DNA of 64,000 bases from Bacteroidales bacterium (lineage in GTDB: Bacteria > Bacteroidota > Bacteroidia > Bacteroidales > UBA932), in contig JAEELG010000078.1 of the NCBI GenBank assembly GCA_016288775.1, positions 1 to 64,000 of the forward strand, in the 5' to 3' direction. The position numbers and the translations under genes were made by a program. The notes beneath the pieces are model-generated. The model was not told the origin of the DNA, did not search any database, and saw only the letters and a program-made list of their open reading frames with translations. The stretch's first letter is position 1; each line of letters begins with the position of its first letter. Below, in pieces: positions 1 to 64,000 of the stretch.

Positions 1-154
1 AATTTCCGGGATCTGTTCCTCTACCTCGCCGCCCATACCCTTGGCTCGCACGCAAAAATCGTGGGCGCCGCCTCCTACGGGAATCTGTATCTGGAAAGCC
101 CGGGAGAGTTTGTCCGATATTGTTTTACTGACCGAAAAAGCCTATCTTTGTAAT

Positions 155-585
155 TATGGATATCAAACTCAACCTCGGCGCCGACAGCTCATAACTCACC
201 GCCGAACCGTTCTTGAGTGAGATCAGCAGGAAAAGGACATCATCCTTCACAAAAATGTTCTCGCAGAGGATGTCTATCCCGTATCCTCGCGTGCCTATAT
301 GGTAGAGTTCCTGTTTCATATTGGAGATTTCTTCAAAGTTGAAAGAGGCCGACGGCCACGAAATCCTTGCTTCCGTCCACAATCTTGGCCACGATGTCCC
401 GGGAGCCGAGATTCACGTACTTCAGCTCAGAGGCAAAACGCAGAAGCACCTCCTGCGAGGTCGAGATAAAAAGCGTATCCGGGGCCTGTGCAAGGCCGAT
501 TCCGGAGCATGCCCACCCAAGGATAAGGATTACCTCTGTAATTTTACTTGCTGGGTACTTGCCGAAGAACCTTGATACAAAATAA
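155..585 (-). pseudogene. traN: Decayed TraN-like (DUF4138) conjugative transposon protein remnant
   Basis: Minus-strand reading gives 'TLFISTSQEVLLRFASELKYVNLGSRDIVAKIVDGSKDFVAV' then a stop, and in another frame 'KQELYHIGTRGYGIDILCENIFVKDDVLFLLISLKNGSAVSYELSAPRLSL'. Both segments resemble the N-terminal and C-terminal parts of Bacteroidales TraN; the middle is missing and the frame is broken. Confidence 0.72.
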
Positions 586-637
586 ATAGCCCGCTCAATA
601 AGAAACGGGCTAAAAGGCTAACTATTTGATTATCAAA

Positions 638-859
638 TCAATATTCTTCCTCGTTAAAGAAAAAATCCTCCTTGGTAGGATAGTCGGGCCAGATGTCCTC
701 GATGGTTTCATATATCTCGCCTTCCTCCTCAAGCTCCTGAAGGTTCTCGATGACCTCCTCGGGGGCGCCGGAGCGGTTGGCGTAGTCGATAAGTTCGTCT
801 TTTGTTGCCGGCCACGGAGCATCGTCCAGGCTGCTGGCTAATTCAAGAGTCCAATACAT
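638..859 (-). CDS. DUF2795-like small acidic protein conserved in Bacteroidetes
   Basis: MYWTLELASSLDDAPWPATKDELIDYANRSGAPEEVIENLQELEEEGEIYETIEDIWPDYPTKEDFFFNEEEY; start trimmed to MYWTLE. Confidence 0.85.
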   Translation of the reverse strand: MYWTLELASSLDDAPWPATKDELIDYANRSGAPEEVIENLQELEEEGEIYETIEDIWPDYPTKEDFFFNEEEY

Positions 860-939
860 AACGAAATAGTCATTAGTGTTTAGGGCGCAAAGATATAAAA
901 ATATTCTCAAGTGCAAATATTTTTGAGTACTTTTGCAAC

Positions 940-1527
940 ATGACTTACGTAAAAGACGAAATTTACTCTCCCGACACCACCGCGGAAATAGCCGGACACG
1001 TGAAGGAAATACTCCGCCTGCTGGGCGAAGATACCTCCCGGGAAGGTCTGCTCAAGACTCCTGAGCGCGTAGCTAAAGCATTGCAGTTCACCACGAAAGG
1101 ATACAACGAGGACGGCATAGAGATAATCCGCCAGGCAATCTTCGACGAGAAATACCAGCAGATGGTGCTGGTGAAAGACATAGAGCTGTACAGCACCTGC
1201 GAGCATCACATGATGCCCTTTATCGGCAAGTGCCACGTGGCCTACATCCCCAACGGAAAGATTACGGGACTGAGCAAAATCGCCCGCGTGGTGGAGACTT
1301 TCGCCCGCCGCCTGCAGGTGCAGGAGAGGCTCACGGTGCAGATCCGCGACTGCATCCAGGAGGCGCTGCATCCGCTCGGCGTGGCCGTAGTCATCGAGGC
1401 CAACCACACCTGCATGCAGGTGCGCGGCGTACAGAAATCGAACGCCATCACCACTACGTCTGCATTCAGCGGGGTATTCCTGAGTTCGTCGCGCACCCGC
1501 AACGAGTTTTTAAACCTGATCCGGTAG
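940..1527 (+). CDS. folE: GTP cyclohydrolase I
   Basis: 195 aa with [48 protein letters not shown] motif of FolE. Confidence 0.97.
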
Positions 1528-1535
1528 CGGAACTC

Positions 1536-2378
1536 CTAATCCGTCATTCTTGACAGCCGCTCCAGGTCGTAGTCGGCGCGTATCTTGTCGATGATGGCAC
1601 ATACCACCTGGAAGGTGCGTGAATCCTTCGTATAGACCGCCGGAGTGGCGAACGCCACCCTTCCCTGCCGCTTGAGCTTGAGCGCCGACGCGCGCTTCTT
1701 CTCAGACGCCGGATTGTAAACGGCGATGGAGTTGCCTCCGAACATGCTTACTATCTTCATGCAGGGCACGTCGGTCTCGCCGTCGCCGAAATAAATCATA
1801 TTGGTAAACGGTATGCGCTTCTTGTCGTCGGCTATGGAGGCGTTGACACGTTTGTTGTCGCGAGAACTGAAGATGCCCTTGGAAATCTTGAACAGGAACT
1901 GCGTCTTAGCGGTGTAGTCGACGGCGATTCCCGGCCATTCGGCCTCACCTTTTTCGTCGTAGAGGAAGGAACCGGCGAAGATGTGCTTGAACTCGCCTGC
2001 GATTGGACTGCCCTCGATTATCTCCTTGAGGCCGCTGGAATTGATATAATGCTCCACCTGCACGCCGTGGCTGCGCCCGTATTCGTTCACCAGCGAGAAC
2101 CATTCGCGCACGCCGTCGAAGAGTTCGATGCCGGCGCCGAACTGCCGCATCTGGTCGCGCCGCAGGGATATGCCCTGCTTGCGGGCCTCGTCGTACATGA
2201 GCTTCATGTATGCAAGCACGTTGGATGCGTCCTGTCCTATTGCGATGCAGTCGCTCATGCGCCAGAATTCCTCGGGAGTGGATCCTACCGCCTGGATAAA
2301 ACCGAACTCCTGCATGTTGCCCGGAGAAAGGGTGCCGTCGAAGTCGTAAATCAACGCGACTATGGGTTTTTTCTTCAT
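1536..2378 (-). CDS. HAD-family hydrolase
   Basis: MKKKPIVALIYDFDGTLSPGNMQEFGF... DxDGT motif and late FGDGETDVPCM motif; start trimmed from the ORF track. Confidence 0.85.
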   Translation of the reverse strand: MKKKPIVALIYDFDGTLSPGNMQEFGFIQAVGSTPEEFWRMSDCIAIGQDASNVLAYMKLMYDEARKQGISLRRDQMRQFGAGIELFDGVREWFSLVNEYGRSHGVQVEHYINSSGLKEIIEGSPIAGEFKHIFAGSFLYDEKGEAEWPGIAVDYTAKTQFLFKISKGIFSSRDNKRVNASIADDKKRIPFTNMIYFGDGETDVPCMKIVSMFGGNSIAVYNPASEKKRASALKLKRQGRVAFATPAVYTKDSRTFQVVCAIIDKIRADYDLERLSRMTD

Positions 2379-2510
2379 GATTTTCGCCCCTATAATTGAT
2401 ATTTCGCCACAAATATCGTAATAATTCGCCACATACGCACCCACGGGATTGCAAAATATGCGGCGCAGGCCTACTTTTGCCCTGCTAAAACAAAATCCTA
2501 ATTCTTAGAT

Positions 2511-4157
2511 ATGCCTAATTATCCTCACTACCTGGAAAGCTTGCAGAACGCAACCCGCAAGTACTGGGACAAGGCCGCTCTCAACACAATCGGCGGCGAC
2601 GCATTCACTTACGGCCAGATGGCCACCCAAATCGAAAAATTCCACCTCGTATTCAACAAGCTCGGCTTCAAGAAAGGCGACAAGATCGCCCTCTGGGCCC
2701 GCAACGGCGCCCGCTGGGGCATGAGTTACCTCGCCGTGAACACATACGAGACCGTAATAGTTCCCCTTCTGGCAGATTTCACTCCGGACAACGCCGCATT
2801 CCTGGTGAACCACTCGGAAAGCGTCGCTCTCCTCACCAATGCCGACAAATTCGCCAAGATGCCCGTGGACAAGATGCCCAACCTGCACCTGGTAATCGAC
2901 ATCGACTCCTGGAAGTGCCTTTGGGCCAAAGACGAGGCCACCAAAGCAACTTACGATACCATGGAAGACCTTTTCGATGCCAAGTGGGCAGACGGCTACG
3001 GTCCTTCCAACGTCGTCTATCCCACAGATAACTGGGATGACCTTTCCGCCATCAGCTATACTTCCGGCTCCACCGGAGACCCCAAGGGCGTAATGCTCAC
3101 CTACCGCAACTTCAGCGCGAACGTAGACTTCAGCCAGCGCAAGATTCCCGCCGGCGAGCGCATGGTGTCCATGCTTCCCATGGCCCACATGTACGGCCTG
3201 GTGACCGAGTTCATATACCCCCTGTGCAACGGCACCGCTATCTACTGGATGGCCAAGGCACCTACCCCGGCGGCACTCATCAAGGCCTTCTCCGACGTCA
3301 AGCCCTACCAGCTCATCACCGTTCCCCTCGTGATGGAGAAGATTTACAAGAGCAAGGTTAAGCCGACGCTGGACAAGCCTGTCGTCAAGGTTCTCCTCAA
3401 GATCCCCGGCATAAACAACATCATCTACAAGAAGGTGAAGGACGGCCTCATGGCAGCCTTCGGAGGCGAATGCGACCGCTTCATCATGGGCGGCGCCCCC
3501 CTCAACCCCGAGGCCGAGAAACTGTTCCGCCGCATCAAACTGCCTTATCTCGTAGGTTACGGCATGACTGAGGCCTGCCCCCTGCTGGCTTACGAGCACT
3601 GGGACAAGTATGTTCCCGGTTCCTGCGGCAAACCCGTCGACTGCGCCACCGTACGCATCGATTCCGAAGACCCCGAGCACGTGGCCGGCGAGATCCAGGC
3701 CAAGGGCGAGAACATCACCATCGGCTACTTCAAGAACCCCGAGGCATCTGCCAACGCCTTCACTGAAGACGGCTACCTCCGCACCGGAGACCTCGGCATC
3801 ATGGACAAAGACGGCAACCTCTTCATCAAGGGCCGCTCCAAGAGCATGATTCTGAGCGCCAACGGACAGAACATCTATCCCGAGGAGCTTGAGGCCATCC
3901 TCAACAACCTGCCCTATGTGTCCGAGTCAGTCGTCGTCGACAGGGCGGGCAAGATCGTGGGCCTCGTGTACCTCGACGCAGATGCCATCAAACACGACAA
4001 GCTCGACAGCGAGGCCATCTCCGACATTCCCGAGAAGATACGCCTGGGCGCCAACCGCCAGCTGCCTGCATACAGCCAGATAGCCAAGGTCGAGACCGTG
4101 CTCGCACCCTTCGAGAAGACCCCGAAGATGAGCATCAAGCGCTTCCTGTACAAATAG
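2511..4157 (+). CDS. AMP-dependent acyl-CoA synthetase (long-chain fatty acid-CoA ligase family)
   Basis: YTSGSTGDPKGVMLTYRN, YGMTEACPLL, YLRTGDLGIMDKDGNLFIKGRSK motifs of ANL enzymes. Confidence 0.93.
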   Translation: MPNYPHYLESLQNATRKYWDKAALNTIGGDAFTYGQMATQIEKFHLVFNKLGFKKGDKIALWARNGARWGMSYLAVNTYETVIVPLLADFTPDNAAFLVNHSESVALLTNADKFAKMPVDKMPNLHLVIDIDSWKCLWAKDEATKATYDTMEDLFDAKWADGYGPSNVVYPTDNWDDLSAISYTSGSTGDPKGVMLTYRNFSANVDFSQRKIPAGERMVSMLPMAHMYGLVTEFIYPLCNGTAIYWMAKAPTPAALIKAFSDVKPYQLITVPLVMEKIYKSKVKPTLDKPVVKVLLKIPGINNIIYKKVKDGLMAAFGGECDRFIMGGAPLNPEAEKLFRRIKLPYLVGYGMTEACPLLAYEHWDKYVPGSCGKPVDCATVRIDSEDPEHVAGEIQAKGENITIGYFKNPEASANAFTEDGYLRTGDLGIMDKDGNLFIKGRSKSMILSANGQNIYPEELEAILNNLPYVSESVVVDRAGKIVGLVYLDADAIKHDKLDSEAISDIPEKIRLGANRQLPAYSQIAKVETVLAPFEKTPKMSIKRFLYK

Positions 4158-4194
4158 TGACAAATTGTCACTGGAATATTATTTGAGATTGTTC

Positions 4195-4223
4195 AACCGG
4201 CCCGCAAAACGGACCGGTTTTTT
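4195..4223 (+). terminator. Hairpin plus T-tract immediately upstream of htpG
   Basis: AACCGG-cccgcaaaacgga-CCGGTT followed by TTTT; located 4 nt before the htpG ATG at 4227. Confidence 0.55.
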
Positions 4224-4226
4224 ATT

Positions 4227-6083
4227 ATGGCAAACACAAAAGGACAAATCGGAGTAACTACCGAGAATATTTTTCCGGTAATCAAGCAATTCTTGTACAG
4301 CGACCACGAAATCTTCCTTCGCGAGCTGGTCGCCAATGCAGTGGACGCGGAACAGAAGCTCAAGGCGCTGGCGTCCGCCGGAAGTTTCAAGGGAGAGCTG
4401 GGTGAGCTCAAGGTTGGAATTGAGCTCGACGAGAAGAAAAAGACCCTGAAGATCATCGACAACGGCATCGGCATGACGGCCGACGAAGTAGACCGCTACA
4501 TCAACCAGATAGCGTTTTCCAGCGCCGGGGAGTTCCTCGAGAAATATAAGGACCAGACCAACATCATAGGCCACTTCGGCCTGGGTTTCTATTCCGCCTT
4601 CATGGTTGCGAAGAAGGTCACCATCGAGTCGCTCAGCTGGCAGGAAGGCGCCGAAGCGGTGAAATGGACCTGCGACGGCTCGCCCGAATTCACCATGGGC
4701 GCCTGCAAGAAGGAAGACCGCGGCACAGTGGTCACCCTGTACTTCGACGACGAGAGCGCCGAAGAGTTCGGCACGAAGGGCAAGATCCGCCAGCTGCTCG
4801 ACAAATACTGCAAGTTCATGCCCGTTCCCGTAACCTTCGGCAAGAAGACCGAATGGAAGGACGGCAAGAGCGTGGAGACAGGCGAGGACGACGTCATCAA
4901 CGGCATAGAGCCCATCTGGACCAAGGCCCCGTCGGAGCTCAAGGACGAGGACTATCTGAAATTCTACAGGTCGCTCTATCCCATGGAAGAGGAACCGATG
5001 TTCTGGATACACCTGAACGTCGACTACCCCTTCACACTCACGGGCGTGCTCTACTTCCCCAAGATAAAGGAGCGCATGGCCATCGACCGCAACAAGATAC
5101 AGCTGTACTGCAACCAGATGTTCGTGACCGACCACGTCGACAACATCGTGCCCGACTTCCTCACACTGCTGCACGGCGTCATCGACTCCCCCGACATTCC
5201 TCTTAACGTGAGCCGCAGCTACCTGCAGAGCGACGCCAACGTAAAGAAAATCAGCACATACATCACCAAGAAGGTGGCCGACAGGCTGGAAGAGATCTTC
5301 AAGGAGCAGCGCACCCAGTTCGAGGAAAAATGGGACAATATCAAGCTATTCATCGAATACGGCATGCTGTCCGACGAGAAATTCTGCGAGCGCGCGATGG
5401 ACTTCGCCCTGCTCAAGAACACCGACGGCAAGTACTTCTCGCTCGGCGACTACCGCAAGGCCATCGAAGGCGGCCAGACCGACAAGGACAAGAAGGTCGT
5501 GTACCTATACGCCACCGACGCGGAGGCCCAGTACGGAGCCGTGGAGGCCGCGAAGAACCTGGGGTACGACGTGCTTCTGATGGACTGCGAGCTCGACTCT
5601 CACTTCGTGAACATGCTCGAGCAGAAGATTCCCGACACCCGCTTCGCCCGTGTAGACAGCGACACCGCCGACAACCTAATCCCCAAAGAAGACAAGGTGA
5701 AGCCCGAGATGAGCGACGACGACAAGAAGGCCCTCGAGGAACTCTTCAAAGCCGTGCTCCCAGAAGGCAACGAGTACCACGTCGAGCCCGAAAACCTCGG
5801 TGCGGAAGCCGCTCCCGTAGTGCTTACTCAGAGCGAATTCATGCGCCGCTGGCGCGAAATGAGCGCACTCGGCGGAGGAATGAACTTCTACGGAAGCATG
5901 CCGGAGGCATACGAAGTCAAGGTAAACATGGAGAATCCCGTAATCGCACGCATCTGGGGCGACCGCGAGGGCACCGGCGACCTGCTCAGGCAGGTGGTGG
6001 ACCTCGCCCTGCTCGAAAAGGGCATGCTCAAGGGCAAGGCGCTCGCGGAATTCATTGCCAGAAGCGAAAAAATGCTGGGCTAA
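4227..6083 (+). CDS. htpG: Molecular chaperone HtpG (Hsp90)
   Basis: FLRELVANAVDAEQKL, IIDNGIGMTADEV, GHFGLGFYSAFMVA motifs. Confidence 0.97.
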   Translation: MANTKGQIGVTTENIFPVIKQFLYSDHEIFLRELVANAVDAEQKLKALASAGSFKGELGELKVGIELDEKKKTLKIIDNGIGMTADEVDRYINQIAFSSAGEFLEKYKDQTNIIGHFGLGFYSAFMVAKKVTIESLSWQEGAEAVKWTCDGSPEFTMGACKKEDRGTVVTLYFDDESAEEFGTKGKIRQLLDKYCKFMPVPVTFGKKTEWKDGKSVETGEDDVINGIEPIWTKAPSELKDEDYLKFYRSLYPMEEEPMFWIHLNVDYPFTLTGVLYFPKIKERMAIDRNKIQLYCNQMFVTDHVDNIVPDFLTLLHGVIDSPDIPLNVSRSYLQSDANVKKISTYITKKVADRLEEIFKEQRTQFEEKWDNIKLFIEYGMLSDEKFCERAMDFALLKNTDGKYFSLGDYRKAIEGGQTDKDKKVVYLYATDAEAQYGAVEAAKNLGYDVLLMDCELDSHFVNMLEQKIPDTRFARVDSDTADNLIPKEDKVKPEMSDDDKKALEELFKAVLPEGNEYHVEPENLGAEAAPVVLTQSEFMRRWREMSALGGGMNFYGSMPEAYEVKVNMENPVIARIWGDREGTGDLLRQVVDLALLEKGMLKGKALAEFIARSEKMLG

Positions 6084-6108
6084 ATATTTGAAAGTCAAAA
6101 TTTCTGCT

Positions 6109-6116
6109 TATCTTTG
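6109..6116 (+). promoter_or_regulatory. Bacteroidetes-type promoter (-7 TATCTTTG; -33 TTTG at 6087) for rplY
   Basis: TTTG-N18-TATCTTTG matches the Bacteroidetes sigma-ABfr consensus. Confidence 0.6.
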
Positions 6117-6202
6117 CGCCCGCATTTGAAAACCGTATGGTTTTGGTGCAATGGGTCCCGGACCCGATCCGGGATGAGTAACACATTTTAAGAAACAGAA
6201 AA

Positions 6203-6781
6203 ATGCAACATTTCGAACTGAACGGTCAGATCCGCGAGGTGGCCGGAAAGGCTGCCATCAAGGCATTCCGCAAGCAGGGCCTCGTCCCTTGCAATCTCTA
6301 TGGCCCCGGCCTCGAGAACGTACTTTTCACCGTTAACGCCAAAGACCTCAAGGCTGTCACCGACACGCCCAAGGCCCACATCATCGACCTCGTGCTCGAC
6401 GGCAAGAAGAAATACACCGCCGTGCTCCACGAGCTCCAGTGGCACCCTGTGACCGACATCTGCCTCCACGTCGACTTCCTCGCCGTGAACGACAAGAAGC
6501 CCGTCAACATTGAGGTTCCCATCGTTATCACCGGCCATGCAGTCGGTGTCCAGAAGGGTGGCAAGTTCTTCCAGAACGCCCGCAAACTCCGCGTCTGCGC
6601 AACCCTGAAGAACCTTCCCGACGAAGTTACCATCGACATCACCTCCCTCGATCTGGACAAGAAGATCAAGGCCGGCGACGTCAAGCTCGATGGCATTACC
6701 GTCACCACCGACAAGGACGCCATCATCTGCGGCGTGAAGACGACCCGCAACACCGTCGTCGCCACCGAAGAGGCTGCCTAA
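6203..6781 (+). CDS. rplY: 50S ribosomal protein L25/general stress protein Ctc
   Basis: L25 N-terminal domain plus TL5 C-terminal domain; followed by pth as in many bacteria. Confidence 0.93.
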   Translation: MQHFELNGQIREVAGKAAIKAFRKQGLVPCNLYGPGLENVLFTVNAKDLKAVTDTPKAHIIDLVLDGKKKYTAVLHELQWHPVTDICLHVDFLAVNDKKPVNIEVPIVITGHAVGVQKGGKFFQNARKLRVCATLKNLPDEVTIDITSLDLDKKIKAGDVKLDGITVTTDKDAIICGVKTTRNTVVATEEAA

Positions 6782-6783
6782 TC

Positions 6784-7386
6784 GTGTCTGACAAGAGTTA
6801 TCTGGTAGTCGGACTCGGCAACATAGGTGCCGAATACGCCGCCACCAGACATAACATCGGATTCATGGTATTGGACGCCTGGGCTCAGGCGTCCAATATT
6901 TCATTCGAAACGAAGCGCTACGGCGACGTCGCAACCGACGCCGTCAAGGGACGCAAGTTCCATCTGCTCAAGCCTTCCACCTACATGAACCTCAGCGGCT
7001 ACGCCGTCCGCTACTGGCTGCAGGAGCTCGACATTCCGCTGGAGAACCTGATCGTCATCTGCGACGACATCAATCTTCCATTCGGTACCGTACGCATGCG
7101 CATGAACGGCAGCGACGGAGGCCACAACGGCCTTGGAAGCGTGGAGGAACTTCTGGAAACCAGGCAGTACGCCCGCATACGCCTGGGGGTAGGTCACGAA
7201 TTCTCGGAAGGCGGGCAAATCAGATTCGTGCTGGGAGACTTAACCCCCGATCAGCGCGAAGAAGTTGCGGCCATCGCCGTCAAGGTTACTGCCGGAATCA
7301 AAACCTGGGCTTTCGTTGGAGCCCAGAAGGCAATGACAGAACTTAACACCAAGCCGAATGTCGCGGAAAATACACCGAATCAATAA
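6784..7386 (+). CDS. pth: Peptidyl-tRNA hydrolase
   Basis: VGLGNIGAEYAATRHNIGFMVLD ... GSDGGHNGLGSV; GTG start. Confidence 0.95.
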   Translation: MSDKSYLVVGLGNIGAEYAATRHNIGFMVLDAWAQASNISFETKRYGDVATDAVKGRKFHLLKPSTYMNLSGYAVRYWLQELDIPLENLIVICDDINLPFGTVRMRMNGSDGGHNGLGSVEELLETRQYARIRLGVGHEFSEGGQIRFVLGDLTPDQREEVAAIAVKVTAGIKTWAFVGAQKAMTELNTKPNVAENTPNQ

Positions 7387-7483
7387 GTTATTTTTAAAAA
7401 TTGATTGTGTATTAAAAAACTTTTTATATATTGCGACAGATTTTTGGCATTTAATACCAACACAATTTTAATACATTTTTCTT

Positions 7484-7660
7484 ATGAAAGCACTTGTTGA
7501 AAAAATCAACGCAAACATGGAGGCATTCAAAGTAAATGCCGAGGCACAGGTAGTAAAGGGTAACAAAGCCGCCGGCGCCCGCGCCCGCAAGGCTGCTCTC
7601 GAACTCATGAAGGACCTCAAGGAATTCCGCAAGGTTTCCGTGGGCGTTGCAAAAAAATAA
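7484..7660 (+). CDS. Histone H1-like small basic protein (58 aa, not in ORF track)
   Basis: MKALVEKINANMEAFKVNAEAQVVKGNKAAGARARKAALELMKDLKEFRKVSVGVAKK; resembles Bacteroidetes Hc1/H1-like proteins. Confidence 0.82.
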   Translation: MKALVEKINANMEAFKVNAEAQVVKGNKAAGARARKAALELMKDLKEFRKVSVGVAKK

Positions 7661-7789
7661 AAAATTTTTGCATTTCGATGCAACGTTTCTGAAACCTTTT
7701 GCATCTATATAGCAGGTTTAGGTTTTAGTACACGTTTAAAGGTCGGGAGCCGCGAGGTTACCGGCCTTTTGCATCTAAACCAATTCCAC

Positions 7790-9517
7790 ATGACTAAGCG
7801 CCTGATTTCCACTATGATAGCCTTTACCCTCCCGCTGCTTGCAGCAGCCCAGGGCTTCAGGGCGGTTGTCATACCCGTGGAATTCAGCGACGAAACGTTC
7901 AAAGACAAAAACAAGAACGTAGTCGAAAAAATTTCCAGGGCCCGGACATATTTCAACGACCAGTTCAGTCCTGTAAAGTCATTTTCTTTCGATATTCTCC
8001 CCACCGTCAGGCTGCAGAAAGAGCTTTCCTGGTACGGCGCCAATTCTTCCAGCGCCAAGGACAGCCGCATCGACGAGCTGGTTCGGGACGCCGTCGCAGC
8101 TCTCCGTAACGATTTCTCCGTATACGACAACGACGGCGACGGTACAATCGACAACATCTGCATAATTGCGGCAGGCGGCAGCGAGGCCGACGGCGACGGA
8201 GCGGACTGCATCTGGCCCCAGCAGCTGTACCTGAAAGAGCGGGGCGGCAGTTTCGCGCGCGACGGCAAGACCGTCGACAGCTTCTGCATATGCGTCGAGA
8301 AATCCGGTCTCGGCACTTTCTGCCACGAATTCGCCCACAGTTTCGGCCTTCAGGACCTTTACGACACCGACGGGAATGGCTCCGGAGGCACTGCGCCCGG
8401 ACTCTGGGGCTCCCTGAGCCTTATGGACAAGGGAGGCGACAACGACGGAGGCAACACTCCCCCCAATTTCTGCGCTATCGAACTTGAGCAGCTGGGCCTG
8501 GGCAAGCAGATAGAGCTCAAGCGCGGGTATCACCGCCTGCACCCCATTTCCGAAAGCAAGGAATATCTCCGGATCGACACGGACACCAAGGACGAGTATT
8601 TCCTTCTGGAATGTCGCGACAACGCCGGCTGGGACGCCTTCACAGGCGGCAGGGGCCTTCTGGTTTACCACATCGACAAATCCGCCAATAACAGTTGGTA
8701 TTCAGACTATTACAGGCGCAATCTCACTGCCCGGGAGCGCTGGGATGACAATCAGGTGAACTGCCGTCCCGACCACCAGTGCGCCAGGCTCCTGGCTGCG
8801 ACCCCCGGCACCTCCGACGTCAGCAAGATGTTCTTCCCTCTCGAAGGGCGCACGGCATTGGGAGCGGAAACCGACCCCTCCCTCAAATACTGGAGCGGCG
8901 CCACCTCCTCCCTGGCAATCGACCACATTACGCTGGAACTGGACGGAAGCGTCAGTTTCAACGTAATCACTCCGGTGGTCATGCGCGAATCCATGGTCTT
9001 CCAGGACGCCGCCATCTTCAGCTGGAGCGTCGACAACACGCTTTCGGTGGAGAGCTGCACCGTCAGCTGGCATTCCAGCGGCAACAAATCCTACGGAAAC
9101 ATAGGCACCGACACCGCAAACAGGCTGACTGACGGCACCTTTACGGTTACTGTCGAGGGCCTGTCGCCGTCGACAGGGTACGTCCTGCAAATTAAACTGA
9201 TGTGCAGCGACGGCAGCGTACATGCTTACAGCATGGATTTCACCACCAAGAGCAGGCCCAACGGAGCTCGCCCTTTCATCTACCTGAAGAACATTTCCAG
9301 GCGTGACGACGGTTCTTTCCCGACAGGTGAACGCATCCCGCTCAGGATCTTCAACGGCCAGGGAGTGAAACAGGTACAGTGGTTCTTCGATGACATGCGC
9401 ATAGCCCCCGGCCTGGATGGTTTCTGGTATCTGCGCACCAGCGGCACACTCAAGGCCCACGTATGGTACCAAGACGGCAGCAAGGACGTGATAATCAGAA
9501 AAATGGAAGTAAGATGA
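7790..9517 (+). CDS. Secreted M6-family (immune inhibitor A-like) metalloprotease
   Basis: Signal peptide, TFCHEFAHSFGLQDLYDTDG (HExxHxxGxxD), GLWGSLSLMDKGG; C-terminal Ig/Fn3-like region. Confidence 0.88.
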   Translation: MTKRLISTMIAFTLPLLAAAQGFRAVVIPVEFSDETFKDKNKNVVEKISRARTYFNDQFSPVKSFSFDILPTVRLQKELSWYGANSSSAKDSRIDELVRDAVAALRNDFSVYDNDGDGTIDNICIIAAGGSEADGDGADCIWPQQLYLKERGGSFARDGKTVDSFCICVEKSGLGTFCHEFAHSFGLQDLYDTDGNGSGGTAPGLWGSLSLMDKGGDNDGGNTPPNFCAIELEQLGLGKQIELKRGYHRLHPISESKEYLRIDTDTKDEYFLLECRDNAGWDAFTGGRGLLVYHIDKSANNSWYSDYYRRNLTARERWDDNQVNCRPDHQCARLLAATPGTSDVSKMFFPLEGRTALGAETDPSLKYWSGATSSLAIDHITLELDGSVSFNVITPVVMRESMVFQDAAIFSWSVDNTLSVESCTVSWHSSGNKSYGNIGTDTANRLTDGTFTVTVEGLSPSTGYVLQIKLMCSDGSVHAYSMDFTTKSRPNGARPFIYLKNISRRDDGSFPTGERIPLRIFNGQGVKQVQWFFDDMRIAPGLDGFWYLRTSGTLKAHVWYQDGSKDVIIRKMEVR

Positions 9518-9930
9518 AAGCACTTCGCCACTTGCTCGCAGCACTCACGGCTGCACTGACGCTGCTTTCCTGCCAGCCGCAGGGAGTCACCGAGCTGTCG
9601 ACGTTCGTGGCGGACGGCACCGTGCGCCTGGAGGTCGACGGAGTCAGGGTTTTCTCCTACTATGAGACCGGATGCCAGATAGCGCTCAACGAGAAGAGGG
9701 GCGAATTCCGGGCACATGACGACACGATGCAGGAGTATTTCATCATTTCGATGGACAAACTGCCCCGAAAAGCAGGCGATGCAGTGAACGCCAACCTGTG
9801 CTGGACCGAATCCGGTTACGAAAGAGAAAGACAAAACGTCACCCTCGTTGCCAGAAGCATCAGGGGTGACGTAATATGGCTATGCGACGAAGCTCAGCAC
9901 AACGCCGCCGTGATCAGGATACTAGAATGA
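9514..9930 (+). CDS. Small putative lipoprotein, translationally coupled to the M6 protease
   Basis: [20 protein letters not shown] lipobox; ATGA 4-nt overlap with preceding stop. Confidence 0.75.
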
Positions 9931-10677
9931 TTTTCCGATCTCGATGAAGTCGTCGGCCTTGAGGGCAGCGCCTCCGATAAGTCCGCCGTCGATATCCTTC
10001 ATTGCAAACAGCTCCTTCGCGTTGGAAGGCTTGCAGGAACCGCCGTACAGGATGGTGGTGTCGTCTGCAACCTGTGCGCCGAACTTGTCGGCCAGGGTCT
10101 TGCGGATGAATGCGTGAATCTCTTCTGCCTGCTCCGCAGTAGCGGTCTTGCCGGTACCGATGGCCCAGACGGGCTCGTAGGCGACCACGATGTGCTTCAT
10201 GTCCTCGGCGGTGAAGTTGTAGAGCACGTTCTTGATCTGGGACTCGCAGACCTCGAAATGACGGCCAGCCTCCCTCTCCTCGAGGTTCTCGCCCACACAG
10301 AGGATCACGTCAAGGCCGTTGGCAAGGGCCAGGCGGGTCTTTTCGACCAGCTTCTCATCGGTCTCGCCGTAGTACTGACGGCGCTCGGAATGGCCGAGGA
10401 TGGTGTACTGGCAGCCAGCGGAAACGAGCATGGCGGCAGATACCTCGCCGGTGTATGCGCCCTTCTCCTTGTCGGCGCAGTTCTCTGCGGAAAGGCCGAC
10501 CTTGCTGCCCTTCAGGGCTTCCGCAACGGGGCACAGATGGGTGAAAGGAGTAGCAACGATAAGTTTTACATTGGAGGGAACCTCTCCGGATTTGGCGACA
10601 ACCGCCTTGGCGAGCTCTACGCCCTCGGGAACTGTGGTGTTCATTTTCCAGTTGCCCGCTACTATTTTCTTTCTCAT
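9922..10677 (-). CDS. tpiA: Triosephosphate isomerase
   Basis: [41 protein letters not shown] motifs. Confidence 0.97.
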
Positions 10678-10753
10678 ATAATAATTAAAGTTGCGATTGG
10701 AATTGCAAATTTACTACATTTTGTCCAACTTTGTGCTCTCAAATGGTTTATAT

Positions 10754-12046
10754 ATGAAAAATTTTGTAGAAGAACTCAAGTGGAGGGGAATGATCCACGA
10801 CATTATGCCCGGAACCGAGGAAGAATTGATGAAAGGGCCTGCTGCGGCATACGTGGGAATCGACCCCACCGGTGACTCGCTGCATATAGGACATCTCGTC
10901 AGCATAATGATACTCAAGCACTTCCAGGCATGCGGCCACAAGCCTTACGCACTCGTTGGCGGAGCCACCGGCATGATCGGCGACCCTTCGATGAAGAGCC
11001 AGGAGCGCAACCTGCTCGACGAGGCCACCCTCGCCCACAACGTGGAATGCATCAAGGCGCAGCTCGGCAAGTTCCTCGATTTCGAATCCGAAGCCCCCAA
11101 CAAGGCCGAACTGGTGAACAACTACGACTGGATGAAGGACTACACTTTCATCAATTTCACCCGCGACATAGGCAAGATGATCACCGTCAACTACATGATG
11201 AGCAAGGACTCCGTGAAGAAGCGCCTGAGCCGCGACTCCTCCGAGGGCATGTCGTTCACCGAATTCTCATACCAGCTGCTCCAGGGCTACGATTTCCTGT
11301 ACCTGTACCAGCACCACGGCGTCAAACTGCAGCTGGGCGGCGCCGACCAGTGGGGCAACATCACCACCGGCACGGAGATGATACGCCGCACCGGTGCGGG
11401 CGAGGCCTTCGCACTTACCTGCCCCCTCATCACAAAGGCCGACGGCGGCAAGTTCGGCAAGACCGAGAAAGGCAACGTGTGGCTCGATCCCGCACGCACC
11501 AGCCCCTACCAGTTCTATCAGTTCTGGCTCAACGTCAGCGACGCCGACGCCGAACGCTACATCAAGATATTCACCATGCTCGACCGCGAGACTATTGAGA
11601 ATGCCATCGCAACCCACAGGGAGTGCCCTGAAAGGCGCGAACTGCAGAAGCTGCTGGCACGCGAGGTCACCGTCATGGTGCACGGAGAGGCGGAATACGA
11701 GAACGCGGTGAAGGCCTCCGGCATACTCTTCGGCAAGGCCACGGCAGACGACCTCCGCAGCCTCGACGAAAAAACCTTCCTGGATGTCTTCGAAGGCGTT
11801 CCCACGTTCGAGATCGAGCGCGCCAAACTGCCTCTGGGCATCCTGGACGCCCTGGCGGTGGAAACCACCATCTTCCCTTCCAAGGGAGAGGCCCGCAAGA
11901 TGATTCAGAACAACGGATTCAGCGTCAACAAGGAAAAGTTCACCGACTTTGGCGGACAGCTTACCGAGGGCGACATCATCGACGGCAAGTACATACTCGC
12001 CCAGAAAGGCAAAAAGGACTATTACATCATCAAGATCAATGGATAG
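10754..12046 (+). CDS. tyrS: Tyrosyl-tRNA synthetase
   Basis: [15 protein letters not shown] (HIGH), [13 protein letters not shown] (KMSKS-equivalent), C-terminal S4. Confidence 0.96.
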
Positions 12047-12389
12047 CAAGCCCGCAGGAACAAGGCAGCTCAAGGTGGCCCGCGAGCTCCAGAGAGACCT
12101 TGCCGAGATAATCCGCAGCAAGGGCATGGCAGTGTGGGGCGGAGCCATGGTGACGGTGAGCGAGGTGCGCATCAGCCCCGACCTCAGCGTGGCCAAGGTC
12201 TTCGTCAGCATCTTCCCTTCCGAAAAACAGGCCTCCGTAATGGCTCTGCTAGGAGAGAACAAAAAGGCGATACGCGGTGAACTGGGGCACAAGGTAGCCT
12301 CTCAGCTGCGCATCGTGCCCGATATCGATTTCTATCTGGATACGTCCCTGGACTACGCGGAACACATCGACGAGTTGCTGCGCAAATGA
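12039..12389 (+). CDS. rbfA: Ribosome-binding factor A
   Basis: [22 protein letters not shown] ... [23 protein letters not shown]. Confidence 0.9.
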
Positions 12390-13615
12390 ACGTTCCGCTG
12401 TTCATAGCGGCCAGGTATCTGTTCGGCCGGAAGTCCCACAACGTAATCAATGTGATTTCGGCCATCAGTGCGGCCGGCATGGCCATAGGCACCGCCGCAT
12501 TGATACTTATACTCAGCGTTTACAACGGATTTGACGCCGTCATCGAGAAGAACGTCGGCGACATCAGCCCCGACCTGCTGCTTGTCAGCGGAGACGGGGC
12601 TGCGCATTTCCGGCCCGATTCGGCGCTGGTCGAAAGACTCGCCGCCGACAGCCGCGTGCGCAGCGTGCGCCGCACCCTCGAAGAGAACGTCTTCCTGAGC
12701 TACGGCGACCAGCAGGGACTGGCACGGGCCAAAGGCGTCGAGGAGGGATATGGCGAAGACGGAGCGGCTGAACACGTTTACGAAGGCGAATTCCGGCTCC
12801 GGAAGGGAGAGCTGCCAAATGCTGTGATCGGTGCCACCATAGCCCGCAAAATGGGCATCCATCCCCGCTTCACGGAACCTCTGACAATGTATTATCCCGA
12901 CCGTGAAGGGAGGATCTCCCCCACCAACCCTGCAGCGTCCGCGAGGAGCGAGAAAGTGTTTCCCGCGGGCCTGATGAGCATAAGCAGCGACACCGACGCC
13001 GAGCTGGTAATCGTTCCGCTGGAACTGATGCGTTCGCTCATGGGCAGCCGCGGCGACGAGGTGAGCGGCATGGAGATCATGCTCGCCGACAACAGCCGCC
13101 GCGCAGTGAAGCGCTTCAAGCGCGACTATGCGGCGGAGTGCACCCTTCTCGACCGTTACGAACAGCAGCCCACCCTTTTCAAGATGATGAAGTACGAGAA
13201 GGCTGCGGTGTTCCTGATCCTGCTTTTCGTGGTGATAATTGTGGCCCTGAACATCTTCGGCTCTCTGTCGATGCTGATTATCGAGAAGCAGGAAGACATA
13301 GGCACCCTGCATGCGCTTGGGGCCGACGACAGGATGGTGAAGCGCATATTCATGACGGAAGGATGGCTGGTATCGCTGGCCGGACTGGCCGTCGGTCTGG
13401 TAATCGGAATAACGCTGGCGCTGCTGCAGCAGCACCTGGGCATCGTTAAAATGCCGGGAAATTTCCTGATGGAATCGTATCCGGTGGTGCTCAAGGCAGG
13501 AGACGTGCTCCTTACCGCGGCCGGGGTTGCGCTGACCGGCTTCCTGATAGCGGCGGTTTCCGCTATTCCAGCATGTCCATCAGAGCGTCAAGTTCGCGAC
13601 GGTCTTTCTTCGTAG
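12386..13615 (+). CDS. FtsX/LolC-LolE-type ABC transporter permease
   Basis: FIAARYLFGRKSHNVINVISAISAAGMAIGTAALILILSVYNGFD; ATGA overlap with rbfA; C-terminus runs 53 nt into the convergent S4 gene. Confidence 0.88.
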   Translation: MNVPLFIAARYLFGRKSHNVINVISAISAAGMAIGTAALILILSVYNGFDAVIEKNVGDISPDLLLVSGDGAAHFRPDSALVERLAADSRVRSVRRTLEENVFLSYGDQQGLARAKGVEEGYGEDGAAEHVYEGEFRLRKGELPNAVIGATIARKMGIHPRFTEPLTMYYPDREGRISPTNPAASARSEKVFPAGLMSISSDTDAELVIVPLELMRSLMGSRGDEVSGMEIMLADNSRRAVKRFKRDYAAECTLLDRYEQQPTLFKMMKYEKAAVFLILLFVVIIVALNIFGSLSMLIIEKQEDIGTLHALGADDRMVKRIFMTEGWLVSLAGLAVGLVIGITLALLQQHLGIVKMPGNFLMESYPVVLKAGDVLLTAAGVALTGFLIAAVSAIPACPSERQVRDGLSS

Positions 13616-13943
13616 GGCGCCCGGCGCCTTTTTCGCGTTTCAGCACTATGGTCTCCCTGGGGGCGTGGAACTTGGCCTTCTCGGAGTCGGGCGTGATGTC
13701 TTCGGCGAAATCGGGAACCAACTGTGCTCCCATACGGTTCTCACTGAGCTGCAGTACTTTACAGCTGAGGGTGGCTATGCCCTTGTGAACCTCTACAATG
13801 TCGCCGATCTTGACAGCCTTGCCAGGCTTGGCAACTGCCCCGTTGATGCGCACCTTGTTGCCGTTGCAGGCCTCGGTGGCCTCGCTGCGGCTTTTGTAAT
13901 AGCGCACCGCCCAGAGATACTTGTCTATCCTTATGCTGTCCAT
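13563..13943 (-). CDS. S4-domain RNA-binding protein (Hsp15/RqcH-associated family)
   Basis: MDSIRIDKYLWAVRYYKSRSEATEACNGNKVRINGAVAKPGKAVKIGD S4 domain; RPTKKDRRELD tail. Confidence 0.88.
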   Translation of the reverse strand: MDSIRIDKYLWAVRYYKSRSEATEACNGNKVRINGAVAKPGKAVKIGDIVEVHKGIATLSCKVLQLSENRMGAQLVPDFAEDITPDSEKAKFHAPRETIVLKREKGAGRPTKKDRRELDALMDMLE

Positions 13944-14512
13944 AGATACATGGCTTTGCGTACGTCTTCCACTTTTTCCGGCTTGACCAGGCCCAGAATC
14001 TCGAGGCCGAACGACACGGCATGACCGGCGGAGCGGCCTGTGATGATGCGTCCGCAACGCACGGCGGGCTTGGGTGTGAATATGGCGCCCAGGGCCGTGA
14101 GATGGTCTTCAAATCCGTCGAAGCAGGTGAATTCCACACCGTCGAGGGCAGCCGGGCCCAGTTTGGAAAGCACGAGTCCGGGAGCGGCGCAGATGGCGGC
14201 CACGGTTCCGCCGGCGGCATAGTGGGCCTTCAGCGCATCGACCAGCGGCTCGCAGGCGGCCAGGTTCTTGGTTCCGGGCATTCCTCCGGGGAAGATCATG
14301 AGATCGGTGGCGCAGGTGTCATCTGCCTCCAGTTCCACATCCTCAAGGATGAAGTCGGCGGTTACGTTGATGCCGTGGGAGCTGGTGACGAAGGGCTCGT
14401 CGTATATGGAAATCACGTTGACGTCGAGTCCGCCCCTGCGGAGCACGTCGTTGGTGGCGATGGCCTCTACATCCTCGAAGCCGTCGGCGAGAAATATGTT
14501 GATACCTTTCAT
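13931..14512 (-). CDS. DJ-1/PfpI family protein
   Basis: MKGINIFLADGFEDVEAIATNDVLRRGGLDV ... GGTVAAICAAPGLVL nucleophile elbow. Confidence 0.92.
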   Translation of the reverse strand: MKGINIFLADGFEDVEAIATNDVLRRGGLDVNVISIYDEPFVTSSHGINVTADFILEDVELEADDTCATDLMIFPGGMPGTKNLAACEPLVDALKAHYAAGGTVAAICAAPGLVLSKLGPAALDGVEFTCFDGFEDHLTALGAIFTPKPAVRCGRIITGRSAGHAVSFGLEILGLVKPEKVEDVRKAMYLWTA

Positions 14513-14577
14513 AAACGAAAATAAGTTTCCACAATATACTGATTTTTCCCTATTTTTGTGCAAAATTCGATAGAAAG

Positions 14578-15576
14578 ATGGACGAAAGGAAACTGTACCC
14601 CATGAAATTCTGCAGCCTCGCCGACGAGTACGGCTGGGGCACCGACGAGTTCAAACTGGCCGACCTAGGTTACCGTGATTCGCTGGTCTACGACGGCTGG
14701 CTTGCCGGAAATGCCATGAGCGAGGTCATGGATACCTACATGGACCGCGTCGTCGGCGAGAACGTGTTCAAGTTCTGGGGAAGGCAGTTCCCGGTGCAGG
14801 TCAAGCACATACGCGTGAAGAGCGGGCGCATGCCGCTGAGGGTGCATCCCGACGCCGAAACCGCCGTTCAGCGCTACGATTTCCTGGGACGCGAGAAGCT
14901 CTGGTATGTTCTGCGCGCAGGCAACGGCGCCGAACTGCTGATGGGTTTCGTCCGCGATACGGATGCCTCGGAGGTCTATTCCGCCTGTCTCGACGGCACG
15001 GTGGACAAGTTGATGAACAAGGTATCCCCCGTCGCCGGGGAGTTCTTCCATATCCGCCCGGGGGTGCCGCACGCGGCCGGCGGAGACATCGAGATTCTGG
15101 AGATCAGCGAATCTTCGCCGCTGGATTTCTGCATGTGCGGATGGGGGAAGGAGGTGAGCCCGGAGGAGTTCGACGAGACGCTGAACCTGTCCGACGCCCT
15201 GGACTTCATAGACTACCACGCATGGACCGCACCGGAGGCGCCTCATTTCCACAAGGGTGATATGGTTCGCAAACTCATTGATATTCCCGAGTTTACTGTT
15301 ACCCGCCTGCAGCTCACCGACCCGCTGCACATCTACAGCGAGCGGTTCGATTCGTTCATTCTGTATACCTGCGTGCGTGGCGAGGCGTCGGTGCAGCTTG
15401 AGGTTCTGGGGCAGACGGCACGCTTCCCTCTGGAGGCCGGCCGCACCATGCTCGTTCCGGCAGAGTGCCCCGACTTCTTCCTGGTCCCCTCCGACCGCGA
15501 CACCATGATCCTCGAAACCACCGTCGCCCCGAGGGAGGAAACCGACAGTTATCTGAACAACAATGACGGTCGTTGA
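14578..15576 (+). CDS. manA: Class I mannose-6-phosphate isomerase-like protein
   Basis: QVKHIRVKSGRMPLRVHPDAETAVQRYDFLGREKLWYVLRA ... FHIRPGVPHAAGGDIEILEISESS cupin motifs. Confidence 0.82.
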   Translation: MDERKLYPMKFCSLADEYGWGTDEFKLADLGYRDSLVYDGWLAGNAMSEVMDTYMDRVVGENVFKFWGRQFPVQVKHIRVKSGRMPLRVHPDAETAVQRYDFLGREKLWYVLRAGNGAELLMGFVRDTDASEVYSACLDGTVDKLMNKVSPVAGEFFHIRPGVPHAAGGDIEILEISESSPLDFCMCGWGKEVSPEEFDETLNLSDALDFIDYHAWTAPEAPHFHKGDMVRKLIDIPEFTVTRLQLTDPLHIYSERFDSFILYTCVRGEASVQLEVLGQTARFPLEAGRTMLVPAECPDFFLVPSDRDTMILETTVAPREETDSYLNNNDGR

Positions 15577-15590
15577 CAGCACCCCCTCCG

Positions 15591-15690
15591 AGACGCTGCT
15601 CGCTTCGCTTCTCAGCGTCTTGACCATCCCCCTGCACCCCCAAGGGACGGGGGGCGTACCCCCCGACACCCCCTGAGTCGGCCTACGGCC
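15591..15690. repeat. C/G-rich intergenic segment with stacked inverted repeats
   Basis: AGACGCTG(14-nt loop)CAGCGTCT at 15591-15620; GGGGGG-cgta-CCCCCC at 15649-15664; GGCC-tac-GGCC at 15680-15690; between convergent manA and ung. Confidence 0.6.
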
Positions 15691-15726
15691 TCCATAAATG
15701 CTCTTCGAACCAACTGCAACTTCAAA

Positions 15727-16398
15727 CTACAGTTGCCAGTCTATCGGCGTGCGGCCTTCGGAGAGAAGGAGAGCGTTGGCCTGGGAGAAGTGGCGGCAGC
15801 CGAAGAAGGCGCCGCGGGCCAGGGGCGAAGGATGCGCCGCCTGAAGGATGAAGTGGCGGGAGGAGTCGATGAGAGGCGCCTTGGAGCGGGCGTAATTGCC
15901 CCAGAGCATGAAGATCACCCCCTCGCATTTATCTGATATGCAGCGGATTACCGCATCGGTGAAGGTTTGCCAGCCGATGCCGGCGTGCGATGTGGGCTCC
16001 CCCGCCCTCACGGTGAGCACCGCGTTCAGCAGCAGCACTCCCTGGCGGGCCCAGCCTTCCAGGTTGGGGCGGCCCGACATTCTCACGCCGAGGTCGTCCT
16101 CAATCTCCTTGAAGATATTCTTGAGCGAAGGGGGCGCCGGCACGCCGTCGGGCACCGAGAACGAGAGTCCCATGGCCTGTCCGTAGCCGTGATACGGATC
16201 CTGCCCCAGGATTACCACCTTCACGTCCGGCAGCGGGCAGAGGTCGAAGGCCCTGAATATCTGCCCTCCGGGAGGGTAGATGCGGCATCCGGAAGCTTTT
16301 TCCTGATGCAGCCTGGACACCAGTTCCGCGAAATAAGGCTTTTCGAACTCGGGCGCAAGTGCCTCGCGCCATGATTCCTCTATCTTGACTTGTATCAT
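15727..16398 (-). CDS. ung: Uracil-DNA glycosylase
   Basis: VVILGQDPYHGYGQAMGLSFSVP ... LQAAHPSPLARGAFFGCRHFSQAN. Confidence 0.96.
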   Translation of the reverse strand: MIQVKIEESWREALAPEFEKPYFAELVSRLHQEKASGCRIYPPGGQIFRAFDLCPLPDVKVVILGQDPYHGYGQAMGLSFSVPDGVPAPPSLKNIFKEIEDDLGVRMSGRPNLEGWARQGVLLLNAVLTVRAGEPTSHAGIGWQTFTDAVIRCISDKCEGVIFMLWGNYARSKAPLIDSSRHFILQAAHPSPLARGAFFGCRHFSQANALLLSEGRTPIDWQL

Positions 16399-16401
16399 AT
16401 C

Positions 16402-16434
16402 CACAAATATAACGAAAATATGGCTATATTTGTG
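16402..16434. promoter_or_regulatory. Symmetric divergent ung/coaD promoter
   Basis: CACAAATATA-N13-TATATTTGTG perfect 10-bp inverted repeat; each arm contains a TATATTTG -7 box 5-6 nt from a start codon. Confidence 0.65.
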
Positions 16435-16438
16435 CGTT

Positions 16439-16909
16439 ATGGAAAAGACAGCACTGTTTCCAGGATCTTTCGATCCGTTTACCGCGGGGCATCTCAATAT
16501 CCTGCGGCGCGCCCTTACCATGTTCGACAAGGTCATAGTCGCCATCGGTATCAACCAGGACAAGCGCGGTTTCTATACCAACGAGCAGAAAAAAGATATC
16601 ATACGCCAGGCTGTAGCCGGGCTCGGGAACGTTGAGGTGATCGAATACGACGGACTCACTATCGACGTATGCAGGTCTCTGGGTATCAATCACATAGTGC
16701 GTGGCGTGCGAAACATGCTCGATTTCGAGAACGAGCGCGCGATCGCCGACGCCAACCGCCGCCTGGCGCCGGAGATCGAAACCATCATCATCCCTACCGC
16801 GCAGGAATTCGCACATATCTCGTCCAGCGCCGTACGCGATATCCTCCGCCACCACGGCGACACTTCCCTCTTCGTCCCCGAAGGGGTGGTTCTGCCGCCT
16901 GTGGATTAG
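16439..16909 (+). CDS. coaD: Phosphopantetheine adenylyltransferase
   Basis: ALFPGSFDPFTAGHLNILRRAL ... GVRNMLDFENERAIADANRRLAPEIETI. Confidence 0.96.
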   Translation: MEKTALFPGSFDPFTAGHLNILRRALTMFDKVIVAIGINQDKRGFYTNEQKKDIIRQAVAGLGNVEVIEYDGLTIDVCRSLGINHIVRGVRNMLDFENERAIADANRRLAPEIETIIIPTAQEFAHISSSAVRDILRHHGDTSLFVPEGVVLPPVD

Positions 16910-16960
16910 CGCCGTGCAAGATTTTTCAGCATTGTGCATTTAATGGCAAAGTGCATTATT

Positions 16961-17419
16961 ATGAAGAAAGTCAAATTCACCGTCCTGGATAAGCTCCTGA
17001 CGCTGCTGGGATTCTCGTCAGCCATGCTGGTCGGGCAATCATGCGCCATGTACGGCGAGCCATATGGAATCTTCTCCTACAGAATCAAGGTCACCGACGA
17101 AGCCAACATCCCCATCCAGGGAATGCGAGTGATTTACAAGTCCGACGGAACCGATGACGCATGGCTCAAAGACACCACGTATACCGATGCTAACGGGCTG
17201 GTACAGAAGGAAATCGGTACTCCGATGATCGACACGCGAATGTCATTTGCCATCGATGACGTGGACGGCCCCGCACACGGTGGACTGTATGCTTCGAAGA
17301 CTGTCGGGTATCATGATCTCGAAAAGGTTCAGACGGAAAAGGGCCGGGGATTCTACGAAGGCAGTTTCGAATACAGCGCCGACGTAAAACTCGAACTCCT
17401 GCACGAAGGACAGGACTGA
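16961..17419 (+). CDS. Radical-SAM-associated putative lipoprotein (rSAM/lipoprotein system)
   Basis: Signal peptide with GQSC lipobox followed by AMYGEPYG, Ig-like carboxypeptidase-regulatory-type domain; 4 nt upstream of the rSAM gene. Confidence 0.8.
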   Translation: MKKVKFTVLDKLLTLLGFSSAMLVGQSCAMYGEPYGIFSYRIKVTDEANIPIQGMRVIYKSDGTDDAWLKDTTYTDANGLVQKEIGTPMIDTRMSFAIDDVDGPAHGGLYASKTVGYHDLEKVQTEKGRGFYEGSFEYSADVKLELLHEGQD

Positions 17420-17423
17420 CGCG

Positions 17424-18506
17424 ATGGCAGAGAAACTCGGACTCAGGCGCCGTCTGGCGCTGGACATAGCAGGTAAACTCTACGACAATCTGAGGGAGCG
17501 GCACCAGTTGATGCAGCTCTTCTGGGAGTGCACGCTGCGCTGCAACCTGAGCTGCCGGCACTGCGGCAGCGACTGCAAGGCAACTGCGGCTTGCAAGGAC
17601 ATGCCGATCGAGGATTTTGCCAGGGTGCTCGACAGCGTTGCCGCGGCCACCGACCCCCATAAGGTGATGGTCAACGTCACCGGAGGAGAACCCCTCATGC
17701 GCACCGACCTGGAGCGCTGCGGGCGCATAATCTACGAAAAGGGCTTCCCATGGGGCATGGTTACAAACGGCCTTGCGCTCACCCCGGAGCGCTATAAGCG
17801 CCTGCTGCAGAGCGGCCTGCGCGCCATGACCATTTCACTCGACGGAATCGGCGAAGACCACGACTGGATGCGCGGGCGCAAGGGTTCCTATGAGCGCGCC
17901 ATCGCCGCCATCAGGATGGTGGTGGAGTCCGGAGAGATAGAATTCGACGTGGTGACCTGCGTCAACCGCCGCAACTATCCCAAACTCAATGAAATCAAAG
18001 AGTTGCTTATAAGCACGGGGCTGAAGGAATGGCGCCTGTTCACGGTGTTCCCCATGGGGCGCGGCGCCGAAGATCCCGACCTGCAGCTCAGCGGCGAACA
18101 GTTCCGCGGACTTATGGAGTTCATCAAGGCCACCCGAAAGGAGGGCCGCATCAAGGCCGCATACGGCTGTGAGGGCTTCCTGGGGCATTATGAAGGCGAC
18201 GTCCGCGACCATTTCTTCCTGTGCAACGCCGGCATAAGCGTCGGAGGCGTACTCTGCGACGGCAGCATTTCGGCCTGCACCAGCATCCGCGCCGACTACC
18301 ATCAGGGCAACATCTACAAGGACGATTTCATGGAGGTGTGGAACAATCGCTTCCAGCCCTACCGCGACCATAGCTGGATGTACAGGGACGATTGCGCGGA
18401 GTGCAGATTCTGGAAATACTGCCAGGGCAGCGGCATGCATCTGCGCGACGGCGACGGAAAACTCATACTCTGCCACCTCAAACGACTGGAGGAAACGGAA
18501 AAATAG
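17424..18506 (+). CDS. Radical SAM/SPASM enzyme of the rSAM/lipoprotein system
   Basis: CNLSCRHC (CxxxCxxC) motif, NVTGGEPLMR, C-terminal CAECRFWKYC (CX2CX5C) SPASM hallmark. Confidence 0.9.
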   Translation: MAEKLGLRRRLALDIAGKLYDNLRERHQLMQLFWECTLRCNLSCRHCGSDCKATAACKDMPIEDFARVLDSVAAATDPHKVMVNVTGGEPLMRTDLERCGRIIYEKGFPWGMVTNGLALTPERYKRLLQSGLRAMTISLDGIGEDHDWMRGRKGSYERAIAAIRMVVESGEIEFDVVTCVNRRNYPKLNEIKELLISTGLKEWRLFTVFPMGRGAEDPDLQLSGEQFRGLMEFIKATRKEGRIKAAYGCEGFLGHYEGDVRDHFFLCNAGISVGGVLCDGSISACTSIRADYHQGNIYKDDFMEVWNNRFQPYRDHSWMYRDDCAECRFWKYCQGSGMHLRDGDGKLILCHLKRLEETEK

Positions 18507-18521
18507 CTATATTTGTGCATT

Positions 18522-19346
18522 ATGCGCAAGTTGGCAAGCCTCCTGCTTCCGTTTATCCTGCTTTTTGCCGCCGCTCCCGCCATGGGGCAGCAGGCCGACA
18601 GTTTACTGTTCGCGAAGCTGGATTCCATGCTTACCCGCTACACCGCCGCCATCGAGCCGGAGAGTGTCGATGTCAAGAACGCGGAATGCGACTTTCTTAT
18701 CTCGTCGGTACACGATTCCCTTACTACACAGCACGTTGCGCTATGGTTGTATGACCACTACAAGGAGTCGCAGCTGATGGGCGAGGAGGCGGTGGCCATA
18801 CACATCTACGACGACTGGTTCAAACCCGGAACGATAGCGATGCGCAGCCGCATCGACCTGTTCGACGCCGAGCTGTTCGCCACCTTCAACCGCTCCACTC
18901 TGCTTGGGGAGAAGGCTCCGGTGATAGATGTCTACAACCCCTGCGGCCGCAAGGTCAGGATTCCGCAGGAAGGCAGCTACTCGATCCTTTTCTTCTTCGA
19001 CACCAGCTGCGGCAAATGCAAGCTAACGGCCCAGATGCTGCCCCAGGTGCTTGAAAAAATCACCTTCCCCACTAAGTTCTACGCCGTATATTGCGGGCAG
19101 GACAAGAAAGAATGGAGGCGCTTCCGCCAGGGCTTCAAAGTGCGCAACCGCAAGGTTGGAGTAGTGCACGCCTGGGACCCCGAAGTCAAGAGCGACTACC
19201 TCCGCCTTTACGGAGTGATGTCCACTCCCCGCCTGTATTTTGCCGACACCGACGGCGAAATACTTGGCCGACGCCTTGAAATTGAATCACTTGACGAAAT
19301 TATTCATTATATTTGCGATTACTATGGCCAAACGCAAAAGCAATAA
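18522..19346 (+). CDS. Secreted TlpA-like thioredoxin-fold protein
   Basis: Signal peptide; ILFFFDTSCGKCKLTAQMLPQV (CxxC) and GVMSTPRLYFADTDGEILGRRL. Confidence 0.82.
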   Translation: MRKLASLLLPFILLFAAAPAMGQQADSLLFAKLDSMLTRYTAAIEPESVDVKNAECDFLISSVHDSLTTQHVALWLYDHYKESQLMGEEAVAIHIYDDWFKPGTIAMRSRIDLFDAELFATFNRSTLLGEKAPVIDVYNPCGRKVRIPQEGSYSILFFFDTSCGKCKLTAQMLPQVLEKITFPTKFYAVYCGQDKKEWRRFRQGFKVRNRKVGVVHAWDPEVKSDYLRLYGVMSTPRLYFADTDGEILGRRLEIESLDEIIHYICDYYGQTQKQ

Positions 19347-19560
19347 AATCCAGGGAGTGGATCCGGCGTACTTCGACAAGCAGCGCGAAGCCCTTCGACA
19401 CAGCCACCGCAAATCAGTATTCTTTAACGACAAGGAGCTCGCCGCAATCAACGAGTACTGCCGCCGCTTCAAGGTCAGTTCACGCTCCGCCCTCATCCGC
19501 CAGGCTGTCATGGAGCGCGTCCTCCGTGGCCTGGAAGAGAATCATCCTACGTTGTTCTGA
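19324..19560 (+). CDS. Small ribbon-helix-helix-like protein (78 aa)
   Basis: KSVFFNDKELAAINEYCRRFKVSSRSALIRQAVMERVLRGLEENHPTLF; own -7 TATATTTG at 19308. Confidence 0.7.
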   Translation: MAKRKSNKIQGVDPAYFDKQREALRHSHRKSVFFNDKELAAINEYCRRFKVSSRSALIRQAVMERVLRGLEENHPTLF

Positions 19561-19574
19561 CCAGACCCTACCAC

Positions 19575-19594
19575 GCTTTGCGCCTTCGCAAAGC
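19575..19594. terminator. Perfect 8-bp hairpin downstream of 19560
   Basis: GCTTTGCG-cctt-CGCAAAGC. Confidence 0.4.
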
Positions 19595-19626
19595 TAAGTG
19601 TTTTATTATCAGGATATTACCTGTAG

Positions 19627-19652
19627 TGCCTGCGGCTTCCTGACCGCAGGCA
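19627..19652. other. Perfect 9-bp hairpin in the lon upstream region
   Basis: TGCCTGCGG-cttcctga-CCGCAGGCA. Confidence 0.5.
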
Positions 19653-19769
19653 GTTTGCGTAAAAGCAAGATTATCAGCCGGTTGGCTTTGCGGATTACTT
19701 TGGCACGGAGATTGACCAATTAAGTGACCGGGAGAATTATGCCCTTTTTACTGACATTTTGACACAATT

Positions 19770-22139
19770 ATGAAACAAGATATCAATATCATCCCTGTGG
19801 TGCAGGGTGAAGCGCAGTTCAAACTCAACGAAGCCGACTTGCCAGACGTACTGCCTGTGCTGGCCCTTCGCAACGCGGCCCTTTTCCCCGGAACGGTCTA
19901 TCCCGTCACCATAGGCAGGGAAAAGTCCGTCCGCCTTATCCAGGACGCCGAGGAACATGATTTCTTTATCGGAGCCGTGCCGCAGACCGACGTGTCGGTG
20001 GAGGATCCGGTCGCCGAAGACCTGTATCGATTCGGCACAGTATGCAAGATTCTTAAGACCCTGGAGATGCCCGACGGCACCCTTACCGCCATCCTCCAGG
20101 CCTTCCGCCGCATAGAAATCGATGCCGTGGTAGGCATGGAGCCGTATCTCACGGCCCGCGTGCTATACCTGCGCGACCGCAGTTACGACTCTGACAGCAC
20201 TGACATCAAGGCAGTGTCGGAGACGCTCAAGGACAAGGCCATGCAGCTGCTGCGCTCCTCCAACATAGCATCCCGCGAATCGATAGGCGCCATCAAGGCG
20301 GTGGACAACTTCGAGTTCCTGGTGAACTTCGTGGCCACCACCATCGACGTTGAGAATTTCAAGGACAAGATGGAGCTGCTGCAGTACGGCGACGTGAAGA
20401 TGCGCGCCATGAAGCTCCTCTCCATACTCGACGTCCAGCTGCAGCTGATGAAGCTCAAGCAGGACATCAACCAGAAGGTTAAGAGCGAGATAGACCAGCA
20501 GCAGAGGGAATATTACCTGAACAGCCAGCTCAAGACCATCCAGGAGGAACTCGGCATGGATGAGCAGGAAGACTTCGACAAGTTCCGCGAGAGAGCGAAG
20601 GACAAGAAGTGGCCCGAGGAAATAGGCAAGGCCTTCGAGAAAGAGCTCGCCAAACTGGAGAAGTACAATCCCAACTCACCGGACTACAGCGTTCAGTACA
20701 ACTATCTGGAGTTCATGCTCCAGCTGCCCTGGGGCGAGATGAGCGAGGACAATCTGGATCTCAAGAACGCCCAGAAGGTACTTGACGACGACCATTACGG
20801 TCTCGACACCGTGAAGGACCGTATCATCGAATATCTCGCGGTGCTCAAGCTGAAGGGCAACATGAAGTCGCCCATCCTGTGCCTCTACGGCCCTCCGGGA
20901 GTGGGCAAGACCTCCCTCGGCAAGTCGGTGGCGCGCGCGCTCGGACGCAAGTACGTGCGCATCTCGCTCGGCGGCATGCACGACGAGGCGGAGATCCGCG
21001 GCCACCGCAAAACCTACGTGGGCGCCCTTCCGGGCCGTATCCTGAACGGAATCGCGCGCGCCGGCACCTCCAACCCGGTAATCGTGCTTGACGAGATCGA
21101 CAAGCTCGGCGCCGACTTCAAGGGCGACCCTTCATCCGCCCTGCTTGAGGCTCTCGATCCCGAGCAGAATTCCACCTTCCACGACAACTACCTTGACCTG
21201 GACTACGACCTCAGCAACGTGATGTTCATCACAACCGCCAACAGCCTGTCGCCGGTCCAGCCTGCGCTGCTCGACCGTATGGAGCTCATCAACGTATCCG
21301 GTTATCTGGCCGAAGAGAAGGCCGAGATTGCGAAACAGTTCCTGCTGCCCAAGCAGCTGAAGGAGCACGGAATCGATTCCAAGGCCCTGAAAATCAGCGC
21401 TTCCGGCATCAAGGCCATAATTGACGAATACACTCACGAGAGCGGAGTACGCGGTCTGGAGAAGCAGATAGCAAAGATTGCCCGCGTGACTGCAAAGAAG
21501 ATTGCCCTCGGCGAGGAGTATCCTACCACCATCAAGCCGGAGCACCTGAAGGAGTACCTGGGTCTGCCCACCAATTTCCACGACCTGCAGAAGGGCAACG
21601 AGGCCCCGGGCGTGGTTACCGGCCTCGCCTGGACCCAGATGGGCGGCGAGATACTGTTCGTAGAGAGCTCCGTGAGCGGCGGCAAGGGAGTGATGACCAT
21701 GACCGGCAACCTGGGCGACGTGATGAAGGAATCCGCGACCATTGCCTACCAGTACATCAAAGCCCATCCCGAGATGGCCAAGATGGACTCCAAGACCTTC
21801 GGCGAGAAGGACATACACGTCCATGTGCCCGAGGGCGCAACGCCCAAGGACGGCCCATCCGCCGGCATCACCATGGTGAGTTCCATGGTCTCCGCTCTGC
21901 GCGGCGAAGCCGTCAAAAAGGGCATCGCCATGACCGGCGAAATGACCTTGCGAGGCCGCGTGCTGCCGGTCGGCGGAATCAAGGAGAAGATCCTCGCCGC
22001 CAAGCGCGCCGGAGTCGGCACCATCGTTATTTCCGAGGAAAACCGCAAGGACGTCGAAGACATCAAGGAAATCTATGTCCGCGGCCTGGAATTCCACTAC
22101 GTAAAGACGATTGACGATGTAATAAGCTTTATCTTCTAG
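19770..22139 (+). CDS. lon: ATP-dependent protease La (Lon)
   Basis: [41 protein letters not shown] catalytic Ser region. Confidence 0.98.
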
Positions 22140-22179
22140 AAAAGCGCGAAAATATTTTGATAGTTGAAAATTAAACCCT

Positions 22180-22187
22180 ATTTTTGC
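22180..22187 (+). promoter_or_regulatory. Promoter for HU gene (-33 TTTG 22157-22160, N19, -7 TATTTTTG)
   Basis: Match to the Bacteroidetes consensus TTTG-N19-TAnnTTTG. Confidence 0.65.
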
Positions 22188-22237
22188 GTTCCCAATTGAT
22201 AGACGGGAAGATAACTAACATTTTACTTAATAAAATC

Positions 22238-22513
22238 ATGACTAAAGCAGAAATCGTCAGTGAAGTTGCAAAGGCAACAGGCATTGAAAAAGTAACAGTT
22301 CAGACAGTATTCGAGGCAGCAATGGAGTCTATCAAGGGTTCTATCGTCAACGGTGAGCCTGTTTACCTCCGTGGTTTTGGCAGCTTTATCATCAAGCACA
22401 GGGCACAGAAGGCCGCTCGCAATATCACCAAGAAGACCACCATCACCATTCCTGCACACGATATCCCTGCATTCAAGCCCTCAAAGGCATTCGTTGCAGA
22501 GCTCCAGAAATAA
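22238..22513 (+). CDS. HU-family DNA-binding protein
   Basis: MTKAEIVSEVAKATGIEKVTVQTVFEAAMESIKGSIVNGEPVYLRGFGSF. Confidence 0.95.
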   Translation: MTKAEIVSEVAKATGIEKVTVQTVFEAAMESIKGSIVNGEPVYLRGFGSFIIKHRAQKAARNITKKTTITIPAHDIPAFKPSKAFVAELQK

Positions 22514-22526
22514 TTCATCTTAATAT

Positions 22527-22616
22527 ATGCCGAACGGAAAAAAGCATAAAAGACATAAGATGGCGACGCACAAGCGCAAGAAGCGTCTGCGTCTGAACCG
22601 TCACAAGAAGAAATAA
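22527..22616 (+). CDS. 29-aa highly basic protein resembling AURKAIP1/COX24 (mS38)-type ribosomal proteins
   Basis: MPNGKKHKRHKMATHKRKKRLRLNRHKKK; not in ORF track. Confidence 0.75.
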   Translation: MPNGKKHKRHKMATHKRKKRLRLNRHKKK

Positions 22617-22672
22617 GTCGCTCTAGGCCCGGCGGGAGATCCGGCGGGTCTTTTGTTTTATCCAGTCCCCAA

Positions 22673-24235
22673 ATGGAAACCGAAAACCAGGAAAAAGACC
22701 TTGTGGTCGACGTTGGCTCGGCGGAAGTTCGTCTGGCACTGCTGGAGAACCATCGCCTTATCGAGCTCAACAGAGAATCGAGTCAGGGTCACAGCTTCTC
22801 TGTGGGTGACGTTTATCTTGGCAAGGTCAAGAAAATACTCCCCGCACTGAACGCTGCTTTCGTGGACATCGGCGACAGCAAAGAGGCTTTCGTACATTAT
22901 CTCGACCTGGGTCTGCACTTTGACGCATTCGACAAATTCGTCAGGGAGAGCAACCCGGGCCGGAATATGGCGGAGCTGTACAAGAGTATCAAGATCGGCG
23001 AGCCCATATCCAAGGAGGGCCGCATCGAAGACTACCTCAAACCCGGACAGCTCATCATAGGCCAGATTGTCAAGGAACCGATCTCTACGAAGGGATCCCG
23101 ACTGACTGCGGAGATTTCATTGGCAGGACGCAACATTGTACTGCTCCCTTTCGCACAGAAAGTGAGCGTTTCCCAGAAAATCTCCTCGAAAGAGGAGAAA
23201 AGAAGACTCGAGACGCTTGTAGGAAACATCCTCCCCCACAACTACGGAGCCATAATCAGAACAGCCGCAGAAGGCAGTTCCGCCTCCGTGCTCGTAGCAG
23301 AGCTCAAATCGCTCATCGAGAAATGGGAGAGTTCCTGGAAGACGATCGCCAAGAACAAGGGCAAATGCCTGCTCTTCACCGAGTACTCCAAAACCACCAC
23401 CATCCTGAGGGACCTCCTCAACGACACGTTCAGCAACATTTACGTGAACGACGAGAAGATTTACGAGGAGACCCGACGCTACATCTCCCTCATTTCCCCC
23501 GAGCAGGAGAAGATAGTCAAGCTTTACGATGGCAAGGAACCGATTTTCGACCATTTTGAGGTCACACGCCAGATCAAGAGTTCCTTCGGCAAGGTGGTTC
23601 CCATGAAGCAGGGTGCATATCTGGTCATCGAGACGACCGAGGCCCTGAACGTAATCGATGTGAACAGCGGCACACGCGCAAAGACAAACGACCAGGAGGA
23701 GAACACCTTCGAGGTGAACAAACTGGCGGCAGAAGAGATAGCACGCCAGCTCCGCCTGCGGGACATGGGAGGAATTGTCATCGTCGATTTCATCGACATG
23801 GACAGCGTCGAACACCGCAACGAGCTCTACAAGTTCATGTGTGAGCTCATGGCAAGCGACAGGGCAAAGCATAACGTGCTGCCTCTCACCAAGTTCGGCC
23901 TTATGCAGATTACCCGCCAGCGCATACGCCCCGTTACGGAAATCAACACCACCGAGAAATGCCCCCTCTGCCACGGCACGGGAAAGATAGCGTCCACGGT
24001 GGTCATCGACGAGCAGATTGAACGCAAGCTCGCCGACCTCGTGGAAAACACGGGTAAAAGACAGTTCACGCTGAAAGTCAGCCCCATCCTTGGAGCTTAT
24101 TTGACAAGGGGCTGGAATTCATTCGCAAGCAAGTGGAGACGCAAGTACAAATGCAAACTGAAGGTCGTCGAAATGACCGAACACAGTATCCTGCAGTATG
24201 AATTCTATGACGAAAAAGGAAAGGTGCTCGAATAA
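22673..24235 (+). CDS. rng: Ribonuclease E/G
   Basis: S1-like domain; TTEALNVIDVNSGTRA and MGGIVIVDFIDM; CPLCHGTGKI Zn-link. Confidence 0.94.
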   Translation: METENQEKDLVVDVGSAEVRLALLENHRLIELNRESSQGHSFSVGDVYLGKVKKILPALNAAFVDIGDSKEAFVHYLDLGLHFDAFDKFVRESNPGRNMAELYKSIKIGEPISKEGRIEDYLKPGQLIIGQIVKEPISTKGSRLTAEISLAGRNIVLLPFAQKVSVSQKISSKEEKRRLETLVGNILPHNYGAIIRTAAEGSSASVLVAELKSLIEKWESSWKTIAKNKGKCLLFTEYSKTTTILRDLLNDTFSNIYVNDEKIYEETRRYISLISPEQEKIVKLYDGKEPIFDHFEVTRQIKSSFGKVVPMKQGAYLVIETTEALNVIDVNSGTRAKTNDQEENTFEVNKLAAEEIARQLRLRDMGGIVIVDFIDMDSVEHRNELYKFMCELMASDRAKHNVLPLTKFGLMQITRQRIRPVTEINTTEKCPLCHGTGKIASTVVIDEQIERKLADLVENTGKRQFTLKVSPILGAYLTRGWNSFASKWRRKYKCKLKVVEMTEHSILQYEFYDEKGKVLE

Positions 24236-24251
24236 TCGGGCACCTTTTTTT
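24220..24251. terminator. Rho-independent terminator overlapping the rng 3' end
   Basis: AAAGGTGC-tcgaataatcgg-GCACCTTT TTTT; rng stop codon is in the loop. Confidence 0.75.
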
Positions 24252-25305
24252 ATTCATCTTCCGGCATGGTCTTGCAATACCGGCGCCACTTGTCGAGCAG
24301 AGCCGTCATGTCCGCGGGCAGCGGGGATTCGAATCGCAGCCATTTGCGGGTGCGCGGATGCACGAATCCCAGCGTGGCGGCATGCAGCGCCTGGCGCGGG
24401 CAGATGGTAAAGCAATTGTGGATGAACTGCTTGTACTTTGAATACACTGTCCCCTGCCGTATTTCCGTGCCGCCGTAGCGCTCGTCCCCGAAAATCGGGT
24501 GCCCGATGCTGCTCAGGTGCACCCTGATCTGGTGCGTGCGGCCTGTCTCGAGCCTGCACTCCACCAGGGTCACGTATCCGAAGCGCTCCAGCACCTTCCA
24601 GTGGGTGACGGCATGCTTGCCCTTCTCGGGATCGTCGGTGGTGCAGAACCGCAGGCGGTCCGACGGGTCTCGCATCAGGTTGGCATCCACGGTGCCTTCG
24701 TCTTCCTTCAGGTCGCCCCATACAACGGCTCGGTAGAGACGCTCTATCGAGTGGTCGAAGAACTGGCGGGCGAGGTTCAGCTGCGATTCGTCGTTCTTGG
24801 CGACAGCCAGCAGGCCGCTGGTATCCTTGTCGATGCGGTGCACAAGGATTCCCATGCGCTCGTCGTCGGCGTCGGGCCCCTGGGAGATGCCCAGATGGAA
24901 CGCAAGGGCGTTCACAAGCGTACTCTCATAGTGGCCGTGCCCGGGATGCACAACCATTCCGGCGGGCTTGTCGAGCACCAGTACGTCGTCGTCTTCATAA
25001 ACGATGTCGAGGGGAATCTCCTGCGGCTTGATCTCCACTCCCCTGCGCCTGTAGGGCATCACGAAGCGGATTATGTCGCCGGGACGCACTATATAGTTGG
25101 CTTTCACCGTCTTCTCCCCCACCTGCACGAAGCCCTCCTTGATGGCGCACTGCACGCGATGGCGCGAGGTCTTCTCCATGTGCGCCGACATGTACTTGTC
25201 TATGCGCAGCGGCTCCTGGCCGGGATCGACCGCCATGCGGAAATGCTCGAACATTTCCTGTTCCTCGTCGAGGAACTCAGGCTCGTTACTGGGGTTTGTC
25301 TGCAT
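24250..25305 (-). CDS. RluA/RluD-family pseudouridine synthase
   Basis: MGILVHRIDKDTSGLLAVAKND; ETGRTHQIRVHLSSIGHPIFGDERYGG. Confidence 0.95.
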   Translation of the reverse strand: MQTNPSNEPEFLDEEQEMFEHFRMAVDPGQEPLRIDKYMSAHMEKTSRHRVQCAIKEGFVQVGEKTVKANYIVRPGDIIRFVMPYRRRGVEIKPQEIPLDIVYEDDDVLVLDKPAGMVVHPGHGHYESTLVNALAFHLGISQGPDADDERMGILVHRIDKDTSGLLAVAKNDESQLNLARQFFDHSIERLYRAVVWGDLKEDEGTVDANLMRDPSDRLRFCTTDDPEKGKHAVTHWKVLERFGYVTLVECRLETGRTHQIRVHLSSIGHPIFGDERYGGTEIRQGTVYSKYKQFIHNCFTICPRQALHAATLGFVHPRTRKWLRFESPLPADMTALLDKWRRYCKTMPEDE

Positions 25306-26071
25306 CCACTCGGAGGTACAGGGTTACGGGCGTGCCCATCACCACCGGGCTGCCGGTGGCTTCCGGACGCTGGGAATAAACCGTTGCCGCAAGCGAATCG
25401 GCATAGGTGCGGACGGTCTTGTCGAACACCACTGCGGCCACGTTCAGGGAATTGGAATGAATCGCGTCGATGGCGTTCAGGTATCGGTATCCCTTGAGTT
25501 TGGGAACGTAGGTCATGGCGTCGGCGCCGTTCAGGCCTATCACGAGGTCGATTACGGAGCCGGTGTAAATCCTGGTGCCGGGCTCGATGTCGCGGCCCTT
25601 GTACTGCTGCGCCAGAACGTTGTTGGTAGCTATGTCGCTGACGTAATTGAGTCGTCCGAGCATCAGGCCCTTGGCAGCAAGCTCGGCCTTGGCCTGACGG
25701 AGCGACACATGCACCAGATTGGGCATTGCAACCTTCTTTGGCACCTGGGAATTCACGGTAAGCGAGATGGTCCGACCGGGCTTGACCTTGTCGCCCGCCT
25801 TGGGAAGCTGGCTTACAACGGCCCCGCGCGCCATGCGTTTCATGTAAACGGAATCGGTGACCTGTATCTCGAGTCCGGCCGCCCTTGCAGTCGTCCTGGA
25901 ATCGGCCACCGTAAGGCCCGCCATGTCGGGCACGGTGATTTCCTTGCCGTGGCGGGTGCGAATCGCCAGGAAAATGCTTGCCACCGCCACAACCAGGAGC
26001 ACGAACAACACGCCCAGAAGCAGATTCCGGACTATCCAGTTGCCAAGTATGGATTTCTTCTTTTGTGCCAT
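25286..26071 (-). CDS. Membrane-anchored PASTA-domain protein
   Basis: N-terminal TM segment followed by three PASTA-like repeats; no kinase domain. Confidence 0.88.
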   Translation of the reverse strand: MAQKKKSILGNWIVRNLLLGVLFVLLVVAVASIFLAIRTRHGKEITVPDMAGLTVADSRTTARAAGLEIQVTDSVYMKRMARGAVVSQLPKAGDKVKPGRTISLTVNSQVPKKVAMPNLVHVSLRQAKAELAAKGLMLGRLNYVSDIATNNVLAQQYKGRDIEPGTRIYTGSVIDLVIGLNGADAMTYVPKLKGYRYLNAIDAIHSNSLNVAAVVFDKTVRTYADSLAATVYSQRPEATGSPVVMGTPVTLYLRVDADKPQ

Positions 26072-26073
26072 AA

Positions 26074-26706
26074 TCAGAGAATCATTATACCGCGGACCAG
26101 AAACACGGCGCCGAATACCATGACAGCCATGCCTGCGACCCGGTTGATGCGGTTAAGGGTTTTTATCTTGAACTGCTCACGCAGCTTGTCGGCGGCGAAG
26201 GCGAACGACAGCCACCACAGAAGCGCGCCTATGAAAACGAACAGCACTATCATCCACATAGGGCTCACGGCTGCGCTGACGTCGAGTTTGAAGAGTGCCA
26301 CGAGGGCGAACATGTAAGCGAGCGCACCCGGATTTGCAAGCGCACATCCTCCTGCCTGAAGGGCATACTGCACCGCCTTTGACTTGGTGGTCTCGGCGAC
26401 TTTCATCTTTTCCAGCGGTTTGCGCTTCAGCATCGTATAGCCCACGATTGCAACCAGTATACCGCCGCCAATCATAATCCACGCCTGGTTTCGGGAGATG
26501 AATCCGTCCACGAACATGAAGGCGAAGAGACTCGCCACTGCGTACAGGGTATCGATCACTGCGGAGCCGACTCCGGCCGCGAATCCAGCCATCCTTCCGT
26601 GACAGAAGGTTTTCTGCATGACCAGCAGCGACACCGGTCCCACGGGAACCGATGCGATGATGCCGATAAGCACAGCCTTTATTAATTCTTGCAGCATGGC
26701 ATGCAA
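26074..26706 (-). CDS. LysE-family translocator
   Basis: LIKAVLIGIIASVPVGPVSLLVMQKTFCHGRMAGFAAGVGSAVIDTLYA. Confidence 0.85.
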   Translation of the reverse strand: MHAMLQELIKAVLIGIIASVPVGPVSLLVMQKTFCHGRMAGFAAGVGSAVIDTLYAVASLFAFMFVDGFISRNQAWIMIGGGILVAIVGYTMLKRKPLEKMKVAETTKSKAVQYALQAGGCALANPGALAYMFALVALFKLDVSAAVSPMWMIVLFVFIGALLWWLSFAFAADKLREQFKIKTLNRINRVAGMAVMVFGAVFLVRGIMIL

Positions 26707-26716
26707 AGGTACTAAA

Positions 26717-28342
26717 CTATTTCCGGCCCGGCAACAGGCGCACGAGGAGAAGTGCCAGCAGAAGCAGGAACACCAGCGTGCACACGCGGCCGGTCACGTC
26801 TCCGTGACGGGCAAAGAAGCTCAGCTCCGAATTCAGGTTCACTTCTCCGCGCATTACGGCTTCCTCCCACCATGGGCCTTCCTGAACCATCTCTCCCCTC
26901 TGGTCGATGAATCCGCTGATGCCGGAGTTGCCGCAGCGTGCTATGTCGCGGCGAAGCTCCAGGGCCCTCAGGCAGCTGTAGCTGAGGTGCTGGCGGTATC
27001 CGGGGGTATTGCCCCACCAGGAGTCATTGGTAATGACGGTAAGGAATTTGGCGCCCTTGGTGACATATCCGGTGCAATACTCGCCGTAAACCGATTCGTA
27101 GCACACGGCGCATCCGAGCGGAGTGCCGTCGGAAAGGTGCAGCAGGGATATTTCATCCTGGCCGGTATCACGGGCAATCATGGGGTTGCCGTCATTGAGG
27201 AACTTCGAAAGCCAGTTGTCCAGCGGCACGAAGAACTTGGGATACGGCGTCATCTCGGTACCGACCACAAGCTTGCTCTTGTGGAACACCTCCGTGCGTC
27301 CGTCCGGCGACAGCATCAGGGCGCTGTTGTGCGCCTTCAGCCAGCCGTTTCCGTATGGATAACAAAGCAGGCCCGGTGCACTTCGGGTGCTGAAGATTTC
27401 ATACGTGCCCGCCCCGAACAGCATATCCGTTCCGGGATAATCCTGAAGGAAGCCGTGGAAGCGTTTCCATGTGGGCGACTGCTGAATGAAATTCAGGAAT
27501 ACATCGGAGGTCACGGTCTCCGGAGCCAGCAGCAGGCGCACGGGCTCCCTGCGGAGCGAATCGGCCACAAGGCCAAGCAGGAGCTCGTTCTGCTCTTCCT
27601 GCTCCATAGACTCGAACTTCTTGTACGGATCGAGGTTGGGCTGGCCGATCAGCACGCTTACGCTGCCCTCCGAACGCTCCTTGTATCCGTTGTACATGAT
27701 GGCGGAGCACACGAAAGGGCCGATGAGTACCAGCACTAGAGCCGTAACCGCAGCCACCCGCGCCTTGCCGTTCCAGTTGCGCCACTTGCCTTCGGCGAGC
27801 GAAATCAGCAGGCCGAAGATACCGAGGTTGGAGCACCATACCCAGAGCGAGCCGCCAAGGGTTCCCGTAACGCTGTACCACTGAATGTCCTTGATGTTGG
27901 TCGCGAAGGCGTTGCCCAGCGCGAGCCAGGGCCACGAAATCTGGGCATGTGTGAAATACCAGCGTTCCCAGGCTATCCACGCCGCCGCCAGGAAGATGTA
28001 AGGGACGACGCCCTTGAGCCTCTTGCGGGCAAGGCGGAACAGCCCGAATACCAGCGACATCTGCAGGGCGTTGGCAAACACCGCGAAGAGTCCTCCTCCC
28101 ACGGAGGCATTGCACACCCAGAACGTAGTGAAGGCATTCCAGAGCACGAAGGCGCTGTAATGCCAAATCCAGAAACGCTTCACTGCAGCGCCCTTGGCGA
28201 TGTATTCGGCGCAGAGCAGGGGCACGAAGCCCACAAGGGCGAAGAATCCGGCGTGAGGTACGAGCCAGGGAAGGCTCAGCATCACGGCCGACGCGACACT
28301 GAGCCCCCATAGCACCGGATATGGTGAAGCGGTCTTCTTCAA
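26717..28342 (-). CDS. lnt: Apolipoprotein N-acyltransferase
   Basis: Multiple TM helices and nitrilase-like domain: CAVCYESVYGEYCTGYVTKGAKFLTVITNDSWWGNTPG. Confidence 0.94.
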   Translation of the reverse strand: MKKTASPYPVLWGLSVASAVMLSLPWLVPHAGFFALVGFVPLLCAEYIAKGAAVKRFWIWHYSAFVLWNAFTTFWVCNASVGGGLFAVFANALQMSLVFGLFRLARKRLKGVVPYIFLAAAWIAWERWYFTHAQISWPWLALGNAFATNIKDIQWYSVTGTLGGSLWVWCSNLGIFGLLISLAEGKWRNWNGKARVAAVTALVLVLIGPFVCSAIMYNGYKERSEGSVSVLIGQPNLDPYKKFESMEQEEQNELLLGLVADSLRREPVRLLLAPETVTSDVFLNFIQQSPTWKRFHGFLQDYPGTDMLFGAGTYEIFSTRSAPGLLCYPYGNGWLKAHNSALMLSPDGRTEVFHKSKLVVGTEMTPYPKFFVPLDNWLSKFLNDGNPMIARDTGQDEISLLHLSDGTPLGCAVCYESVYGEYCTGYVTKGAKFLTVITNDSWWGNTPGYRQHLSYSCLRALELRRDIARCGNSGISGFIDQRGEMVQEGPWWEEAVMRGEVNLNSELSFFARHGDVTGRVCTLVFLLLLALLLVRLLPGRK

Positions 28343-28344
28343 AA

Positions 28345-29124
28345 CTATTCGGTTGCCTTGAAATACTTGTAGCTGTTGACCTTCAGCTCACCTGCTGCAT
28401 CTTCGTCGCAGGCGATGATGCCGGCGGGATGCATCTGCAGTGCACTGAGGGTGCAATAATGGGAGATGGGGCCCTCCACGGAATCCTTGATGGCGCGTGC
28501 CTTCTTGGAACCGAAAGCGAGAACCACGACCTCCTTGGCTCCCATGACGGTGGCGACACCCACGCTGAGGGCCTGTGCAGGCACCTTGGAAGGATCGTTG
28601 TCGAAGAAACGGGAGTTGACCTCACGGGTCTGGGGAGTAAGGGTGATAACCCTGGTGCGGGACTCGAGAGAGGAGAAAGGCTCGTTGAATGCGATGTGGC
28701 CGTCTTCGCCGACGCCGCCGAGGAACAGGTCGAAGCCGCCTGCCTTCTCGATAGCCTTCTCATAGGCCGCGCACTCTGCTGCCAGGTCGGGAGCGTTGCC
28801 GTTCAGGATATGGATGTTGGCTGCGGGCTCGTCGATATGGTCGAACAGATATTTGTGCATGAAGCTGTGATAGCTCTCGGGATGCTCCACGGGCAGAGCC
28901 ACATACTCGTCCATGTTAAAGGAGATGACATTCTTGAACGACACCTTCCCGGCCTTGACCAGACGGATGAGTTCGTTGTAGGTCTCGATGGGAGTTGAAC
29001 CGGTGCACAGACCGATTACGAAAGGCTCGGAAGTGCGGGCTGCTTTCTCGTTGATTTTGTCTGCGATGTAACGGGCGGCCCATACGGAGGCCTCCACCAT
29101 GGTGTCTCTGATTATAACTTTCAT
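28345..29124 (-). CDS. nagB: Glucosamine-6-phosphate deaminase
   Basis: IGLCTGSTPIETYNELIRL; FLGGVGEDGHIAFNEPFSSLESRTRVITL. Confidence 0.95.
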   Translation of the reverse strand: MKVIIRDTMVEASVWAARYIADKINEKAARTSEPFVIGLCTGSTPIETYNELIRLVKAGKVSFKNVISFNMDEYVALPVEHPESYHSFMHKYLFDHIDEPAANIHILNGNAPDLAAECAAYEKAIEKAGGFDLFLGGVGEDGHIAFNEPFSSLESRTRVITLTPQTREVNSRFFDNDPSKVPAQALSVGVATVMGAKEVVVLAFGSKKARAIKDSVEGPISHYCTLSALQMHPAGIIACDEDAAGELKVNSYKYFKATE

Positions 29125-29128
29125 AATA

Positions 29129-31054
29129 TCAATAGAGTTTTAAGAATACTTCGATTGCCTGATACTCTGCCATGCCGAGCTGGTCGTACAGTTTTGCGGT
29201 ATTGGACGTACGCTCCTCAGCCCTCTGCCAGAACTCGCGGGAATCCTCGCCAGGGAACGGGACTATGTCCTTCTGAGAGATGTGGCGGAAAATGGCGTGA
29301 CGCTTCATCACCACCTCGTCGGGAGACAGGGGCACCGCCATGTCCACCCTGCCGAGTTCCCACTCCATCCATGCGCCGCGGTACAGCCACACATGGGTGT
29401 CGGCAAGGAGCTTGGAATCCTCCTTCTTGATCTGCTCGAGGGCGGTGAGAGCCGCCTCGGTGCATACGCGGTGCGTTCCGTGAGGGTCGGCAAGGTCGCC
29501 CGCCATGAAGATCATGTGCGGCTTGAGCTTGACGATGAGGTCCTTTATGATATCCACGTCGGCCTGGGTGCGGGGATTCTTCTTGATACCGCCGGACTCA
29601 TAGAAAGGCAGATTAAGGAAATGGACGTTGGTATTGTCGTTGAGACCGAAGGAACGCACGGCTCCGCGGGCCTCGCTGCGGCGGATGGCTCCCTTAATGT
29701 CGAGCAGCGCACGCGGCTCCGGCTCGCCGGGCACCTTGCTGTCCACCAGCGCCTTCACCTCGGCGAACTTGTCGGCATAGCCGAGCTGGTAGGAGGCGTC
29801 GATCAGCTGCAGCACGAAATCGTCGTTCACGGCCACGTTTCCGGAAGTTTCGTACGCAACGTGCACGTTGTGCCCCTGCGACACGAGACGGATGAAGGTA
29901 CCGCCCATGGAGATGACGTCGTCGTCGGGGTGCGGCGAGAAGATGAGCACCGTCTTGGGATAGGGCTTCGCGCTTACGGGACGCGTAGTGTCGTCGGCAT
30001 TGGGCTTGCCGCCGGGCCAGCCGGTGATGGTATGCTGCAGGTCGTTGAAGACCTTGATGTTGATCTGGTCGTAAGTTCCCACGGCGCTTATCATCTCGCT
30101 CAGGTTGTTGTCGAGATAATCCTTCTCCGTGAGCTTGAGGATGGGCTTGCCGACGGTCTGGCACAGCCACACGACGGCCTTGCGCACGAATTTGGGAGTC
30201 CAGTCGCAGGGTCCCACCAGCCAGGGCGCTTCGACCCTGGTGAGCATGCTTGCCGCAGCCTCGTCGACATAGAACGAGATATGGTCGTGGCGCTGCAGGA
30301 ACGAAGCGGGACATGCCGGATCGACATTGCCCTCGGCGATGGCCTTGACGGCCGGGGCCTTGTCTTCGCCCCATGCCATAAGGATGATGCGCTTGGCTGA
30401 GAGCATCGTGCCGATACCGACGGTTATGGCCTTGTCGGGAGTGACGGTGATGTCGTTGTTGAAGTTTGCCGACTGGCGCTTGCGCGATGCGTACGAAAGG
30501 CGCACGGCACGGGTGCGGGTCTTCTCGTTGGAACCGGCCTCGTTGAATCCGACCTGCCCCTGCTCACCAACGCCGATAACCAGAAGGTCAAGCCCGCGGG
30601 CTATGGAATCGAATCGGGCGCAGTATGCCGAAAGCTCGTCCTGCGGGACGGTTCCGTCGGGGATATGAACGTTCTTCTTGAGGATGTCGATCTTGTCGAG
30701 CAGGGCCTCGTGCAGACGGTAGTTGCGGCTCTGCAGCTCATCCTTGGAAGAAGGATAATACTCGTCGATGGAAACGATCTCCACGTTCTTGAACGACACC
30801 TGGCCTGCCTTGTAACGGCGTGCAAGCTCGTTGTACAGCGATACGGGAGTGGCTCCGGTGGTAAGGCCGAGGCGGAACAGCCCGTCCGTGTGGGAATTGA
30901 TGGACGCCACGATGAAATCGGCTATCTTGTAGGAAGCCGGCCTCGACTCGGGGAATACATGTGTCCAGATCTTTTCGTAAGTGTGGAGGATACCGGCAGG
31001 AAGATTCTCATCAATGAGCCCGCCGTCGTAAGGAAGTGTAAAATGCTCGTTCAT
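29129..31054 (-). CDS. NagB-like deaminase domain fused to a PIG-L/LmbE deacetylase domain
   Basis: N-terminal LGLTTGATPVSLYNELAR; C-terminal VLIFSPHPDDDVISMGGTFIRL (PIG-L); start at 31054 chosen because a TAAATTTG -7 box lies just upstream. Confidence 0.88.
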   Translation of the reverse strand: MNEHFTLPYDGGLIDENLPAGILHTYEKIWTHVFPESRPASYKIADFIVASINSHTDGLFRLGLTTGATPVSLYNELARRYKAGQVSFKNVEIVSIDEYYPSSKDELQSRNYRLHEALLDKIDILKKNVHIPDGTVPQDELSAYCARFDSIARGLDLLVIGVGEQGQVGFNEAGSNEKTRTRAVRLSYASRKRQSANFNNDITVTPDKAITVGIGTMLSAKRIILMAWGEDKAPAVKAIAEGNVDPACPASFLQRHDHISFYVDEAAASMLTRVEAPWLVGPCDWTPKFVRKAVVWLCQTVGKPILKLTEKDYLDNNLSEMISAVGTYDQINIKVFNDLQHTITGWPGGKPNADDTTRPVSAKPYPKTVLIFSPHPDDDVISMGGTFIRLVSQGHNVHVAYETSGNVAVNDDFVLQLIDASYQLGYADKFAEVKALVDSKVPGEPEPRALLDIKGAIRRSEARGAVRSFGLNDNTNVHFLNLPFYESGGIKKNPRTQADVDIIKDLIVKLKPHMIFMAGDLADPHGTHRVCTEAALTALEQIKKEDSKLLADTHVWLYRGAWMEWELGRVDMAVPLSPDEVVMKRHAIFRHISQKDIVPFPGEDSREFWQRAEERTSNTAKLYDQLGMAEYQAIEVFLKLY

Positions 31055-31076
31055 ATCTTGCAAATTTACATATTTT

Positions 31077-32942
31077 TCAGCCAATTGTCAACTCATCATT
31101 TATGATGAGGGGGTCGGAAACGGTGCAGAGACGCTCGAGTGTCTCAGGGTTCTCAAGCGTTTCGGAAAGACGGGCCAGGATAGACAGGTGGTCGTCGCCT
31201 TTCCCGGCTATTCCTATTACCAGGCGCGCCTTCTCTCCGCCGTCGAATTCAACGCCTTCGGGATACTGCAGCACGACGATTCCGGAGTGCTTTACCTTGG
31301 TCTTTGCCTCCGCCGTCCCGTGAGGGATGGCTACGCCTTCGCCCATGTAGGTAGTGGCAGTACGCTCGCGCTCCAGCATCGCCTGGGCATAGCCTTCATC
31401 CACGTATCCGGCCGCCTCCAGCATCCTTCCGGCCCTCAGTATCGCCGCCTCTTTGCTCTCGCTTGTCAAGCCAGTCAGGATGTTGGCCGATGCCAGCATT
31501 GGCAGCGGCTCCGGCTCCGCAGCGGCCTCCCGTCCGGAGGCTGAAAGACTGGGGAAAACGCCTCCGGACGGGAGGCCGCTGTCTCCGCTTTCTGAGCCGC
31601 CGCTCCGCTGTAGACGCTCCAGGAGGGCATCCAGGGCAGGATCGGAGAGGAAATTGGTGATAGCCAGGACCTCCTTGCCGCTGAGGCGCGCGCGGTCGGC
31701 GAGCTCCCGCTGGCAGATGACCAGCGAGGCGTCGGCAGGAATGTCACCCACGGCACAGTTCGTACACTTGATTCCGCCCAGGCCCGCTTTCATAAGCCGT
31801 GCCTTGAAACGGGTGGCGCCAAGGGCGCTCGAGCCCATGCCGGCGTCGCATGCAAAAACTATCTTGGAGATGATGCCTGACGGCATGTCGGGAACTTCGC
31901 CTGCAGGAGCCGGACCGCCCTCGCTCTCACCCTGGAAATCGGGCCTCGACTTGACCATAGGCCAGGCCAGCAGGAACGATACGGCGGTACCTATCAGCAC
32001 ACCTAGTATGCCAAGCAGCGTCTTGCCCTTGGGAGACATCAGGATTATCGATATCAGGCTTCCTGGCGATGCTGGAGCCACAAGGCCGAAATCAACCAGC
32101 GTAAAGAAACTGAGCGCGCACACATTGCCCAGCATGACCGCAAGCAACAGTATCGGGCGTGCCAGCACGTAAGGAAAATAAATCTCGTGTATGCCGCCCA
32201 GGAGCTGGATTACCACTGCGCCGGGAGCCGACTGCTTGGTGGTTCCCTTGCCGAAAGCCCAGCATGCCAGCAGGATACCAAGGCCAGGACCGGGATTGGG
32301 ATCAACCAGGAACAGCATGCTCTGGCCCATCTCAGCCGCCTGCTGAATGCCCAGCGGCGTCATGATTCCGTGATTGACGGCATTGTTCAGGAACAGCACC
32401 TTGGCCGGGTCCACAAGCACCGCCAGCAGCGGATTCATCTTGTGCGCCAGCATCCAGTTCACCCCGGCACTCAGGCCGTTGGTGATCCACGATACGGCGT
32501 GTCCTATCACCAGATACCCGGCGATAGCCAGCAGCATGGCGATGATGCCTAGGGAGAAATTGTCCACCAGCATCTCAAAACCGGCACCGACCTTGCCGGC
32601 GACCAGTTTGTCGAAGCGCTTGACGCACCAGCCCGCAATGGGGCCCATGATCATGGCGCCCAGGAACATAGGCGTATCCGTTCCGATTATGACGCCCATG
32701 GCAGCGACAGCACCTGCCACTCCACCTCTGTAGCCACCGACGTTCTTGCCGGCGGTAAACGCTATCAGCGTGGGCAGCAGATACTTGAGCATGGGCGAGA
32801 CCATCTTTGCGATGTTCTCGTTGGGCCACCACCCTCCCGGGATGAATATTGCGGTAATCAGTCCCCATGCGATGAAGGCGCCGATATTCGGCATCACCAT
32901 CGCGCTGAGCGCACGTCCGAAACGCTGGATCTTCTCTTTCAT
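31077..32942 (-). CDS. mtlA: PTS mannitol-specific EIICBA component
   Basis: MtlA-type IIC (PNIGAFIAWGLITAIFIP..), IIB (IVFACDAGMGSSALGATRFKARL), IIA (AIPHGTAEAKTKVKHSGIVVLQYPEGVEF). Confidence 0.92.
   Translation of the reverse strand: MKEKIQRFGRALSAMVMPNIGAFIAWGLITAIFIPGGWWPNENIAKMVSPMLKYLLPTLIAFTAGKNVGGYRGGVAGAVAAMGVIIGTDTPMFLGAMIMGPIAGWCVKRFDKLVAGKVGAGFEMLVDNFSLGIIAMLLAIAGYLVIGHAVSWITNGLSAGVNWMLAHKMNPLLAVLVDPAKVLFLNNAVNHGIMTPLGIQQAAEMGQSMLFLVDPNPGPGLGILLACWAFGKGTTKQSAPGAVVIQLLGGIHEIYFPYVLARPILLLAVMLGNVCALSFFTLVDFGLVAPASPGSLISIILMSPKGKTLLGILGVLIGTAVSFLLAWPMVKSRPDFQGESEGGPAPAGEVPDMPSGIISKIVFACDAGMGSSALGATRFKARLMKAGLGGIKCTNCAVGDIPADASLVICQRELADRARLSGKEVLAITNFLSDPALDALLERLQRSGGSESGDSGLPSGGVFPSLSASGREAAAEPEPLPMLASANILTGLTSESKEAAILRAGRMLEAAGYVDEGYAQAMLERERTATTYMGEGVAIPHGTAEAKTKVKHSGIVVLQYPEGVEFDGGEKARLVIGIAGKGDDHLSILARLSETLENPETLERLCTVSDPLIINDELTIG
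31520..31581. repeat. Perfect 22-bp inverted repeat inside mtlA
   Basis: CAGCGGCCTCCCGTCCGGAGGC (31520-31541), 18-nt spacer, GCCTCCGGACGGGAGGCCGCTG (31560-31581). Confidence 0.95.
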
Positions 32943-32950
32943 CTGTAATG

Positions 32951-34099
32951 TCAGATTCGGGTCACCTCGTCGTATGCGGCGGCGATTTCAGCCACCAGAG
33001 GGTCTCCGGCGGGAATACCGGTGTATTTCACTACCGTGGCCTCAACGCCTTCGTTATTGATGGATTCGAGCATCTCCACGCTCTGGGCATCCTGGGGATT
33101 GTCGAAATGCAGCGCTCCGCCGATGGCAAGCAGGAGCTTGTCGTAAGGGAGGCCGAAGCCCTTCGCCGTCATCATGGGAAGGATCAGACGGTCGTTGGGA
33201 GCCAGCTTGCGCAGCGGCTCGCGGCCCACGCGGTCGCACTCGTCGCGCAGGTAAGGATTGCTGAAGCGGCGCAGTATCTTTTCGATATAGGCGAAATGGG
33301 CGTCGTGGTCGAATCCGAACTTACGCACCAGGCCCTCGCCGCTCTGCTGCATTGCCTCCTTGACGATTGCGGCAATCTTCGGATCGGCGACGCATTCGCC
33401 GATAGTATTGATTCCCTTGAGCTTGCCCAGATAGGCTGCGGTGGCATGTCCGGTGTTCAGCGTGAAGAGCTTGCGCTCCACATATGCCAGAAGATTGTCG
33501 ACCGGGGTCATGCCCTTGATTTCCGGGATGGGGCCGACGAACGAAGCGCGCTCCACGTCCCATTCGAAATACTCTTCCACGGCCACGTCGAGGGGCACCT
33601 CGCAGCGCACCGGAGGAACGATGCGGTCCACCGCGGCGTCGGGGAAGCCTACGTGGGCTTTTGCCCATTCGGCCACATCCGGATCAAGCTGAGCGAAGAC
33701 GAGGTCTTTGAGCTGGGATGTGGCACGGAGGCCGTTCTCACATGCAATTACGTTAAGGGGCCTGTCGTTGCCGGCTGCCTTGCGGGCGGCGATGCCTTTG
33801 GCTACCGTAGGGGCCACGAACTTGAGTATCCGGAGGCCAACGGCCGTCGTGATGATGTCGGCCTGCGCAATCTCGGCCACCGCTTCCGCGCTGCCTGAGT
33901 TCACGGCTCGCACGCCCTTGATTTCGATGTCGTAGCTGTTGTGGTCCGACACGTGGACGACATACTCCCTTCGAGAGTTGATCTGGTTGAGGAGTTCCTC
34001 GACCACGTCTGCGAAAATAAGCTCATAGCCTGCCTGGGAAAGGACCGCTCCTATGAAACCGCGTCCTATGTTTCCCGCTCCGAATTGAATTGCTTTCAT
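32951..34099 (-). CDS. mtlD: Mannitol-1-phosphate 5-dehydrogenase
   Basis: MKAIQFGAGNIGRGFIGAVLSQAGYELIFADV; next to mtlA. Confidence 0.94.
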   Translation of the reverse strand: MKAIQFGAGNIGRGFIGAVLSQAGYELIFADVVEELLNQINSRREYVVHVSDHNSYDIEIKGVRAVNSGSAEAVAEIAQADIITTAVGLRILKFVAPTVAKGIAARKAAGNDRPLNVIACENGLRATSQLKDLVFAQLDPDVAEWAKAHVGFPDAAVDRIVPPVRCEVPLDVAVEEYFEWDVERASFVGPIPEIKGMTPVDNLLAYVERKLFTLNTGHATAAYLGKLKGINTIGECVADPKIAAIVKEAMQQSGEGLVRKFGFDHDAHFAYIEKILRRFSNPYLRDECDRVGREPLRKLAPNDRLILPMMTAKGFGLPYDKLLLAIGGALHFDNPQDAQSVEMLESINNEGVEATVVKYTGIPAGDPLVAEIAAAYDEVTRI

Positions 34100-34131
34100 A
34101 TCTGTTGTCAAGAATTGTCTTTCAAAATGTT

Positions 34132-35541
34132 TCACAGCCTGGACAGACTCAGCGAGTCCAGGCCGGCCTCGATCAGCCAGCCGGTGGCGGCGGGGTCCGA
34201 GGCGAGTTCGCCGCAGATACCTACGGGAATACCGGCGGCGTTGGCCGCTTCGACCGTAAGGGCTACCGCGCGGCGGACGGCCGGCGAGAACTGGTCGTAA
34301 AGCTCCGACAGGGCGGCGTTGCCCCGGTCGGCAGCCATCACATACTGGGTCAGGTCGTTGGTGCCGATACTGAAGAAATCGCACCCTGCGGCCAGTTCCG
34401 CTGCATTGAAGACGGCAGCGGGCGTCTCTATCATAATACCTAAAGAAACGGGCATGCTGTCCCCCGCTATCCCGCGCAGCATTTCACGCACGCTGCCAAT
34501 CTCTTCGGGAACGCATACCATGGGAATCATCACCCTCACTGGAGTGCCGCCGGCGAACCACTCCGGATGCCGGTTACGGAGTTCGAAAGCGGCACCGCAA
34601 ATCGCCTGCAACTGCACCTCCAGCAGTTCAGGATGCTTCAAAGAAAACCGTATGCCCCGGATCCCCAGATAGGGATTCTCCTCAGCAGGCATGGGAAGAT
34701 ACGGAAGAGCCTTGTCGCCGCCTACGTCCAGAAGCCTGATAATCAGAGGCTTGCCGGAACATGTCTCCAGAGCTTCAAGATACAGCGCACGCTGCTCCGA
34801 CTCAGACGGCATGGAATCGCGCCCCATGAACAGGAACTCGGTGCGGAACACACCTATTCCGTCGGCACCCGAAGAAATTGCGGAACGCACGTCGTCCAAA
34901 TTGCCTGCGTTCACATACAACTTGCGACCGGCGGCGCGGACCCTTGCCGCAATGCCTGACATGGCGCCCAAATGCGGATCGTCCACAGTGACCAAATCCC
35001 CCTCCCGGATGCCTGAGATATCGACTCCGAGCTGCACCGGGATACCCTTGGCATGCGCGATGATGCACACGTGGCTGGTAGAACTGCCCCGCGCACACAA
35101 TAAACCGGCGATGCCGCCAAGATCCAGCCTGGCAAGGTCGGAGGGCAGCAACTCTTCGGCCACGACGACGCTTCCGGAAGGAATTTCACGGAAATCCGAT
35201 ACTCCGCACATAGCCTCCCTCAAACGCCCGAACACGTCGCGGACGTCGTCGGCACGGGCCCTGAGATATTCGTCGTCGATTCCCAGAAACATGTCGCAAA
35301 CGCCCTTGCAGGCAGCATCCAATGCATCGGGAGCATCCATTCCGGAACGGATACCCGAATCGTATGACTCACGGACCAGCGGATCTTCAAGCATTTCCAG
35401 ATGCGCGGCGAACACGGGGTTGACGGCAGCTGCCGCCGAAAGTTCCGCGCGCACGGCATCGAACGCCTCGTCAAACGAGCGTACCGCCCCCGAAGAAGCG
35501 GTACGATTGTAAAGAAATGCCGGTCCCTGCGCCTTCATCAC
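34132..35541 (-). CDS. ptsI: PTS Enzyme I, N-terminally short (469 aa)
   Basis: GSSTSHVCIIAHAKGIPVQLG (phospho-His region), RTEFLFMGRDSMPSE, CGELASDP. Confidence 0.9.
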   Translation of the reverse strand: MMKAQGPAFLYNRTASSGAVRSFDEAFDAVRAELSAAAAVNPVFAAHLEMLEDPLVRESYDSGIRSGMDAPDALDAACKGVCDMFLGIDDEYLRARADDVRDVFGRLREAMCGVSDFREIPSGSVVVAEELLPSDLARLDLGGIAGLLCARGSSTSHVCIIAHAKGIPVQLGVDISGIREGDLVTVDDPHLGAMSGIAARVRAAGRKLYVNAGNLDDVRSAISSGADGIGVFRTEFLFMGRDSMPSESEQRALYLEALETCSGKPLIIRLLDVGGDKALPYLPMPAEENPYLGIRGIRFSLKHPELLEVQLQAICGAAFELRNRHPEWFAGGTPVRVMIPMVCVPEEIGSVREMLRGIAGDSMPVSLGIMIETPAAVFNAAELAAGCDFFSIGTNDLTQYVMAADRGNAALSELYDQFSPAVRRAVALTVEAANAAGIPVGICGELASDPAATGWLIEAGLDSLSLSRL

Positions 35542-35804
35542 TCACGGACCGACTCGATGAACGAAACCACTGCATCCAGAACGGCGGCCTCGTCGCCTCC
35601 TTCCACACTCACCTCGAGTTCTGTGCCCTGCTTAATGCCGAGCGACAGGACCGAGAGCATGGAAGCGGCGTTGACGCTGCGGGCAGGAGTGGAAATCCGC
35701 ACCGTGGAGCCCTCGAAGCCCTTTACGAGCTTAACCAGCTCCCCTGCCGGACGGGCGTGCAGACCCGTCGGGGCCGACAATACTACCTTTGCCGAAACCA
35801 TCAC
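35538..35804 (-). CDS. ptsH: HPr family phosphocarrier protein
   Basis: GLHARPAGELVKLVKGFEGSTV ... ASMLSVLSLGIKQGTELEV. Confidence 0.93.
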   Translation of the reverse strand: MMVSAKVVLSAPTGLHARPAGELVKLVKGFEGSTVRISTPARSVNAASMLSVLSLGIKQGTELEVSVEGGDEAAVLDAVVSFIESVRE

Positions 35805-37138
35805 TCAGCCTCCGCCGCTACGTTACGAGCCCTGTCCTTGAGGTTCCAGAGCGTAACTATGAGTATGAATCCTATCACGGAAACGCCTGCCATCAGTATG
35901 AAGATGGGGTGCCAGCCGTAGGTGTCGGCGAACTTGCCCAGAGGATAACCTGTGATAAGGGTGCTGAGGTAGCTCATGAAGCCGATGATGCCCACCGCGG
36001 AGGATGCGGCCTTCTTGCTGACCTCATTGGAGGCCACGACGCCAAGCAGCGCCTGGGGGCCGTACAGGAAGAATCCGGCAAGCGCAAGCACCACCAGGAA
36101 GAGCACGGGGCTGTTCCAGTCCTGGATGTAGTGCAGGGCCACGAGGCACAGGGCGACGAGCACCATTTCGATGGCGCATACCCTCTGGCTGCGGCTCTTG
36201 AAGAGTTTGTCGGAGACGTATCCGGCGAATATCATTCCCAGGCAACCTGCAACCTCGAAAATGGCGACGGTCCAGCCCGAAAGGGCGCGGCTCAGGCCCA
36301 TGTCCTGAAGCATCGAGGGGCCCCAGTCGAGGATAGCGAAACGCACCACGTAAACAAAGAGGTCGGTAAGCGCGAGAATCCAGATGACGGGGTTCAAGAA
36401 CACCTTCTTCACCAGGAACTTGCGCCATTCCTTGTTGTCCTTGCCCTTACTCTCGTCGAGCTCGCCCTCAACCTTTGGCAGCTCCGGCAGTCCAACGGAC
36501 TTGGGCGTGTCGCGCAGGGTGGCGATGATGAAGAACACGCCCACAAGCGAGATGGTGGCGGGCACCCAGAAGCAGAGCTGCCAGCTGGTCATGTATCCGC
36601 ATATTATCGAAGCCACGAAGGCGCCGATGCTGTGGGAGGTGTTCCATATACTCATCTTGGTGGCCAGCTCGTGAGGCGGCACCCAGCTCACCATCAGATG
36701 GTTGCAGGGAGCGAATCCGCAGCCCTGGAATATCTGGTTGATGATGTACAGCACCGACATGATGGTAATGAACCCGCCGATGAAGTCGGGACCTCCTGTG
36801 GCGCCCGTAAGCATTGTGGTAAGTTTGTCGGTCCAGCCGAACAGGAAGTTCACCGCCACGCATATACCCAGGCCGAGAACCAGGTGCCACCTGGCATTGG
36901 TGCGGTCGCCTATGACTCCATTGATTAGCTTGGAAACGCCGTAGATGATTCCGCCCGCGGAAATGATGGCGCCGAACTGCGCCTTGGTAATGTCGGGATA
37001 TACCTCCTGCAGCATGGGGATGGCGAACGAGAAGTTCTTTCTCACGAAGTAGAACATCGCGTAGCCTATCATCGAGCAGATGATGACCCGCCACTGCCAG
37101 TACTTGAAGCTGTGTTTTGTCTTTTTGACTTCAGCCAT
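35801..37138 (-). CDS. MFS organophosphate:Pi antiporter (GlpT/UhpT family)
   Basis: FKYWQWRVIICSMIGYAMFYFVRKNFSFAIPML..YGVSKLINGVIGDRTNAR. Confidence 0.88.
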   Translation of the reverse strand: MAEVKKTKHSFKYWQWRVIICSMIGYAMFYFVRKNFSFAIPMLQEVYPDITKAQFGAIISAGGIIYGVSKLINGVIGDRTNARWHLVLGLGICVAVNFLFGWTDKLTTMLTGATGGPDFIGGFITIMSVLYIINQIFQGCGFAPCNHLMVSWVPPHELATKMSIWNTSHSIGAFVASIICGYMTSWQLCFWVPATISLVGVFFIIATLRDTPKSVGLPELPKVEGELDESKGKDNKEWRKFLVKKVFLNPVIWILALTDLFVYVVRFAILDWGPSMLQDMGLSRALSGWTVAIFEVAGCLGMIFAGYVSDKLFKSRSQRVCAIEMVLVALCLVALHYIQDWNSPVLFLVVLALAGFFLYGPQALLGVVASNEVSKKAASSAVGIIGFMSYLSTLITGYPLGKFADTYGWHPIFILMAGVSVIGFILIVTLWNLKDRARNVAAEAE

Positions 37139-37185
37139 ATTGTTGATAATTAGATTCAGTGTAATCTATTCAATCCGTAAATATA

Positions 37186-37219
37186 CAAAAAAGGCGCGAC
37201 ATAAGAAATGCCGCGCCTT
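37186..37219 (-). terminator. Rho-independent terminator (minus strand)
   Basis: AAGGCGCG-N13-CGCGCCTT preceded on + by AAAAAA, i.e. a U-tract on minus. Confidence 0.75.
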
Positions 37220-37236
37220 ACTTTTATTTCAGGGAT

Positions 37237-39174
37237 TTAGTTTGCAAGGGTAGTGCCTTCTGCAGAACCGGTACTTGCCGAGCCCTGAGTGAGGGTGCCG
37301 AGGTTGTCGGCGGTGAGTTTGGTTCCGTTGACGCTGCCACCTGCCTTGCAGCCGGAGAGCTTGCCGAGGTTGAAACCTGCGATCGCTCCGACCATCGCGG
37401 TGTTACCGCAGGTAATGGCTCCGACGTTCTTGTCGCCGGTTACCGTAACGGTGGTCACGTCGCTCTTACCGGGATAACGGCCCGCGTTGGCGACCACGCC
37501 GCCAGCGCAGCTCTTGGCATCGTCGGAGGTCTTGCAGCTGACTGCACCCTCGTTGACATTGTCCTTCATCACCACGTCGGTGACGATGGCCATTGCCATG
37601 ATTCCGCCCGAGAATGCTTCGCCGTCGGCCTTGTTCTCGATGGAGACAGCACCCTTGTTGGTGTTGCCTGAGACCTCGATGTCGAGGCAGCCGATGCCGA
37701 TGATGCCAGCTGCAGTAAGGCGATTTGCATGGCTCGTGGTGTTCTCTACCTTGATGGTAATCTTACCGGTATTGGTATTGCCTACGACATAGTTGCGGCG
37801 CTGATTGCCTTCGGCGTCCTTGGAATCCTTCTCCTGAAGTCCCACTATGCCGGAAGCGGTCTCCCAGTTGGCGTTGGGTTCCGCCTGGTTGATGGTAACG
37901 TCTCCGCTGTTGGTACAGCCTTCGACACGGCCGCCGGAATTGAGGGTACCGAGGATACCGGCAACGCGGCTAGCCTGCAGGAGGTTGGAGGAAATGGCTC
38001 CGCTGTTCTTACAGTTCATGATCTTGGTGCCGTTGTAGTAAACTCCGCCGATACCGCCGATAGCCATCCAGGTGCTGGGAGCTTCAGCCTGCTCATAAGA
38101 GACGGCGCCCTTGTTCTCGCAGTTCTCGAAGAGCACTTCGCCGTTGGTACGGCCGCAGATACCGCCGATCATGATAACTTTCTTGACGGGGAGATTGACA
38201 ACGAGGTCGGCCGCATTGACGCAGTTGACGACCTTGATTTCGTTGGCCTGGGCAAAACCTATGATACCGCCGATGGAAGTCTCTTGGGTAATCTCTCCGA
38301 CCGCGTTGATTGTAGCATGGTTGACACAGTCGGTAATGGTGGAAGCAACGGAGCTGTTACCCACAAGTCCGCCGATACCCACACGGGCGCCAGGATCTGC
38401 ATTGGCCTCGAAGCTGACGGGGATAAAGTTCTCCACCTTCTCCAGAGTTCCCATATTGTCTGCTACGAGTCCGGTGTGGTTGCCGCCCTTGCCCGCTGCG
38501 GGCTTGATGGCACTCTTGCCGTCGTAATCCTTGCCGTCCTTGGAGCCGAACACGATGTTCTTGATGATTCCTGCGTTGCTGAGCACGAGGCCGGTCTTGG
38601 CATCGGTGCACTCGACTACAAGGTTGTAAATCTTATGGCCTTTACCGTCAAGGACGCCGGCGAAGGAGCTAACCCCGTCGACAACGGTGCCGCCGCAGTC
38701 GATGTCGGCTTCGATGGTCCATTCATCCTCTGCGGTCATGCTGGGAGCGGCCTTGAAGAAATCAGCGAGCTCGGCTGCTGTCTTGATGACATTGCCCTGG
38801 GGCTCCGGTGGATTGGGGTTGGTGTCATCGGGCTTGGAGGCCTGGGCTACGAGCAGCTCGGCCTTGGCGGTACCGTCTTCGCTCTTGAAGACCACTTTGG
38901 CCTCGCGTGCTTCGCCGGCATTCTCTGCGGCGATGACGGAAACGTTGGTGTTGCCGTTGCCGGAGACGGGGGCTACAGTAACCCATCCCTGGGCCTCTGC
39001 GGTCCAGGCGCAATTAGCTTCGAGGCTGACGGACTGGGTGCCGCCGGTGTACTCGAAAGTTAAGGACTTCGTTTTGAGGTCGAGACTCTGAACGGGCTTT
39101 ACCGGGTCAGGCTTCTCACAAGCGGCAAGCGCAAGCACTGCCACTGAAGCGATAAAAAAGGATTTGATTTTCAT
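37237..39174 (-). CDS. Lipoprotein with BACON domain and GLUG-like beta-helical repeats
   Basis: LALAAC lipobox; LTFEYTGGTQSVSLEANCAWTAEA..WVTVAPVSGNGNTNVSV; repeated GxxxxNxGxI units. Confidence 0.82.
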   Translation of the reverse strand: MKIKSFFIASVAVLALAACEKPDPVKPVQSLDLKTKSLTFEYTGGTQSVSLEANCAWTAEAQGWVTVAPVSGNGNTNVSVIAAENAGEAREAKVVFKSEDGTAKAELLVAQASKPDDTNPNPPEPQGNVIKTAAELADFFKAAPSMTAEDEWTIEADIDCGGTVVDGVSSFAGVLDGKGHKIYNLVVECTDAKTGLVLSNAGIIKNIVFGSKDGKDYDGKSAIKPAAGKGGNHTGLVADNMGTLEKVENFIPVSFEANADPGARVGIGGLVGNSSVASTITDCVNHATINAVGEITQETSIGGIIGFAQANEIKVVNCVNAADLVVNLPVKKVIMIGGICGRTNGEVLFENCENKGAVSYEQAEAPSTWMAIGGIGGVYYNGTKIMNCKNSGAISSNLLQASRVAGILGTLNSGGRVEGCTNSGDVTINQAEPNANWETASGIVGLQEKDSKDAEGNQRRNYVVGNTNTGKITIKVENTTSHANRLTAAGIIGIGCLDIEVSGNTNKGAVSIENKADGEAFSGGIMAMAIVTDVVMKDNVNEGAVSCKTSDDAKSCAGGVVANAGRYPGKSDVTTVTVTGDKNVGAITCGNTAMVGAIAGFNLGKLSGCKAGGSVNGTKLTADNLGTLTQGSASTGSAEGTTLAN

Positions 39175-39191
39175 AATGCTATTGATTAAAG

Positions 39192-40151
39192 TTAGATTTT
39201 GTTGGCTTGCTTAAGACGCTTCAGCATCCAGTCGGGATAATTGGTACAGATGAAGCGGAGCTGATCGTAGTTGCTTATGTAGTAGTTGATTGCATCTTCG
39301 GAATAAACGGCATTACCGTCTCCGGAGGCCTTGTCGATGTTGAACACGCTGAATTCCATTCCAGCATCCTTGAATTCCTTGATGGTGTGAGTGCCGCTGC
39401 CGTAGTCTTTCATGGCGCTCACGGCGGACAGATTTGCCCAGTTGTAACCCATGGCCTTGTGCGAAGCGGGGCCCTTGTTGGCCATCCAGCCAACAGGGAT
39501 TCCATAGGCGACCATGCATGCGGAGGCGGAACGGGCGACCGTCTCGTTGCCGGTACAGATGAACTCGCAGAACTTTTCGGCCTTGCGTTCCTTGATAATT
39601 TCGCAGGCACGCTGGACGGCCTTGATCGGATAAGCCGTAAGGTTGCCGTCGAGATTCTTGATATCCAGGCACAACTTGGTGCAGTTGCCTTCTACCTGTA
39701 CTATATCAAGAAAGTCTTCCAGAATCGGTATGGTCTCACCATTCTTCAACATCCCGGCCTTTCGTATCTCGGCAAGGGTATGCTCCCAGGGCCTGAGGCC
39801 GTTGATATAGTAGGTATCTGTGGCATGGCCGATGATAACGTTGTTATCTTTGGTCCAATAGATATCGCACTCCATGGCATAGCACTTGAGCGACATCGTG
39901 TACTTGAGGCCGGCACGTGAGTTGTCGGGACAGCCAGACTCACGCGCTCCCCCGCGATGGGCAACGACCCTGTTGCTGCAGGCGGCCGGTTCAGTCACGG
40001 TCCCGGACTCACCAGGCTCGGGTTCCGGCTCGGGTTCCGGCACATCGATAGGCTTGGGCTGGGGAATATCGGGTTTCTCGCAGGAGAGCACGGCCGCGGC
40101 CGAAACCGCGACCAGTGCCGCTGCAAGAAGTGTTTTGAAAGCCTTGTTCAT
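39192..40151 (-). CDS. Secreted lipoprotein glycerophosphodiester phosphodiesterase (GDPD)
   Basis: Lipobox VLSC; VVAHRGGARESGCPDNSRAGLKY ... MECDIYWTKDNNVIIGHATD. Confidence 0.9.
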   Translation of the reverse strand: MNKAFKTLLAAALVAVSAAAVLSCEKPDIPQPKPIDVPEPEPEPEPGESGTVTEPAACSNRVVAHRGGARESGCPDNSRAGLKYTMSLKCYAMECDIYWTKDNNVIIGHATDTYYINGLRPWEHTLAEIRKAGMLKNGETIPILEDFLDIVQVEGNCTKLCLDIKNLDGNLTAYPIKAVQRACEIIKERKAEKFCEFICTGNETVARSASACMVAYGIPVGWMANKGPASHKAMGYNWANLSAVSAMKDYGSGTHTIKEFKDAGMEFSVFNIDKASGDGNAVYSEDAINYYISNYDQLRFICTNYPDWMLKRLKQANKI

Positions 40152-40576
40152 TATTTGGCGTTCTGGTTGATCGTATAGGTCACTGACGCTCCGTTGGCAA
40201 CGGTGAAGCGAAGCACTGCGCTGCGTTTCTTATTGCTGAGATTGGCGGACACGGTGCATTCTATGCCCTTCTGGACCACGTCTGTGTCGTCACCTGCGTA
40301 AGTTCCGGTAAAGTGGGTGGTGATATCTTTGGTCGATACCGACACCCATGCGGGGTCGCCGTCGACGGAAACCGTCCAGTCCACATTGAGGTTCAGACCC
40401 TGGTGAACGATGACTACGGCCTCGAACACTCCTCCGGATACGGGGATGTTGCCGGGCTCCGGAGTCAGCGACATGCGGACGCTGTTGGTGTCGGCACCGT
40501 CGGGGATGAGGTTCTTGTCGCAAGACACCGCACTGAAACAAAGGGCTGCAAACAGTATTGCAAAAATCTTTTTCAT
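40151..40576 (-). CDS. Small BACON-like lipoprotein
   Basis: MKKIFAILFAALCFSAVSC lipobox; VSGGVFEAVVIVHQGLNLNVDWTVSVDGDPAWVSVS. Confidence 0.78.
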   Translation of the reverse strand: MKKIFAILFAALCFSAVSCDKNLIPDGADTNSVRMSLTPEPGNIPVSGGVFEAVVIVHQGLNLNVDWTVSVDGDPAWVSVSTKDITTHFTGTYAGDDTDVVQKGIECTVSANLSNKKRSAVLRFTVANGASVTYTINQNAK

Positions 40577-40596
40577 ATGCTCATGCAATTTAACGG

Positions 40597-42099
40597 TTAA
40601 GACCATCCTTCAATCTGGTGTAGATTGGAGTTCTTGTTGATGGAACTCTGAGGTATGGGCCACAGGAGTATGTTGGGATTCTTGGCCCTCATGGACTCGA
40701 AGGTCTGTCCGGGAATCTCGGAGTTGGGCTCCATCTGCCAGATCTTGCCGGTACGGATAAGCGCCCACCAGATCATACCCTCGGCGGGGAACTCGAGGAA
40801 GTACTCTTTCACAATGTTGTTGAGCACGTCCGCGGGGGCTGTGCTGGTGTAGTAATCATCCTTTCCGTAGGCACGCTTGGCGATGAGGTTGAGGCTCTTG
40901 TTGGCGCCTGCATAGTCCTTCTTGTAATACTTGAGTTCGGCGTCGAGCATTACCACGTAGCCATAGCGGTAATAGATAAGGTCGTTGTCCTGGACCACGG
41001 GATTCTTTGACATATCTCCGAGGAGCTTGTTGCACCAGCTGATCTCATGCTTGTCGGCGGCGGAAGAATAATTGCCGTATCCCAGATTGGTCTTGACACG
41101 GGTGTCGCCATTCTTCTGGCTATCCTTGAGTATGTCCATGAAACTCCGGGAATAGTTCCACCACTGGGTGGATGAGATGGGTACCGGACTGTTGCGGTAT
41201 GCGCTGGCGATGGCGTTGCTCGGATGGCAGAAGAATATCTGGTAGCCGCCGGTATCGGAAGCGCTGAGAGCCAGGGAGAAGATGATTTCGTTGTTCTTCT
41301 TCTGGGAACGGTCGAACACCTTGGCATAGTCGATGAGGCGGCTTCCGGAAATGCCGATGGCCTTGAGGGCCTGTTCTGCCATGTCGAGATACTCGGAACC
41401 GCCGTTCTGGGTTGCGAACATCCACAGGGCGTAATCGGCCTTGAGGGTGTTTAAAGCATCCTTGGTTCCGAAATACTTCTCGCTGCCGAGTTTGTCGGCG
41501 AGGGATTCGCACTTCTCGATGTCGGATTTCACCTGGGCGTAAACCTCAGCGGCGGTCTTCTGCTTGGGATAGCACTCCTCCTGCGTGGTTGACTCCACGG
41601 GAAGCAGGTTCACGGGAACCTCGCCCCATACGCGGGCAGCATGGAAATAGCAATAAGCGCGGGCGAAGTATGCCTGGGCCAGGGCCCAGTCGAGCCTGTC
41701 CTGGGAAGCATTGCACTCAGGGCCGTGCTTGATGACCGCATTGGCCTGGTCTATGGCCGAATACAGGCCGCCCCAGCCTATTGTATTGGAAGGATTCAGA
41801 GTGTTGTGGCGGCAGGCAATCTTGAAATTGTCCACTGCGTGGCTTTCCTGGGAAGGTCCCCACATGTAGTCGCCGACCCTGAGTTCCCCGAAGTAGAAAA
41901 CGTTGCACTCCGAAGCGGAGAAATACGACTGGAGGCGCTTGTAGATACCCGGGACGGACTGCTCAAGGTCGGAGGCGTCCTTCCACATATTGCTTACCGA
42001 CAAGGCATTGTCGTAAGGAATATCGAGGTCCTTGTGGCAGGCGCTGAAAACCGCACTGCAGATGATAAGAAGGCAGAATGATTTGAGTATGTTTTTCAT
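40597..42099 (-). CDS. SusD/RagB-family lipoprotein
   Basis: C-terminal EYFLEFPAEGMIWWALIRTGKI and LLWPIPQSSINKNSNLHQIEGW; lipobox SAC. Confidence 0.92.
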   Translation of the reverse strand: MKNILKSFCLLIICSAVFSACHKDLDIPYDNALSVSNMWKDASDLEQSVPGIYKRLQSYFSASECNVFYFGELRVGDYMWGPSQESHAVDNFKIACRHNTLNPSNTIGWGGLYSAIDQANAVIKHGPECNASQDRLDWALAQAYFARAYCYFHAARVWGEVPVNLLPVESTTQEECYPKQKTAAEVYAQVKSDIEKCESLADKLGSEKYFGTKDALNTLKADYALWMFATQNGGSEYLDMAEQALKAIGISGSRLIDYAKVFDRSQKKNNEIIFSLALSASDTGGYQIFFCHPSNAIASAYRNSPVPISSTQWWNYSRSFMDILKDSQKNGDTRVKTNLGYGNYSSAADKHEISWCNKLLGDMSKNPVVQDNDLIYYRYGYVVMLDAELKYYKKDYAGANKSLNLIAKRAYGKDDYYTSTAPADVLNNIVKEYFLEFPAEGMIWWALIRTGKIWQMEPNSEIPGQTFESMRAKNPNILLWPIPQSSINKNSNLHQIEGWS

Positions 42100-42112
42100 A
42101 ACCGTGTCCTCC

Positions 42113-45100
42113 TTAGAATGTTAACTTAAGATTGAACAGCACCTTGCGGGCGGCGGGCATGATGTTCGAGGTGGCACTGCCCATCTGCACGGAAGAATAC
42201 TGATTGGAATCGGAATCGGAGCTGATACCGGTCTCGGGGCTGATGGCGCCGCTCAGACGGGTGAAGTACCAGAGAGTGTTGCCGGTGACGCCGACGCTGA
42301 TCTTCTTCATGAATACGCTCTTGGCCCAGTTGTCGGGCAGGTCGTAGTAGAGTGATGCGTCACGCAGGCAGAGATAGTCGGCCCTCTCCACGTTGAAGCT
42401 GGAGCAGCGCGAGTAGTTACGGTTACCGAAGTCGGCGTCGTTGGGGAAGAAGCGGGCGAAATAGTTGCCATCCGCCTGGTCGCCGGGCTTGCGCCAGCAC
42501 TGCGCCACCAGATTGACATCTACGTTGGAGTTGCTGTAACCCAGGGTATTCTGGATCATACGGGTCTTCATATAATTGTAGATGCTGTGTCCCAGACCAT
42601 AGTCGAAATAGACGTTGAATGTGAGGCGGTTCCAGCGTATGGTGTTGTTGATACCGCCGGTCGAGTGAGGCATGACGTTACCCAGCAGGAACAAGTCAGT
42701 GCCGTCAATCTGCTCGGAGCCGTCGGCTGCCTTGGCTGTGCCGTAACGGTTCACCCATTCGAAGTCTCCGGCATCCTTGCGACCCTGGATGGACAGGCCG
42801 TCGCTGCGGCGGTAACCGTGAGACTGGGAATCGTAATAGGCTGCCGCGGCCTCCTCGTCAGTCTGCAGGATGCCTGCGACCTGGTAGCCCCAGATCCTTC
42901 CCAAAGGCTCGCCCACCGCAGTGCCGCCGAAGCGGTAACCGGTGGCGGTGGCTGTGCCGCCGATACGCCAGCCATAGATCGGCTCGCCGTTTGCGTCGGT
43001 CATAAGGTTACCGTCCATATCCTTGAGCTGGTACTTGTATTCGTCGGGCAGAGACAGGACAACGTTTCTGGAGAGCGAGTAGGTGAAGTCTGTCTCCCAT
43101 GAGAAGTTCTTCTTCTGGACGTTCACGGTGTGCAGCTCAAACTCGGCGCCCCAGAAGCGCACACTGCCCACGTTGGCGTTCACGCTGCCGAACTGGCCGG
43201 TGTCGGGAAGGGTGATGGAATAGATAAGGTCGCTGGTGACCTTGTCGTAGTAGTCGGCCACGATGCGTACGCGGTCCTTGAACAGGCCCACGTCGACGCC
43301 GAGGTCGAGCTGGGTGGTGGTCTCCCACTTGAGGCCGGAGTTCACCATCTTGGAAGGAAGCAGCACGTTGTAGGTGTCGTAGGTGCTCTGCGAATATGCT
43401 CCCAGAGGATCGGTACGTGCGATGTTGTTGTTACCGGTCTGGCCGTAGGAAGCACGAAGCTTGAGCATGTTCACCTTGTCCTTGGCGGACTTGAAGAAGT
43501 TCTCCTCGCTGATCACCCATGCCGCCGATACGGAAGGGAAATAGCCCCACTTGTTCTCGCCCAGGAAGAGCGAGGAACCGTCGGCGCGGAACGTGGCGGA
43601 AAGGATGTACTTGTCGGCGAAGTTATAACCGATACGGCCGAAGTACGAAATCAGGGCGGTTTCGTAGTCCTGGTTGCTCATGCTCATGGTACCTGCGGTA
43701 TTGGATCCGCCGGAGCCGAGCATAGGCACCTTGTCGGAAAGGGAGCCGGAGTTGGCTGCATTCAGGTACCAGTAGTGCCACTTGGACCAGTCGTAACCGG
43801 CAGTGCCGCTGATGCGGTGCTTGCCGAAGGACTTGTCGGCGGTCAGGTAGGCCTGGAAGTTCTGGCGCTGGGTCTGGGTGCGGGTTTCGGTGGTGCTGCG
43901 GTTGGTGGACACGAAGTTCACGCTGCCGTTGACTTCACCCTTGGTGTAGTAGCTTCCGCGGTAGCTGTTGTCGTACATGGCATACTGTGCGGTACCGGTG
44001 AGCCAGTCGGTGATCTGGGCCTTCAGGTTGATGCTTCCCATGAACTTCTGGCGCTGGGTCTCGCGGTCGTAGAAGGTCTCGTAGAACTCTGCGGTCTGCT
44101 GGTTCTTGTTGGTACCGCCGGTGGCGAAGGTGCCGTCGGGGTACTTGCCGATATGCGTAGGAGACATCATGATACCGCGTCCGAGGACCGTGAAGTAGTC
44201 GTTGGTCATCGGGTTCTTGACACCGTTGGAATAGTCGAATGTGGTGCCGGCGGTAAGCCACTTGGTGACGTTGAACGAAGTGTTGCCGTGCATCGTGAAG
44301 TTATTATAGGCGCTCATCGCCACCATTCCGTCGTCTCCGAGGTAGCCGATGGAAGCCGCATATTTGACGTCCTTGTTGCCGCCGTTGACACCGACATACT
44401 GCCGGTGATAGAGCGAAGGATGGTACCACTCGCTCTGCCAGTCGTGGTCGGTGTAGATGATGGTCTTGGTGGGATCGATGGGGTCGGGCATTGAAAGATA
44501 GCCGTCCGGCACGCTCTCCCCTGCCGCAAGATAGCGGGTGGAGTAGGTTGAGCTGGTCTCTGTGTTTCCTACGCCCGGGCCGTTGGCACCGTTGAGCACG
44601 AGAGCGGCATCCGGCCCCTGGAATGCGGCGGGACGGATGATGGTAAGGAACTCGGTGGCGTTGGCGAGCTTCCAGGTGCGGGCCGGTGATGTGAATCCGA
44701 CCTGCGAGTCGAACACCACCTGGGGCTGCTTGAAGGAGTTGCCCTTCTTGGTGGTCACCAGGATAACGCCGTTGGATGCACGGCTTCCGTAGATGGCCGC
44801 CGAAGCAGCATCCTTGAGCACTTCGATAGACTCGATGTCGTTGGGGTTGAGGTCGTCGATGCCGCGCTCAACGCCGTCCACGAGGAACAGAGGGTCGTTG
44901 CTACGGTTGATGGACGAACCGCCTCGGATGAGGAAACGGGGGCTCTCACCCGGGAGGTTGTTGTTGGATGCGATGCGGAGGCCGGTGACCTTGCCCTTGA
45001 GGGCGTCGCCCACCGTGGATACAGGAGCATCCATGAGCTTGTCGCCGTCAACCTTGGAGATTGCTGTACTCAGGGTCTTGCGCGACTGGGTACCGTAGCC

Positions 45101-45697
45101 AACCACCACGACGTCGTCGAGGAGCGTAGTGTCATCGGCCAGGGTAACGTTGACCACCTGGCGTCCGGCAACCGGAACGTCCTGGGTAGTAAAGCCGATG
45201 AATGACACCTCGAGGGTCTGGTCGGGCGCCACGGAGATGGAATAGCGGCCCGATGCGTCCGTAGTCGTGCCCTTGGTGGTGCCCTTTACCAGGACGCCAG
45301 CCCCGGGCAGAGGCTCACCGTTGGCATCGACCACACGGCCGCTGACAACCTGGGCCTTATCCTGGGACTGCGGCTCGGCGGTGAGTACAACCGTGCGGTT
45401 CACCACCTTCCAGTTGATTCCCTTGCCGCTGAAAGCGTTCGACAGGATGGACTCCAGAGAGGTCTGTTTTTGTTTGATGGAGATATTTCCCAGAGGTTTG
45501 GACGCTATGTCCGTCTCGTAGGAAAACAGCACGCCCGTCTGCCCGGTCAAGGCAGATGTGAACGAGCTGACCGTGGCTCCCGGAATGGATATGTCCACGT
45601 CGTAGAGCCTGCTCTGCGTCTGGGCCTCGGCCCGGGACGTCGCGAAGAGGCCCAGCAAGGCTGAGATGCAGAGAGTCAACAGAACTTTTTTTCTCAT
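42113..45697 (-). CDS. SusC/RagA-family TonB-linked outer membrane protein with STN domain
   Basis: STN domain, CarboxypepD_reg, VVVVGYGTQSRKTLSTAISKVDGDKL, plug and barrel. Confidence 0.95.
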   Translation of the reverse strand: MRKKVLLTLCISALLGLFATSRAEAQTQSRLYDVDISIPGATVSSFTSALTGQTGVLFSYETDIASKPLGNISIKQKQTSLESILSNAFSGKGINWKVVNRTVVLTAEPQSQDKAQVVSGRVVDANGEPLPGAGVLVKGTTKGTTTDASGRYSISVAPDQTLEVSFIGFTTQDVPVAGRQVVNVTLADDTTLLDDVVVVGYGTQSRKTLSTAISKVDGDKLMDAPVSTVGDALKGKVTGLRIASNNNLPGESPRFLIRGGSSINRSNDPLFLVDGVERGIDDLNPNDIESIEVLKDAASAAIYGSRASNGVILVTTKKGNSFKQPQVVFDSQVGFTSPARTWKLANATEFLTIIRPAAFQGPDAALVLNGANGPGVGNTETSSTYSTRYLAAGESVPDGYLSMPDPIDPTKTIIYTDHDWQSEWYHPSLYHRQYVGVNGGNKDVKYAASIGYLGDDGMVAMSAYNNFTMHGNTSFNVTKWLTAGTTFDYSNGVKNPMTNDYFTVLGRGIMMSPTHIGKYPDGTFATGGTNKNQQTAEFYETFYDRETQRQKFMGSINLKAQITDWLTGTAQYAMYDNSYRGSYYTKGEVNGSVNFVSTNRSTTETRTQTQRQNFQAYLTADKSFGKHRISGTAGYDWSKWHYWYLNAANSGSLSDKVPMLGSGGSNTAGTMSMSNQDYETALISYFGRIGYNFADKYILSATFRADGSSLFLGENKWGYFPSVSAAWVISEENFFKSAKDKVNMLKLRASYGQTGNNNIARTDPLGAYSQSTYDTYNVLLPSKMVNSGLKWETTTQLDLGVDVGLFKDRVRIVADYYDKVTSDLIYSITLPDTGQFGSVNANVGSVRFWGAEFELHTVNVQKKNFSWETDFTYSLSRNVVLSLPDEYKYQLKDMDGNLMTDANGEPIYGWRIGGTATATGYRFGGTAVGEPLGRIWGYQVAGILQTDEEAAAAYYDSQSHGYRRSDGLSIQGRKDAGDFEWVNRYGTAKAADGSEQIDGTDLFLLGNVMPHSTGGINNTIRWNRLTFNVYFDYGLGHSIYNYMKTRMIQNTLGYSNSNVDVNLVAQCWRKPGDQADGNYFARFFPNDADFGNRNYSRCSSFNVERADYLCLRDASLYYDLPDNWAKSVFMKKISVGVTGNTLWYFTRLSGAISPETGISSDSDSNQYSSVQMGSATSNIMPAARKVLFNLKLTF

Positions 45698-45720
45698 AAA
45701 CAAATTGGTTAGTATTGGGA

Positions 45721-46677
45721 TTAATGGATTTCGCATTCGGCACCGGTCAGGTATTCCAGCATGGACAGCACGTCTTCAAGCGTGTCGGTCTTGAGGAATG
45801 CCAGGTTATAGCGTTTGTCGCGGTCGCCTCCCTTGCAATTTATCTTTTTCTTGTAAATGGTCGACAGGCGCGACAGTATCTGGGGCAGCGTGGCGTCGTT
45901 GATCGCCATAAGGTTGTACTTGTCCGTCACAAAAGCGGCGGCATATACGGGTTCCACCCTCATGTCTCCGGTCATGGACTTGAAGGTCGCCTTCTGGTTG
46001 GGGCTCAGGGTTACCATCGATGCACCCTCGGGAGACAGAAGGCGCACCGATCCCCTCTCCAGCACCACCTGAGATACTTCAGGAGCGGATGAGACGGAGA
46101 ACGCCGTTCCAAGCACCTTCAGGCCGATATTGCATGTGCGCACGTAGAAAGGTTTTTCTTCGTTGCGCGCCACATCGAAGTAGGCGTCGCCCTGCAGCCT
46201 GACTTCCCTCGCGCCGGGGAGCGTGCTGACATTGTAACTGATGCTCGTTCCCGGACTCAGATACACACGGGAGCCGTCGTCCAGGACCAGATGGATGGTC
46301 TCGGCAGTGCTGTTGGCAAGCTGTTCCATGGGGATCTCGGGAGCGGAGGGCTGGAAAGGCCTGACTATCATTATCACGGCAAGTACCACTGCTGCAAATG
46401 CGGCGGCAAGGGCGCCGGCCCTCCAGGCGGTCCAACGGAAAAAGCGTGGCGATGAGGCGTCGATACGGGCATTCAGCCGGGCCACCATGGCCTCGGTGTC
46501 ACGGTTAAGAGACTCTGAGGAAAGGGTTTCGTGCAGGTTATAATTAGCAACGAAAAGCGAATAGAACCGCTTGTTTTCCTCGGATCTTTCAAGCCACGAA
46601 AGCAATGCATCATTTTCGCCGTCGGTGGCGTTATGGTGAATATGCTTGATTATTAATTCTACAATTTCATCCTGCAT
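45721..46677 (-). CDS. FecR-family anti-sigma factor
   Basis: Central TM, LVLDDGSRVYLSPGTSISYN, VRLQGDAYFDVARNEEKPFYV. Confidence 0.94.
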   Translation of the reverse strand: MQDEIVELIIKHIHHNATDGENDALLSWLERSEENKRFYSLFVANYNLHETLSSESLNRDTEAMVARLNARIDASSPRFFRWTAWRAGALAAAFAAVVLAVIMIVRPFQPSAPEIPMEQLANSTAETIHLVLDDGSRVYLSPGTSISYNVSTLPGAREVRLQGDAYFDVARNEEKPFYVRTCNIGLKVLGTAFSVSSAPEVSQVVLERGSVRLLSPEGASMVTLSPNQKATFKSMTGDMRVEPVYAAAFVTDKYNLMAINDATLPQILSRLSTIYKKKINCKGGDRDKRYNLAFLKTDTLEDVLSMLEYLTGAECEIH

Positions 46678-46729
46678 ATTAATTATACAATTTGAAAAGG
46701 TAAAACACCCAACGCGGAAGCGAAAAAAA

Positions 46730-47293
46730 TCAAATGTTCGCCAGACTGGCCCGGAGTTGCTTGAGCGCAAGATACATGTGGTTCTCCACGGTGCTGAGAG
46801 AGATGCCAAGGCGCTCGCTGATTTCTTTATTGGAATAATTCTCCAGATAGCTCAGGGTAAAGACCTCGCGGCAACGCGGCGAGAGCTTAGACACCGCCTC
46901 GGCGATAAGGTCGCGAAGGTCGGCGCTGAACACGCTGCGTATCACGGGATTCCGGTCGGGAGACCAGCAGTCGCCGAGAACGGCAAGCATCCTGTCTTCG
47001 TAACTGTTGTTGAAACTCTGCAGTCTCCGGGCACGCTTGAGGTAATTCACGCAACGGTTGTAAACCGACCGGAGGAGGTATGCCTGGAGCTCTTTTTCAT
47101 TGTCGCGCAGGCGCCTGCGGTTCTGCCATACGCCGAACAGCACATCCTGGACCACGTCTTCGGCCCATAAGGGATCGACTCCGGACAGGAAAAGGCGGGC
47201 ATAAGAAACGAGCGAAACATAACGCTCACGGCAAAGCGCGTCAAACGCCCCGCGGTCCGAGTCCTTGATCAGTGTTATTAATCCGGCTTGCAT
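46730..47293 (-). CDS. RNA polymerase ECF sigma factor
   Basis: AEDVVQDVLFGVWQNRRRL; CREVFTLSYLENYSNKEISERLGISLSTVENHMYLALKQLR. Confidence 0.94.
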   Translation of the reverse strand: MQAGLITLIKDSDRGAFDALCRERYVSLVSYARLFLSGVDPLWAEDVVQDVLFGVWQNRRRLRDNEKELQAYLLRSVYNRCVNYLKRARRLQSFNNSYEDRMLAVLGDCWSPDRNPVIRSVFSADLRDLIAEAVSKLSPRCREVFTLSYLENYSNKEISERLGISLSTVENHMYLALKQLRASLANI

Positions 47294-47307
47294 GGATACG
47301 CAAATGT

Positions 47308-47345
47308 AACAAAAAAATGATGCAGTTTCAAATCCTGCATCATTT
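47308..47345 (-). terminator. Rho-independent terminator (minus strand)
   Basis: AAATGATGCAG-tttcaaatc-CTGCATCATTT with U-tract on minus; downstream of the 47361-50294 gene. Confidence 0.75.
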
Positions 47346-47360
47346 TCTTTTTCATTGCTG

Positions 47361-50294
47361 TTATCTGGGTCCTCTGCCGGGGCCTCCGTGGGGCGGACCT
47401 CCCATGCCACGCGGGCGCATCTTATCGCGGTCGAAGGTGCCGAAGCGCCATGTGAGCGACAGGATTATGTAGCGGCCGAGGGTGTTGTTGACCACTTCCT
47501 TATGGTAGTTGGAGTTGTCGGAAACGCTCAGGTTCTTTGCCTGGCCGAGGATATCGTAGCCCTTGAGAGCCAGGGTAACCTTGTTCTTGAAGAGCAGTTT
47601 CTGGATCTCGGCGTTGAGTATGTGCTCGGGGGTGTAATTCAGATTGCTGGCATATCCGTCGTACCAGTTGAAGTTGTACTCGCTCTTGAGCGTAAGACCT
47701 GCCTGCTCCCAGGTCCAGTTGGCGGTGGCGCGTATCTGGTTGTTGAAGGTCAGGGTGTTGTCGGACTCCTTGGCGATGGTGTACCAGCTCTTGCTCATGC
47801 GGGTGCGGCCGCTGAGCGTGAGCTCGAGGTTGTCGCTGCGGTAATTCACACGCAGGCGCTCGGTGGCGCTGAGGGTGCGGGTGGTGTTCTCGGTGAACTT
47901 GAACTCGCCCAGGTTGTAGGACCTCAGGAAGCCGTCGTAATCCATGTCGCCGGTGGCGGCGTTGTAATAATTGTCGATCCTGGCGGTCACGTCATCGCCG
48001 CCCACGTAAGACGAGGACTTGTTGTAACCGACGCGGCTCATGTTGCTCATCGAGAAGTTCGACTGTCCGAACGGGATGTTGGCGAACATGTTCACATTGG
48101 CATTGAACGAGTCGGGACCGTTGAAAGGCATGGAGTACTGCGCTCCGTTAGGGGCGTACCACATGGCGTTCACGATAGGATCCTGGGTATAACTGCCGTC
48201 AAAACGTACGTTCACGGACGAGAACTTCCTGCGGTTGGAATAACGGTAGTCGCCCCGGAGGCTATGGCTGAAGTAAGGAGCCAGGTAAGGGTTACCGAAA
48301 CTTATGCGCAGCGGGTTGGTGTTATCAGGCACCGGAATGAGCTGCGATACGCTGGGCTGCTCGGAGGATCCGCGGTAGAACATACGCATGCTGGCGTCGT
48401 CGCTCATATCCCAGAACAGCATTCCCTGGGGAGAGAAGCGCCAGCGGACGTCGTCGTACGGATCAAGGGTCTTTCCGGCACGGGTGGTCTCGTTGTGAGT
48501 GTGCACGGGGCGTGCGGAGAAACCGAGCTGGAAGCGCACCTTGTCGGTCTGGTACAAGGCGTTCACTCCCATGTTGTGGCTGCTGTTGGTATTTATGACG
48601 CGGCTGGAATAGAAGTCATCCTTGGCGCCGCCGTTCAACATGTCGTAAGTATCCTTGACAGAAGACGACTTGGACCAGTTGTAACCGTAGTTGGCCTCAA
48701 CGTAGAAGTTGTTTCCGAGAGGCTCGGTGTAGGTCACGCGGCCGAAAACGCTGGAACTCTGGTTGTCCTGTTCTATGCGCTGGTCGGTATTCTGGGTGTC
48801 GCCCCATTTGCCGTCGGCATAGCCTCCGGAAAGCACTGTGGACGTATTCCGGCTCTCCAGGTCGTTGTTGGAGAAGCTGTAGCGCGCCATTGCGGTAAGG
48901 GTACGTCCGGGGATTCCGAGCCTCTGGCGCAGCAGGAAGAAGCCGCTGGTGCTGAGGTTGCGGTTGTCGCCCAGGTTGGCGGAGTTGCTCTCGTTGATCT
49001 TGGTGACGCCCTTGCCGTCGAGATAGTCGTAGTCGGTGGCGGAGACGCTGGTCTGGTTGTAGTTGCCGCCGCCGAAGTTGAGCTGCGGCTCAAACAGGAT
49101 GGAGGTGTTGTCGGAGAACTTGTGCTCGAGGCGCATGCCCACGCGATGTCCCCAGCTGCGGGTGTCGTTGGTGCCCTGGGAGTCGGAGAGCATATTGTGA
49201 TCGGTCAGGTAGGTGGTGGTGGAACTCTCCTCCTCCACCAGACGAGCGGTATTGCTGTAGAGATAGTTGCCGCCGATGTCCATCTTGCCGTCGAAGAGGG
49301 TCCAGGCGCCGTTGACGCCGCCCATCCACGAGGTGGTGATGCCGTTGTCGCCCATGTTGCCGCCACGGCCGCCGCCGAAACCGCCGCCACCGCCGCGCAT
49401 ACCGCCCATCATGCTGCCTGCCAGGTCGTTGAATCCGCGGTTGTTGGTGTTGTTGCCGTTGACGATGAGGGACAACTGGGTCTTGTCGGTGAACTTGCCC
49501 ACGAACGCGGCGGTCTGGTAGCGCCAGTCGCCTTCCACGTTGGTGGAGGGCACGTCGTGTCCGCCGCCGGCCATCACGTTGCCGAAGGCGCCCTTCATCA
49601 TGCCGGGCTTGATGCTCAGGTCAATGACCTGCTCCTCCTCGCCGTCGTCAATGCCGGTGAACTCGGCCTGCTCGGACTTCTTCTGGATAACCTTGAGCTT
49701 GTTGATGATCTTGGCGGGAATATTCTTCGACGCTAGCTGCGGATCATCCAGGAAGAAAGTCTTGCCATCGATGGTTATCTTACTGATACTCTGTCCGTTG
49801 ACGGTAATGGCACCGTCCTCGGACACCTCCACGCCGGGGAGTTTCTTGAGGAGGTCCTCAAGCACGTCGTTGTCGGTGGTCTTGAACGACGAAGCGTTGT
49901 ACTCGATGGTGTCTTTCTTGATGATGATGGGGTTGCCCACCGCCGAAACCGAAGCGGCGTCGAGCTGCTCGCGGTCAACCTTCATGCGGATCTCGCCGAG
50001 CTCCTTCACGTCGGGAACCTTTATCTCCTTGACGTAAGGCTCGTAACCGAGAAGCTCGGCCCTAAAATGATAGGTGCCGGCACGCACTCCAGTCAGCTCA
50101 ACCTTGCCCTCGGCGTCGCTGAGAACGTACTTTGCCGGCTTCTGGGCGCCTTCCCTGGTAAGCGAAACGGTGGCGAAGCCAACCGGCTCGCCGTTGGAGT
50201 CGTCAATCAGGGTTGCCGTAAGGCGGTTCTGGGCAAATACTCCGTTGCCAAGAAGCAAGGCTCCGAGCAAAACAACTATTCTATAAAACTTCAT
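47361..50294 (-). CDS. TonB-dependent-receptor-like outer membrane beta-barrel protein with N-terminal carboxypeptidase-regulatory domain
   Basis: Signal peptide, ATLIDDSNGEPVGFATVSL, DVLEDLLKKLPGVEVSEDGAITVNGQSISKITIDGKTFF. Confidence 0.88.
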   Translation of the reverse strand: MKFYRIVVLLGALLLGNGVFAQNRLTATLIDDSNGEPVGFATVSLTREGAQKPAKYVLSDAEGKVELTGVRAGTYHFRAELLGYEPYVKEIKVPDVKELGEIRMKVDREQLDAASVSAVGNPIIIKKDTIEYNASSFKTTDNDVLEDLLKKLPGVEVSEDGAITVNGQSISKITIDGKTFFLDDPQLASKNIPAKIINKLKVIQKKSEQAEFTGIDDGEEEQVIDLSIKPGMMKGAFGNVMAGGGHDVPSTNVEGDWRYQTAAFVGKFTDKTQLSLIVNGNNTNNRGFNDLAGSMMGGMRGGGGGFGGGRGGNMGDNGITTSWMGGVNGAWTLFDGKMDIGGNYLYSNTARLVEEESSTTTYLTDHNMLSDSQGTNDTRSWGHRVGMRLEHKFSDNTSILFEPQLNFGGGNYNQTSVSATDYDYLDGKGVTKINESNSANLGDNRNLSTSGFFLLRQRLGIPGRTLTAMARYSFSNNDLESRNTSTVLSGGYADGKWGDTQNTDQRIEQDNQSSSVFGRVTYTEPLGNNFYVEANYGYNWSKSSSVKDTYDMLNGGAKDDFYSSRVINTNSSHNMGVNALYQTDKVRFQLGFSARPVHTHNETTRAGKTLDPYDDVRWRFSPQGMLFWDMSDDASMRMFYRGSSEQPSVSQLIPVPDNTNPLRISFGNPYLAPYFSHSLRGDYRYSNRRKFSSVNVRFDGSYTQDPIVNAMWYAPNGAQYSMPFNGPDSFNANVNMFANIPFGQSNFSMSNMSRVGYNKSSSYVGGDDVTARIDNYYNAATGDMDYDGFLRSYNLGEFKFTENTTRTLSATERLRVNYRSDNLELTLSGRTRMSKSWYTIAKESDNTLTFNNQIRATANWTWEQAGLTLKSEYNFNWYDGYASNLNYTPEHILNAEIQKLLFKNKVTLALKGYDILGQAKNLSVSDNSNYHKEVVNNTLGRYIILSLTWRFGTFDRDKMRPRGMGGPPHGGPGRGPR

Positions 50295-50320
50295 AACTCT
50301 TATTTGACGCAAATAAACCT

Positions 50321-50881
50321 CTAAGGTTTAACCCTGTCGGGATTGTTTGCGATAAATCTTTCCCAGGAGCCGCCGGAGGCCTTGGCTGCCAGCGGGCTGC
50401 TGATCTGGTAATAGTGGCACATGGCGATTGCGAGCGCGTCGGTGGCGTCCAGGTACTTCGAGCGGATGTCGATTCCGAGCGTCTTCTCCACTATGAGCGC
50501 CACCTGCTCCTTGCTGGCCGCACCGTTGCCGCAGATTGCCATCTTGGCCTTGCGCGGAGCGTACTCGTACACGGCGGCGCCATGTGTGAGGGCTGCGGTC
50601 ATCGCCGCCCCCTGTGCGCGCCCCAACTTGAAGATAACCTGGGCGTTACGGCCGTAGAACGGAGATTCGATAGCCAGGTCGTCGGGCGAGTGAAGGTCGC
50701 AAAGAGCGCATACCTTGTCGAAGATGATGCGCAGCTTCTCGTAAATGTCGTCGACCTTCCGCAGGTCAAGCACACCCATGTCTACGAAGTGCGGCTTCCC
50801 TGCCTCATCCACACGCACAATCCCGAAACCAAGCAGGTTGGTTCCGGGATCGATGCCGAGTATGGTGCGGGCCTTAGTCAA
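50321..50881 (-). CDS. ruvC: Holliday junction endodeoxyribonuclease RuvC
   Basis: ILGIDPGTNLLGFGIV; LAIESPFYGRNAQVIFKLGRAQGAAM. Confidence 0.96.
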   Translation of the reverse strand: MTKARTILGIDPGTNLLGFGIVRVDEAGKPHFVDMGVLDLRKVDDIYEKLRIIFDKVCALCDLHSPDDLAIESPFYGRNAQVIFKLGRAQGAAMTAALTHGAAVYEYAPRKAKMAICGNGAASKEQVALIVEKTLGIDIRSKYLDATDALAIAMCHYYQISSPLAAKASGGSWERFIANNPDRVKP

Positions 50882-52145
50882 TCCTGTCGAAGCCCGTATA
50901 AGGACGGAGGATCTCGGGGATGATTATTCCCTCCGGGGTCTGGTTGTCCTCAAGCAGAGCGGCCACGACGCGCGGAAGTGCCAGCGAACTGCCGTTCAGC
51001 GTGTGCGCAAGCTGCGTCTTGCCCTCCGCATCGCGGTAGCGGCAGTGCAGACGGTTGCTCTGGTAGGTTTCGAAATTGCTCACGGAGCTGATCTCGAGCC
51101 AGCGGCCCTGGGCGGCGCTCCAAAGCTCGAAATCGTAGGTGATTGCGGAAGTGAAGGACATGTCGCCGCCGCAGAGGCGCAGGATCCTGTACCTCAGGCC
51201 GAGCTTGTTGACAATGCCTTCGACGTGGGCCACCATCTCGTCAAGCGCCTTGTAGCTGTCTTCGGGCTTCTCCACGCGCACTATCTCCACCTTGTCGAAC
51301 TGGTGCAGGCGGTTCAGGCCACGCACGTCCTTGCCGTACGAACCGGCCTCGCGGCGGAAGCACGGAGTGTATGCGGTAAGGCGCTGGGGAATCTGGTCTG
51401 CTGCCAGGATGACGTCGCGGAAAATGTTGGTCACAGGCACCTCGGCTGTGGGAACCAGATAGAAATCGTCCACCTCGGCGTGATACATCTGGCCTTCCTT
51501 GTCGGGCAGCTGGCCGGTACCGAATCCGGAATCGCGGTTCACCACCACGGGCGGCTCAACCTCCTTGTATCCGGCTGCGGTGTTGCAGTCGAGGAAGAAA
51601 TTGATCAGAGCCCTCTGGAGCTTTGCGCCCTTACCCTTGTAAACGGGGAATCCGGCGCCGGTGATCTTCACTCCCAGGTCGAAATCTATGATGTCGTACT
51701 TCTTCGCGAGCTCCCAGTGGGGCAGCGCACCTTCGGGCAGATTCACCTCGGGGCCACCCATCTTCACGACCTCGTTGTCCTCGGCGCCCTTGCCGGGCTT
51801 GACCAGGGAACAAGGCACGTTGGGCATGAGCACAAGGTTGTTCTCCATCTCGGCGGCGGCTTCGTCCATGCGGGCGAGGAGTTCGCCGGAGCGGGCCTTC
51901 AGTTCGGCCACGGCGGCCTTGGCCTTCTCGGCCTCGTCGCGCAGGCCCTGCTTCATCAGGGCGCCGATCTCGGCAGCCTTCTGCTTCTGCTGGGCGAGCA
52001 GGGCGTCGCTCTCAACCTGGAAACTGCGGCGCATGCGGTCCAGTTCGAGCACCTTGTCGACTATAGGCTGAGCGTCGAAATTCTTGATTTTCAATTTCTC
52101 GACAACCGCCTGAGGGTCGTCGCGAAGCATCTTGAGTGTCAACAT
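50874..52145 (-). CDS. serS: Seryl-tRNA synthetase
   Basis: N-terminal coiled coil; TPCFRREAGSYGKDVRGLNRLHQFDKVE; C-terminal LNGSSLALPR. Confidence 0.97.
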   Translation of the reverse strand: MLTLKMLRDDPQAVVEKLKIKNFDAQPIVDKVLELDRMRRSFQVESDALLAQQKQKAAEIGALMKQGLRDEAEKAKAAVAELKARSGELLARMDEAAAEMENNLVLMPNVPCSLVKPGKGAEDNEVVKMGGPEVNLPEGALPHWELAKKYDIIDFDLGVKITGAGFPVYKGKGAKLQRALINFFLDCNTAAGYKEVEPPVVVNRDSGFGTGQLPDKEGQMYHAEVDDFYLVPTAEVPVTNIFRDVILAADQIPQRLTAYTPCFRREAGSYGKDVRGLNRLHQFDKVEIVRVEKPEDSYKALDEMVAHVEGIVNKLGLRYRILRLCGGDMSFTSAITYDFELWSAAQGRWLEISSVSNFETYQSNRLHCRYRDAEGKTQLAHTLNGSSLALPRVVAALLEDNQTPEGIIIPEILRPYTGFDRID

Positions 52146-52220
52146 AACTGCTTAAAATTAAAAAATGACCCGCACTGCGATCCCGAAGTGCAAGTCATTC
52201 ATTCCATAATACCTTCGAGA

Positions 52221-52481
52221 TTAGTTCTCAAAAGGGACAACGGACACGTAGGATTTGTCGTTCCTCTTGCGAGTGAACTTCACCGTGCCGTCGATAAGGG
52301 CGTACAGAGTGTGGTCCTTGCCCATGCCAACGTTGACCGAAGGATTGTGGACAGTGCCCCTCTGGCGGACAATAATGTTGCCGGCCTTTACGACCTCGCC
52401 GCCGAATTTCTTGAGACCCAGGCGCTTGCTCTGTGACTCACGACCGTTCTTGGAACTGGATTGACCTTTCTTGTGTGCCAT
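52221..52481 (-). CDS. rpmA: 50S ribosomal protein L27
   Basis: [47 protein letters not shown]. Confidence 0.97.
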
Positions 52482-52486
52482 AATTC

Positions 52487-52798
52487 TTAAGCGATTGCGT
52501 TGATTTTAATCTTGGTAAGTTTCTGACGATGGCCGTTCAGCTTCTGGAAGCCCTTGCGGCGGATCTTCTTGAAAACGAGGACCTTGTCGGCCTTCGCATC
52601 GTCATCGAGAACGGTAGCCTTCACAATGGCTCCCTCAACATACGGAGTACCGACCTTCACGGCCTCGCCGTCGGCGACGAGAAGCACCTTGTCGAACTCT
52701 ACGTCAGCACCTTTGGCGTCGGCAAGCCTCTGCACAAAGATTTCGTTGCCAGCTTCAACCTTGAACTGCTGGCCTGCAATGTCTACGATTGCGTACAT
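52487..52798 (-). CDS. rplU: 50S ribosomal protein L21
   Basis: [44 protein letters not shown]. Confidence 0.96.
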
Positions 52799-52884
52799 CA
52801 AACAAACTTTTTAAGTGTTTGGGCCGTAAGCGTCTGCGCGTCATGGCAGCTCTTCACATGCTCAACGGTCATAAAAACGGACCG

Positions 52885-52892
52885 CAAAGATA
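52885..52892 (-). promoter_or_regulatory. rplU-rpmA promoter (-7 TATCTTTG on minus)
   Basis: caaagata on + strand; about 87 nt upstream of the rplU ATG. Confidence 0.55.
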
Positions 52893-52970
52893 GCAATTAT
52901 TATTGATTCTGCAAATATTTGCTTGTTTCAAAATTGTTTAGCATATTTGCGAAACAAAAATGTTTCCAAA

Positions 52971-54122
52971 ATGGACACTCCCTTTGTCTTCAACAAGCCC
53001 GTAACGGGGCGGTACTTCATTGGAAGGAAAGCCGACGTCACCATTCTCTCGAACCTCCTCCGCGACGGCGAAAACGTCGTGATGTACGAGCCCCCCAAGG
53101 CCGGAAAGGACTCCCTGCTGCAGCAGGCATTCTTCGACATGAAGCTGTCGCTCAGGCAGTTCCGCATCGTGAGCCTGTCGCTGCTGAACGTCCGCACCGT
53201 GGCCGACTTCTGCATGAAACTTGGGTCCGCCGTCATCAAACTGTACGGTACAACCACCGACGACTACGCGCGCCTGGTTTCCGAGCAGCTTCCGGGCTCG
53301 CACTTCGTGTTCGACGAGCAGGTCTACCAGACCACCGAGCGCATACTCTCGCTCGGCTGGGACATCGATGACGACGACATCCGCGCCATCCTCACCCTCC
53401 CCTACCGCATCGCCCGCACCGACGGGCGCAAACTCTTCGTCTGCATCGACGACTTCCACAATGTGATGCTCACCGAAGACGGAGACCGTATCTGCAACCT
53501 GATGCAGGAGGTGTTCAAGGCGCGCACCGCCGAAGACAGGGCGTCCGGCTGCTATGTGCTCTACGGCTCGCACGTGAATGCGATGAAGGAGATATTCGAG
53601 CACAGGCACTTCTTCCACAGGCAGATCGAGCGCGTAAGGCTCAGCGAGATAGACGAAAAAGACATTGCCGACGCCGTCAACAAGGGATTCCTCTCGAGCG
53701 GCAAGGTGATAGACAGGAGCCTGATGCTTGGTGCGTGCAAGCTGTTCAATTGCAACGTCTACTATATCAATTGCTTCGCCTCCATCTGCGACTCGCTGTC
53801 GAAGGGATACATGATGGAGCCGGTGCTCACCGAGGCCCTGACCAATATGCTGGCCATCCACGAACCGCGGTTCAAGGCAATAATGTCGGACCTTACCACC
53901 TTCCAGGTATGCCTGCTTCGCGCCGTCGTGGACGGACACACCAAGTTCAGCAGCGCCGAGGTCATACACCGTTACGACCTCAATTCATCGGCCAACGTAC
54001 GCCGTCTGAAGGATGCGCTGTGCAAGAAGGAGATCATCACCTTCGACGATGAGGAAAATCCCCACATCATCGATCCCCTTTTCGAATACTGGGTAACAAA
54101 GTATTATTTCGGCATTAAATAG
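52971..54122 (+). CDS. Archaeal-type/AAA ATPase-like protein with atypical Walker A
   Basis: MDTPFVFNKPVTGRYFIGRKADVTILSNLLRDGENVVMYEPPKAGKDSLLQQAF; KLFVCIDDFHNV Walker B; C-terminal winged-helix-like region. Confidence 0.8.
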   Translation: MDTPFVFNKPVTGRYFIGRKADVTILSNLLRDGENVVMYEPPKAGKDSLLQQAFFDMKLSLRQFRIVSLSLLNVRTVADFCMKLGSAVIKLYGTTTDDYARLVSEQLPGSHFVFDEQVYQTTERILSLGWDIDDDDIRAILTLPYRIARTDGRKLFVCIDDFHNVMLTEDGDRICNLMQEVFKARTAEDRASGCYVLYGSHVNAMKEIFEHRHFFHRQIERVRLSEIDEKDIADAVNKGFLSSGKVIDRSLMLGACKLFNCNVYYINCFASICDSLSKGYMMEPVLTEALTNMLAIHEPRFKAIMSDLTTFQVCLLRAVVDGHTKFSSAEVIHRYDLNSSANVRRLKDALCKKEIITFDDEENPHIIDPLFEYWVTKYYFGIK

Positions 54123-54153
54123 CCGGACTTTTTTAGTATATTGCATTCCGCTT

Positions 54154-54276
54154 ATGGATAAATACATACACCCCGAGACCTGTTTTGAGGCGCTGGAGTT
54201 GCCGCAGCTCCTGTGCGACAGCATGACAGGTTCTTCCATAGAAGATTTCACCGATGCGGAAGAAATCGAATGGTAG
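54154..54276 (+). CDS. Short acidic peptide (40 aa), not in ORF track
   Basis: MDKYIHPETCFEALELPQLLCDSMTGSSIEDFTDAEEIEW; stop 1 nt before the ATG of the downstream lipoprotein. Confidence 0.5.
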   Translation: MDKYIHPETCFEALELPQLLCDSMTGSSIEDFTDAEEIEW

Positions 54277-54277
54277 C

Positions 54278-56677
54278 ATGAAAAAGAACTTGTTTATTCT
54301 GCTTGCGGCGGCAGCGGCGGCCGTCGCCTGTTCAGAAAGGGTTTTCCCGGAGGAAAGCCCCGTCACCGGCGTACCCGCACGGTTCCAGATCAATGAAATG
54401 GACACCAGGACGCTCCTTACCGACAACTACCGCATCTGCTGGGAAGCCGGGAAGGACGAAGTGTCCGTTTTCGCAAAGACCGACAACTGCCGGTTCTCCG
54501 TCACCACCGGCGGCGACGGCAGCTTCTGGCTTTACGGCACGCTGTCACAGGTAACCTCGAGGTACTATGCCCTTTATCCATACGACCCCGACGCCACCAA
54601 TTCCACGGGATGCATCACGACCACTCTGCCTTCGGAGCAGAAAGCCATTCCCAACCAGTTCAGCAATATCGTTGCGGTAGCCTCGACTACGGAGACCGAA
54701 CTCCGCTTCCAGAACTGCGTCACCCTTGTGGAGGTCAACCTTGCATCTGCAGGAGTGAACAGGATATCGTTCCGGGGCAACAACGGAGAGCTCGTGGCAG
54801 GCCGCATCCGTATGAGCGTGCCTTCCAAGCCCGAGGAGAGCGTCCCCGATCCTGTGATCGTATCCGGGGTCAAGGAAGTCAGCATCTCCAACGGTGGCAA
54901 CGAACTGGCACCCGGCACATATTATATGGCCATTGCGCCCCAGACTTTCAGCAAGGGCGTCACCGTCACCATGAGCGGCGCCGGCGGCTATTCGGAGAAG
55001 ACAACGGCGAAGGCTGTCACCGCGAGCCGCAGCAAGCGCCTCAAGACCGGAGCCCTCTCTCCCACACTCACGCCTAACGACGGAGATTTCTTTATTGAAT
55101 GGAACGACGGAGATGATTCCGGCACGGTCTATCCCGGCGAACCGAAGACGCTCTATTACTCTTACTCGGGTCACAACTCGCTGACTTTCAACGTCCACAG
55201 TTCCTCTACCGTTACCGTGACCGACGACGGGAGCGGAACGATTGAGACTAACGGCAGCAAAACGGTATACAAGCTGTCGCCTGTTCCCGGCAGCGGCGGC
55301 GACAACGCCAACAACTCACGCCTTCGCACCGCATCCCGCGGCAGCAAGGACTCCCCCGTAGACCTTTCCACCGACAACAACAACCTGTTCGGAGCGTCGC
55401 TCAGCGGCGTTAACACCGCCAACTGCTACGTAGTTCGCGCGCCCGGCTGGTATTCCTTCCCGCTGGTGTACGGAAACGCCATAAAGAACGGTTCCGCCAA
55501 CACCAGGGCCTATGCCCCCTCCGTCAGCGGTTCCACCGCCCTAACCCCCTTCGTCAAGGCCGACGGAAGCGGTATTACAAGCCCCTACATCAACGCTTCC
55601 GGAAGCAAGGCCGTGAGCGCCCGGATCGAGTGGCAGGACGCCCCCGGACTCGTTGCCGACGGAGTGACGCTGGTGACCGCAGGCGGCAGCGGCGACAGGA
55701 TAGTGTTCAACGTGCCCGAAGCTACCATCCGCGAAGGCAACGCCGTCATCAGCGCACTGGATGCATCCGGCGGCGTGGTATGGAGCTGGCATATCTGGGT
55801 TTGCGGCGCTTCCGACAGCGACCTGCAGCCTGTTACCGTAACCAACAAGGCCGGAAACACCTACAAGTTCACGAAGCTGAATGTGGGATGGGTTGCGCCT
55901 TACAACAACCTGCAGTACCAGCAGCGCGAGGTAACGCTGAGCTTTACCCAGCAGGGCGGCAAATCTATAGAATTCAAGCTTTTGCAAGCAGGAGCAAGCT
56001 ATTCCAACGTCATAGGCTACTGCCCCTTCTACCAGTGGGGCCGCAAGGACCCGTTCGCCGCAAGCGACGGCACGCCAAACGAAGACCCCATGGCGGAATG
56101 CGTAAAGAAGACATGGTACAAGACCTCCGGACGCGATACCACCGGGACCAGGGCCATGCGGCTTGGAACCAGCCTGGCCGCTTATATCAGTCACCCTGAT
56201 ATGTACAATATGGATTCCAACGGCGACAATACATACGCGAACCTCTGGAATGCCACGCAGGCCAAGTTCAGCTCAAGCAACACTTCCACCGAAAATGCGG
56301 CCGCCGTGGTCAAGACGGTTTATGATCCCTGTCCGGTGGGCACCTGCCTGCCGCCCGTAGGCGCATGGACAGCTTTCGCTTCCAACAATATCGACGGGGC
56401 GTTCAATTATGGATATGCCTTCTATGCCGGCCCGAACAAGACCGGAGGCACCACTTTCTATCCTGCCACAGGATCGATGTCCACCATGAACCTCACTTCC
56501 ACCAAGGTCGCAGCGTCACTCAGCAAGGTTGGAACCGGCTTCTCCTACTGGTCCGCCAACGCCAACAAAGAGTCGGCAGGCTTCAACCTGAACTGTTACA
56601 ACAAAGGCGCCCCTACCAGCAGCTACGGCAGCAACCGCCAGTACGTTTTCGCCATCAGACCCGCACTCGAACAATAG
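54278..56677 (+). CDS. Fimbrillin-family-like surface lipoprotein with C-terminal FISUMP-like domain
   Basis: VACSERVF lipobox; Mfa-like MDTRTLLTDNYRICWEAGKDEVSVFAK..YYALYPYDPDA; C-terminal YDPCPVGTCLPPVGAWTAF. Confidence 0.75.
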   Translation: MKKNLFILLAAAAAAVACSERVFPEESPVTGVPARFQINEMDTRTLLTDNYRICWEAGKDEVSVFAKTDNCRFSVTTGGDGSFWLYGTLSQVTSRYYALYPYDPDATNSTGCITTTLPSEQKAIPNQFSNIVAVASTTETELRFQNCVTLVEVNLASAGVNRISFRGNNGELVAGRIRMSVPSKPEESVPDPVIVSGVKEVSISNGGNELAPGTYYMAIAPQTFSKGVTVTMSGAGGYSEKTTAKAVTASRSKRLKTGALSPTLTPNDGDFFIEWNDGDDSGTVYPGEPKTLYYSYSGHNSLTFNVHSSSTVTVTDDGSGTIETNGSKTVYKLSPVPGSGGDNANNSRLRTASRGSKDSPVDLSTDNNNLFGASLSGVNTANCYVVRAPGWYSFPLVYGNAIKNGSANTRAYAPSVSGSTALTPFVKADGSGITSPYINASGSKAVSARIEWQDAPGLVADGVTLVTAGGSGDRIVFNVPEATIREGNAVISALDASGGVVWSWHIWVCGASDSDLQPVTVTNKAGNTYKFTKLNVGWVAPYNNLQYQQREVTLSFTQQGGKSIEFKLLQAGASYSNVIGYCPFYQWGRKDPFAASDGTPNEDPMAECVKKTWYKTSGRDTTGTRAMRLGTSLAAYISHPDMYNMDSNGDNTYANLWNATQAKFSSSNTSTENAAAVVKTVYDPCPVGTCLPPVGAWTAFASNNIDGAFNYGYAFYAGPNKTGGTTFYPATGSMSTMNLTSTKVAASLSKVGTGFSYWSANANKESAGFNLNCYNKGAPTSSYGSNRQYVFAIRPALEQ

Positions 56678-56679
56678 AG

Positions 56680-58740
56680 ATGAAGAAATTATTCCTCGCA
56701 CTGCTGCTGATTGCAGCTCTTCCCTGCCAGGCACGCAATTCCGTGGCCGTGGTCGCCGACCGCGCCACATACGACGCATGTTCAGCGTCCATAGGCCGTT
56801 ACGCCGCCGCCATCAGGCAGCACGACGGCAAGAACGTTCTGGTGCTGGTGGCAGACTGGACTCCGGAGCGGCTGCGCGACACCCTTAAGTACCTGCACGC
56901 CAAGCGAAAGCTCGAAGGCGCCGTGCTGGTGGGCAATATCCCTGTGCCCATGATCAGGCGCGCGCATCATCTGGCCACGGCGTTCAAGATGGACCCCAGA
57001 ATGCCCGTCAAGCGCTCGTCCATTCCTTCCGACCGCTTCTACGACGACTTCGGACTGCGTTTCAGCTTTATCAGCAGCGACGGCCCCCTCTACTACTACA
57101 ATCTCCTGCCCGACGGCGACCAGCGGGTGCGCTGCGACATCTATACCGCACGCATAAAACCGTCCCGAACCGACCCCGAACACAGTTTCGAGGAACTGAT
57201 CTGCGAGTTCCTTGACAGAGCCGCAGCAGCCAAGGGCAGCAACGAAAAGCTGGACCGCGTGTTCTACTTCGGCGGGCACGGCAACAGCTCGGAGAGCATC
57301 AACGCCCGTATCGACGAAGAGCGTGCATACTACGAGCAGTTCGGTCTGAAGGAGCCCGAGGGGCAGGTACGGTTCCTGAACTTCGACGAGGAACGCTTCG
57401 TGCGCGAGAGGCTCAAGGCGGCCCTGGCATCGCCGGAAATCGATTTCGCTCACCTGCACACGCACGGCGCCGTGGGCACGCAGTACATCAGCAAGGAACC
57501 ATATACATTTATTGCAACCGAGCACATGGAACTGGCCAAAAAGTTCCTGCGCTCCAAGATGCGCGACGCCAAGGACAAGACCGCCGCGGCAGACAAACTG
57601 CAGAAAACCTACGACGTACCGGAGAGCTGGCTCGCCGGATGGGACGACCCCGAGGTGACCCGCAAGGATTCCCTCTTCTCAGCATCGGTCGACATTACCC
57701 TGAAGGACCTCGACGGATTCAAGTCCGGGGCCAAGGTAATCCTGCTCGACGCCTGCTTCAACGGTGCTTTCCTGCACGACGACTACGTTGCGGCCCGCTA
57801 CGCCTTCGGGCACGGCAGCCAGACCATGGCGGTGACCGCCAATACCGTAAACATCATCCAGGACCACTGGAAGAACGAACTTGCCGGAATGCTGGCCGCA
57901 GGCAGCTGCGTGGGCGAATGGGCCCGCAGGTACATGACCATCGAGTCGCACCTGTTCGGCGACCCCACCTACAGCTTCGTTTCGAGCGCTCCACGCAACC
58001 CCGACGTCACGCTGGGCGTCAAGATCAACAACGGCAGGTACAGTCCCTCTGTGTGCCTCGACCTGCTTCGCACCAAACCGTCGGTCAACCTGCGCCTGGA
58101 GGCGTTCTATTACATAATTCGCGAAGCCGCGGACATGGGCACGCTGAACGGAGCCATCCGTCTGGGGCTGAACGATTCCTACGAGATGATACGCCGCATG
58201 GCGGCAAACTACGCCGAGAAGAACGGCTCCCCTGAGCTGCTGGACGACATCGCGCGCCATTACCTCGATCCCCAGGAATCTTCCCGTGTTCGCATGCACC
58301 TTATGAACGCCCTTGCGCTCTACCCTGCCGACGACGTCGAAAAGGCCCTGCGCTCCGCATGGGGCGGCATCTGGCCGGCAAAGGATGATTTCGAAGCCGT
58401 CCTGGCCCGCATCTGCAACGGGATACGGAGCTCCGACACCGACATCGCAGCTCTCTCAGACCAGGCGGCCGACGCAAAGGAAAGGATGTTCACGATACGG
58501 CGCCAGCGCAACGCCTGTGTCCCTTCGGCAATAGAGCCGATGCTCGGGCTGCTTGCCAACGGGTCGGAAGACAACGGCCTGAGGCTCGCTGCGGCGGAAG
58601 CGCTTGGCTGGTACACACATTCCTGGCGCCGCCAGGAGGTGTATGACGCCCTTAAGAGCATGAAGCCGGACAACCCCGACATTGCAGATGAAGTTTACCG
58701 CAGCATAAGAAGGCTTGAAGACAATGCGCATACCCGCTAA
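56680..58740 (+). CDS. Secreted C25/caspase-like cysteine peptidase with C-terminal helical (HEAT-like) repeats
   Basis: Signal peptide; FAHLHTHGAVGTQ (His), VILLDACFNGAF (Cys, CxxGxF as in C25), LFGDPTYSF; helical-repeat C-terminus. Confidence 0.7.
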   Translation: MKKLFLALLLIAALPCQARNSVAVVADRATYDACSASIGRYAAAIRQHDGKNVLVLVADWTPERLRDTLKYLHAKRKLEGAVLVGNIPVPMIRRAHHLATAFKMDPRMPVKRSSIPSDRFYDDFGLRFSFISSDGPLYYYNLLPDGDQRVRCDIYTARIKPSRTDPEHSFEELICEFLDRAAAAKGSNEKLDRVFYFGGHGNSSESINARIDEERAYYEQFGLKEPEGQVRFLNFDEERFVRERLKAALASPEIDFAHLHTHGAVGTQYISKEPYTFIATEHMELAKKFLRSKMRDAKDKTAAADKLQKTYDVPESWLAGWDDPEVTRKDSLFSASVDITLKDLDGFKSGAKVILLDACFNGAFLHDDYVAARYAFGHGSQTMAVTANTVNIIQDHWKNELAGMLAAGSCVGEWARRYMTIESHLFGDPTYSFVSSAPRNPDVTLGVKINNGRYSPSVCLDLLRTKPSVNLRLEAFYYIIREAADMGTLNGAIRLGLNDSYEMIRRMAANYAEKNGSPELLDDIARHYLDPQESSRVRMHLMNALALYPADDVEKALRSAWGGIWPAKDDFEAVLARICNGIRSSDTDIAALSDQAADAKERMFTIRRQRNACVPSAIEPMLGLLANGSEDNGLRLAAAEALGWYTHSWRRQEVYDALKSMKPDNPDIADEVYRSIRRLEDNAHTR

Positions 58741-61531
58741 ACTGGTCATATTCCTCGCATTGCTTTGCATTCCAGCGGTTCTTGCCGCGCAGCGCAAAGT
58801 CGAGATTTACGGCACCGTAAGCACCGTGGAAAACGGAGCTTCGGTACCCGTCGACTTTGCCGTGGTGGTGCTCAAGCCCGCCGGACTGTACACCACCACG
58901 GACGCTTCCGGAAACTACCGTATCAGCGGCCTGGACCCCGGTTCCTACGAACTCAACATACAGTTGATAGGATACGAGACCGTAGACACCACCGTCGTGC
59001 TTAAGCAAAGCGTGCGCAAGGATTTCGTGCTCACGGCCAGTTCCTTCCGTCTCGAGGAGGTGCACGTGGTGGCTGAGGCGTCCAAGGCCGGCGAATCCAC
59101 CGCCTCCCTCATCTCCAGGCAGGCCATCGACCACAGCCAGACCAGTTCCCTGCGCGATATAATGGCCCTGCTGCCGGGCGCGTCCATCACCAACCCCGAC
59201 CTCAGTTCCGCCCACAGCATCACCCTGCGTTCCGTGAGCGGAAGCGACATGAACAGTCTGGGAACGGCGATTATCGTGGACGGCGCGCCAATGTCAAACA
59301 ACGCCAACATGGAGGGCATCACGGCCGTCATGAACGGAGTGTCGTCGCCGATTGCGGGCACTTCCGTATCGGCCGGAGGCGCCTCTCCCACCGGAGGCAT
59401 CGACGTGCGCCAGCTGTCCACCGACAACATCGAATCAGTGGAGGTGATCCGCGGCATCCCTTCGGTGCAGTACGGCGACCTTACCTCGGGAGCCGTCATC
59501 ATCAACTCGAAGGCAGGCGCGGAACCTCTCACCGTCAGGCTCAAGGCGGATCCGAAGATCTACCAGGTGGCGGCGTCCAAGGGCTTCAGGCTCGGAGAGA
59601 AAGCGGGCGACTTGCACCTCAGCGGCGACTATGCCTACAGCAACGCCAAGACCACCGAATCCTACGCATATTACCAGAGGCTCAATGTCAAGGGCCTGTG
59701 GTCCAAGACTTTCGGGAGTCTTGTGAGCTCCACCGCCCTGGACCTGCGCTTCGGCAAGGACACCCGCGACAAGAACCCCGACGACCTGCGTTCCAGCCTG
59801 GCCTCGGGCGGCACAAACATAGGCTACCGTATCAACACCAACGGCACCTGGAACATCAACCGCGGATGGCTCAAAACGCTGCGATACGACCTCTCCAACA
59901 GTTTTACCTGGAAGGAATCGTATCATGAACAGGACAACGTGAACGCGGTGGCCATCTACACCACCAACATGCAGGACGGCACCACCGTGGCCAACCTGCC
60001 GGGGCTGCGGCTGTACGACACCCAGGGCAACGAAATCACTTCGTTCCCTTCCGGTTCCGACGCCTACGCCATAATGACGCCGTACACCTATTTCTGCCAT
60101 TACGACTTCTACGGCAAGGAACTCAACACCTTCGCCAAAGTGACGCTGAACCTCTTCAAGCAGTGGGACAAGACCAGCGAGAAGATACTAATCGGCGCCG
60201 ATTTCAAGTCGGACGGCAACCTAGGACAGGGCCTTGTTTTCCAAAAGGACTGCCCGCCCAGCCGCACCAACACCGAATCCGGCTACCGCGAGCGCCCGCT
60301 CTACGACATTCCGTTCGTGAACCAGAACGGATTCTTCGCCGAGAGCTCCTTCCGCACGCAGGTACTGCAGCGGACCCTGAATCTCACCGCAGGCGTGCGC
60401 TTCGACCTGGTGAACGGCAAGAGCGCCCTCTGCCCGCGCGTGAACGCATCCTTCGAACTGATTCCCGAAGTGTGGACGCTGCGCGGAGGATGGGGAATCA
60501 CGGCCAAGGCGCCCACCGCGGCCTATCTCTACCCCACCGACGCCTACTACGACCAGGTTAACATCAACACAACCGAAGCGCTTGCCGAGAAAGACCGCAC
60601 GGTGATGGCCACCACCAGGATTTATTCCACCGGAAATCCCGACCTAGAGATAGCCCGCAACCGCAAGGCCGAGATCGGCTTCGACCTGAAGATCGCCGGC
60701 CGTTACCGCCTCGGAGTAACCCTGTACGACGAGCTTATGAAGAACGGCTACAGCTTTTCCCGGGACTACAGCACCTTCGCCTGGGAACCCTACAGGATAT
60801 GGGAGATTGCCGGCCACGACGCTTCCGGCGCCCCGCTGTTCGCCCAGACCGTCGACACCCACCGTTTCTTCGGCTACTACAGGCCTACCAACAACGCCTG
60901 GGAGCACCATTACGGGGCTGAATACGAACTCGACCTGGGCCGCTTCAGTGCCATACGCACATCCTTCTTCCTCAACGGCGCATGGATGCACAGCATGAGC
61001 ACTTCTTCCGGCGAGAGCTTCGCCCTGAACCTGAAACAGGGCAGCTACGTGAACAGCCACGTGGCCGTCTACGACCCCGGCGTGCGCAAATACCACAACG
61101 AGAAATTCCTGACCACGCTGCGCACCACCCACAACATTCCTTCGATAGGATTCGTCGTCACGCTCACCACCCAGCTGAACGTTTACACCAGGAGCTGGAC
61201 GGAGTATCACAACGACGAGGCGCCGCAGCGCTATATCTCCAACGACGACGGCAAGGTATACGAATTCACCGCCGCGATGGCCGCCGATCCTGACTACAAG
61301 TATATGGTGGGACAGCTTTCCGACTCCCGATTCATCGTCAGCCACACCATTCCCACGCTTATGTTCAACCTCAACGTATCCAAGGAGATACGCAATTTCA
61401 TGACCGCCGCGTTCTACGTGAACAACCTCTTCAATTCCAGGCCGCTCGACCCTTCGGAAGTCACGAAGGGAAGTTACTCCGAACTCGGCAGTCCCATGTA
61501 CTTCGGATTTGAATTAAAACTGAAAATATGA
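58724..61531 (+). CDS. TonB-dependent receptor with carboxypeptidase-regulatory domain
   Basis: Signal peptide; IYGTVSTVENGASVPVDFAVVVLKPAGLYTTTDASGNYRISGLDPGSYEL; plug IESVEVIRGIPSVQYGDLTSGAVIINSK. Confidence 0.92.
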   Translation: MRIPAKLVIFLALLCIPAVLAAQRKVEIYGTVSTVENGASVPVDFAVVVLKPAGLYTTTDASGNYRISGLDPGSYELNIQLIGYETVDTTVVLKQSVRKDFVLTASSFRLEEVHVVAEASKAGESTASLISRQAIDHSQTSSLRDIMALLPGASITNPDLSSAHSITLRSVSGSDMNSLGTAIIVDGAPMSNNANMEGITAVMNGVSSPIAGTSVSAGGASPTGGIDVRQLSTDNIESVEVIRGIPSVQYGDLTSGAVIINSKAGAEPLTVRLKADPKIYQVAASKGFRLGEKAGDLHLSGDYAYSNAKTTESYAYYQRLNVKGLWSKTFGSLVSSTALDLRFGKDTRDKNPDDLRSSLASGGTNIGYRINTNGTWNINRGWLKTLRYDLSNSFTWKESYHEQDNVNAVAIYTTNMQDGTTVANLPGLRLYDTQGNEITSFPSGSDAYAIMTPYTYFCHYDFYGKELNTFAKVTLNLFKQWDKTSEKILIGADFKSDGNLGQGLVFQKDCPPSRTNTESGYRERPLYDIPFVNQNGFFAESSFRTQVLQRTLNLTAGVRFDLVNGKSALCPRVNASFELIPEVWTLRGGWGITAKAPTAAYLYPTDAYYDQVNINTTEALAEKDRTVMATTRIYSTGNPDLEIARNRKAEIGFDLKIAGRYRLGVTLYDELMKNGYSFSRDYSTFAWEPYRIWEIAGHDASGAPLFAQTVDTHRFFGYYRPTNNAWEHHYGAEYELDLGRFSAIRTSFFLNGAWMHSMSTSSGESFALNLKQGSYVNSHVAVYDPGVRKYHNEKFLTTLRTTHNIPSIGFVVTLTTQLNVYTRSWTEYHNDEAPQRYISNDDGKVYEFTAAMAADPDYKYMVGQLSDSRFIVSHTIPTLMFNLNVSKEIRNFMTAAFYVNNLFNSRPLDPSEVTKGSYSELGSPMYFGFELKLKI

Positions 61532-62730
61532 AAAGATTTGCATTCCTCCTGCTCATGCTGGCAGCCGTATGGGGCTGCAAGAGAGTTCCGCCAATCACAT
61601 CGGTTCCCTGGACGCCTGTCATCGATGAATCCAAGCTCGGTGATGCTCCCAGCGCCGGCAAATACAAGGTTACACTTACCAACCTGGGCAACGAAGAGGC
61701 CCAGGAATTCACGGTGGCACCCGGCGGCAGTGAGAGCTTTCAGGTAACGCCCGGAATGTACAACGTTACAGCCCAGGCCCATGGTTCCCAGGCCGGCAGG
61801 GCCTACAATTACATAGGCGCTACAAATGGTATCAGGATTGAGAGCACCGACGGCACCCAAACCACCATCACGGTCGCCGCCTCGGAGTCTTCCGCCCTGG
61901 TTTTCAAGGAGATACACTACAATGCAAGCAAAGCCACGGGCACCGCTACCGGCCGTTATCTGAAGGACACCTTCTTCGAGATTTACAACAACTCTGAAAC
62001 CACCGTGTATGCCGACGGCATCTGCCTTGGCGACCCGCTGAGCTGCAAGGTATACGATTTCTCCGACAAGCTGCCCAACGCCTCGGATTACGTGTTCATC
62101 GGCACCTATGTATGGCAGATTCCAGGCAACGGCACCGACTACCCCATCGCTCCCGGAGAGTCCTTCATAATCGCCGCTTCGGCCATCGACCATACCAAGT
62201 CTGCCACCAGCCTCGACCTTTCCACCGCGGAATTCGAGACGATATGCGACAAATACAAGGAGAAAGGCGGCCAGACCGACGCCAACGCAGTGAACATGGT
62301 CCTGGCCTGCACCATCAAGGAAACGGGCCTCGGCAACCAGTTCGGCAAATTCACCGACAGCGCATGGGCAATCTTCTATCCTTCCGTGCCGCTGCGCAAG
62401 GACGGCGAGTACCTTGAGTCCAACCATGCCAACAACTATGGCCTGGAAGTGCTCAAGAAGGATATTCTGGACGCCGTCGACTGCCTGAAGACCGAGAATC
62501 CCGACGACAAGCGCCTCGAGCCCGATCTCGACGCGGGCTGGATCAAGTGCGAGACGACCGGAGGCTTCCAGAGTATAGTGCGCAAGGTGGCTTCCACGCG
62601 CGAAGACGGCAGCATAGTGCTGCAGGACACCAACAACACCAGCGAAGACTTCACGGTCAACGATGCGCCTGAAATCCGCCGTTACGGCGTTCACAGGCCG
62701 TCGTGGAGCACCTGGACCACCGCCCAATGA
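61528..62730 (+). CDS. DUF4876-like lipoprotein
   Basis: AAVWGCKRV lipobox; LVFKEIHYNASKATGTATGRYLKDTFFEIYNNSETTVYADGICLGD; ATGA overlap with the TonB receptor. Confidence 0.78.
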   Translation: MKRFAFLLLMLAAVWGCKRVPPITSVPWTPVIDESKLGDAPSAGKYKVTLTNLGNEEAQEFTVAPGGSESFQVTPGMYNVTAQAHGSQAGRAYNYIGATNGIRIESTDGTQTTITVAASESSALVFKEIHYNASKATGTATGRYLKDTFFEIYNNSETTVYADGICLGDPLSCKVYDFSDKLPNASDYVFIGTYVWQIPGNGTDYPIAPGESFIIAASAIDHTKSATSLDLSTAEFETICDKYKEKGGQTDANAVNMVLACTIKETGLGNQFGKFTDSAWAIFYPSVPLRKDGEYLESNHANNYGLEVLKKDILDAVDCLKTENPDDKRLEPDLDAGWIKCETTGGFQSIVRKVASTREDGSIVLQDTNNTSEDFTVNDAPEIRRYGVHRPSWSTWTTAQ

Positions 62731-64000
62731 AACGTTTCCTCCCATTCCTGCTCCTGACCCTCCCCTGCCTGGGCGTTGCCGCGCAAGGGGCAGGCGACAG
62801 GGCGCATCTGCTCCTGAACACCACCCGAGCCCTATGGATGGACAGCGCCAATGCCGCCGGGCTCTCAGTTTCGGCTCCCGAGGCTTTCAACCTGGTGGAC
62901 GCTGGCTATACCTATGAGACGGGGAGCTACAGGCGCATGCAGACCGGAACGACTGTCGGAGTCTTCGACTTCGACACGCAAGGGGCCCTGAAAGTGGGAA
63001 AGGTGCAGCTCTGGGGGCGTTTTCGTTACGACAATACCAACGACCGCGGATCTTCTTTCAATACCCTGCTGTACGACCCCTACGACGAGCGGTTCATGTA
63101 CACCGCCGCCGACACCGTAGCCGGGCAGTGGAAGAAGCAGTCCTATGAGATGCAGTTCAAGGCCGCCATACCCCTGGGCGAATGTTTCGCCGCAGGAGTG
63201 CACGTGGATTACACCGACCGCATCGCTGCCGGGCAGATAGACCCGAGGGCGGAATCCTATCATTATTCCGTTACGGTGCGTCCCGGTCTGGTTTGGAAGG
63301 CCGGTGCCAGCACCATAGGTGTCAACGGCCTGTATTCCAATACCTTCGAGCGCTCGACCCCCTCCATCAGCAACTCTCAGGAGACCCAGAAGGTGTACCT
63401 GTTGCGCGGTCTGGGCAACTGGGTTGGCGAGCAGGTCGGCGGCGGCGGACTGAGCACCATGTACTTCCGCTGCAACAGCTGGGGCGGAGGGCTCCAGTAC
63501 GCGTATGATGGCTCCTTGCGCCTGCTGGCCGAAGCCGGATACGCCATCCACAGTACCGAGATACACGAGAGCGCAACCCAGCCCAAGCCCCACGGAGACA
63601 CCCGCAGGCAGGAGTTTTCCACCGATGTAAAGGCAATCTTCGGCGGGAAGGTCATGCACAAGGCCGGCTTGTCCTCCGACGTGGCCATAACCACAGGAAT
63701 CGAGCCCACGACGCAGTGGAACAAGGATAAGGGTGAATGGGAGATCACCTATTCCGCCGAGCAGTGCACACTGGTTTCGTGGAACGGCATGCTTTCTTAC
63801 GATGCCTTCATCCTCGACGGAGACAGTTATACCTGGCATTTCAGCACCGAGGCAGGCCTGGATGCAAAGCAGGACAGCTATGCCGTCCCGGCTTCGCATT
63901 TCGAATATCTTAACGCCGTCCTGAACGTAGGCGCAGAGCGGTCGCTGTCTTTAATAAAAGGCGCTTCCCTGCTGCTGGGCGGCAGGCTATCGTTCGTGAA
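62727..64000 (+). CDS. DUF6850-like outer membrane beta-barrel protein (truncated by window end)
   Basis: MKRFLPFLLLTLPCLGVAAQGAGDRAHLLLNTTRALWMDSANAAGLS; aromatic alternating strands; ATGA overlap with upstream gene. Confidence 0.72.
   Translation, partial: MKRFLPFLLLTLPCLGVAAQGAGDRAHLLLNTTRALWMDSANAAGLSVSAPEAFNLVDAGYTYETGSYRRMQTGTTVGVFDFDTQGALKVGKVQLWGRFRYDNTNDRGSSFNTLLYDPYDERFMYTAADTVAGQWKKQSYEMQFKAAIPLGECFAAGVHVDYTDRIAAGQIDPRAESYHYSVTVRPGLVWKAGASTIGVNGLYSNTFERSTPSISNSQETQKVYLLRGLGNWVGEQVGGGGLSTMYFRCNSWGGGLQYAYDGSLRLLAEAGYAIHSTEIHESATQPKPHGDTRRQEFSTDVKAIFGGKVMHKAGLSSDVAITTGIEPTTQWNKDKGEWEITYSAEQCTLVSWNGMLSYDAFILDGDSYTWHFSTEAGLDAKQDSYAVPASHFEYLNAVLNVGAERSLSLIKGASLLLGGRLSFV

Follow-up and report, generated by a model that had tools for sequence, protein, structure and literature searches.

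A Bacteroidales radical SAM/SPASM enzyme and its partner lipoproteins: an X-Tyr-Gly motif as probable target and a proposed splicease reaction

Genes and features of the locus

The window analysed here (a 64,000-nucleotide stretch) is contig C98 of a 2.3-Mb genome that is 83.6% complete. Three consecutive genes in the window encode a lipoprotein, a radical SAM/SPASM enzyme and a thioredoxin-like protein.

16961..17419, + strand: partner lipoprotein, 152 aa, with a signal helix, lipobox Cys28, an XYG linker and a transthyretin/CarboxypepD-like beta sandwich
17042..17044, + strand: lipobox Cys28, the sole Cys of the lipoprotein (direct reading)
17048..17062, + strand: proposed modification site M30-Y31-G32-E33-P34 (XYGxP), from alignment invariance and motif statistics
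17060..17068, + strand: second candidate XYG site P34-Y35-G36 (direct reading), not conserved in relatives
17424..18506, + strand: 360-aa radical SAM/SPASM enzyme, a proposed splicease of lipoproteins (TIGR04133, Pfam, AlphaFold2)
17541..17564, + strand: CNLSCRHC, the [4Fe-4S]-SAM cluster motif (C40, C44, C47), invariant in 24 relatives
18222..18473, + strand: SPASM region (C267, C285, C324, C327, C333, C350), from sequence comparison with relatives
18522..19346, + strand: secreted thioredoxin-like protein with CGKC (PF13098/PF13905), judged to lie outside the system

The stop codon of the lipoprotein gene (17417-17419) and the ATG of the enzyme gene (17424) are separated by 4 nt. The lipoprotein scores 75.1 bits against the NCBIfam model TIGR04134 (cut-off 39.8) and the enzyme scores 574.3 bits against TIGR04133 (cut-off 425), with the Pfam Radical_SAM and SPASM models also above their cut-offs. 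The lipobox of the window lipoprotein is imperfect, with Gly at -3 (...LVGQSC-AMYGEPYG), and its relatives have clear lipoboxes. An earlier reading of this DNA, made from the sequence only, had described the single Cys of the lipoprotein, the 4-nt gap, the CxxxCxxC and CX2CX5C motifs of the enzyme and the CGKC gene, and all of these are borne out by direct reading and by the family scores.

The same sequence-only reading had also assigned the thioredoxin-like gene to the system. This gene begins with an ATG at 18522, 15 nt downstream of the enzyme gene and on the same strand, and ends with a stop codon at 19346; its product has a signal peptide and matches PF13098 and PF13905 above cut-off. 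Such a position, together with secretion and the CGKC motif, would suit a thioredoxin-like protein that assists lipoprotein maturation as the third member of the system. Against this, no homologue was found at any of the 198 other loci that carry the enzyme (E 1e-5), and there is no disulphide in the lipoprotein for such a protein to act on. The gene is therefore a bystander rather than a component, and we regard a three-gene system as extremely improbable. A small ribbon-helix-helix gene (19324-19560) overlaps the end of the thioredoxin-like gene and is not conserved near other enzymes.

Co-occurrence of the enzyme and the lipoprotein

The distribution of the pair was computed across 394 genomes from the same order as the window, with a TIGR04133-type enzyme called at E <= 1e-60. 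The enzyme was identified in 100 of the 394 genomes, about a quarter of the sampled species, and a lipoprotein above the TIGR04134 cut-off in 60. Among the genomes with a TIGR04134 lipoprotein, 57 of 60 also encode the enzyme, compared with 43 of the 334 that lack such a lipoprotein (Fisher p = 3e-37). The pairing is thus established and is not due to chance, in agreement with the family association known for these genes; the phylogenetic profile that had been proposed as a check shows the two genes occurring together, though certain lipoprotein genes lie apart from any enzyme gene. The lipoprotein is present without a full enzyme in three genomes, G307, G370 and G228: G228 carries an enzyme fragment at a contig end, the G370 genome is 75% complete, and G307 is left as an exception. 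Matches to TIGR04133 include Prevotella, Phocaeicola, Parabacteroides and Alistipes, and a plasmid of Treponema saccharophilum, outside the Bacteroidota, also carries the pair.

The genome of the window encodes a second TIGR04133 enzyme (G000 contig C10:1-2436, L002/L216), next to a divergently transcribed lipoprotein in which the lipobox is followed by CYGMPQ (CYGMPQNAMEEE) and which the TIGR04134 model misses. Contig C88 of the same genome encodes two TIGR04134 lipoproteins with XYGQP (6611-7075 and 8289-8750; L006 and L007) and no enzyme nearby. Since some lipoproteins are unlinked in this way, the enzyme probably acts in trans as well. One of the two lipoproteins on contig C88 adjoins a GH18-like lipoprotein ORF.

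The XYG motif in lipoproteins beside the enzyme

A total of 199 enzyme neighbourhoods were gathered for motif analysis. Lipobox ORFs directly upstream of the radical SAM gene (n=120) were compared with lipobox ORFs more than 2.5 kb from the enzyme in the same loci (n=154), and the motif was scored within 45 residues of the Cys. YG is present in 111/120 adjacent ORFs and in 15/154 distant ones (Fisher 8e-48), and YGxP in 105/120 and 1/154, respectively (Fisher 6e-58). FG without YG occurs in none of the 120 adjacent ORFs and in 12 of the 154 controls, so that the aromatic residue is Tyr and never Phe. Y31, G32 and P34 are also invariant in an alignment of 24 lipoproteins with a mean column identity of 42%, but these lipoproteins were selected by motif, and the adjacency test is therefore the unbiased one. 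At loci recruited by the TIGR04134 model, YG.P was found in 31 of 32 checked; the exception (L055) is an artefact of the edge of the locus, and MYGMPYPEYGTP is seen in its neighbourhood.

In 156 distinct partners, E, C and M predominate at the X of XYG. YG is followed by T, S, V, M, Q or another residue but in no case by Gly (0/156), and this position thus always has a beta carbon. Pro stands two residues after YG in 150 of the 156. Four lipoproteins have lost the Pro and kept YG (CYGTAY, CYGTLN, CYGTDK and CYGVDE), which indicates that YG is the core of the motif and Pro is accessory, as judged from these sequences. With the strict pattern, a YGxP lipoprotein lies near the enzyme in 160 of the 199 loci. 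Reading by eye, rather than a scripted count, adds about 24 further loci with another XYG partner; of the loci left over, at least three are truncated where the contig ends, and three contain outlier enzymes below cut-off. At each of three loci (L155, L156 and L142), three XYG lipoproteins stand in tandem upstream of a single enzyme, suggesting displayed lipoproteins that are diversifying.

The AlphaFold2 model of the window lipoprotein (pLDDT 84) has a signal helix followed by coil (residues 16-34) and a sandwich (residues 35-143). Its fold matches sandwiches of the intradiol-dioxygenase and transthyretin-like types, and also the N-terminal extension in a SusC transporter. Cys28 and Tyr31-Gly32 both fall in the coil between anchor and sandwich, which in this model places the predicted modification site in an accessible linker between the lipid anchor and the domain.

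XYG motifs on unrelated scaffolds

The partners found here exceed TIGR04134; many are below its cut-off or share only XYG. Coiled lipoproteins (L190 and relatives, and L178) have two sites, CVYGSPEV and AKVYGPPEM. At their C terminus, short lipopeptides (L203, L215) repeat KYG[VI]x three times. In L189, L197 and L211, which appear to be Sec-secreted, AQYG follows immediately after a site of the signal peptidase I type. Beside another TIGR04133 enzyme (G329:C64), L214 (2185-2659) encodes a cytosolic-looking peptide without a signal peptide that has three VEC[IV]YGPPPG units, each within a near-identical VEC[IV]YGPPPGFDDDY repeat. In this it resembles a RiPP precursor of the classical multi-core type. 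Beyond the motif, little similarity was detected between these scaffold classes: the match of L138 with L214 is restricted to 18 residues around the motif, and L189 and L241 have the sandwich domain in common.

What these unrelated proteins have in common is linkage to the enzyme, and XYG is best explained as its recognition and reaction site. We consider this strongly supported, and a modification at XYG very probable. The sequence-only reading had named the Tyr/Gly/Pro-rich stretch after the lipobox as a candidate target, and the adjacency statistics uphold that choice; it had not seen that YG is the invariant core and Pro accessory, that the motif recurs on unrelated scaffolds, or that it matches the XYG of spliceases. 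YGxP could instead be a structural or sorting motif of a co-inherited lipoprotein family that undergoes no modification. Its location in the main family, where it borders the domain, and the two unlinked lipoproteins of the window's genome would fit this view. A motif present on unrelated but enzyme-linked proteins, in multiple copies and even in the signal-less L214, does not, and its presence in only 1/154 other lipoproteins argues against a general export signal. A purely structural or sorting role is accordingly quite improbable.

The enzyme and its relatives

Besides the cluster motif, Cys residues conserved in relatives of the enzyme are C51, C249, C267, C285 and C350. The CX2CX5C of the window enzyme is DCAECRFWKYC, and the Cys usually located three residues after it is replaced (C-x-G-N/S-G-M-H, as GNGMH or GSGMH). 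The AlphaFold2 model (pLDDT 86) shows a radical SAM barrel and a SPASM region, with no apparent RRE domain. The nearest solved structures are SkfB, SuiB and PqqE, with SkfB and SuiB the best; no splicease was among the solved structures matched.

Against TIGR04103, the window enzyme scores 126.7 bits, far below the cut-off of 725, and the models for TIGR04053 and AhbD give it slightly higher scores than TIGR04103 does. Membership in TIGR04103 is thus ruled out on score, and the enzyme is proposed only to work like a splicease. Relatives outside the family were sought by tblastn against plasmids. The best match outside TIGR04133 is an Agathobacter enzyme (140 bits) beside an unannotated ORF ending VMYGTGVRM, and the other best match is a Nostoc enzyme (132 bits). 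For the XYG-associated enzymes of Agathobacter, Aureibacter and Tropicibacter, TIGR04133 is in turn the third-best model after TIGR04103 and TIGR03913. The CxHCGS and GY[LY]GxYE motifs are common to TIGR04133 and the XYG-associated enzymes. C249, invariant in TIGR04133, is present in the Agathobacter enzyme and is Asn in Nostoc; together with the replaced SPASM Cys, this suggests that the clusters of TIGR04133 enzymes may differ. In an unrooted tree, TIGR04133 sits on a long branch and joins the XYG enzymes at a non-significant support of 80/59. Sisterhood with spliceases could not be proved from this in two attempts, being undecidable without a root.

Two of these plasmid loci contain further XYG sequences. 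On the Agathobacter rectalis plasmid (NZ_CP143948.1), the ORF ending VMYGTGVRM has 35 codons (L268 3808-3915) and lies upstream of the radical SAM gene; it is likely a spliceotide-type precursor in a human gut Firmicute. On a Tropicibacter oceani plasmid, a phosphotransferase (L277 1224-2195) beside a GDL-like radical SAM enzyme has FYGLPPG near its N terminus, which may be a target or chance.

Proposed reaction and its alternatives

We propose XYG in the partner lipoproteins as the site that the TIGR04133 enzyme modifies, and splicing as its most likely reaction. The enzyme would cut tyramine from the protein backbone at Tyr-Gly (-135.07 Da) and leave a reactive ketone. In the window, the main site would be M30-Y31-G32, two residues after the lipidated Cys and in the flexible linker between the anchor and the beta sandwich, and the product would be a lipoprotein with an electrophilic alpha-ketoamide next to the membrane. 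The proposal draws on the ALYGLPPELF end of a Nostoc TIGR04103 precursor and on the XYG-associated families that score nearest to TIGR04133. On these grounds we favour, with some reserve, the view that TIGR04133 enzymes are lipoprotein spliceases.

The same Tyr could alternatively be crosslinked, with a cyclophane or ether bond from its ring to the side chain two residues on (Y-G-x), as in triceptides. SPASM enzymes commonly form such bonds, the residue after YG always carries the beta carbon needed, and a ring of three residues would be compatible with a Y-G-x-P turn. As a group, however, cyclophane enzymes also accept Trp and Phe, whereas TIGR04133 partners have strictly Tyr; the middle Gly is invariant and is not needed for crosslinking, and the enzymes nearest by score belong to XYG-precursor families rather than to cyclophane maturases. 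Taken together, a crosslink appears unlikely. A thioether crosslink, which the sequence-only reading had already thought improbable, is ruled out as the general reaction, since the lipobox Cys is the sole Cys in 94 of 157 distinct partners, as it is in the window lipoprotein.

Other radical reactions centred on the Tyr or Gly were also considered, namely Calpha-Cbeta cleavage with no subsequent rejoining, a backbone cut after X, epimerisation and oxidation of the Tyr. A strict Tyr and Gly would suit several such chemistries, and a SPASM region that lacks one usual Cys may lead to an outcome different from that of PlpX. No known family was found to combine these reactions with an XYG code, and simple cleavage fits poorly with XYG sites located mid-protein in some large proteins. 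We rate this group of reactions as unlikely too, and retain splicing as the preferred reading.

In the broadest form of the splicease proposal, a widespread system of Bacteroidales, present also in Treponema, would splice tyramine from surface lipoproteins, and the envelope would display backbone alpha-ketoamides; we see the chances of this as about even. Lipoprotein spliceotides would then constitute a class of membrane-anchored natural beta-amino-acid proteins, and many symbionts would display electrophilic ketoamides on their surface lipoproteins. Protease inhibition and reaction with tetrazine probes are known properties of ketoamides. The system would then give insight into how proteases are controlled between host and microbe or among microbes, and would allow labelling of the lipoproteins in living cells. 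Spliceotides are reported to inhibit proteases (PMC11117315, PMC10373908), and from these reports we speculate that a ketoamide lipoprotein may serve as a tethered, reversible protease inhibitor or as a covalent attachment point. More immediately, an enzyme family common in gut and rumen Bacteroidales gains a candidate reaction and site that are specific and cheap to test.

Comparison with known systems

The NCBIfam entries TIGR04133 (rSAM_w_lipo) and TIGR04134 (lipo_with_rSAM) describe the same arrangement as in the window, where the two proteins are adjacent and above both cut-offs. These entries give names without chemistry, and the partners described here reach beyond TIGR04134. A literature search, which did not cover the key survey of proteins and peptides, found no mention of TIGR04133 or TIGR04134 and no report linking spliceases or tyramine splicing to surface lipoproteins, so that novelty is provisional. 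The pair was already named as a family association; its probable XYG target is the new result.

The maturases of triceptides or cyclophanes, sactipeptides and ranthipeptides share the superfamily fold of the TIGR04133 enzyme. The thioether-forming enzymes of sactipeptides and ranthipeptides need an acceptor Cys, whereas TIGR04133 partners mostly have only the lipobox Cys. Triceptide maturases accept exchangeable aromatic residues, in contrast to the strict Tyr and invariant Gly here; a third residue with a beta carbon is common to both.

The GDL radical SAM enzymes (TIGR03913) score next to TIGR04103 and TIGR04133, and in several of the adjoining DUF1843 peptides LYG or PYG occurs close to the N terminus. 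These peptides differ in being small, cytosolic, helical proteins of Proteobacteria and Cytophagia, and some paralogues lack YG (PMYM, VLYA). No description of the chemistry of this system was found in the literature.

Splicease chemistry is known from cyanobacterial peptides, and PlpX of Pleurocapsa works together with PlpY. TIGR04103 (nif11-class peptide rSAM maturase 3) is presumably the PlpX family, in keeping with InterPro and with the resemblance of the clusters. In the Nostoc sp. C057 cluster, a TIGR04103 enzyme (853 bits) is accompanied by a protein of 71 residues, placed where PlpY would be, and by the Nif11 precursor that ends ALYGLPPELF. PlpXY acts on XYG, with MYG and LYG as natural sites and PIRPLYGLPI as the tag derived from PlpA2, and works without a leader (PMC10533398); XYG sites of spliceases are also treated in PMC11002830 and PMC10373908. 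The X-Tyr-Gly of splicease substrates is present in the window as MYGEP. The two systems thus have in common a radical SAM/SPASM enzyme with shared sequence motifs, substrates bearing XYG and often XYGxP, several possible sites and independence from a leader (PMC10533398, PMC11002830). They differ in that TIGR04133 partners have signal peptides instead of a Nif11 or NHLP/nitrile-hydratase-like leader, that no PlpY-like RRE gene was seen between or beside the window genes, and that the enzyme has one SPASM Cys replaced and falls well short of the TIGR04103 cut-off. At X, E and C predominate in place of M or L, and the substrates of TIGR04133 enzymes are mostly exported lipoproteins, whereas those of PlpXY are secreted RiPPs.
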